A DNA stretch of 35,425 bases from Chloroflexi bacterium OHK40 (GTDB lineage Bacteria > Chloroflexota > Chloroflexia > Chloroflexales > Chloroflexaceae), in the NCBI GenBank assembly GCA_004367505.1, contig SFCB01000276.1:1-35425 (forward strand), given 5' to 3'. The notes under the pieces were generated by a model that saw only the letters and a list, made by a program, of their open reading frames with translations, made no database searches and was not told the DNA's origin. The stretch's first letter is position 1. Every line of letters begins with the position of its first letter. Shown here one piece after another: positions 1-35,425 of this stretch. Position numbers and translations under genes: made by a program.

Positions 1-387
1 CATCTGGGGGTTCATGGCGGGGGCCAGGAGCACCGGGGCGCTGGTGGCGAGGAGCGTGGTGGTGAGCAGATCGTCGCTGAGGCCGGCGGCGATCCGGGCG
101 ATCGTGTTGGCCGTCGCCGGAGCCACAACAACCGCGTCGGCGGCGAGGCCCAGGCTCACGTGGCCCACCACGCCGTCCTCGGGGAGCGACCACATGTCGC
201 CGAGGACGGGGCGACCGGTGAGGGCCTGGAAGGTGGCGGCACCCACGAAGCGCTCAGCGGCCTCGGTGAGCACCACGTCCACCACGGCGCCGGCCAGGGT
301 GAGATCGCGGGCGAGCTGCGCCACCTTGTAGGCGGCGATGCTGCCGCACACACCGAGTACGATCCGCTTCCCGTTCAGGATGTCCAT
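1..387 (-). CDS. coaBC: Bifunctional phosphopantothenoylcysteine decarboxylase/phosphopantothenate-cysteine ligase, N-terminal part (runs off the window)
   Basis: The first 129 residues are visible, read from ATG at 387 down to base 1 and still open. They form the flavodoxin-like CoaC half, which decarboxylates phosphopantothenoylcysteine in coenzyme A synthesis with FMN. Seen: GSIAAYK near residues 15-21 (FMN-binding start of the fold), His76 in the GH motif at the position of the family's catalytic histidine, the PATAN motif at 90-94, and PAMN at 123-126, the substrate-clamp motif of the family. A GAGAGGG stretch sits just upstream of the start. A good sigma70-type promoter lies 29 bases further up. 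The CoaB ligase half is assumed to lie outside the window, so the bifunctional name is inference; a stand-alone flavoprotein decarboxylase is the alternative. Confidence 0.9.
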   Translation of the reverse strand, partial: MDILNGKRIVLGVCGSIAAYKVAQLARDLTLAGAVVDVVLTEAAERFVGAATFQALTGRPVLGDMWSLPEDGVVGHVSLGLAADAVVVAPATANTIARIAAGLSDDLLTTTLLATSAPVLLAPAMNPQM

Positions 388-415
388 CTGCCCTCTCTGG
401 TGCCCATGCGGCGGC

Positions 416-444
416 ATTGTAGCATCAGCCCTGGTGGGCGTCAA
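416..444 (-). promoter_or_regulatory. Sigma70-type promoter of coaBC
   Basis: On the minus strand a TTGACG -35 box (439-444) is followed by a 17-base spacer and a TACAAT -10 box (416-421). The predicted start is near 409, giving a leader of about 20 bases before the ATG at 387. Spacing and both boxes are close to consensus. Confidence 0.75.
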
Positions 445-566
445 AGCTGGCGCGGCACGGGATGGCTGGCGATCGAACGTCTACGCCAGGCATGCCTCTA
501 TTCCTTTTTCTGTGCTCGTAAGCAAACTGAAACCAGATTTCAATGAATGGACCTGGCGACGAACAG

Positions 567-572
567 TATAAT
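567..572 (+). promoter_or_regulatory. Candidate -10 box for the C11 protease gene
   Basis: A perfect TATAAT lies in the 334-base spacer between coaBC and the protease gene. No matching -35 box is visible 16-18 bases upstream, so an activator or extra contacts would be needed. The leader to the ATG at 722 would be about 140 bases. Apart from this box and the coaBC promoter I see nothing else in 388-721. Confidence 0.4.
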
Positions 573-721
573 AGACGGCGCCTCCCTGTTTTCTACGACA
601 GTTCCCCGTAGGCGCAGCTCGCTGCTGCCCGCTTCAGCCATGGTCTGGCTGTCGTGTACCCGGTGCCCGCTGTGCTGCTATTGCGCCTTGCGCGCACTAT
701 CTGGATTGGGGGGAGGTACTC

Positions 722-3700
722 ATGCGTAGGCCACGTTCGATGCCCACCGGTGGACCGGCGACCCTCGTTCTGCTCTTCGCGCTGCTCCTGTGCGGTCTCC
801 CCGGCGCCACCCCGTTCGCCGTGGCCCAGGAGGGGACTGGCTTCCGGCTGATGCCCTCTCGTGCCGACGCCGCTCCGCCCGCGCTGTCCGCTGCCCGTGC
901 CCAGGTCGTCGGTACCGCCCCGGGCGATGCGCCGGCCAGCGCCCAGGCCGCCAGTGGGCCCGAGGGCGTGCCCCTCGTCGCGCTTCCCCAGGGAGGGGGA
1001 AGCCCGGAGCCGGACGTGGTCGAGCTCGAGACGCAGATCTCGCCACCCAACGCCGTGCGGCCTCAGGGCCTCACCCCCGAGCAAGCGGCCCGGATCACCT
1101 TCGGCCCCGCCAAGAGCGACCCGACCCTGCGCCCGACCACCCTCAGCGGCGCCTGCCAGGCCATGATCCGCAACGCGCAGATCGACGGCTACCAGGACCC
1201 CGATACCGGCTTCTTCAACATCTATAACTGGACGGTCATCCAGCCGGTGGTCTACGTCGAGACGAACACCTACTTCTCCTACCCCTACGCGCTCACCATG
1301 GAGGACGCCGACGAGGCTCAGTCCGATGGCCGCCCCGGCCGCGATGAGGATTGGTTCGGCCAGGATTTCTACTTTCCCACGGATGGTGAGGGGCTTCCTG
1401 ATCGAATTTAACCTGTACTACCCCGATGATGGCGGAAATGTCGGCTTCGATAGCGTCGATTTCGGCTACGTTGAGCTCTATCGCATCGACGATAATGGCT
1501 TCCTGATCGACGAAGTGCCGGGCGATCAGTTCGTTCAGGGCATCGTTGTGCAGCGGATCGACGTGGTCCCGCAACCCAACACGTGGTACCGCGTCCCCTT
1601 CTTCTTTGCCCAGGATCCGAACGATCCCAATGATGACGCGCTCTTCAACAGCATCAAGGGCCAGCGTGTTGCCCTCGTCTTTGATCAGGACGGTGACCGG
1701 CTGCCGCCCTACGAGAACGCGATCATCGACAACCCGCAGGTGACGGTCTGCCCAACAGCGCAGCCGCCCGACCGGGCGATCGAGGGCTTTGTGGCGGTGC
1801 AGGGCCTGCCGCTGGCGGGCCAGGGCAACGTCTCGATCACCACGGCCAGCCTGGGCCTGCTCTACCGGGAGGGGCCCGGCGCCACGCCGCAACTGGTGCG
1901 GGTGACGAACCCGTTTGAGAGCGGCTACTATCGCTTCCGGGGCCTGCCCAGCCTGCCGCCGGGGGGCTCCTACCAGGTGCTCTACCTGAACAGCGGCTAT
2001 GAGCGGGAGCCGCCGGCCGATGGCGGCCAGCGCATGGCCTACTACGCCGGCCCGCTCGTCACCAGCTTCAGCGATACGCGCACCGGCGGCTACTACTACG
2101 GCTGGGGCGGCTACTTCGATCTTTCCGACATCTTCCTCGGTGGCCCGGAGCACTACGCCGAGGTGGCCGGCACGGTCAGCTTCAGCTGGACGCCCCGTAG
2201 CTTCAATGGCGATACGGCACTGGAGGATGGCGAGCAGGGCTACTTCCTCTGCTTTTACGATCCGACCAGCTTCGCCGAGGTGTGCACCACCAGCCCGATC
2301 GAGGGTGGCTCCATCGCGGTGAAGGCCGCAGATCTGACAGGTATCCCCGGCTTCTCCTTCGAGTTGGGCAAGACGGTCGGCTGGTACGTGATGGTGGCCG
2401 GCCCCGGCTACGACCCCGTGAGCCCTGCCTTCGACGGCCTGGGTGCCAGCCGCTATAGCCGCTTCGTCACCTTTGTGGAGGCCGTGGACATCCCGGCGCC
2501 CTCGCCGCCTGAGGGCGGCGAGATGCCCGGCGACCCCGCTGAGGACGACGACAGTTGGACGCTGATGTTCTACCTGGCCGGCGACGACCCGCAGCTCACC
2601 ACGCCATCCGGCAACACCCGCAGCCTGATCAATGTGCTTACCAACCTGCTCCAGCTGCCCGACAGCTACCCCGAGCTGAACATCGTGGTGCAGTTCGACT
2701 TCTACGAGACGCTGGAGGGCGATCCGCCCGTGAGTAGCCTGGAGCCCGAGTTCCGTGGCACCCAGCGCTGCTTCTTCGCCCCGGGCACCCTGCGCCTGGC
2801 CGACGCCTGCCAGCAGCTCGGCGAGCAGAACACCGGCAGCCCCCAGGTGCTTGCCGACTTCATCAGCGATAGCCTGGCGCGCTACCCCGCCGACCGCACC
2901 GCACTGATCATCATGGGCCATGGCAACGCCGTGACCGGCGTGGCGGGCGACCGCACCAGCCTCCCCGACGATGCCCTGCGCCCCCACGAGCTGGAGCAGG
3001 CCTACGAACTGGCCAACCTCGACGACGATAAGCTCGATCTGCTCGTCTACTACTCCTGCCTGATGGGCAACTACGAGACGGCCACGATCGCCAGCCGTTT
3101 CGCCGACGTGATGGCCGGCAGCCCTAACATCGCCGCCCTGGTGGACGTGACGGCGCAGCTCGGCGCCGCCGCTGCCAGCAGCCAGGACCCGCGCGTAGTG
3201 GCCGCCGCGCTGGTGGAGGCCTACAACGACGAGCTCAGCCTTTACAACCAGCGCTACAACCGCAACCTTTCGATCGCCATGGCCGCCTACGACCTGCGGC
3301 AGCTCGCTGGCCTGCGCGATGAGGTGAACGAGCTGGCGAGCGCGATCACCGCCAGCCTCGATCTGGCCGACGTGGGCAACGCCCGGGCCGCCGTGCAGCT
3401 CTACGACTCATCGGCGCCGGAACTGTGGGGCTTCACCAGCCAGGGCGAGGACGCCCTGATCGACCTGCGGCACCTTGCCACGCTGCTCAGCGACAGCTCC
3501 AATGCGCGTATCCGGGACGCTGCCAGCAATCTGCTCGCCGCCCTGCTCCCGGTGGGCGACCCGAACGGCCTGGTGATCGCCAGCGTAGCCCGCAGTGGCC
3601 GGGCCGACCTGGTGGGCGGCGGCACGCACAACCTGAGCAATGCCGCCGGGCTCTCGATCTACTTCCCCACCGGGGTCGATGTGGGCAATCAGGCGACGCT

Positions 3701-3941
3701 GACCCGCAACTACCTGGACTACTACCGCCAGACGAGCTTCCGCACCGGCAGCTGGGACGAGCTGGTCGACGCGACGCGCACGGGCATTCCGAGCCTGCCC
3801 CGTGGCGGCAAGCTCGCCTCCATGCCCGTCGGCGCGGCGGGCTCCACCCTGATGAACCTTAACGCGCAGGAGCTCTTCCCGACCCTCGGCGCGCCCCTGG
3901 ACGAGACGGCGCTGCTCCATCTGCCGTTACTGCGCAGGTAG
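722..3941 (+). CDS. Secreted clostripain-like (family C11) cysteine peptidase, interrupted by a frameshift
   Basis: Two overlapping frames make one protein of about 1070 residues. The first (722-1411) starts with a strong GGAGG ribosome site, a signal peptide (hydrophobic core about residues 13-30) and a beta-rich segment. The second carries the same segment on from about 1383 and ends in a C11 domain. The domain start is the segment WTLMFYLAGDD (about 2557-2589). The likely catalytic histidine is in MGHGN (codon 2919-2921) and the catalytic cysteine in YSCLMGN (codon 3057-3059), both as in clostripain. The reading frame moves by +1 near 1375-1390, so no intact product is encoded as given. 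The middle 400 residues, with many Tyr/Gly, look like an extracellular beta-sandwich region. A secreted, calcium-type Arg-specific protease is the family role; specificity here is not readable. A pseudogene or a sequencing error are both possible. Confidence 0.8.
1375..1411 (+). other. Frameshift site inside the C11 peptidase gene
   Basis: The upstream frame reads DFYFPTD and then goes off into GEGLPDRI and a stop at 1409-1411. The downstream frame reads VRGFLIEFNLYYPDD straight after the same point. The join fits a one-base insertion (or two-base loss) close to 1380-1386. No slippery heptamer or following pseudoknot is evident, which argues against programmed frameshifting. Confidence 0.75.
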
Positions 3942-3952
3942 GCCAGGGATCA

Positions 3953-4160
3953 GGTTCAGGGGTGGACGGAACGTCTGGATCGTGGTTCACGGCGTTGGGA
4001 CGCGCTGCTGGCCCTCACCCCCGCTTGCGCGGGGGCAGGGCCCTCGCGTGCGTGGGGGCAGGGCCCTAACCCCCGCTCGCAGAACGGGAGCCGGGGGGGC
4101 GGAAGGCTTCCCGATGCGGCTTCTCCCCGCTCCCCTTGTGGGTTCAGGGGCGGACAGAAC
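3953..4160. repeat. Direct repeat pair flanking a GC-palindrome cluster
   Basis: A 20-base unit at 3953-3972 recurs at 4141-4160 with 18 of 20 bases the same (GGTTCAGGGG then GGAC and GAAC with two substitutions). Between them are runs built on GCGGGGGCAGGGCCC and the inverted arms CCCCGC/GCGGGG. The whole 3942-4440 spacer has no gene I can support. It looks like decayed copies of a dispersed palindromic element; related pieces occur at 11128-11146 and 14188-14300. Confidence 0.5.
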
Positions 4161-4211
4161 TGGCGGCCTGAAACGGGATGCGCCGCGTTGGGCCGCAGTG
4201 CAGGCCCCTGG

Positions 4212-4237
4212 CCCCCGCTCCCGCGCGGGAGCGGGGG
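4212..4237. repeat. Perfect 26-base GC palindrome
   Basis: CCCCCGCTCCCGC is followed with no loop by its exact reverse complement. It would form a very stable cruciform or RNA hairpin. It lacks a T-run on either side, so it is more like a REP-type element than a classic terminator, although it could still stop or stabilise the protease transcript. Confidence 0.6.
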
Positions 4238-4396
4238 GACGCAGCCCGTCAGGATGCGGAAAATCGCCACGCGAACGCGCGTGCTGTCTGCCCTTCAACC
4301 CTTGTGGGAGCGGGGCCGGGGATGAGGGGAATCGGGCGACGGTGCGGCATCCCTGCTTTCAAACGCGCTTCTCACCCAAGCAGGCCCGCGATCTGC

Positions 4397-4402
4397 TACA
4401 CT
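4397..4402 (+). promoter_or_regulatory. Candidate -10 box for the cyclase/ATPase gene
   Basis: TACACT lies 38 bases before the ATG at 4441. No convincing -35 box is seen at 16-18 bases upstream, so the call is tentative. Confidence 0.3.
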
Positions 4403-4440
4403 AAGAGTCCGACCTGAACCCGGTGATCCTGGGACCGCCC

Positions 4441-7400
4441 ATGACCTTGCAGCAGCCAAACCCGGCGCAGATCCGCACCCTGGTGAGCTACCTTCCGCCC
4501 GCAGTGGCGCGGGCGATTCATGCAGACCCACGGCCCCTTGAGGCGCCGCGCCACGAGCGCTTCCCGGCCGCCGTGCTGCTCGCCGATGTTTCCGGCTTCA
4601 CCGCGCTCACCGAGGCTCTGGCGGGGCGAGGGGCCAGCGGCGTTGAGGAGCTCACGACGCTGCTCAATCGCTACTTCAGCCGGATGATCGGCCTGCTGGA
4701 GGCCGCCGGTGGTGAGGTGGTCCAGTTCAGCGGCGATGCCCTGATGGCGATCTTTCCCGCCGATCAGGAGGCCCAGCTACCACAGGCGGTGGCCCGTGCT
4801 GGCGAAGCCGCCCGGCACATGCAGGCCGCCATGGATGAGTTCGCCACGCTGGCCACCAGTACCGGCGACCACGTGCTGGCCATGAAGATCGCCATCGGCG
4901 CCGGTAAGGTGCTGGCCATGTCGATCGGCGGGGTCTTCAGCCGCTGGCAGTACATCATCGCCGGGGCCCCACTCCGGCAGGTGGCCGAGGGCGAGCAGGC
5001 CGCCCGTCGTGGCGAGATCGTGTTCAGCCCCGAGGCCCGCGCGCTGCTGGCGGTGAGCCCCGGGCCCGGCGCCCCGCGCCGGATTATCGCCCCGGCCGAC
5101 CTGGACTGGAGCCACGCCGACACGGCGACCCTGGAGGCCCTGCGCCTGCACATCCCGCGGGCGATTACCGCGCGCCTTTCCGCCGTGGAGGAGCGCTGGC
5201 TGGCCGAACTGCGCCGCATGAGCGTGGTCTTCATCGGGGTAGGTGGCCTGGAGGACACCGGTGATGACTCGGTGGGCTACTTCCACGCCTGCATGCGCGC
5301 CCTGCAGGAGGTGACGTACCGCTACGAAGGGAGCCTGAATAAATTTCAGGTGGACGACAAGGGCGTGATCGGGATTCTGCTCTTTGGCGCGCCGCCCATG
5401 GCCCACGCCGACGATCCGCTGCGAGCTGTGCGCTGCGCCCTGGACTTGCAACGGGCGGCGGAGTTGCTCGGCCTGCGCATGGCTGTCGGCGTCACGACCG
5501 ACCAGGTCTTCGCTGGCCCGGTAGGCAGCCGCACCCGCCGCGAGTATACCGTGATGGGCGACGCCGTGAACCTGGCCGCTCGCCTGATGCAGCGGGCTGG
5601 CCCGGGTGGCGTGCTCTGCGACTATAGCACCTACGCTGCGGCCCGGGCCGAGGTGCGCTGGGATGTCCTGCCCGCCATCGCCGTGAAGGGCCGCGCGGCG
5701 CCGGTGCGCGTCTACCGGCCCCAGGGCCTCGCGAGCGCCGAGATGGCCCGCTCGGTGCGTCGTGGCGCCGAGCAGCCCCTGGTGGGCCGCGAGGCCGAGG
5801 TGCGGCAGCTCGAGCAGAGCCTCGCCGTGGTGGCCGCTGGCCGCAGCCAGGTGCTGTTCATCGAGGGCGAGGAGGGGATCGGCAAGAGCCGGATGGTTCA
5901 GGAGCTCGCCCGGCTCATGCGCGAGCGCGGTATTGTGGGCCTGCTCGGCACCGCCGAGTCGCTTGCCCGTGACCAGCCCTACAATGCCTGGCGCGAGATC
6001 TTCGGCAGCTACTTCGATCTCGACGAGGCCGGTGGTCCGGAAGACCGGCGCGCGATCGTGCGCGCTCGCCTCGGGCAGATCGCGCCGCCACTGTTGGAGC
6101 GGGCGCCGCTGCTCAACGATATTCTCGCCCTTGGCCTGCCAGAGACGGAGCTCACCAGCGGGCTGGAGCCGGAGCAGCGCCAGGCTGGTCTGCGCTCGCT
6201 GCTGCTGGAGTTGCTGCGCCTCTGGGCCGCCGAACAGCCCCTGGTGCTCGTTCTGGAGGATGCCCACTGGCTCGACGCGCTCTCCTGGCAGCTCGCCGTG
6301 CTCACCGCCCGCTCGCTCGCCGACACCGGCCTGCTGCTGGTCTGTGTGCGCCGTGCCGCCGACGAGGAGCCGGCCGGGCCCTTCGCGGATGAGTTGCGGG
6401 CCGCGGCGGGCAATGCCGTGATCACCCTTGGCCCGCTCTCGCCCGAGCAGACGGCGACACTCGGCGCCTCACGCCTGGGTGTCGCCCGCCTCTCGGCCGA
6501 TCTCGCCCGCCTGATCGCCGAGCGGGCCGCCGGCAACCCGCTCATCACCGAGGAGTTGGCCCTCAGCCTGCGCGAGCAGGGCGTGGTGGTAGTGGAGGGC
6601 GATCTCGGTGTACTGCGCGGCGACGCCGCCGAGCTCCAGCTCCCCTCTACCCTCCAGAGCCTCGTGCTCAGCCGCATCGACCATCTCCCCGTCGAGGAGC
6701 AGCTGACGCTCAAGGTGGCCGCCGTGATCGGCCCCTCCTTCAGTGCCGAGGCCCTCTGCGAGGTCTACCCTGAGCCGGTTGGCGCCGAGGTTGTTGCTGG
6801 CCGGCTCGATCGGCTGGTGGCCCGCGAGCTGATCATCGCCTCCGCCGACAAGGCCTGGGTGACCCACCGCTTCCGCCAGACGGTGCTCCAGGAGATGACC
6901 TACAGCACCCTCTTGCCAACCCAGCGACGTGACCTGCACGCCCGTGCCGCAGCCTGGTACGAGGCCCGGCCTGTCGAAGATCAGGGGGCCATCCTACCGC
7001 AGCTGGTGCACCACTGGCGCCACGCGGGCGACCACGCCCGTGAACTGCGCTACGCGCGCCTGGCCGGCCAGCGCTTCGCCGCAGAGTACGCCAACGACGC
7101 CGCCCTCAGCTACATCGAGCGGGCCCTGCAGCTCGCCCAGACCGGTAGCGAGCGCCTGGAGTTGCTCTGGCTGCGCCTGCAGATCCACGAGCGTACCGGC
7201 CAGCGTGAGGCCCAGCACGACGACTTGAGCCAGATCGAGTGGCTGGTCAATGGGGGTGACCCCGTACAGCAGGCCCGGGTGGCGAATGGCTGGGCGACCT
7301 ACTACAAAGATATCAGCGACTACCCGCAGGCTCTGGCCCAGCTCGCGAGCGCCGAGGCCCTCGCCCGTGAGGCCGGCGACCAGGCCAGCGCCGCGCGGAG

Positions 7401-8556
7401 CCTCACGCTGCGCGGCGAGATCTACGAGTTCCAGGGCGCTCTGAGCGATGCCCGCGCGTGCTTCGAGGCTGCCCTGACGATGTATCGTGCCCTCGGCTAT
7501 CGCCGTGGTGAGGCCAACAACCTCAGCAAGCTCGGCAACCTGCACTACTACCAGGGCGAGTACGAGGCTGCCCGCGAGCTCTTCCACCAGGTGCTCAGCA
7601 TCCGCCGCGCTGCCCACGATGCCAGCGAGTGCTTCACCCTCAGCAATCTGGGCGAGGTGAGCCTTAAGCTGGGTGAGGCCGATGCCGCGTGGGGCTACTG
7701 GGAGCAGGCTCTAGCCGCCGCCCGCCGCGTGGGCGACCGCAGCACCGAGGCGCTGGTGCTCGGCCAGATGGGCTACGGCGATCTGGCACGCGGGCGCTAC
7801 GGCGCCGCCCTTGAGAGCCTGAGCCGCTCGGTGGCGGCCTTCCGCGCCATCGGTGAGCGCCGCCGCGTGGCCGCCGACTTGAATGATCTGGGGATGGTCT
7901 GGCGCGATATCGGTGGCTACGCCGAGGCTCGCCGTTGCTTTGAGGAAGCCCTGGCGATCCAGACGGCCATCGGCGACACGCGCAACGCGCTCTTCACCTC
8001 GCTCAACCTGGGCTGGCTGCTGCTCGACGAAGCCCCCGACGCCGCCGGTGAGTACTATCGGGGGGCGCTCGCCTCTGCTCTGGCATCCGGCGACCGTGAG
8101 GGCGAGGCCTATGCCCGGAGCTACCAGGCCTACCTGGCGGAGCGCACCGGCGATCTGGCGACCGCCGGGGAGGCCTACCGCGCCGCTCTGGTCATCCGCG
8201 AGGAGGTTGGCGCGCCTGCCGCCGCGATCGAGGAACTGGCAGGGCTGGCCCGGGTGAGCCTGGCCCGTGGCGATCACCCCGTCGCCCTTGCCCACGCCCG
8301 TATCTGCCTGGCCCATCTGGATCGGGAGGGCGCCGAGGGGATGGAGTTTCCGCTGCTCGTCTATCTGAGTTGCTACAACGTGCTGCGAGCGGTGGGCGCT
8401 CAGGACGAAGCGTGCCGGGTGATCGGCGCCGCCTACACCCTGCTTATGGAGCGCGCCACCTCCATCACCGACCCGGCCATTCGCCAGGGGATGCTGCACA
8501 ACGTTCCGCTCAACCGCCGTGTGATCGAGGAGTGGGAGGCGGCCGGGTGCCCGTAG
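4441..8556 (+). CDS. Tandem class III nucleotidyl cyclase, AAA ATPase and TPR protein (soluble adenylyl cyclase-like)
   Basis: 1371 residues from ATG 4441, which has GGGA upstream; a GTG at 4423 would add six residues but has no ribosome site. Domains: cyclase C1 about 42-205, cyclase C2 about 258-430, ATPase from about 445 with Walker A GEEGIGKS (476-483) and Walker B LVLVLED (601-607), then TPR repeats from about 880 to 1300. C1 has both metal-binding aspartates, D49 (LADVSGFT) and D99 (FSGDAL), but not the Asn/Arg pair. C2 has K301, T370, N377 and R381 (EYTVMGDAVNLAARLM) but lacks the first metal aspartate (VFIGVGG). One shared active site between C1 and C2 is therefore expected, as in mammalian sAC (ADCY10). 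ATP to cAMP is the likely reaction. In similar proteins the ATPase-TPR part senses or scaffolds; here that is inference. The gene stands alone, convergent with the next. Confidence 0.88.
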   Translation: MTLQQPNPAQIRTLVSYLPPAVARAIHADPRPLEAPRHERFPAAVLLADVSGFTALTEALAGRGASGVEELTTLLNRYFSRMIGLLEAAGGEVVQFSGDALMAIFPADQEAQLPQAVARAGEAARHMQAAMDEFATLATSTGDHVLAMKIAIGAGKVLAMSIGGVFSRWQYIIAGAPLRQVAEGEQAARRGEIVFSPEARALLAVSPGPGAPRRIIAPADLDWSHADTATLEALRLHIPRAITARLSAVEERWLAELRRMSVVFIGVGGLEDTGDDSVGYFHACMRALQEVTYRYEGSLNKFQVDDKGVIGILLFGAPPMAHADDPLRAVRCALDLQRAAELLGLRMAVGVTTDQVFAGPVGSRTRREYTVMGDAVNLAARLMQRAGPGGVLCDYSTYAAARAEVRWDVLPAIAVKGRAAPVRVYRPQGLASAEMARSVRRGAEQPLVGREAEVRQLEQSLAVVAAGRSQVLFIEGEEGIGKSRMVQELARLMRERGIVGLLGTAESLARDQPYNAWREIFGSYFDLDEAGGPEDRRAIVRARLGQIAPPLLERAPLLNDILALGLPETELTSGLEPEQRQAGLRSLLLELLRLWAAEQPLVLVLEDAHWLDALSWQLAVLTARSLADTGLLLVCVRRAADEEPAGPFADELRAAAGNAVITLGPLSPEQTATLGASRLGVARLSADLARLIAERAAGNPLITEELALSLREQGVVVVEGDLGVLRGDAAELQLPSTLQSLVLSRIDHLPVEEQLTLKVAAVIGPSFSAEALCEVYPEPVGAEVVAGRLDRLVARELIIASADKAWVTHRFRQTVLQEMTYSTLLPTQRRDLHARAAAWYEARPVEDQGAILPQLVHHWRHAGDHARELRYARLAGQRFAAEYANDAALSYIERALQLAQTGSERLELLWLRLQIHERTGQREAQHDDLSQIEWLVNGGDPVQQARVANGWATYYKDISDYPQALAQLASAEALAREAGDQASAARSLTLRGEIYEFQGALSDARACFEAALTMYRALGYRRGEANNLSKLGNLHYYQGEYEAARELFHQVLSIRRAAHDASECFTLSNLGEVSLKLGEADAAWGYWEQALAAARRVGDRSTEALVLGQMGYGDLARGRYGAALESLSRSVAAFRAIGERRRVAADLNDLGMVWRDIGGYAEARRCFEEALAIQTAIGDTRNALFTSLNLGWLLLDEAPDAAGEYYRGALASALASGDREGEAYARSYQAYLAERTGDLATAGEAYRAALVIREEVGAPAAAIEELAGLARVSLARGDHPVALAHARICLAHLDREGAEGMEFPLLVYLSCYNVLRAVGAQDEACRVIGAAYTLLMERATSITDPAIRQGMLHNVPLNRRVIEEWEAAGCP

Positions 8557-8572
8557 CGGGAGCAGTACCCCG

Positions 8573-8589
8573 GCCCGCCGTCAGCGGGC
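8573..8589. terminator. Short hairpin between convergent genes
   Basis: GCCCGC and GCGGGC form a 6-bp stem with a 5-base loop. It covers the stop codon of the minus-strand glycosyltransferase gene and lies 17 bases past the stop of the cyclase gene. There is no T-run, so Rho-independent action is uncertain. Confidence 0.35.
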
Positions 8590-11061
8590 GCGCACGACGT
8601 AGTAGGTCGGCCCACGCCCATCAGGAAAGGGGGGGCCGGTCGCCTCGGGCGTGGATGCAAGGCTCGCGTCAAGGGCGGCGGCCTCCTCGGTGGCGAAGTA
8701 GCCGGTGAGCAGGAAGCGGTCGCCCGGCGCGGGTGGTGGCTCGGCGCTGCCCCCCTCGAAGACGCCGACAGGCCGCCCGGCCGCGAGGAAACGGAAGCTC
8801 GGGTGATCGCGCACCGTCCGGGGCACGTAGATCCGCCCATCGCCATCCTGACGGCCGGCGTAGATGCCCATCCAGCTCTGCACAGGGTAGAAGCCCCCGA
8901 ATACCTGCGGGTCGCGTGGCATCACCACGAAGTAGAGGCCAGCGTTGAGCCCGATCAGGCCACCCACGAGGATGAGCGGCGCAAGCCGCCAGGCCAGGGT
9001 CGGCCGGCTAGGGGCGAGGATGCGCCAGAGCTCGGCCCAGCCTGTAGCCGCGATAATACAGGCGGGAGCCAGGGCGCCGGAGCTACGCATGGCGTGGGGC
9101 GCATCCACCGCGAGGAGCCCCGGGAGGAGGCCGATGCCGAGGGCGCCGAGCAGGAATCGAGCGGGCCATGGGTCCGGGCGGCGCAGCAGGGCGGCGACTC
9201 CTGCGAGCAAGCCCACGCCGCTGATCACGTCGAGCAGCGGCCGGAAGGGGGCGTGGTGTCGGCCATTCGCGTCGCCCTCCACGGTGAACATCCGCAGGTG
9301 GCGGCCGAGGTTTGCGTCCAGGGCGGCCAGGGGGGCCTGGGCCCGCAGTGCCTCCTCGCCGAGCAGAAATACCGCCCCCACCCGCTCGTTGAAGTCGCCG
9401 GGGCGGGTGATGGCGTAGGCGGCGAGCGGCGCGACGGTGAGGGTCAGGCCCAGCGCGGCGGCGCTCGCCCCGGCCATCCAGCCGCGCCAGGCGCGTGGTT
9501 CGCGTAGCAGGAGCAGTAGCGCCAGCCACAGCGCCGCGAGGGGTGTGATCCGGCCGGTGTGGTAGGTCTGCGCGGCCAGCCCCAGCAGTGCCCCCGCCAG
9601 CAGGCATGCCCCGAGCGATCTGAGCGCCGGGAGGGCCGTGGCCCTCTGGGCCTCCCCGCCGGCCCGGCTCCGGTCGAGGCCAACGAGTAGTAGCCACCAG
9701 GCGCTGAGGCTGAGGAGCGGCTCGAACACCGTGGGAAAGGCGAAGCGGCTCAGGCTGATGTGCCAGCTGGAGACGGCGAGAAGCAGAGCTGCTACCAGGC
9801 CTACGGCGCGGTGTCCGCTGAGGCGGGCGGCCACGCCGTAGAGCGGCAGCACCGTGAGCGCGCCGGCCAGTGCCGTCACCAGGCGCATGGTCCAGAGATG
9901 AACGCCAAAGATGTTGATTGCGGCGGCAAAGGGGTAGAGGCCCAGGCCGGGGAGCTCCACCCGCTCCTCGCGCACGAAGATCGGGCGGTAGCCGGGGTCC
10001 TCGGCGATGCGTAGAGCCACCAGACCGTGGCGTGCCTCGTCGCGCCAGAGCCCAAAGGGCAGGTCGTCGATGCGATAGAGGCGCAGGGTAAGAGCCAGGC
10101 CGAGGATCGCCACGAGTGCGAGCAGCGGGACGCCCGGGCGGAGGGGCACGACGGCGCGAGCGGCCCCGAGGCCGCTCGGTAGCCGGGCGAGAACCAGCAG
10201 GGCGGCGGCGGCCAGGGCAGCGGCGATCCCGGTGGCAATTCGGGCGTGCATCAGCCCGGTGGCCAGGCCCAGGGTGGCGAGGGCCGTGGCGCCCCAGAGC
10301 GGGCCGAGGGCCGGGGGAGAGTCGCGGCCTGCCCACCAGCGCCAGCCGGCGAGCACAGTGGTGGCGCCGAGGGTCCATGGCGCCGGTGGCAGGGCCCAGG
10401 CCAGGCCATGCGGATCGCGCCAGGCCCAGGTGGCCAGCAGTAGGGCGAGCGCGGCGCAGAGCGCTCGGACGGCGGGCCGAGGGGCTGTCCAACCCGCCAG
10501 TGCGCCGAGCAGCGCGATCGGCCAACTCAGCCAGAGGGCGCGCAGGAGCGTTCCCCCTGCGTCGGCGGTGAGGGGCGTGAGGGTGAGGCGGTCGAGGGGC
10601 AAACCAAGGGCGCGGTAGTCGCGGCCGTCGGTAGCGGCGCCGGGCTGGCTGACAGCGGTGCGCAGGTCGAGTGGGCGGGTACCGGCGAGGCCGGCGGCGG
10701 CCCCCGGGGGCAGGAGCAGTTGGTAGCGGCGCCAGCCGGGGGTCACCTCAAAGGCGGCGAGCGTCACCCGCTCGCCCACGAGCGCCACCAGTGGCGTGCC
10801 TTCAGCGGCCAGACGCTCGCCGCTCAGCCGCATCTCGAGCCGGGCGGGGCCGAGCGGCGCGCCATGGAGCATCAGCCGGGCATCGGGGCCACTCCAGCGA
10901 AAGCTCGCCCCGTCGCCCTGTTCAGCATCGTAGAAGCCGGCCAGGAAGCGCCCATCGCCGCCCGCGCCCACATCGAGGCGGAGCGGCGGCGCGGCCAGCA
11001 GCGCCAGCCACAGCGCGAGCACGGCGAGGCCCGCGATGATCAGGGATGCCCGTGTAGCCAC
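8581..11061 (-). CDS. GT39/PMT-like membrane glycosyltransferase with extracytoplasmic insert
   Basis: 826 residues from GTG 11061. The frame is open further up, but the residues before it are polar and the first membrane helix starts seven residues after this GTG. A membrane helix (about 7-25) is followed by about 150 residues of beta-rich, non-membrane sequence, then many helices to the C-terminal part. The key motif is RLYRIDDLPFGLWRDEARHG (about 324-343), whose Asp-Glu pair D341-E342 matches the catalytic first-loop DE of PMT/ArnT-type enzymes that use polyprenyl-phosphate sugars. After the last helices comes a C-terminal soluble segment of about 100 residues. Likely role: transfer of a lipid-linked sugar to an envelope acceptor; the acceptor is unknown. 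A TACAAT box sits six bases before the start, so the transcript may be leaderless. Confidence 0.8.
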   Translation of the reverse strand: MATRASLIIAGLAVLALWLALLAAPPLRLDVGAGGDGRFLAGFYDAEQGDGASFRWSGPDARLMLHGAPLGPARLEMRLSGERLAAEGTPLVALVGERVTLAAFEVTPGWRRYQLLLPPGAAAGLAGTRPLDLRTAVSQPGAATDGRDYRALGLPLDRLTLTPLTADAGGTLLRALWLSWPIALLGALAGWTAPRPAVRALCAALALLLATWAWRDPHGLAWALPPAPWTLGATTVLAGWRWWAGRDSPPALGPLWGATALATLGLATGLMHARIATGIAAALAAAALLVLARLPSGLGAARAVVPLRPGVPLLALVAILGLALTLRLYRIDDLPFGLWRDEARHGLVALRIAEDPGYRPIFVREERVELPGLGLYPFAAAINIFGVHLWTMRLVTALAGALTVLPLYGVAARLSGHRAVGLVAALLLAVSSWHISLSRFAFPTVFEPLLSLSAWWLLLVGLDRSRAGGEAQRATALPALRSLGACLLAGALLGLAAQTYHTGRITPLAALWLALLLLLREPRAWRGWMAGASAAALGLTLTVAPLAAYAITRPGDFNERVGAVFLLGEEALRAQAPLAALDANLGRHLRMFTVEGDANGRHHAPFRPLLDVISGVGLLAGVAALLRRPDPWPARFLLGALGIGLLPGLLAVDAPHAMRSSGALAPACIIAATGWAELWRILAPSRPTLAWRLAPLILVGGLIGLNAGLYFVVMPRDPQVFGGFYPVQSWMGIYAGRQDGDGRIYVPRTVRDHPSFRFLAAGRPVGVFEGGSAEPPPAPGDRFLLTGYFATEEAAALDASLASTPEATGPPFPDGRGPTYYVVRAR

Positions 11062-11067
11062 GGGCCG

Positions 11068-11073
11068 ATTGTA
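11068..11073 (-). promoter_or_regulatory. -10 box placed for a leaderless transcript of the GT39-like gene
   Basis: TACAAT on the minus strand ends six bases before the GTG start at 11061, so the predicted start point falls on or next to the GTG. No ribosome-binding site fits between them. A -35 match is not evident (GTGGGC at 17-base spacing). Confidence 0.45.
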
Positions 11074-11127
11074 GCAGATGTCCGTGTGTCGCCCACGAGC
11101 ACCGTGGAGGTGTGGCTCTGGGTATGC

Positions 11128-11146
11128 CACCCCTGCGTACGCGGGG
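11128..11146. repeat. Copy of GC-rich palindromic element
   Basis: Sequence of the type CCCTGCGTACGCGGGGGCA resembles the GCGGGGGCAG units at 4020-4075 and 14238-14252. The 153-base gap between the glycosyltransferase start and the metal ATPase stop (11062-11214) holds only this, the -10 box and no gene. Confidence 0.4.
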
Positions 11147-11214
11147 GCAAACGGTCCAAACGATGGGCCAGGCCCGTAACCAGGGGCCGCGCCGGGCCGG
11201 AAGGGAGCGCTGGC

Positions 11215-13146
11215 CTAGCCCCGGTAGGCCAGCAGGCGCAGCCCGTTCAGTACCACCAGGATCGTGCTCCCCTCGTGGCCCACCACGCCGATCGGCAGCG
11301 GCACGCCAACCGTGAGCGTGGAGATCACCAGCACAACGACGACTGCCATCGCGAAGGCGATATTCTGCCAGACGATCCGCTGGGTGCGCTTACTTAACCC
11401 GACGGCGTAGCCGATCGCCCCGAGGTCGTCCGACATGAGCACGATGTCGGCGGTCTCCAGGGCCGCGTCGGTGCCTGCGGCGCCCATGGCGACGCCGCTC
11501 GTCGCCGCCGCGAGGGCCGGGGCGTCGTTCACACCGTCGCCGACCATGGCCACCGGGCCGTAGCGGCGCTCCAGTTCACCCACGAGGCGCAGCTTGTCTT
11601 CGGGCAGCAGGCCCGCGTAGACCTCGTCCACCCCCAGACGGCGGGCCATAGCCTCGGCCACACGTGGGCTGTCGCCGGTAAGCATCACCACCCGCGCGAT
11701 GCCGGCGGCACGCAGGGCCGCGATCTGGGCTGCCGCGTCGGCTCGCTCGCGGTCCATCACCGCCACAAGCCCGAGCCAGCGCTCGCCACGGCGGGCGAGC
11801 AGCACCGTGCCCCGGCCCTCATCAGCCAGGCGCTCGGCCTCGGCGAGCAGGGCTGGCGGTGCCGGGTGGCCGACGTGCTCCATCAAGCGCGCGGAGCCCA
11901 CCACGATCTCCTCGCCCTCCCGGCGGGCGCGCACGCCCATGCCGGTGATCGCCTCGAACTGCTCTGGCTCCTCGGGCGTCAGGCCTCGAGACGCGGCATA
12001 GGTGAGGATGGCGCGGGCGATCGGGTGCTCGCTCGGCTGCTCGGCGCAGGCCACGGCGGCCAGCAGTTCAGCCTCGCCAACCCCCGGGAGGGGCACCACA
12101 TCGGTTACCTCCGGGCGGCCATAGGTGAGCGTGCCCGTCTTGTCGAAGGCCACCACTCGTACCCGGCTCAGCTCCTCGAGGTGGGCTCCGCCCTTGAAGA
12201 GTACGCCACGCCGCGCCGCGTTGGCGATCGCGCTCAAGAGCGCTGCCGGCACGCTGATCACCAGGGCGCACGGCGAGGCAACGGTGAGCAGCACCATGCC
12301 CCGGTAGAAGTTCTCGGCGAAGGGTACGCCGAAGAACAGTGGCCCGAGCGTGATAAAGAGCGCCACCGCGCCGATCACCCCCACGGCGTAGTACTGCTCG
12401 GCCCGGTCGAGAAAGCTCTGGGTGCGCGCCTTCCGGGCCTGGGCTTCGCTCACCATGCCGATGATCCGGGCCAGGGTGCTCTCGCTGGCCGGCCGGGAGA
12501 CCAGCACATCCAGCGCGCCGTTCTGGTTGAGCGTGCCGGCAAGTACAGTGGCGCCTTCACCTTTCTGCACCGGCATGCTCTCCCCAGTAAGGGCTGATTC
12601 GTCGAAACTGCCACTGCCGCGCAGAATGACCCCGTCCAGCGGCACCCGGTCCCCAGGGTGCAGCGCCACGACGTCGCCCACCTGCACCGCCTCGACCGGC
12701 AGCTCGATCAAAGCGTCGCCGCGCCGCACCCGCACGGTCTCGGGCCGCAGCTCGAGCAGCGCGCTGATCGCCCGGCGGGTGCGTTCCATGGCGTAGCTCT
12801 GGAGCAGGTTGGAGAGCGAAAAGAGGAAGAGCAGAATGGCTCCCTCGGCCCACGCGCCGACGTAGGCCGCCCCGAGCGCCGCGAGCACCATTAGCAGGTC
12901 TACCTCTACGGTGCGCTCGCGCAGAGCGGCGACGATCGCGCGCACGGCGTAGAAGCTGCCGAAGACGTAGGTGGCCACCTGGACGGCCAGAAGCAGGCCG
13001 GGGGCCGCACCCACCCGCTCCATCAGGCTGCCCGCGATGATTCCGGCCAAGGTCAGGGCAACAAAGAGCGGCTCGATGACCCGATCATCAACGTGGAGCC
13101 GCCAGCGCCGCTCGCCATCGGCCCGTGTGTGGTGAAAGGTTGACAT
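11215..13146 (-). CDS. P1B-4-type heavy-metal transporting ATPase (CoaT/CtpD-like)
   Basis: 643 residues. All P-type signatures are present: TGES (187-190), phosphorylated D335 in DKTGTLT, the HP pair of P1B pumps (H374-P375), and GDGVND (536-541). The transmembrane metal site reads SPC (291-293), not CPC, and the last helix has HEGST (624-628) followed by NGLRLL. SPC plus HEGGT-like is the P1B-4 signature, whose known substrates are Co, Fe and Zn, exported using ATP. There is no N-terminal CxxC metal-binding domain; the protein starts with a short His-containing segment and six predicted helices before the core, fitting that subgroup. It lies 29 bases downstream of the TrmB-like regulator, so the two form an operon. 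The metal cannot be told from sequence; iron or cobalt/zinc efflux is most likely. Confidence 0.88.
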   Translation of the reverse strand: MSTFHHTRADGERRWRLHVDDRVIEPLFVALTLAGIIAGSLMERVGAAPGLLLAVQVATYVFGSFYAVRAIVAALRERTVEVDLLMVLAALGAAYVGAWAEGAILLFLFSLSNLLQSYAMERTRRAISALLELRPETVRVRRGDALIELPVEAVQVGDVVALHPGDRVPLDGVILRGSGSFDESALTGESMPVQKGEGATVLAGTLNQNGALDVLVSRPASESTLARIIGMVSEAQARKARTQSFLDRAEQYYAVGVIGAVALFITLGPLFFGVPFAENFYRGMVLLTVASPCALVISVPAALLSAIANAARRGVLFKGGAHLEELSRVRVVAFDKTGTLTYGRPEVTDVVPLPGVGEAELLAAVACAEQPSEHPIARAILTYAASRGLTPEEPEQFEAITGMGVRARREGEEIVVGSARLMEHVGHPAPPALLAEAERLADEGRGTVLLARRGERWLGLVAVMDRERADAAAQIAALRAAGIARVVMLTGDSPRVAEAMARRLGVDEVYAGLLPEDKLRLVGELERRYGPVAMVGDGVNDAPALAAATSGVAMGAAGTDAALETADIVLMSDDLGAIGYAVGLSKRTQRIVWQNIAFAMAVVVVLVISTLTVGVPLPIGVVGHEGSTILVVLNGLRLLAYRG

Positions 13147-13175
13147 AGCAATACTTTCCGGCTCTGCGTTTCGCG

Positions 13176-13946
13176 CTAGTGCAGCACCTGCCGATCTTCT
13201 GGCGAGAGTTGCGCCAGCAGATCGGGCCCGAGATGAGCGAAGATGCGTTGCGCGAAGAGCTCCATCCAGATAAACTGGCGGGCGATCAGCACCATATTCG
13301 GGTTGGTCGTGACCGTGGCCGACGTGAGCTGGTGGCCGCTGGCGATCAAGAATTCGCGCTCGTCGGCGACGACGATCAGCGTCTCCACCATGCGGTGCAG
13401 CTCGGTCTCCCGCTTGGGGTGCCGCACCACCTGGCCGAGCTCGAACACCGCGTCGCCGGTGAGGATGACGCCGAGGGAAATGCCACGGTGATGGGCTGCT
13501 TCGAGCCGGGCGCGCAGCGCGGCAACGTCGGCATCAGTGAGTACGAGCATCAGCTCGCGGGTGACGCCGTCGATCAGCTCGCCGGCGTAGGCTAGCGCCT
13601 CCCGGCGGCCACTGAAGTTCCAGAGTCGCCCCGACTCTTCCTGGTTGTAGAGCGGCAGCAGCTCGGCCCGCAGGCTCGCCGCCCGCTCGCGTGCCTCACG
13701 CTCGTACCGGTCCAGCAGGACGGCCGGCGAAACCGGGCGGTAGAGGGTGGCCTTCTCGTCTTCCGACTTCAGCGCGGCGCCCCGCGCCTCCAGCCGCCCG
13801 AGGGCCTCGTACACCATCGAGCGCGGCACGCCCGAGCTCTTGCTGAGCTGGTAGCCCGTGGCGGGATGCTCGCTCAGTAGGGCCAGGTACACCTTCGCCT
13901 CGTATTCCGTGAGGCCCAGGGCCGCAAGCTGCTCCAGCAGGTTCAT
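13176..13946 (-). CDS. TrmB-family transcriptional regulator
   Basis: 256 residues. The N-terminal 70 residues are the TrmB winged helix-turn-helix (LGLTEYEAKVYLALL, then GYQLSKSSGVPRSMVYEALGRLEARG). A coiled linker (about 85-105) follows, then a PLD-like C-terminal domain of the TrmB family without the sugar-binding extension. An AGGAG site lies upstream of the ATG at 13946. It is the first gene of the operon with the P1B-4 metal ATPase, 29 bases ahead of it. A palindrome covers the predicted transcription start, so autoregulation and control of the pump are likely. TrmB proteins are better known as sugar regulators; here metal sensing is inferred only from position. His clusters occur in the C-terminal half, but no classic metal site can be named. 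Confidence 0.85.
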   Translation of the reverse strand: MNLLEQLAALGLTEYEAKVYLALLSEHPATGYQLSKSSGVPRSMVYEALGRLEARGAALKSEDEKATLYRPVSPAVLLDRYEREARERAASLRAELLPLYNQEESGRLWNFSGRREALAYAGELIDGVTRELMLVLTDADVAALRARLEAAHHRGISLGVILTGDAVFELGQVVRHPKRETELHRMVETLIVVADEREFLIASGHQLTSATVTTNPNMVLIARQFIWMELFAQRIFAHLGPDLLAQLSPEDRQVLH

Positions 13947-13974
13947 GGCTGCGCCATCTCCTGAGTGCTGTCAT

Positions 13975-13996
13975 AGTAGTTCGTATTCAAACTACT
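13975..13996 (-). promoter_or_regulatory. Candidate operator for the TrmB-like regulator
   Basis: Inverted arms AGTAGTT and AACTACT (7 of 7 paired) are separated by 8 bases. The palindrome starts nine bases past the -10 box, covering about +1 to +22. Binding here would block initiation or early elongation, which fits repression by the first gene product. Confidence 0.6.
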
Positions 13997-14004
13997 GTGA
14001 AGGT

Positions 14005-14033
14005 AGTATACCGCGCTAGCGGCCCAGCGTCAA
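14005..14033 (-). promoter_or_regulatory. Promoter of the TrmB-metal ATPase operon
   Basis: TTGACG (14028-14033), a 17-base spacer and TATACT (14005-14010) on the minus strand. It is close to consensus and directs transcription into the regulator gene. The predicted start is near 13998. Confidence 0.75.
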
Positions 14034-14187
14034 GCGTTGGGCGTCTGGTAGGTGTGGCACGGTATCTTGCACACAGACGCGGGGATGGGACGACAATATA
14101 TATCAACCGCACGTATCCCGGTCCTGTCCATAGGTGCGGAGGTGGCAGACACCAGGAAGGTTCCGGCGTGGAGTCCGTCTGGGTGTC

Positions 14188-14300
14188 ATTCCCGCGAAAG
14201 CGGGAACCCAGCGCACGCGGGAACCCAGCCCCCCAACTTGCGCGGGGGCAGGCGTGCGGGCGTCCCACCCTGGACGCCCGCCTGCGCGGGTGTTCACGCC
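14188..14300. repeat. Palindromic/tandem repeat cluster in a 450-base gene-free spacer
   Basis: The spacer 14034-14490 has no supported gene. It holds TTCCCGC-gaaa-GCGGGAA (a 7-bp hairpin of the type common in many GC-rich bacterial spacers) and a 17-base tandem pair built on GCGGGAACCCAGC (14200-14212 and 14217-14229). It also holds a GCGGGGGCAGG unit (14242-14252) like those near 4030, and a 10-bp hairpin GCGGGCGTCC/GGACGCCCGC (14256-14281). It looks like a patchwork of dispersed spacer elements. Confidence 0.55.
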
Positions 14301-14349
14301 CTCGGCTCCAGGGCGCGGGCGGTGGGGGTGCCGTGCAGCCTACACAAAC

Positions 14350-14375
14350 AGCCGGGGTGCCTGCACACCCCGGCT
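14350..14375 (-). terminator. Hairpin terminator downstream of the secreted repeat protein gene
   Basis: AGCCGGGGTG and CACCCCGGCT form a perfect 10-bp stem with a 6-base loop. On the minus strand it is followed by TGTTTGTGT, a fairly T-rich run. It lies about 115 bases after the stop of the gene ending at 14491. Confidence 0.55.
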
Positions 14376-14490
14376 TGATGCGACCGCGACGGTTCGTGCG
14401 CTCCGTGGAACCACCACACTCGTTCGCTTGCACGCGCAGGGACGCAGCGTGCTGCCGCTACGAGGGACCGAAGGCGCACCGGGATGCCAT

Positions 14491-15795
14491 TTAGAAGTCT
14501 GGCGCCTGGGGACCACGTGCATCTTCGGGAAACTGGGCGTCGGGCACAAACTCGACCGCCGGGCTGTCATAGATCGGTGTGCCCGGGTAGACCACGCCCC
14601 CCTGGGTTCCGATCAGGTCGCTGTTGTTGTCCACCACCACCGGCGGCGGCGGATCAACGATTGGCACCAGTTCGCTGATCACCGGGTCGCCCGGGGTGAC
14701 GAGTAGCACATCGTTGGAGATCACCAGGCGCCCGCTGCGCTGGCCCTCGGCGGTGAACTTGTAGGTTCCCGTGGGCAACCGTCCATCCAACTGCACCAGG
14801 GCGAAGAACTCGCCGAACTCGTTCGTCACCTGCAGGGGCAGTGGCCGCACTGAGTTGTCGGGGAGAGTGGCCCATACGCTCACGGCCTCGTACGGCTCGA
14901 AGAACTGGCCGGCGATCTCGAATTGCTCGTCCTGGGTGGCGGTGATGCCGCTTTTGTGGCGCCAGAGTACTACGAGCTGGGCCCAGCCGTTGGGGGTGGA
15001 GGACTGGGATGCCAGGTTGAAGCTGGCGATCACCTGGTAGCCACTGTCGCGCCCCCTTGCGGTGAAGTGGTAGGTGCCCGTGGGGAAGAGCGGATCGAAG
15101 TGGAAGCTCGTGCTGAAGCTACCAACATCGCTCGTGAACTGTGAGGGGTAGCCAAGCACCGAGCCGTCGGGGAAGGTGATCCACACATCGACGATCTCGT
15201 TGGCGCGAAAGCCGCGCCCAAAGATATTGGCCGTGGAGTTGTGCAGGCCGCTGGGATCGCCGGTGGTATTATCTTCCACCCGCAGGCTCGCGCGGCCAGG
15301 GTTGCTCTGGCCCATCGGCAGGGCCCGTAGAACGAAATAGCCCTTGCCGAGGCGATTGCTCGACGCGCCCCAGGCCGTCACTTCATAGCAGCCGTAGGGC
15401 CAGGCCGCCGAGGCCGTCAGGGTCGTGTAATAGTCGCCTCCGTTGCTCGTCACGGCCTCCCACGGGAAGTTCGGCGGCATATCCACCAGCCCATCGAGGC
15501 CACCAGCGGAGAGCGCGCTAAAGATCCGCCCGTCGGGGAAGACCAGGCTCAGATAGATCGCCTCGTTGTCCCAGAACTGGCGCGGCGCGATGCCGAACTC
15601 CTTTGTTTGGAAGACCACAGGGGCCTGGCCGCCGCTGCGGGCGCAGGGAGCCAGGCCCTCGCTACTGAGCACGAAGACTTCCGCGCCCCCATTGTAGCTC
15701 TGGGCCGCCGCCTGGAAGCTGAAGGCGCCGATCACGGCCGCGATGGCCAGGGCGACGCCGATGGCGAAAAGCCGCCTGCTGTTTGTCAGAGTCAT
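14491..15795 (-). CDS. Secreted protein with three related beta-sandwich-like repeats, function unknown
   Basis: 434 residues. It begins with a signal peptide (core about 9-30, AQA-type end near 32) after a good AGGAGG site. Three related units follow at about 65-158, 168-262 and 272-366. Each has a phrase like NEIVDVWITFPDGSV, a middle GxFxxxxxF strand, and PTGTYxFTARGxxSGY at the end. The pattern suggests Ig-like or FN3-like extracellular modules. Cys51 and Cys136 could pair in the first unit. The C-terminal 65 residues are Pro-rich and acidic, without a sorting motif or membrane helix. I do not recognise the family; a surface adhesin or structural protein is a guess. A strong hairpin follows the gene. 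Confidence 0.7.
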   Translation of the reverse strand: MTLTNSRRLFAIGVALAIAAVIGAFSFQAAAQSYNGGAEVFVLSSEGLAPCARSGGQAPVVFQTKEFGIAPRQFWDNEAIYLSLVFPDGRIFSALSAGGLDGLVDMPPNFPWEAVTSNGGDYYTTLTASAAWPYGCYEVTAWGASSNRLGKGYFVLRALPMGQSNPGRASLRVEDNTTGDPSGLHNSTANIFGRGFRANEIVDVWITFPDGSVLGYPSQFTSDVGSFSTSFHFDPLFPTGTYHFTARGRDSGYQVIASFNLASQSSTPNGWAQLVVLWRHKSGITATQDEQFEIAGQFFEPYEAVSVWATLPDNSVRPLPLQVTNEFGEFFALVQLDGRLPTGTYKFTAEGQRSGRLVISNDVLLVTPGDPVISELVPIVDPPPPVVVDNNSDLIGTQGGVVYPGTPIYDSPAVEFVPDAQFPEDARGPQAPDF

Positions 15796-16148
15796 GGCCG
15801 GTGTTCCCTCCTCGGTAGCACAGTGGCTTGCACGGAGCGCGCCGTCTGGCGCGTCCCACCTTCAACACCTGGAGCGTTCGAAGCGGGCCTGTGTAGCCGT
15901 CCTCCACGCAAGGAACAGCAAGGCCCGGCCGTGCCGCCTGGCAGGCCCTGATCGGTGCGGTGGCTGATTGCTGGGCTGGTTCCCCCCTGGCGCCGGCGGG
16001 GAAAAGGCCGGGCAGCCGGTCGCCGCTGTGGTGATATAGTACTGATAGGAAGCTGAGATGCCTAGCGTCGTAAATTACGGCAGGCTTACACCCCGCTATC
16101 GCGTAGAATAGCGATCGGTGTCGGTCGCTGCTCAGCAACGGGAATGGT
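15796..16148. other. Divergent spacer between the secreted repeat protein and the DUF2330 gene
   Basis: These 353 bases hold no gene I can support. Visible pieces are a 6-bp hairpin CGCGCC/GGCGCG (15838-15853), a TATAGT (16035-16040) without a good -35 box, the small palindrome CGTAA-a-TTACG (16069-16079), and CGCTAT/ATAGCG arms around a TAGAAT at 16104-16109. Promoters for both flanking genes probably lie here but cannot be fixed by eye. Confidence 0.4.
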
Positions 16149-17162
16149 ATGCCATCGATCCGGCGTTTCGGGATGCTGCTGGCGGCCCTGCTCGCGCTCG
16201 CGCCCGCGCTTGCCCGCGCCTGTGGCCTGCCGCTGGAGGCGCGCATTAGCTACGAGCAGGCCCTGCTAATCGTCGAAGGGCGGCGGCAGCAACTCATCGC
16301 CACCGTCGACCTGCGCGACGCCGCGCCCGACGCCGGGGTGGTCTTTCCGGTGCCGGGGCTTCCCGAGGCCGTCGATCAGCCCGCCGGTGGCGGCGAGCTC
16401 TTTCCATACCTGAAGCAGGCCACCAGGCCGCTGGTGCGGCGGGAACGCCGCTTTGTGTGGGCGCCGGCGCCCGACAGAGTCGGGGCGCCGGCGGGCGGGG
16501 TGGCCGTGCTCGGTGAGCAGACCCTGGGTGGCTACACGGTGGCGCGCCTCGCCGCCAACGATCCCGGCGCGCTCCAGGCGTGGCTCACGGAGCATGGCTA
16601 CGGACTGCCACCCGCCGCCGAGCCCATCCTTGCCGCTTACGTGGCGGAGGGCTGGGGCTTTGTAGCCGTCAAGCTTGCCGCGAGCGCGCCCAACGGCTCA
16701 CTCGACCCACTCCGCATCAGCTACGAGTCCGACCAGATCGTCTACCCGATGCGTCTCGGCGCGCTCGCCGACCAGCCGATCGCGGTCGATCTGTTCGTGC
16801 TGGCGCCCTACCGGGTAGCGGCGCCGCCGCTGGCGACCGCCTACGCCGGGCCGGTGGCGCAGCTCGATCCGGTGCCCCCGGCCGGGCTGGCCCCGCTCCT
16901 GGGCGCGGCACCTTATCTCACCCATGTGCGGGGCGAAGCGCTCAACCCGGCGGCGATCAGCGGCGATCTCATCCTGAGCCAGGCCCCCAGCGACGAACCC
17001 TACCGCGAAGAGATCATCGTCTACGACGAGGTAGCGATCCTCGGCGAGGGTCGTGGGCTCTTCGTGGCGCTCGTATGCCTGACCATGATCACCCCGCTCT
17101 CACTCCTGATCGCGCTCGCAATCCGGCGGCGCATCCTCCGGCTCTCGCCCCCACGGGAGTAG
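16149..17162 (+). CDS. DUF2330-family exported protein
   Basis: 337 residues. A signal peptide (core about 8-22, cut near ARACG) is followed by the DUF2330 pattern: ACGLPLEARISYEQALLIVEG at the mature start, then a phrase about pressure-to-value style VVFPVPG (about 64-70). A C-terminal membrane helix is at about 303-325, followed by an Arg-rich tail, so the protein is anchored with its main domain outside. A GGGA site is 6 bases before the ATG. The family has no proven function. The gene is plus-strand, divergent from the repeat protein and upstream of a tiny membrane protein 167 bases away. Confidence 0.75.
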   Translation: MPSIRRFGMLLAALLALAPALARACGLPLEARISYEQALLIVEGRRQQLIATVDLRDAAPDAGVVFPVPGLPEAVDQPAGGGELFPYLKQATRPLVRRERRFVWAPAPDRVGAPAGGVAVLGEQTLGGYTVARLAANDPGALQAWLTEHGYGLPPAAEPILAAYVAEGWGFVAVKLAASAPNGSLDPLRISYESDQIVYPMRLGALADQPIAVDLFVLAPYRVAAPPLATAYAGPVAQLDPVPPAGLAPLLGAAPYLTHVRGEALNPAAISGDLILSQAPSDEPYREEIIVYDEVAILGEGRGLFVALVCLTMITPLSLLIALAIRRRILRLSPPRE

Positions 17163-17274
17163 CGGCTCCTACCCGGAGGCGGTACCGCTGAGACAACCCT
17201 GAGAGGAGCTCCGGCGCCCTTGCGAGGGTGGGCCGAATGGGTGCATACTTAGAAGTAGAGCGTTCCACCAGGGC

Positions 17275-17299
17275 CGCCCCGGCGTGTCGGGCCGGGGCG
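17275..17299 (+). other. Strong hairpin before the 83-residue membrane protein gene
   Basis: CGCCCCGGC and GCCGGGGCG form a perfect 9-bp stem with a 7-base loop, 30 bases before the ATG at 17330. It may end the DUF2330 transcript or structure the leader of the small gene. The rest of 17163-17329 shows nothing further. Confidence 0.4.
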
Positions 17300-17329
17300 C
17301 TACATCACCACCATTGAGGAGGGGGCCTC

Positions 17330-17581
17330 ATGGCGCTGCTGCTGCACCTGATGCTGGCCGGGGTCTGGGCTTCAACGATTGTGATCCATACGCGCCGCCT
17401 GTTTCGCCTGGCGTGCGTTGAACAACTGCGACGCTGGGAAGACGAGCGCGTTCGCACCGGGTTGAACCGGATCTGGTGGTGGCTTGGCCAGGACGAGTTC
17501 TGGCGTGGTGTCCTCCCCGACTCGCTGCGGGCCATCGAGATCACCACGATGATCTTCATTATTGCCTGGGGTCTGCGGTAG
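17330..17581 (+). CDS. Small membrane protein, 83 residues, unknown
   Basis: An excellent GAGGAGGGGG site eight bases before the ATG supports translation. Residues 1-20 and 66-83 are hydrophobic, giving two possible membrane segments around a charged middle with Arg/Trp-rich text (RRWEDERVRTGLNRIWWWLGQDEFW). I do not recognise the family. It could be a small envelope subunit. The stop is followed by a bidirectional terminator shared with the convergent RluA-type gene. Confidence 0.65.
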   Translation: MALLLHLMLAGVWASTIVIHTRRLFRLACVEQLRRWEDERVRTGLNRIWWWLGQDEFWRGVLPDSLRAIEITTMIFIIAWGLR

Positions 17582-17612
17582 GCCGAGGGCCGGGTAGCGC
17601 CAGCAGGCCAGA

Positions 17613-17637
17613 GCCAGGGCATCCGCGATGCCCTGGC
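17613..17637. terminator. Bidirectional terminator between convergent genes
   Basis: GCCAGGGCAT and ATGCCCTGGC form a perfect 10-bp stem around the 5-base loop CCGCG. It lies between the small membrane gene (stop at 17581) and the pseudouridine synthase gene (stop at 17640), with CTTT on the plus-strand side. Confidence 0.7.
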
Positions 17638-17639
17638 CT

Positions 17640-18569
17640 TTAGCGCGTGCCGAGGATGCGCTCGAAGATGGCCGGGAGCGGGCTGCTCAGCTCCAGGGGC
17701 GCGCCGGTGATCGGGTGATCCAGCCGCAGTGTAGCGGCGTGGAGCAGGTGGCCGGGGAGTTTGATCGCGCCATAGCGCTCGGGCCCACCGTAGCGCGTGT
17801 CGCCGAGGAGCGGGAAGCCCAGGTGCGCAAGGTGGAGGCGGATCTGGTGGGTGCGACCGGTCCGGGGCGCCACACGGAGCAGCGCAGCACCGGTGAGCGC
17901 CTGCTCGAGCACAAAGCGCCCACGGGCCTCGCGCACCCGGCCGCCCCCGGCGGGGAGTGGCTGCCCGATCTGGTCCGCCGGGTAGATGCGCCAGCGCCCC
18001 CCGGCGGCGCGTCCGTGGCCGGTGCGTAGCTCCAGCTCGCTCCAGGGTGGCACGCCGGCGCAAAGGCAGCGGTAGCACTTTGTCACGCTGCTCCCGGCAA
18101 AGGCGGCCTGTAAGGCACGGTTGGCTGCCGGGCTCTTGCTCACGAGCAGCACACCGCTCGTGTCGCGGTCGAGCTGGTGGGCGAGGTGCAGCGGCGGGGC
18201 GATGCCATCGCGGGCGGCCAGCCGCCGCCGCAGGGCCGCCAGCACGTTCCCGTGGGCGTCCCACGGGGTTGCGCCCACATACCAGCCGGCCTCCTTATGG
18301 AGCGCCACCAGCCACTCATCCTCATAGGCGATAGCGGCGGGCCGAAGCTCCAGCTCGGGGTAGCCACCGGCGGGCGGCAGACAGATCGTCAGGGTGGCGC
18401 CAGCCATCACAGGCGCGCCGGGCTGGCTTGCGCGCTGGCGGTCGAGCCAGGCTCCGCCTCGCTCCACGGCCTTCCGGCCAGCCGCGCCAGCGAGGCGCTC
18501 GGCCAGTTCAAGGACGGGCACCCCCGCATCGGCGGGCGGAACCACCAGCGTCAGGCGGGCGGCGCTCAC
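17640..18569 (-). CDS. RluA-family 23S rRNA/tRNA pseudouridine synthase
   Basis: About 309 residues from GTG 18569; the frame is open up to 18659 but the extra 30 residues are Arg/Gly-rich and not like the family. An S4-like N-terminal region (about 15-65) precedes the catalytic domain. The motif reads HQLDRDTSG with catalytic Asp134; most family members have HRLD, so Gln replaces the usual Arg. RTGRTHQIRLHLAHLGFPLLGDTRYGG near the C-terminal part is the RluA-type signature. The enzyme isomerises uridine in structured RNA; which site cannot be told. The nicotinate phosphoribosyltransferase gene upstream on the same strand is separated by about 140 bases from this start, so cotranscription is possible. 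Confidence 0.82.
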   Translation of the reverse strand: MSAARLTLVVPPADAGVPVLELAERLAGAAGRKAVERGGAWLDRQRASQPGAPVMAGATLTICLPPAGGYPELELRPAAIAYEDEWLVALHKEAGWYVGATPWDAHGNVLAALRRRLAARDGIAPPLHLAHQLDRDTSGVLLVSKSPAANRALQAAFAGSSVTKCYRCLCAGVPPWSELELRTGHGRAAGGRWRIYPADQIGQPLPAGGGRVREARGRFVLEQALTGAALLRVAPRTGRTHQIRLHLAHLGFPLLGDTRYGGPERYGAIKLPGHLLHAATLRLDHPITGAPLELSSPLPAIFERILGTR

Positions 18570-18712
18570 AAGCGACCGCCCCCGCGCAGCCGATCGTTGG
18601 CGGGGCGAGCCACACCATTCGGCACCATATCCTCCTCGTGTTTCGGCACCTCGGGGCACCCGGGGCGTGCCAGACCACTGCGGGGAACGCCCCGCGACAA
18701 GACGTGTTGGGC

Positions 18713-20263
18713 TCAGGACTCGGCCTGGATCCGGGCGAGTAGCTCCTGCTTCATCGCCCAGAGCTCGGCGGAAAGCGAGACGTGGTAAATGTGAGGGTTG
18801 ACGATCCGGCGCACGCCGGCATCAAGGCGATCAACATCGGCCTGGCGCTGGGCGCGCATCTGCTCCAGATCCGGCAATTCGTAGACAAGGTGGCCCTCGC
18901 GAAGCACCTCCACCAGCAGCGGCTCGATCCCCGTGAGCGCTGAGCGCTCCAGGGTACGCTGGCGGGCGTGGTCGCTGGGGTGGCGCAGGGTGATCCGCTC
19001 AGCCTCGGCGGGGCGCTCGTGCTCGAGGGCCACCAGGTCGGCGGTGGCGTTACCCCGGGTGTCATAGAGGCGCCAGGCCTGCTTGAGGCCCGGGTTGGTG
19101 AGCTTCGCGGGGGAGTCGGCGATCTTGATCGCCGGGCGCCACTCCGGGCCCTCCTGGATGGCGACGAGTTTGTAGACGCCGCCGAGGGCGCCTTCGCCGT
19201 GGGAGGTAACGAGGCGAGTGCCGACGCCGTACACCAGGCGACGGATCACCGTGTCGGCGTCGGCGCCGTAGCGTGGAGCCTCGGCGGCGATCTGGGTCTG
19301 GATCTGCCAGATCACCAGCTCATCGAGGTCGTTGGAGAGCACGATCGTCGCATCGGGGAACCCGGCCTGATCGAGCATCAGCGACGACTGGATAGCGAGG
19401 TAGGCCAGATCGCCGGAGTCGAGCCTGATCCCGACGGGGCGGTGGCCACGGGCGCGCAGTTCCTCAAAAACGCGGATCGCATTGGGGACACCACTCTCCA
19501 GCGTATCGACCGTGTCGACGAGGAGCAGGCAATCATCGGGGTAGAGCTCGGCATAGGCGCGGAAGGCGTCGAGCTCGGTATGGCCGAGAGCCAGGAAGAC
19601 CTGTACGAGGGCGTGGGCGTGGGTGCCGCGCGGGGGGAGGCCGAGGGTACTGGAGAGGCCAACGTTGGAGGTAAAGTCCGCGCCGCCGATCAGCGCGGCG
19701 CGGGTGCCGGCGTTGGCGCCGCGCTCCTGGCCACGGCGGAGCCCGAACTCGAGCACCAGCGCGGCGCGGCTGGCCTCGCGGATGCGGGCGGCCTTGGTGG
19801 CGATCAGGGTCTGGTAGTTGAGCTGGTTGAGCAGGGCCGTTTCGAGGATCTGGGCCATAGCGAGGGGGCCGCGCACGATGGAGAGGGGGACACCGGGGTG
19901 AACGACGCGACCCTCGGGGATGGCGCGGAGGCTGATCGCCTCGAAGCTCCCGTGGGTTCGCAGGTAGGCGAGGAAATCGTCGCCGAAGCGCTGCCTGCCC
20001 TCACGAGTGCGCTGGGCGCGGAGGTAGGCCAGATCTTCCTCGCGGAAGCGGGCCTCGCGCATCCAGTCGAGCAGCCACTCGAGGCCGGCGCTTATACAAT
20101 AGCCGGCCTGGTGGAGACCATAGTCGGGGTAGCTGCGGAAGAAGTGGTCGAACTGGGCCTGGCGTTCGTGGAGCCCGACGCGAAAGTAGAGCTGAGCCAT
20201 GGTCAGCTGATACTGGTCGGTGAAGAGGATGCCCTCGGCCGTGCGCTGGTGGTCTGCGCGCAT
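18713..20263 (-). CDS. pncB: Nicotinate phosphoribosyltransferase
   Basis: 516 residues. It makes nicotinate mononucleotide from nicotinate and PRPP, with ATP use, in NAD salvage. Seen: the family start [11 protein letters not shown] (14-24), FTSN in place of the usual GTSN, GTHAH (213-217) at the region of the conserved GTxAHS motif, and [10 protein letters not shown] (280-289), a core phosphoribosyl-binding strand. GLHQAG and the long insertions fit the NAPRT group of about 440-520 residues. Start ATG 20263 was chosen as the only one near the promoter. A TTGACA/TATAGT promoter with a palindrome at +1 lies 157-185 bases upstream. That points to control by NAD status, perhaps an NrtR- or NiaR-like factor not in this window. 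Confidence 0.9.
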
Positions 20264-20402
20264 GGTTTCGCTCCCGGTAATGCAACGTCGGCGCGCGCCG
20301 CCCCCCGGCGCAGCCCGGCGTCAGGGCTGGTGCCGTGGGCCATCCCCTCCAGGAGGTGGCTCCCGGCTGTGGGGCCTGCCCGTGGGGTGGGGGCGGCGAT
20401 TA

Positions 20403-20417
20403 GTGTAAATAATACAC
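20403..20417 (-). promoter_or_regulatory. Candidate operator of nicotinate phosphoribosyltransferase
   Basis: GTGTA and TACAC arms are separated by five A/T bases. The 15-base palindrome starts two bases past the -10 box and covers the predicted start point (near 20413). A bound repressor would block RNA polymerase. Confidence 0.55.
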
Positions 20418-20419
20418 CA

Positions 20420-20448
20420 ACTATAGCGAGCCATGGGGGTGCTGTCAA
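20420..20448 (-). promoter_or_regulatory. Promoter of nicotinate phosphoribosyltransferase
   Basis: TTGACA (20443-20448), a 17-base spacer and TATAGT (20420-20425) on the minus strand. The -35 is perfect and the -10 has five of six consensus bases. The leader would be about 150 bases. Confidence 0.75.
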
Positions 20449-20502
20449 GAGCGAGGGGTGACGAACGGGCGTGCTGATCCGACTTTCGGAAACGGCCTGG
20501 AT

Positions 20503-20512
20503 GTGGTATAAT
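20503..20512 (+). promoter_or_regulatory. Extended -10 promoter of the membrane protein-gyrB unit
   Basis: TATAAT (20507-20512) preceded by TGG gives an extended -10 element. A weak TTTCGG lies 17 bases upstream (20484-20489). The start point would be near 20519, with a GAGGAGG ribosome site at 20524-20530. Confidence 0.65.
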
Positions 20513-20535
20513 ACAATGGTTTTGAGGAGGCCAGG

Positions 20536-21441
20536 TTGAGCATTGCGAAGCCCCAGAACCTCAGTCTCATCGACACCCTGAGCGCGGGCTATCGCGCCCT
20601 TCACCGGCGGCTCTGGGTTGTCTGCATCCCGGCGGGGCTGAGCACCTACCTCTGGCTTGGCGCGCCGGTAGGGCTGGGGGCCCTGGCGGGCGAGCTGCAG
20701 CCACTCGTCGATGCGGCGGGCGAGCTCATCGGCGGCGAGGAGGCGGGCAGCCAGGCGCTGCAGGGGCTCCTGGAGCGCGACGTACGGGTAGCCCTGGCCT
20801 GGCTAAACTACATCCCGGTGCTCGCGCCCGAGGCGGCGCGCAGTCCGGCGCTCGGGCTGGGGGGGCCGCTGCAACTCCTGGCGGCGGTTGTCATCATCAA
20901 CGCGCTGGCGCTCCTGGCCAGCAGCCTCTTTCTCACCATCCTCGGCGACGCGGTGCGGGGCGAGTTGCTCGCCCCGCTCGCGCTGCTCCGGCGGGCGGGG
21001 CAGGTGGCGGCCCACATCGGCCTCTCTCTGCTGGCGCTGGTGGGGGTGGTGCTGGTGCTGGCGCTCCCCTTCCTGGCGATCTCAGCGATCGTGATCGCTG
21101 CGCTACCGGGGGCGGCCATGCTCGTGCTGTTGCTGTGGTACATCGTGCTGTTCTGGGCTTACGTTTACACCGGCTTTGCCCCGGAGGCCATTCTGATCAG
21201 CCGGGCGGGGCCGCTGCGGGCGATCTACAACAGTGTCCACATGGTGCGTCGGGAGCTCGGGGCCACCCTGGGGCTCCTGCTGCTGAGCTTTGTCATCGTA
21301 AGCGGGCTGGGCATCATCTGGCAGCGGCTAGCAGTGAGCCCCGGCGGGCTCGTGCTGGCCATTCTTGGTAGCGCCTACGTGGGTAGCGGCCTGAGCGCGG
21401 CCCGGCTGGAGTTCTACCGGGCGGTGGCCGCGAAGGGGTAA
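20536..21441 (+). CDS. Multi-pass membrane protein, unknown function
   Basis: 301 residues from TTG 20536, chosen because GAGGAGG sits five bases upstream and no ATG lies nearby. About five to six hydrophobic stretches are visible (near 28-48, 112-135, 155-178, 182-212, 245-266, 272-288). The C-terminal half has AYVYTGFAPEAILISRAGPLRAIYNSVHMVRRELG, an amphipathic loop also seen in related uncharacterised membrane proteins. It precedes gyrB by 54 bases with no terminator between, so the two are probably cotranscribed from the extended -10 promoter at 20507. No enzymatic motif is seen. Confidence 0.65.
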   Translation: MSIAKPQNLSLIDTLSAGYRALHRRLWVVCIPAGLSTYLWLGAPVGLGALAGELQPLVDAAGELIGGEEAGSQALQGLLERDVRVALAWLNYIPVLAPEAARSPALGLGGPLQLLAAVVIINALALLASSLFLTILGDAVRGELLAPLALLRRAGQVAAHIGLSLLALVGVVLVLALPFLAISAIVIAALPGAAMLVLLLWYIVLFWAYVYTGFAPEAILISRAGPLRAIYNSVHMVRRELGATLGLLLLSFVIVSGLGIIWQRLAVSPGGLVLAILGSAYVGSGLSAARLEFYRAVAAKG

Positions 21442-21495
21442 GCGCGAAAGACGCGCGGAAGGGCCATAAAGGGCGCGCAGAAGATCGAGGAGTGC

Positions 21496-23424
21496 ATGAA
21501 GGACGACGAGATTATGACGACTGAGCCACAGAGCTACGACGCGAGCCAGATTACGGTGCTTGAGGGGCTCGATGCGGTGCGCAAGCGCCCGGGTATGTAT
21601 ATTGGCCCCACCGACATCAATGGCTTGCACCATATGATCAAAGAGGTGGTGGATAACTCGGTCGACGAGGCCCTGGCGGGGTATGCCACCACGATCAGTG
21701 TGACGATCTGCGCCGACGGTTCGGTGCGGGTGACGGACAATGGGCGCGGTATTCCGGTGGACATCCACCCGAAGCATAAGGTCTCGGCGCTGCAACTCGC
21801 GGCCACCGAGCTGCATGCCGGCGGCAAGTTTGGCGATGGGGGCTACAAAGTCTCCTCGGGGCTGCACGGGGTAGGCCTCTCGGTGGTGAACGCGCTCTCG
21901 GCCTGGATGCGCGCCGAGGTGCGGCGTCACGGCAAGCTCTGGGTGCAGGAGTACGAGACGGGGAAGCCAAAGGCGGAGGTGCGCGCCGTGGGCCCGGCCG
22001 AGGGCACCGGGACGACGATCCACTTCCTGCCCGACGTGACGATCTTCAAAGAGGGGATCGACTATAACTTTAAGGTTGTAGCCCAGCGCTTCCGCGAGAC
22101 GGCCTACCTGACGAAGGGGCTGCACATTCGCTTCGTAGACGAGCGCGATGGCCAGGAGGTGAACTTCTACTTCGAGGGCGGGATCGTCTCCTACGTGCGG
22201 CACCTGAACCGTGACAAGACGGTGCTGCACAAGCAGCCCTTCTATGCCGAGCGCACGGTGAACGACGTGGCCGTTGAGGTGGCCATGCAGTACACCGACA
22301 CCTACGATACCGACTCGATCTACGCCTTCGCCAACAATATCAACAACACCGATGGCGGCGCCCACCTCTCGGGGTTCCGCACGGCGCTGACGCGCATTAT
22401 TAACAACTACGCCCGCGCCAAGAACCTGCTCAAGGAGAATGAGGCCAACCTCACCGGCGACGATGTGCGCGAGGGCCTGACGGCGGTGATCAGCGTGAAG
22501 CTAAAGGACCCGCTCTTCAGCTCGCAGACGAAGGAGAAGTTGGTGAGCCCCGAGGCCGCCGGCGCGGTGGCAACGGTGCTCGGCGATAGTTTCGCCGCCT
22601 GGCTCGATGAGAACCCCTCCGAGGCGCGCCGGATCATCGAGAAGGTGATCTCCGCCGCTCGCACCCGCCTCGCCGTCCAGAAGGTGAAGGAGACGGCCCG
22701 CAAGAGCGCGATGGAGGGCTTCTCGCTGCCGGGGAAGCTCGCCGACTGCTCCGATACCAACCCGGCCCGCTGCGAGCTCTATATCGTTGAGGGCGACAGC
22801 GCCGGTGGCACCGCCAAGCAGGGCCGTGACCGGCGCTTTCAGGCCATTCTGCCCCTGCGCGGGAAGATCCTCAATGTGGAGAAGAGCCGCCTCGATAAGA
22901 TGCTCTCCAACGCCGAGGTCAAGGCGCTGATCACCGCGATCGGGACCGCGATCGGCGAGCAGTTCTCCCCGGAGAAGCTGCGCTACCATCGCATCATCCT
23001 GATGGCCGACGCCGATGTGGACGGGAGTCACATCCGTACGCTGCTGCTCACCTTCTTCTTCCGCCACATGCGCCAGTTGATCACCAACGGCCACCTCTTC
23101 ATCGCCCAGCCGCCACTGTACCGCATCAAGCACGGCCGCGAGCAGGTCTATACCTACTCCGACGCCGAGCGCGACGCGTACATCGCCAGACTCCCCGCCG
23201 GCACGAAGGTGGAGATCCAGCGCTATAAGGGCCTCGGTGAGATGAATGCCGAGCAGCTCTGGGAGACGACCCTCAATCCCGCCAACCGCGTGATCTTGCA
23301 GGTGAACATCGAGGATGCCCAGCGCGCTGATGAGACGTTCACCATGCTCATGGGCGATCTGGTGCCCCCCCGGCGCCGCTTCATCCAGACGCACGCCTCC
23401 GAGGTGACGGATCTGGATGTGTAG
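21496..23424 (+). CDS. gyrB: DNA gyrase subunit B
   Basis: 642 residues, full length for the shorter gyrase B type. ATPase domain: E50 and N54 in EVVDNSVDEAL, D81 in TDNGRGIP, then GGKFGDGGYKVSSGLHGVG, the ATP lid. TOPRIM domain: E432 in EGDSAGG and the metal aspartates D505, D507, D509 in DADVDGSH. The C-terminal QRYKGLGEMNAEQLWETT and the AKQGRDR motif favour GyrB over ParE. The start at 21496 has GAGGAG five bases before it; an ATG at 21514 is possible. With GyrA it introduces negative supercoils in DNA. No gyrA, recF or dnaN is adjacent, unlike the common cluster; instead it follows a membrane protein. Confidence 0.97.
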   Translation: MKDDEIMTTEPQSYDASQITVLEGLDAVRKRPGMYIGPTDINGLHHMIKEVVDNSVDEALAGYATTISVTICADGSVRVTDNGRGIPVDIHPKHKVSALQLAATELHAGGKFGDGGYKVSSGLHGVGLSVVNALSAWMRAEVRRHGKLWVQEYETGKPKAEVRAVGPAEGTGTTIHFLPDVTIFKEGIDYNFKVVAQRFRETAYLTKGLHIRFVDERDGQEVNFYFEGGIVSYVRHLNRDKTVLHKQPFYAERTVNDVAVEVAMQYTDTYDTDSIYAFANNINNTDGGAHLSGFRTALTRIINNYARAKNLLKENEANLTGDDVREGLTAVISVKLKDPLFSSQTKEKLVSPEAAGAVATVLGDSFAAWLDENPSEARRIIEKVISAARTRLAVQKVKETARKSAMEGFSLPGKLADCSDTNPARCELYIVEGDSAGGTAKQGRDRRFQAILPLRGKILNVEKSRLDKMLSNAEVKALITAIGTAIGEQFSPEKLRYHRIILMADADVDGSHIRTLLLTFFFRHMRQLITNGHLFIAQPPLYRIKHGREQVYTYSDAERDAYIARLPAGTKVEIQRYKGLGEMNAEQLWETTLNPANRVILQVNIEDAQRADETFTMLMGDLVPPRRRFIQTHASEVTDLDV

Positions 23425-23461
23425 GGCTGTGTGTCGAGTCAAGACACCGTCGAGCTGCCAA

Positions 23462-23478
23462 AGGGCTTGTCAAGCCCT
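23462..23478 (+). terminator. Hairpin after gyrB
   Basis: AGGGCTT and AAGCCCT form a 7-bp stem around GTC, 38 bases after the gyrB stop. There is no T-run, so termination is only possible. Nothing else is supported in 23425-23653. Confidence 0.4.
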
Positions 23479-23653
23479 CCAGGACGCGGTAAAGGTACAG
23501 CCGCCGTGAGAACTCATCTTGACCGGGCTCCTATACTCGGCGTTCCCGCGCTGAAAACAGCCTGCCACTTCGCGCGGACCAGATTCTTGGGAGCATGTCA
23601 TCCGACTCCACGAACGACGCCGAATAATCTCACCATGCGAGGCTCAGACATCA

Positions 23654-24559
23654 ATGGCTCTCCAGCTTGCCAGTGATACGCCCCTACACGTTGAAGTAGA
23701 GGTCATAGCGATCCTCCGCACGCTGTCGGCTGCGCGAAAACTGGAGCTGGCCCGCGACATGAACCGTATGGCCGACCGGCTCGCACTGGCGGGTATCCAG
23801 CGGCGAAGGCCGGACGCTGGCTCCCAGGAGCGAGGCTACCGGCTCGCCCTCCAGCGGCTTACGCTAGAGCAGTACGAGCACGGTGCGGCGCTGCTCAAAG
23901 GACTCCCGCTCATGCCAACGCCGGTTGACCCGCTTGCCCTGGCCCTGCGTGTTGGGGCCACGCTCGACGTACACGCCATCCCCTACGTGATCGTCGGCTC
24001 GGTGGCCGCCGTCGTCCACGGCGAGTACCGCACGACCCGCGATATTGACGTGGTGCTGAATCTCGCTCCTGCTGATGCGCGCGCGCTCGTGGACGCGCTG
24101 CGTGAGGACTTTACGTTTCTGCCAAGCGACATCACCGATGCACTTGTGCGCCTGCCTGAAGCGCGGGCCGACGCGGCGCAGCGGGCGAACTTCTGCGCCT
24201 ACGATAAGGTCACCGGCTTCCAGATCGACGTGTACCTCTCCTCTGGCCGCCCCTTCGAGGTTGCCCAGTTTCAGCGGGCGCAGTTCGTTGAGATCCCAGG
24301 TGACGACGGCGGAACGCTGCGCGTGGCGAGTGCTGAGGATACCGTGCTGGCGAAGCTGGAATGGTACAAGCTGGCCCCGTCCGACCGGCAGTGGCGCGAC
24401 GTGCAGGCCATCCTGCGGGTGCAGGATGACGCGCTCGACGTGACCTACCTCCGCCAGTGGGCAGACGAGCTTGGCGTAGCGGAGTTGCTGGATTGGGCGC
24501 TGAAGGGTCAGCAGCCGCCCCAGCCAGGCGCCGCGCCGCGCCAGCAGCGGTTATTCTGA
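23654..24559 (+). CDS. Nucleotidyltransferase-fold protein with an N-terminal helical domain
   Basis: 301 residues. The core from about residue 95 has GSVAAVVHG (115-123), D130 and D132 in TRDIDVV, and a third Asp, D192, in GFQIDVYL: the G-S, DxD and D pattern of nucleotidyltransferase-fold proteins related to AbiEii/MNT enzymes. A C-terminal helical part ends in Gln/Pro-rich residues. The N-terminal 85 residues (ILRTLSAARKLELARDMNRMADRLALAG and following) look like a small helical module. I recall that module as a separate short gene before such nucleotidyltransferases in related bacteria; here it is fused. An internal ATG at codon 87 could mark the old gene border. The role may be toxin-antitoxin-like or RNA/protein modification; no partner gene is next to it, so this stays open. 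Confidence 0.75.
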   Translation: MALQLASDTPLHVEVEVIAILRTLSAARKLELARDMNRMADRLALAGIQRRRPDAGSQERGYRLALQRLTLEQYEHGAALLKGLPLMPTPVDPLALALRVGATLDVHAIPYVIVGSVAAVVHGEYRTTRDIDVVLNLAPADARALVDALREDFTFLPSDITDALVRLPEARADAAQRANFCAYDKVTGFQIDVYLSSGRPFEVAQFQRAQFVEIPGDDGGTLRVASAEDTVLAKLEWYKLAPSDRQWRDVQAILRVQDDALDVTYLRQWADELGVAELLDWALKGQQPPQPGAAPRQQRLF

Positions 24560-24574
24560 GCGGCCGGGGCTGGC

Positions 24575-24970
24575 CTACGCTTTCCCGCCTCGGCGACCCA
24601 TGGCTGCGTTGATCTTGGCGAGCAGTTGATCGAGGGTGAAGGGCTTTTCAAGCCAGATGATGCCCTTCGCGTCAAGCGAGGGGACGACTTCCTGCACCTC
24701 GCGGGTGGCGACCGTGCAGAGGATCAGCGGGATCTGGTGGGTCTCCGGGTCGAGGTGGAGCATATCGAGCAATGCCCAGCCGGCGGGCATATTGTCGAAC
24801 AATAAATCGCAGATCACCAGGTCGGGCTTGAGCTCCTTGATATGCTGGAAGGCCCCCTGGTGCTTGGGAAAGGTGATGACCTCGAACTGCTCCTCGCCGA
24901 GGAACTGGGCCATCAGCTCGAGGAACTCTGGGTGGTCGTTGACAATCACGATCCGGGTAGTTTTTGCCAT
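24575..24970 (-). CDS. Single-domain response regulator (CheY-like receiver)
   Basis: 131 residues from ATG 24970 with AGAGG six bases before it; the frame extends up to 25066 but the extra residues are Pro/Arg-rich and lie outside the domain. The receiver is complete: N11-D12 at the acidic pocket (Asn in place of the usual first Asp), phospho-acceptor D55 in LVICDLLF, T86 in LCTVA, and K109 in EKPF. There is no output domain. It receives phosphate from an unseen histidine kinase. A promoter with TTGCAC/TACCAT lies about 95 bases upstream. The gene is convergent, with a 15-base gap, to the nucleotidyltransferase gene. Confidence 0.88.
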   Translation of the reverse strand: MAKTTRIVIVNDHPEFLELMAQFLGEEQFEVITFPKHQGAFQHIKELKPDLVICDLLFDNMPAGWALLDMLHLDPETHQIPLILCTVATREVQEVVPSLDAKGIIWLEKPFTLDQLLAKINAAMGRRGGKA

Positions 24971-25064
24971 TGGCGGCCTCTCTGCAGGGACTGGCACACG
25001 CTCCGGTGTGCCGGGGAGATGGCGTGGCGAGTCTGCGAGCCTGAGCCCCCGGCGCGGCCCGCGC

Positions 25065-25093
25065 ATGGTACGTCAGAACGGGCGAGCGTGCAA
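25065..25093 (-). promoter_or_regulatory. Candidate promoter of the response regulator
   Basis: TTGCAC (25088-25093), 17-base spacer, TACCAT (25065-25070) on the minus strand. Four or more bases match consensus in each box. The 312-base spacer 24971-25282 shows nothing else clear. Confidence 0.5.
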
Positions 25094-25282
25094 CCAGGGC
25101 CTCTGGGCAGGCTGCGGGAGCGCTCGCCCGGGGCTGGCAAACGCTGAAGGTCGCCGGGAGCGCGCGCATTCCGCGTGGGTACGGGCTGGAGGCCCCGCTG
25201 CTCGGAGACACTATGGTGAGGCGCGTTTGCTCGCCGGGCCGTTGTGGAACAGGGTGTTGCGATACCGAGCCAGGGGCGAGGG

Positions 25283-27277
25283 TCAGTGATTGGCCGGGGT
25301 GGCGCTGAGCTGGCGCAGGAGCGCCTCAAGGCGATCCATGCGGGCCTTCAGCACCTTGTAGTCGTGGATGAGGGTGTCGAGCCGTTGGATCTGCTCGGGG
25401 AGCTCGTCTTCGGCGAGCCGATCGAGCGCCCAGAGGTGGCGGCTGTCCTGGAAGCGGCCAGCAAGCCGGTCGCCGTCCTCGGCGAGCTGGGCCACGCCCA
25501 GAGCTGGAGGCCAGCTCTGGGCGGTGTAGCGCGCGGCCTGCTGCTGAAGGTTCGCGGCGCGGTCGCGCCAGATGGGCGGGCGGCGGCCCAGATCGCCCTC
25601 TTCGGCCTCCAGGCGCGCGTAGTAATCGCGCAGCTCGCGGATGAGCCGCACCCGGGTGATGAGGGTGGCGAGCCCCTCCGCGACGGCGCGCTCGGTGGCG
25701 ACATCGGCGGCCAGTTTGTCCAGGGGGAGATCATCGCGACCGTAGGCGGCCTGGTCGTGGCGTTCGAGCAGGCGCTGGTACTCGGCCCGTGAGCGCTGCC
25801 AGACCACCGGTCGTGAGGGACGGTGTTCGAGCTCGTGCATCGTCCGGCCGAGCTCTTCGAAGGTGCCGTTGTTCTGGATGATCAGCGTGCGCAGCTCGTC
25901 ACGGTAGGCGGGCTCGAGGACCTTGAGCCGGGCGAGCGCTTCGCTGCGGCGATCGAGTTCGCGCTGGAAGGCGGCGCGCTCGTTGAGGAGTTGGCGCATG
26001 GGGACCATGCGAGTGGCGAAGTCGTCCTCGGGGATGGGGGTGTCGAGCTCGGGGGGCACCAGCCGCTCCTGCTCGGCGGCGAGGCGTTCGCCCTCGACCA
26101 CCAGGTCAACAGACGGGGCGCGATCGTCGCGGGGGAGCTGGGCGCTGCGTTGCTGGAGGCTCTCGGCGCGGCGGATCCAGCCTCGGGGAATCGTGAGCAG
26201 ACGCCCTTCGCCGTCCAGGAAGGCGAGCCAATCACGGCGCAGCTGCTCGACCTCCAGGGTCACGCGGAAGAGGCGGGCGGCGCGCTCGTCGAGTTGGCGT
26301 GCGGCGATCAGGGTGGCGGCCAGCGCGGCGGGCCGGCGCGCTGTGGGCGCGCTGAGCTGCTCGGCCTGAGCCACGAGGGTGTTTAGCGCCACGGTGGAGG
26401 CTCCCCAGGCAACCGGGTAGGGGCGCGCGGTGGCGAGCTCGCGCTGCAACTCCCCGACGCGGTCGAGGGTTAGCTGGGCACCGGCGAGGGCGGTGGCAGC
26501 GGCGCGATCGTCGGCGCGCCAGGCTTCGAGGGTGGCGCAGGCTTCGTGGAGCCGCTGGTCGAGCTCGTCGAGGGCCTGCCACATGGCGCTGAGGCGCGGC
26601 TTGTGTGCGGCCAGGTCCGCCGGGTTGTCGAGGGGCAGCTCCGTGGGGAGCGTATCGAGGGCGGGGCTGGCCTCCATCAGGGTGGCGACGGCCGGGTGGC
26701 GCGCGTCGAGCTCAACACCACGGGCCAGCAGGTCGTCGGCGGCCTGCAAGGCGCGGCGGTAGCGGGCAAGGACGATCTCGCGCCGCTCGGCGAGGCGTCG
26801 GGGCGTCGCGCGCAGCTCCGTGGTGAGCCGATCGAGCTCGCTGGAGCTGTTGGCAAGCCTGGTTGATTCAGCCAGGAGCGTGGTAGCGCGGTGCATCGTA
26901 TCGCGGAGCGCGGCGGAGCGCAGCCCGGTTGGGGGCAGGTCGGTGGGGACGAGCAGAGCCATCGCACCGGCCCGCTGCTGGTCGTAGGCTTGCTGGGTCG
27001 TGTCGAGCAGGCTATGGATGCGGAGGGCGATCCCGTCGAAGGGTGGCGGGTCGGCCGCTGAGAAGCGCTGGGCATAGGCGCGCATGCCGTGGAGCGCCTG
27101 GTCGCAGGCCACCAGATTGCGCTCGATCGCGGCGCGGAGCGTCTCGATGCGCCGGCGCAGCCGCTCGGCGCTGGAGCGCTGCTGGAGCAGTAGCGGGAGG
27201 CCTATGGCAAGCACGGCGACCACCAGCAGGGTGATCGCTCCGGTACTCAGGGGCTGATCGGCAGGAGGCTGCAACAT
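25283..27277 (-). CDS. Membrane-anchored coiled-coil protein
   Basis: 664 residues from ATG 27277. An N-terminal helix of about 18 hydrophobic residues (about 14-31) is followed at once by basic residues and by some 600 residues of Leu/Ala/Arg/Glu-rich helix with heptad-like spacing, ending without a second membrane helix. The layout, one membrane helix then a long spectrin-like helical rod, resembles EzrA-type cell-division proteins in topology only; sequence identity cannot be claimed. The ORF is open for 54 more codons upstream but those lack family character, and no clear ribosome site precedes the chosen ATG. A promoter at 27367-27396 gives a leader of about 80 bases. It lies between a response regulator and a DUF4349 lipoprotein, all on the minus strand. 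Confidence 0.6.
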   Translation of the reverse strand: MLQPPADQPLSTGAITLLVVAVLAIGLPLLLQQRSSAERLRRRIETLRAAIERNLVACDQALHGMRAYAQRFSAADPPPFDGIALRIHSLLDTTQQAYDQQRAGAMALLVPTDLPPTGLRSAALRDTMHRATTLLAESTRLANSSSELDRLTTELRATPRRLAERREIVLARYRRALQAADDLLARGVELDARHPAVATLMEASPALDTLPTELPLDNPADLAAHKPRLSAMWQALDELDQRLHEACATLEAWRADDRAAATALAGAQLTLDRVGELQRELATARPYPVAWGASTVALNTLVAQAEQLSAPTARRPAALAATLIAARQLDERAARLFRVTLEVEQLRRDWLAFLDGEGRLLTIPRGWIRRAESLQQRSAQLPRDDRAPSVDLVVEGERLAAEQERLVPPELDTPIPEDDFATRMVPMRQLLNERAAFQRELDRRSEALARLKVLEPAYRDELRTLIIQNNGTFEELGRTMHELEHRPSRPVVWQRSRAEYQRLLERHDQAAYGRDDLPLDKLAADVATERAVAEGLATLITRVRLIRELRDYYARLEAEEGDLGRRPPIWRDRAANLQQQAARYTAQSWPPALGVAQLAEDGDRLAGRFQDSRHLWALDRLAEDELPEQIQRLDTLIHDYKVLKARMDRLEALLRQLSATPANH

Positions 27278-27366
27278 AGGCGCGTCGGCCAGGGACCTGC
27301 AGGTGGAGGCCAGGGTGCGGCGCCCGGGGAAGGTAGCTGCGAGAACGCTGGTGCGGTAGCAGGAGA

Positions 27367-27396
27367 ATTCTAACCAGGAAGGTGGGCAGGCGTCAA
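27367..27396 (-). promoter_or_regulatory. Promoter of the coiled-coil protein gene
   Basis: TTGACG (27391-27396), an 18-base spacer and TAGAAT (27367-27372) on the minus strand. Start point near 27360, leader about 83 bases. Confidence 0.65.
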
Positions 27397-27408
27397 GGGG
27401 GCAGTGGA

Positions 27409-27455
27409 GCTGTGGCGCGGGATGGGCGTCGTGCGCCATACCCGCGCGCCACAGC
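27409..27455. terminator. Long hairpin between the DUF4349 and coiled-coil genes
   Basis: GCTGTGGCGCG pairs perfectly with CGCGCCACAGC over 11 bp, and GGGATGG can further pair with CCATACCC inside, with one bulge. It starts about ten bases after the stop of the DUF4349 gene and lies upstream of the next promoter. No T-run follows, but the stem is very stable. Confidence 0.55.
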
Positions 27456-27465
27456 GCGACCAGAG

Positions 27466-28374
27466 TCAGGCTGTCGGGGTGCGGCGGCGCAGGCCATTGG
27501 CGGCACGGCGCCAGCCCCAGCGGGCGAAGAGCAGCAAAGGCAGCCAGACGGGGATCCAGACGAGCAGCACGATTGCGAGGCTCAGCAGCCCCTGCCCGAA
27601 ACGCACCAGGTCGCCCAGGGCTTCGCGGGCCACCCGGAGAGGCTGCCAGCTATCCTCTTCGATGATCGTAGGCGGGGGCGGAACTGGCTGCAGGTCGGCG
27701 GTGATCGTGGAGAAGGCCGCGCTCTGGGTGAGGTACTGCATGCGCCCACGGATCTGCTCGATCTGGCCTTGCACGTCGGTGAGGGCCTGGTTCACCTGCA
27801 GGGCGTCTTCCACCCTGGTGGCCCTGGTGAGCAGATCGAGCAGCCGGTCGCGGGTGGCCTCCAGGTTGCGCAGGCGCGACTCGAGATCCACGAACTCTTC
27901 GGTCACATCGTCGCCACTGACGCTGCGGGCCAGCACCTTGCGGGCCAGGCCCTCTACCCCGGCCAGCGCCTCCTCGAAGCGGGCAGCCGGGACGCGGAAG
28001 GTGACCAACGAAGACTGATATTCGTCACTTCCTGTAGTCTGCACGCTCACCACGTAGCCGCCCAGTTGCTCGGCGCGAGCGCGGAGGCTCGCCTCGGCCG
28101 CAGCCACCGACTCGACCTGCACGGAGATGGTGGCGTTCTTGATCACCAGGCGCTGTGAGGGGGGCTGGGCAGGCTGGGCGGCGGTGCCGCCGGCCATGTC
28201 GCTGCGGGCCTCCTCGATGGAGGCCGCCGCTGGCGCCTCGGCGGCGGGGGCCATGGTGGCGGCGGGGGCGGTCGTAGGGAAGGCTTCCATCGGCGCGGTA
28301 GCGGACTGGGCGCCGCCGCAGGCCGCCATGAGGAGGGCGGCCGCCAGGACGAGGATGAGATGGGTGAGCCGCAT
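27466..28374 (-). CDS. DUF4349-family lipoprotein
   Basis: 302 residues from ATG 28374, which has GGAG six bases before it; the frame opens 35 codons earlier without family character. A lipobox LMAAC puts the lipid-modified Cys at position 19. A low-complexity Ala/Pro/Thr linker (about 20-70) leads to the DUF4349 domain, with RLVIKNATISVQVESV, GGYVVSVQ, a helical hairpin VDLESRLRNLEATRDRLLDLL and QIEQIRGRMQYL. A C-terminal membrane helix (about 262-282) is followed by Arg-rich residues. It would be held to the outer face of the membrane by lipid and by this helix. The family has no firm function; the helical part may form a coiled coil. Confidence 0.82.
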   Translation of the reverse strand: MRLTHLILVLAAALLMAACGGAQSATAPMEAFPTTAPAATMAPAAEAPAAASIEEARSDMAGGTAAQPAQPPSQRLVIKNATISVQVESVAAAEASLRARAEQLGGYVVSVQTTGSDEYQSSLVTFRVPAARFEEALAGVEGLARKVLARSVSGDDVTEEFVDLESRLRNLEATRDRLLDLLTRATRVEDALQVNQALTDVQGQIEQIRGRMQYLTQSAAFSTITADLQPVPPPPTIIEEDSWQPLRVAREALGDLVRFGQGLLSLAIVLLVWIPVWLPLLLFARWGWRRAANGLRRRTPTA

Positions 28375-28527
28375 GGGGTACTCCAGTGTGAGAATCTGCT
28401 GAGAGGCCGTTGCCATCAAGACGCTCGCCGGGCTGCTGCGGTTCCGCCCGGCGAATGACCGGGCCGTGCTACAATACAAACGTCTTCCACACGCACCACT
28501 GCCAGGGTCCGGCGTAGGAGTCGGGCA

Positions 28528-28589
28528 CTCTCGGCGCGCCTGGGCTGGCCGAGAGCCTCGCTTGATGCGCGTCGCTGTGCGACGCCATC
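28528..28589 (+). promoter_or_regulatory. Two leader hairpins upstream of the SRPBCC gene
   Basis: CTCTCGGC/GCCGAGAG (28528-28555, 8 bp, 12-base loop) is followed by GATG-c-GCGTCGC/GCGACGC-CATC (28564-28589, 11 bp with one bulge, 3-base loop). The second ends ten bases before the GGAGGAGGAG ribosome site. A TACAAT (28470-28475) upstream could serve as the -10 box, without a good -35 box. Confidence 0.45.
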
Positions 28590-28613
28590 CCGTAGCAGGA
28601 GGAGGAGTCTGCG

Positions 28614-29063
28614 ATGGCCACGTTCGAGCAGCATATCTCGATCGATGCTCCGATGGACACGGTGTGGGCGGCGCTGACGAACCCTGGCACCTGGGGGCTC
28701 TGGTTTCCGGGGGTGAAGGGCGCCGTGAATCTGGCGGCGGTTCGTCCTGGCGAGAGCTTCACCTGGCAGGATGGCAACGAGAGCGGCTCGGCGACGATCA
28801 CGCACGTGGACGAGGCCAAGGGTGTGATCCGGGTTGTCACGCAGGACGATGGGCGCCCGACGACCCACACCTTCGATATTGACCGCACGGGCGGCTTTTT
28901 TGGCCTTGGCGGCAACGATACGAAGCTGATCTACCGGCGGGAGTACGACGCGCCGGGCGGATTTGTCGGCGAGTTCGTGGCGGGCGGCAACCCATTGGAT
29001 AGTATCGCTGTCAAGGACACGCTCCAGCGCGTGAAGAACCTGATCGAGAAGGGCAGGCGCTAA
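28614..29063 (+). CDS. SRPBCC/START-like ligand-binding protein
   Basis: 149 residues, the usual size of a free SRPBCC domain. Seen: the first strand FEQHISIDAPMDTVWAALTNPGTWGLWFPGV, typical of the helix-grip fold, the middle beta strands (GESFTWQDGNESGSATITHV), and a C-terminal helix (NPLDSIAVKDTLQRVKNLIEKGRR) that closes the pocket. The fold binds hydrophobic ligands such as lipids or polyketides; the ligand is not readable. An excellent GGAGGAGGAG ribosome site lies upstream, preceded by two stable hairpins. An inverted repeat after the gene (29102-29130) may end its transcript. Confidence 0.8.
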   Translation: MATFEQHISIDAPMDTVWAALTNPGTWGLWFPGVKGAVNLAAVRPGESFTWQDGNESGSATITHVDEAKGVIRVVTQDDGRPTTHTFDIDRTGGFFGLGGNDTKLIYRREYDAPGGFVGEFVAGGNPLDSIAVKDTLQRVKNLIEKGRR

Positions 29064-29101
29064 CGCGACCCGCACCACGGTGGGCGTCGGCTGGGGCATC
29101 G

Positions 29102-29130
29102 CGTGCGGCGTCCGGTGGCTGTGCCGCACG
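29102..29130 (+). terminator. Inverted repeat after the SRPBCC gene
   Basis: CGTGCGGC and GCCGCACG form an 8-bp stem with a 13-base loop, 38 bases after the stop. No T-run, so the call is weak. Confidence 0.35.
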
Positions 29131-29246
29131 GAGTCAGACCAATGCGAGTCGGGCGGTTGGCACGCGCGACAAGCCTCCCGGCTGTCAGGAGCCCTGTCCC
29201 TACGCCCGGGAATCTCGAGTGGAAGAGAGCTTATCAGGAGGGTGCG

Positions 29247-29510
29247 ATGGGGCTGTTCACTACGCTGATCATCGGGGCGCTCGCGGGGTGGATCACCGGG
29301 CTGGTCATGCGCGGCGCCGGCTATAGCTGGATCGTCAACGTTGCGCTCGGGATTGTCGGATCGCTCGTCGGCGGCTGGCTCACCTCGATCTTTCTCGGCG
29401 TCAACCTGGTCACGGGCCTCAACCTGACCACCCTGGTCGTCTCGGTGATTGGCGCGATTATCGTGGTGGCGATCAGCCGCCTCGTCACCGGGCGGCGCGT
29501 GCGGGGCTGA
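29247..29510 (+). CDS. GlsB/YeaQ/YmgE-family (transglycosylase-associated) membrane protein
   Basis: 87 residues from ATG 29247, chosen because AGGAGGG sits five bases upstream and the family starts at this point; the open frame extends up to 29103 without family likeness. Three membrane helices are visible (about 4-20, 28-48, 57-78), with the family's glycine-rich phrase GALAGWITGLVMRGAGYSW and IVNVALGIVGSLVGGWL. The family is found in stress and envelope settings; its exact job is not known. A strong bidirectional terminator follows after 123 bases. Confidence 0.85.
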   Translation: MGLFTTLIIGALAGWITGLVMRGAGYSWIVNVALGIVGSLVGGWLTSIFLGVNLVTGLNLTTLVVSVIGAIIVVAISRLVTGRRVRG

Positions 29511-29633
29511 GGCGAGCCGCGCGGTCGCCCGCTTGAGGGCGCTCACAAGGGGTAAGTGGCGGGGTTGCGCGTCCACCCGCGATTGGATCGCTTCGGCGGG
29601 CTCGCGACCAGTCGCCACAGAGGTTGTGACTGA

Positions 29634-29661
29634 CGGCGAAGGCCAGTTGTGGCCTTCGCCG
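29634..29661. terminator. Bidirectional terminator
   Basis: CGGCGAAGGCCA and TGGCCTTCGCCG form a perfect 12-bp stem around GTTG. It sits between two convergent genes (stops at 29510 and 29666), only four bases after the stop of the minus-strand MFS gene. Confidence 0.75.
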
Positions 29662-29665
29662 CTGA

Positions 29666-30994
29666 TCATCTGGACAAGGAGGTAGCCGGTGCTGGCGCCG
29701 GGGTATGCGCTTCGCCGAGGCGCACGCGCCAGAGGAGGATGGTACCGAGCAGTAGCGCGACGGCGGCGTAGGCGAAGATGAAGCGAAAGTTGCGCCCGGT
29801 GAGGTCGATCAGCGTACCGAGCAGGGTAGGGCCCAGTACCTCGGCAGTCTGCGTTGCGATGAAGTAGATGCCGGTGTAGGCGCCCAGGCGCTCGATCCCA
29901 TCGCGGGGGGCGCAGTCGAGCACCATGGGCAGGGCGTTGACGACGATCATGGACCAGCCGGCGCCGGCGAGCACGAGCAGCCCGCGAATGAGCGGCAGGT
30001 TGGAGGAGAGGCCGATGGTCACCAGGGCGAGCCCCATGGTGGCCGCGCCGAGGGCCATGGTGCGGCGGCGGCCAAGGCGGGCAGCCAGGTGGCCGGCGGG
30101 CAGGGCGAAGGCCACAATCGAGAGCGAGAACCAGGCCAGCAGCAACGACTCGGTGCCACGCGGCACGCCGAGCGTATCGGTGGCGAAGGAGGTGAAGAAG
30201 ACGGTCAGCGAGCTGAAGTTGAGGAAGAGGAAGAGGATCGCGGCAAGCAAATAGAGCGCCGAGCCGCCCCCCTCGCGGGCCACGCTGCGGAGATTGGCGA
30301 GCAATCCGCCATCCTGGGCGCTGAGGGCGGCGCGGACAGCGCCACCGAGGCCGCCGGGCGGGCGGGGCGCGTTGGCAGTCGAGGGCATCGGCACGAAGGC
30401 GATCACCAGGGCGCAGCCGAGCAACAGGGCGGCGCCACCGAAGAAGAAGGGCGCCGCCGGGCTCACGCGGAAGAGCAGGCCGCCCACCAGGAAGGCGAGC
30501 ACCGCGCCGAGGCCGCCCATCAGGTTGATCACGCCGTTGGCCTGCGAGCGCAGGGGCGAGGGCGTCACATCGGGCATCAGGGCGATCGTCGGCGTGCGAA
30601 TGACGTCCACACCCACCACGAAGACGAGGGTGACGAGCAGGAAGAGCCAGAGCGGCTGGCCGAGCAGCAGCGGCAGAGCCATAAAGGCCAGGGCGGTTAC
30701 GGGCGCGCCGGCCAGCAGGAAGGGCTTGCGGCGGCCAAGCCGGCTCGCGGTATGGTCGGAGAGGGCCCCGATCACCGGTAGGATCAGCAGGGCGGCCAGG
30801 TTCTCCAGCGACATCATGAAGCCGGTGATGCCGGCGCCGAGGGCAAAGCCGCCGGGGAGCGGCGCGCTGAGCCGGAAGTCGTCGCGACCGGCCTGGAGGA
30901 AGAGCGGCATGTAGGCGTTGTAGATCGCGAAGAGGGCCTGGGTGCCGAGGAAGGCGCAGCCGATCAGGAAGGTTCTGCCATAGTTGAGCCGCAT
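29666..30994 (-). CDS. MFS transporter, SLC45/glycoside-type
   Basis: 442 residues with twelve predicted helices. The start (RLNYGRTFLIGCAFLGTQALFAIYNAYMPLFL) and the first cytoplasmic loop GALSDHTASRLGRRK (76-90) match the MFS motif A variant typical of SLC45-like and glycoside/pentoside carriers. A second loop copy reads AGHLAARLGRRRTM. Sugar/proton cotransport is the family role, but the substrate cannot be told. A GGAGG site lies eight bases before the ATG. A promoter (TTGACA, 18 bases, TACGAT) is at 31041-31070 and a strong terminator follows, so it is probably a single-gene unit. Confidence 0.82.
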   Translation of the reverse strand: MRLNYGRTFLIGCAFLGTQALFAIYNAYMPLFLQAGRDDFRLSAPLPGGFALGAGITGFMMSLENLAALLILPVIGALSDHTASRLGRRKPFLLAGAPVTALAFMALPLLLGQPLWLFLLVTLVFVVGVDVIRTPTIALMPDVTPSPLRSQANGVINLMGGLGAVLAFLVGGLLFRVSPAAPFFFGGAALLLGCALVIAFVPMPSTANAPRPPGGLGGAVRAALSAQDGGLLANLRSVAREGGGSALYLLAAILFLFLNFSSLTVFFTSFATDTLGVPRGTESLLLAWFSLSIVAFALPAGHLAARLGRRRTMALGAATMGLALVTIGLSSNLPLIRGLLVLAGAGWSMIVVNALPMVLDCAPRDGIERLGAYTGIYFIATQTAEVLGPTLLGTLIDLTGRNFRFIFAYAAVALLLGTILLWRVRLGEAHTPAPAPATSLSR

Positions 30995-31040
30995 GGTGCT
31001 GCCTCCAGCCGCAGGGTTGATGGACGATGGGAGCGCGCAG

Positions 31041-31070
31041 ATCGTACTGCACGGAGAGCGAGCGTGTCAA
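31041..31070 (-). promoter_or_regulatory. Promoter of the MFS transporter gene
   Basis: TTGACA (31065-31070), an 18-base spacer and TACGAT (31041-31046) on the minus strand. The -35 is perfect. The remaining spacer 31071-31220 shows no gene and no clear terminator. Confidence 0.65.
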
Positions 31071-31220
31071 TCGCACCCGGCGGACGAGCGCCCACGTCAC
31101 GCTGTGGACGGCGCTCTGACGCGCGTTAGCCCTCCGCAGACGGCGCACCTGTTCTTTGAGGAATGCTATGACCCCCGAATGGGGTATGGGGAAACACCGG
31201 GGGGCCTTCGACAGGCTGTA

Positions 31221-32519
31221 CTATGGCCCTGTTGGGGCGGGGGTGGCGCTGGCGAGCAGTTCCCGGTAGAGCGCCAGCGTCTGCCGCGCGACAATCGGCC
31301 AGTCGAAGGTGGTGCGCACGATCCGCTCGCTCTCCGCGCCCCAGGTGGGCCACTGTGCGCGCCGGGCGAGGGCCATGCGCAGCTTTGCGGTGAGGTCGGC
31401 GACATCGCCGGGGCGCACGAGGTAGCCGTTGCGCTCGTCGAAGACCTTATCGGGGATGCCGCCGGCAGCCGAGGCGACCATGGGCTTGCGGTGGACCATG
31501 CCCTCCAGGGTAACCAGGCTACTGCCCTCGTACAGCGTCGGGTGGATCACCAGGTCCACCTCTTCGTAGAGGCTGTGGAGCTCATTGTCGTCCAGGCGGC
31601 CCACGAAGGTCACGTGGTCGGCGATGCCGGCCTGGCGGGCCTGGGCCTCAAGGGTGGCGCGCTCTTTGCCGTTGCCAACGAGGAGCCAGCGCCAGCGGGG
31701 GGGCATCGTATCGCGCAGGCGCGCGAGAGCCTCGATCAGCACGTGGAAGCCCTTGTTGCGCTCCAGGCGGCCCACGCTCAGCAGGGTCAGGTCGGCCGCA
31801 TCAAGGCCGAGGCGGCCTCGCAGGAGCGCGCGGAGATCGGGGCACACGTGGCCGAGGCATTCAGCAACGTCGATGGCGGAGGGGATGACGACGACGCGCC
31901 GTTCGTCGATGCCGAGGAAACGGGGGAGATCGCCACGGGTACAGGCATCGGTGGCGATGGCGCGGTCGGCCATCCGGTGGCCATAGGCGTAGAGCGCGCG
32001 GAAGGGAGCGTAGGCGAGCCACTTGCGGCGATCGGGGGTGCGGAACTCCTCCATGCCGTGGGGATTGGCCACGAAGGGCACCCGGCGCAGGAGCGAATCC
32101 CGCGCGCGGATGAAGCCGTAGCCGACGGCGCAGAGACCCTGGCTGTGGACGACATCGTACATGCCGCGGCGGGCATCGGCGGCGGCGGCCCGCCCGAGCT
32201 GCCAGCTGTACCAGGGGTAATTGATCTGCCGACCAACCACGCCGTTAGGCGGCAGCACCGGGGAGGTGTAGTCGTAGCGCAGGTAGCGCACCGCGTGCAG
32301 ATCCGCCGTGACCGCGCGGGCGGCCTCGTCGTCCGCAGTATGCCGGGCCTGATCCACCTCCTGGACGTAGAGGGTAACGGCGGCGCCAAGGCGAGTCAGG
32401 TGAGTGACGAGATGAAAGACGTGGCGCTCGATGCCGCCGTAACCATGAAGTGGAAAAACCACCCGGGCGAGCATGGCGACGCGCATTGGGCGGTCGTCGA
32501 GGGGGCGTGGGGCACTCAT
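31221..32519 (-). CDS. GT4-family glycosyltransferase
   Basis: 432 residues, GT-B fold. N-terminal GGIERH (28-33) is the acceptor-side glycine loop; PHGMEEF (153-159) lies between domains; GRLERNKG (250-257) and VGNGKE start the nucleotide-sugar domain. The EX7E motif has E331 and E339 (EGSSLVTLEG). It transfers a sugar from a nucleotide donor, probably to envelope polysaccharide or glycolipid, in the cytoplasm. ATG 32519 has no ribosome site; a TATCAT box lies seven bases before it, so translation may be leaderless. An ATG at codon 12 is possible but also lacks a ribosome site. It is divergent from the transporter-HEAT gene. Confidence 0.85.
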   Translation of the reverse strand: MSAPRPLDDRPMRVAMLARVVFPLHGYGGIERHVFHLVTHLTRLGAAVTLYVQEVDQARHTADDEAARAVTADLHAVRYLRYDYTSPVLPPNGVVGRQINYPWYSWQLGRAAAADARRGMYDVVHSQGLCAVGYGFIRARDSLLRRVPFVANPHGMEEFRTPDRRKWLAYAPFRALYAYGHRMADRAIATDACTRGDLPRFLGIDERRVVVIPSAIDVAECLGHVCPDLRALLRGRLGLDAADLTLLSVGRLERNKGFHVLIEALARLRDTMPPRWRWLLVGNGKERATLEAQARQAGIADHVTFVGRLDDNELHSLYEEVDLVIHPTLYEGSSLVTLEGMVHRKPMVASAAGGIPDKVFDERNGYLVRPGDVADLTAKLRMALARRAQWPTWGAESERIVRTTFDWPIVARQTLALYRELLASATPAPTGP

Positions 32520-32526
32520 AGAGGCT

Positions 32527-32535
32527 ATGATACCA
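32527..32535 (-). promoter_or_regulatory. Extended -10 box for the GT4 gene
   Basis: TATCAT (32527-32532) preceded by TGG on the minus strand. Seven bases separate it from the ATG at 32519, so the start point falls within a base or two of the ATG. No -35 match. Confidence 0.5.
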
Positions 32536-32628
32536 CCGCCGGGCCATTGGCCGGGCGTCGTGGTCGCCCTATTCCTCTGTCTCCTGTCCCCTCTACGCTC
32601 CCCTGCCCCAACGTTCCTCGGCCTGATG

Positions 32629-32637
32629 TGGTACTAT
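32629..32637 (+). promoter_or_regulatory. Extended -10 box for the transporter-HEAT gene
   Basis: TACTAT (32632-32637) preceded by TGG, mirror in style to the extended box of the membrane protein-gyrB unit. The leader to ATG 32676 is about 32 bases; no clear ribosome site is seen there. Confidence 0.5.
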
Positions 32638-32675
32638 CAAGGCCCACCGCCGATGGATAACGCGCGAGCCTCCTC

Positions 32676-35360
32676 ATGCCCTGGCAGCGTCTGCTAGCCA
32701 CTACCCTCAACATGCAGCCCGGCGAGGGGCGGATGGTGGCGCTGCTGCTCCTGCACTCCTTCTGCCTTGGGGTGCCACTCACCTTTACCGAGGCGGTGGC
32801 TAACTCGCTTTTTGTCGTCACCTTCGGCGCGGCGGCGATGCCGCTGGTCTATATCGGCTTTGCCATCGTCAGCACGCTGGTGGGCCTGGCCTACGGGCAG
32901 CTTGAGGCCCGGCTCCCCTTCGGTGTGCTCCTGGGCGCCAACCTCACGGTCATGGCACTGTCGCTGGTAGCGCTGCGGCTGGGCCTCGCGGTGCCGGGAC
33001 AGCCTGTCGTGGTGGCGGCCCTGGCGATCTGGGGTGAGGTGCTCTGGGTGCTCGCCGGTCTGGCGTTCGGCGCGCTGCTCGGGCGGCTCTTCACCATTCG
33101 CCAGGGCAAGCGCCTCTTCGGTCTGGTGGGATCGGGCGAGGTGCTCGCCGGGATCCTCGGTGGCCTGCTGGTGCCGCTGGCCGTCTCGCTCGTCGGCACC
33201 GCCAACCTGCTGCTCCTGGCGGCGGGCGGCTTCGGCGTCGCCTTGCTGGTGCTCCGGGCCGTGCTCCGTGAGGCGCCCCCGGCCACGCCTGGTGCGGCGC
33301 CGGTCGAGGCCCCGGTGGCCACGAGCGAGCTCCTGCGTAGCCGCTATGTGGGCCTGATGGTCGCCTTCGCGGCGCTGTCGCTCTGCGCCTACTTCTTCCT
33401 CGACAATCTCTTCTACCGCCAGCTCGACGCGGCGCTCACGGGAGAGGATCGCCTCGCAAGTTTCCTTGGTGTCTTCTACGCCGCCGTCGGCGCCCTGACG
33501 CTCCTCGGCAAGGGCCTGCTCAGCGCGCGCCTGTTCCGGCGCTTCGGGATTACCGCCGTGCTCCTCGCTCTCCCGGTGGCCGTGGCCCTCGGTGCCGCCC
33601 TGGTGCTTCTGGCTGCGGCTCTCGGCCTGGGGCCCGCCGTCTTCTGGCTTGTGGCGCTCACCAAGCTGCTGAGCGAGGTGCTCAAGGATGCCGTGGACCA
33701 GCCGGTCTCGTTGATTATGTACCAGCCCCTCGCGCCTGGCCAGCGCATGCGCGCCCAGACGCTGATCGAGAGCGTGGTCGAGCCGCTGGCGGCGGGGGTG
33801 GCCGGCCTGCTCCTGCTGCTCGCCGGGGCCGCCGGGCTGGGCGTGCCGGGCCTCACTCTTGCGCTCTGCGCCATCCTCGGCGTCTGGCTGCTCGTCGGGC
33901 GACGTTTTGGCGCGGCCTATAGCGCCGCCCTCAGCGCGGCCCTGGCCCGTGGCCGGGTCGATGGTGCGTTCTTCGCGCCCCACGATGGCTCGACCCGGGC
34001 GGTCGTGCTACGGGCGCTTGCCAGCCCGCACCCGGCCGAGGCGCTCTACGCGCTCGACCTGCTCGCCCGGGCCGGCGACGATCTGCTCATGCCCCAGCTG
34101 GCGCCGCTGCTCGGCCACCAGGCCCCCGAGCTACGCCGCGCCGCTCTCACCCACCTGGAGCGCCTGCGTCCGCCGGCTGCCCTGGCCCTGGTGCGCGAGC
34201 GCGCCCACGGCGACCCGGACCTCGCGGTGCGAGAGGTGGCGCTGCGGGCGATGGCCGCCATCGCCGAGGGGGACGTGTTCGAGGAGTTGGCCGCGCTCCT
34301 GGACGACCCGAGCCCGGCGGTGGCGCGCGGCGCGATGGTCGGACTGCTGCGCGCGGGCGGGATCGAGGGCGTGCTCGCGGTAGGCCGGCGGCTGATCGAC
34401 CTCGCCGCCGCGCCTGGCGCTGCCGACCGTGCCCTCGCCGCCGAGGTGCTTGGCGCCGCCGGCATTCGCAACTTCTACCAGCCCCTCTGGCCGCTGCTCC
34501 ACGACCCGGCGGTGGAGGTGCGCCGGGCGGCCTTGCTGGCGGTCGGCCAGATGGCCCACCCACGCCTCTTGCCGCTGGTCGCGCAGGCGCTTGCCAGCGC
34601 CGAGTTGCGGGCTAGCGCCGAGGAGGCGCTGGTGGCCGCCGGTCCTGCGGCCATCGCCGAAGCCCGCGCTCGGATTGCTGCTGGCGATCTGCCACCGGCG
34701 GCGGTAGGGCGCTTGCTGCGGGTCTGCGGGCGGGTGGGTGGCCCCGAGGCCGTGGCCCTGCTCGAAGCGGGCATCGACGCGCCCTCGGGTGAGCGACGCT
34801 CCCAGAGCCTCGCCGCCCTTGTTGCCGCGCGCCACCGCCTCGCTGGCGCTGCCGCCCGGCGCGCCCACACCCAGATCGGGGCCGAGGCCGCCGGCGCGGC
34901 CTGGGCCCTCGCCGCCCGTGCCGACTGCGCTGGTCTGCCTGCGTCCGACCTGCTGGCGCGCGGGTTGGACCACGCGGTGGGCCAGGCCCGCGCCCGTGTG
35001 CTGATGCTTCTGGCCCTGCTCTACGACCTGGAGCGGGTCGAGCGTGCCCGGATCGCGCTGGAACTCGGCGCGCCGGCCCAGCGGGCCTACGCCCTTGAGT
35101 TGCTCGACAGCATGCTCTCCACCGACGTGAAGGCCCGTGTGCTGCCGCTGCTCGACGATCTCGAACCTGCCGAGCGGCTGCGCCTGCTCGCACAGATCGC
35201 CCCCCAACAGCGCCAGGAGCCCCGCCAGCGGCTGCGGGCCCTGGCCGCCGGTGTCGAGGCTGGCCACGATCCCTGGCTGCGCGCATGCGCCTGCTATGGC
35301 CTTGGCGCCGTGCCCGAGCCGGGCGACGGGTGTGACGTATGTTCCTGCAAAGGCTGGTAG
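32676..35360 (+). CDS. MFS/nucleotide-transporter-like membrane protein fused to HEAT repeats
   Basis: 894 residues. The N-terminal 420 carry about twelve membrane helices, with ADP/ATP-carrier-like layout (QPGEGRMVALLLLHSFCLGVPLTFTEAVANSLFV at the start, LLKDAVDQPVSLIMYQPL-like loop near 340). From about 430 to 865 the chain is soluble and built of HEAT-type helix pairs, e.g. LLGHQAPELRRAALTHLERL, DPDLAVREVALRAM and DPAVEVRRAALLAVGQM. Similar transporter-HEAT fusions occur in cyanobacteria and other Chloroflexota, often with a cyclic-nucleotide-binding end, which is missing here. The last 27 residues hold five Cys, unlike the rest. Substrate and role are unknown; the HEAT part may bind a partner that gates transport. 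Confidence 0.75.
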   Translation: MPWQRLLATTLNMQPGEGRMVALLLLHSFCLGVPLTFTEAVANSLFVVTFGAAAMPLVYIGFAIVSTLVGLAYGQLEARLPFGVLLGANLTVMALSLVALRLGLAVPGQPVVVAALAIWGEVLWVLAGLAFGALLGRLFTIRQGKRLFGLVGSGEVLAGILGGLLVPLAVSLVGTANLLLLAAGGFGVALLVLRAVLREAPPATPGAAPVEAPVATSELLRSRYVGLMVAFAALSLCAYFFLDNLFYRQLDAALTGEDRLASFLGVFYAAVGALTLLGKGLLSARLFRRFGITAVLLALPVAVALGAALVLLAAALGLGPAVFWLVALTKLLSEVLKDAVDQPVSLIMYQPLAPGQRMRAQTLIESVVEPLAAGVAGLLLLLAGAAGLGVPGLTLALCAILGVWLLVGRRFGAAYSAALSAALARGRVDGAFFAPHDGSTRAVVLRALASPHPAEALYALDLLARAGDDLLMPQLAPLLGHQAPELRRAALTHLERLRPPAALALVRERAHGDPDLAVREVALRAMAAIAEGDVFEELAALLDDPSPAVARGAMVGLLRAGGIEGVLAVGRRLIDLAAAPGAADRALAAEVLGAAGIRNFYQPLWPLLHDPAVEVRRAALLAVGQMAHPRLLPLVAQALASAELRASAEEALVAAGPAAIAEARARIAAGDLPPAAVGRLLRVCGRVGGPEAVALLEAGIDAPSGERRSQSLAALVAARHRLAGAAARRAHTQIGAEAAGAAWALAARADCAGLPASDLLARGLDHAVGQARARVLMLLALLYDLERVERARIALELGAPAQRAYALELLDSMLSTDVKARVLPLLDDLEPAERLRLLAQIAPQQRQEPRQRLRALAAGVEAGHDPWLRACACYGLGAVPEPGDGCDVCSCKGW

Positions 35361-35398
35361 GATATGGGCAGCTATCGCTGTCTATTGGAGCTACCAGC

Positions 35399-35425
35399 AT
35401 GAGCGGCACGATCAACGAGCAGACG
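35399..35425 (+). CDS. Start of a further gene (partial)
   Basis: ATG at 35399 begins the phrase MSGTINEQT, open to the window end, with GGAG nine bases upstream. It lies 38 bases after the transporter-HEAT stop on the same strand, so it is likely in the same unit. Nine residues do not allow a family call. Confidence 0.35.

Follow-up and report, generated by a model that had tools for sequence, protein, structure and literature searches.

The window analysed here, 35,425 nt of Chloroflexi bacterium OHK40 on contig C18 of a 6.9 Mb host genome in 301 contigs, very probably codes for a cytosolic adenylyl cyclase (class III) that belongs to the soluble (sAC/ADCY10) lineage, with a single C1-C2 active site that is probably controlled by the C-terminal tail and not by bicarbonate. 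A previous sequence-only reading had recognised a bacterial cyclase with the sAC-type split site. Residues, predicted fold and trees agree on this, and the enzyme is of a known kind that is common in the phylum. Its resemblance to human sAC is due to common descent.

Gene and domain organisation

The gene and its parts are located as follows.

4441..8556, + strand: sAC-like tandem cyclase-STAND-TPR protein, 1371 aa (ORF; Pfam Guanylate_cyc twice, AAA_16, TPR_12)
4441..5079, + strand: C1 cyclase domain, about aa 38-212; D49, D99 and K149 kept, R179/E183 replacing Asn/Arg
4723..4725, + strand: Gln95 codon, position of human Lys95 (bicarbonate site), from the alignment to human sAC
4984..4986, + strand: Ala182 codon, position of human Arg176 (bicarbonate switch), from the same alignment
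5182..5730, + strand: C2 cyclase domain, about aa 250-430; K301, T370, N377, R381 and a DDKG loop; G266, without the first metal Asp
5776..6339, + strand: AAA_16 / STAND P-loop NTPase, aa 446-633 (Pfam, E 8.6e-23)
7200..8100 (limits approximate), + strand: TPR array, TPR_12, at least 5 stretches, with TPR-protein matches in the PDB

The ATG at 4441 is codon 1; translation could alternatively begin with a GTG at 4423. The interval 4441-5730 comprises the two cyclase domains only, while the gene continues to 8556 with AAA_16 and the TPRs. An ATPase in the tail, as in sAC, had been proposed; Pfam indeed places the NTPase C-terminal of the cyclases, and both its Walker A (GEEGIGKS at aa 476, nt 5866) and Walker B (VLVLED at aa 602, near nt 6244) are intact. 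No transmembrane segments were detected in the protein by a hydropathy scan, Pfam gave no membrane domain, and the highest 19-residue hydropathy (1.72) falls within the NTPase core. Membership in the TOMM kinase/cyclase family was rejected (NCBIfam match of 157 bits vs a cut-off of 706). RNA features or tRNAs were not found in the window.

The split active site matches human sAC

The best PDB match of the cyclase is human sAC (4cm2, E 3e-31, phmmer), whereby the matched human chains comprise the catalytic core only. C1 and C2 were each aligned separately. In C1, D49, D99, K149, Q95 and A182 stand opposite human D47, D99, K144, K95 and R176, and in C2, K301, T370, N377 and R381 stand opposite K334, T405, N412 and R416. 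Every residue named in the sequence-only reading is thus superposed on its named human counterpart, and the human numbering used there agrees with the published table for D47, D99, K334, N412, R416, K95 and R176, which also gives their functions (PMC12867704 Table 1), and with PMC12250328 for T405; functions of the site residues were taken from PMC4506562 as well. The two domains are complementary in the way that had been described. C1 keeps both metal-binding Asp and shows R179/E183 where a complete site has Asn/Arg, and C2 keeps its four residues and has G266 (human N298) at the position of the first metal Asp. The distances from T to N and R (7 and 11 residues) are the same in both enzymes. 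A further catalytic residue, K149 opposite the pyrophosphate-associated human K144, had not been listed before.

The structure prediction of the C1-C2 pair, which had been proposed as a check, resulted in a confident AlphaFold2 model (pLDDT 93.7, pTM 0.92, 51-row alignment) that is closest to human sAC among solved structures. Human sAC fills all 24 top rows of the VIA comparison, with Z 40.0-42.6 over about 400 aligned residues at 24-25% identity. The next structural match is tmAC9 (Z 34.9), and Foldseek gave the identical order. Model and sequence thus support the C1-C2 unit as a predicted sAC-type intramolecular heterodimer.

Conservation among bacterial tandem cyclases

Almost all of about 127 related tandem cyclases, which come from six phyla, have the split site. 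The comparison set holds 127 rows, with the window counted twice and some rows near-identical; according to the record titles they derive from Chloroflexota, Cyanobacteriota, Proteobacteria, Planctomycetota, Acidobacteriota and Myxococcota. Equivalents of D47 and D99 are present in 127/127, those of N412 and R416 in 125/127 each and that of T405 in 119/127, while the K334 equivalent is Lys or Arg in 115/127. The first metal position of C2 is Asp in two rows and lacks it in 125. As D49/D99 are invariant and N377/R381 are kept in 125 rows, the match to the human split site lies far beyond chance. The named loci come from a search with the peptide pattern RREYT[VMA][MI]G[DSV], which includes T370, so that conservation of this residue among L043-L122 is in part a product of selection; D49, D99, N377 and R381 lie outside this pattern. 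Among pattern-free matches the T370 equivalent is lost in a few paralogs.

Cyclase matches occur in 54 of 61 genomes of the host and its relatives and in 129 of 201 genomes sampled from the phylum, many of the latter being single-domain matches. Named relatives include Chloroflexales/Oscillochloris, and rhizobial plasmids carry more distant ones of about 30% identity. The host genome itself contains eight more tandem cyclase paralogs (contigs C295, C265, C221, C27, C105, C108, C95 and C16). Some host paralogs show altered catalytic letters, for example T at N377 (L005), H at R381 (L008) and G at T370 (L004 and L007).

The C1/C2 division is shared by descent

A tree was built from 70 single domains (32 C1, 32 C2 and six single-domain cyclases from the same genomes). 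C1 and C2 form two separate clades, with human C1 in the former and human C2 in the latter (support 100/100 and 100/96). Accordingly, C1 and C2 had already divided their tasks when the human and bacterial genes diverged. As an alternative, a homodimeric cyclase could have been duplicated and have decayed in parallel in bacteria and animals, so that the split site arose independently in each. Such convergence has some precedent, as a similar C1/C2 split is established for membrane adenylyl cyclases, whose ancestors are generally held to be Rv1625c-type homodimers, so that decay of this kind has occurred more than once. In a convergent history the two human domains would be sisters. However, a tree constrained to unite human C1 with human C2 is worse by 58 log units and is rejected (p-AU 0.0003). 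Moreover, the grouping persists after masking of 28 catalytic and neighbouring columns (quick tree; SH-aLRT 99 for C1 and 89 for C2), which rules out the catalytic residues as its driver. We therefore regard independent origin as hardly credible. The trees place human sAC beside no one particular bacterial lineage, as the human branches are long and their neighbours differ between C1 and C2 and between masked and unmasked trees.

Proposed mechanism and catalytic status

According to the proposed mechanism, C1 and C2 of one chain would fold onto each other, with a single functional active site between them. D49 and D99 of C1 would bind two metal ions, K301 and T370 of C2 would recognise adenine, and N377 and R381 would stabilise the transition state during conversion of ATP to cAMP. 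The catalytic residues are lost from the pseudosymmetric pocket on the other side. The STAND P-loop NTPase and TPR tail probably control the cyclase as a sensor for a ligand or partner other than bicarbonate. Residues, fold, shared descent and domain order were computed here; cAMP synthesis, single-site catalysis, tail control and bicarbonate insensitivity are what we infer. The host genome shows 21 matches to cNMP-binding domains, making cAMP receptors and signalling plausible in this organism.

A chain with all catalytic residues can nevertheless be inactive without a partner or ligand, which counts against the active reading. A pseudo-cyclase, in which the fold is retained as a nucleotide-binding or dimerisation module and no cAMP is made, is a further alternative. 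Paralogs with lost catalytic letters do exist in the family (for example, R381 is replaced by L in L155 and by H in L008, and N377 by T in L005), and 6yii is by its record title a class III cyclase-like ATP-binding protein. In contrast, neither the window protein nor any of its closest orthologs has lost a catalytic residue. The pseudo-cyclase is hence not favoured and appears very unlikely, and an active enzyme remains the preferred reading.

The bicarbonate site

The mammalian Lys95/Arg176 pair is not present in the window cyclase, which shows Q95 and A182 instead. From these two substitutions it had been suggested that bicarbonate may not activate the enzyme. Both substitutions are confirmed, but they are not equally informative. 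The R176 equivalent is Arg in only 4/127 tandem cyclase rows and A, G or S in 106/127; since nearly all bacterial relatives lack the Arg, A182 represents the bacterial norm and says little on bicarbonate. The K95 equivalent, by comparison, is Lys in 94/127, and Gln is confined to nine rows (about seven distinct genes), all of them close orthologs of the window protein. Q95 is thus the better hint of a lost bicarbonate control. In the bicarbonate-responsive Anabaena enzyme the Lys95 equivalent is crucial (PMC4506562), and the sea urchin and salmon sACs, which share the sAC architecture and have one of K95/R176 substituted, do not respond to bicarbonate and are controlled by alkaline pH (PMC12867704). 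For these reasons Gln95 can argue against bicarbonate, and the window cyclase, in which both residues are substituted, is probably controlled by something other than bicarbonate.

Nevertheless, an active sAC-like cyclase could still be stimulated by bicarbonate through a site that needs neither K95 nor R176. The other residues of the human site are not conserved in bacterial orthologues, and the mechanism there is described as unclear (PMC4506562). Five Chloroflexus-type tandem paralogs, L152-L156, all lack R176. They derive from one genome of 5,258,541 bp, which we take to be that of C. aurantiacus J-10-fl, and show K/G, K/A, K/A, H/S and T/A at positions 95/176. If one of them is stimulated by bicarbonate, Arg176 would be dispensable in bacteria. 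With the Anabaena, sea urchin and salmon enzymes standing against it, we consider stimulation of the window cyclase rather unlikely and favour a bicarbonate-insensitive enzyme.

In the C1 domains of four Acaryochloris loci (L079, L082, L084 and L085), equivalents of both Lys95 and Arg176 are found, with IR[LV][TA]QSLA beside human VRLAQNMA. The pair was seen only in Acaryochloris in our cyanobacterial survey, the other bacterial relatives examined being without it.

A linked gene for a secreted protease

A second gene lies directly upstream of the cyclase.

722..3941, + strand: secreted clostripain-like (C11) protease gene in two frames (Pfam PF03415 Peptidase_C11, E 2.7e-17; synteny)

The frames extend from 722 to 1411 (signal-peptide-like N-terminus) and from 1326 to 3941 (C11 domain, with the His and Cys motifs MGHG and SCLMG). 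The protease is encoded in one frame in orthologs, so the break around 1326-1411 is a frameshift or an assembly error in the window. L043, L044, L045, L046, L050, L051, L053 and L022 have a homologue immediately upstream of the cyclase; the coordinates for the first seven are as follows.

L043:1480-4866, same strand: upstream protease
L044:1758-4916, same strand: upstream protease
L045:278-3325, same strand: upstream protease
L046:1209-4898, same strand: upstream protease
L050:3-1445, same strand: upstream protease
L051:2-3145, same strand: upstream protease
L053:1445-4768, same strand: upstream protease

An upstream protease was not found in the more distant orthologs L048, L052, L054, L055 and L057. 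Where comparable, the outer flanks of the protease-cyclase pair differ among orthologs. With only three C11 matches in the whole host genome, the recurrent adjacency is unlikely to be due to chance, and it represents a clade-specific link. In another distant ortholog, L056, a C11-like stretch protein is encoded downstream and convergent (9548-11269, - strand).

As the protease is secreted and the cyclase cytosolic, direct contact between the two is not expected, and the simplest reading would be co-transcription or shared control. It is possible, though tentative, that the ortholog group represents a bicarbonate-blind sAC branch (Lys95 to Gln) that forms a unit with a co-transcribed secreted protease and whose STAND-TPR tail senses something other than CO2 or bicarbonate.

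Relation to known cyclases

By the definition used here, a pair of class III cyclase domains within a single chain (PMC6660944), the window protein is of the sAC type. It combines two domains, no transmembrane segment, a P-loop NTPase, the split residues, C1/C2 orthology and, in the predicted model, the core fold. With human ADCY10 (4CLF, 4OYZ and others) it shares the two class III domains per chain, the split residues and their spacing, the fold (Z about 42) and the downstream P-loop NTPase. It differs by an identity of only 24-25%, by Q95/A182 instead of K95/R176 and by its TPR tail in a chain of 1371 aa. Human sAC is about 1610 aa long, and for full-length sAC autoinhibition by the tail has been reported. 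Membrane adenylyl cyclases (AC9, AC8) are likewise C1/C2 heterodimers with one active site, but are transmembrane and structurally further away (Z about 30-35). Single-domain class IIIb cyclases such as Spirulina CyaC (1WC0) and Anabaena CyaB1 share the class III fold, but are homodimers with two complete sites. Like the window cyclase, they carry Thr at the adenine-recognition position. Neither is in our tree; if they behave like its single-domain rows, they would fall outside the C1/C2 clades.

Kobayashi, Buck and Levin (2004) reported sAC-like cyclases in bacteria and eukaryotes, and later work adds that bacterial sAC also has a P-loop NTPase. Motifs are spread over two domains in another sAC-like enzyme, too (PMC3383692). 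Since sAC-like bacterial cyclases were already reported in 2004, the split-site observation is a correct rediscovery and not new. Chloroflexus aurantiacus cyclases of this type share with the window protein the phylum and order, two cyclase domains, a long NTPase/TPR tail and the split site. The loci L152-L156, taken as C. aurantiacus, are roughly 35-39% identical to it and retain K95 in three of five cases. The 2004 study reportedly describes three such cyclases of Chloroflexus aurantiacus, which have two catalytic domains and whose similarity extends through the C-terminus; one of them is said to have been cloned there and stimulated by bicarbonate. Apart from the changed bicarbonate site and the linked protease gene, the window cyclase is an ordinary addition to the known bacterial sAC-like cyclases.

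According to a 2026 report, the bicarbonate residues are missing from most non-mammalian sACs, two of which respond to pH instead; this has reopened the question of which residues make a cyclase respond to bicarbonate. The family offers natural variants for testing these residues, with K95/A176, Q95/A176 and, in Acaryochloris, K95/R176. Taken together, animal sAC and a large bacterial family have the divided active site in common by descent, and this arrangement existed before the animal enzyme did.
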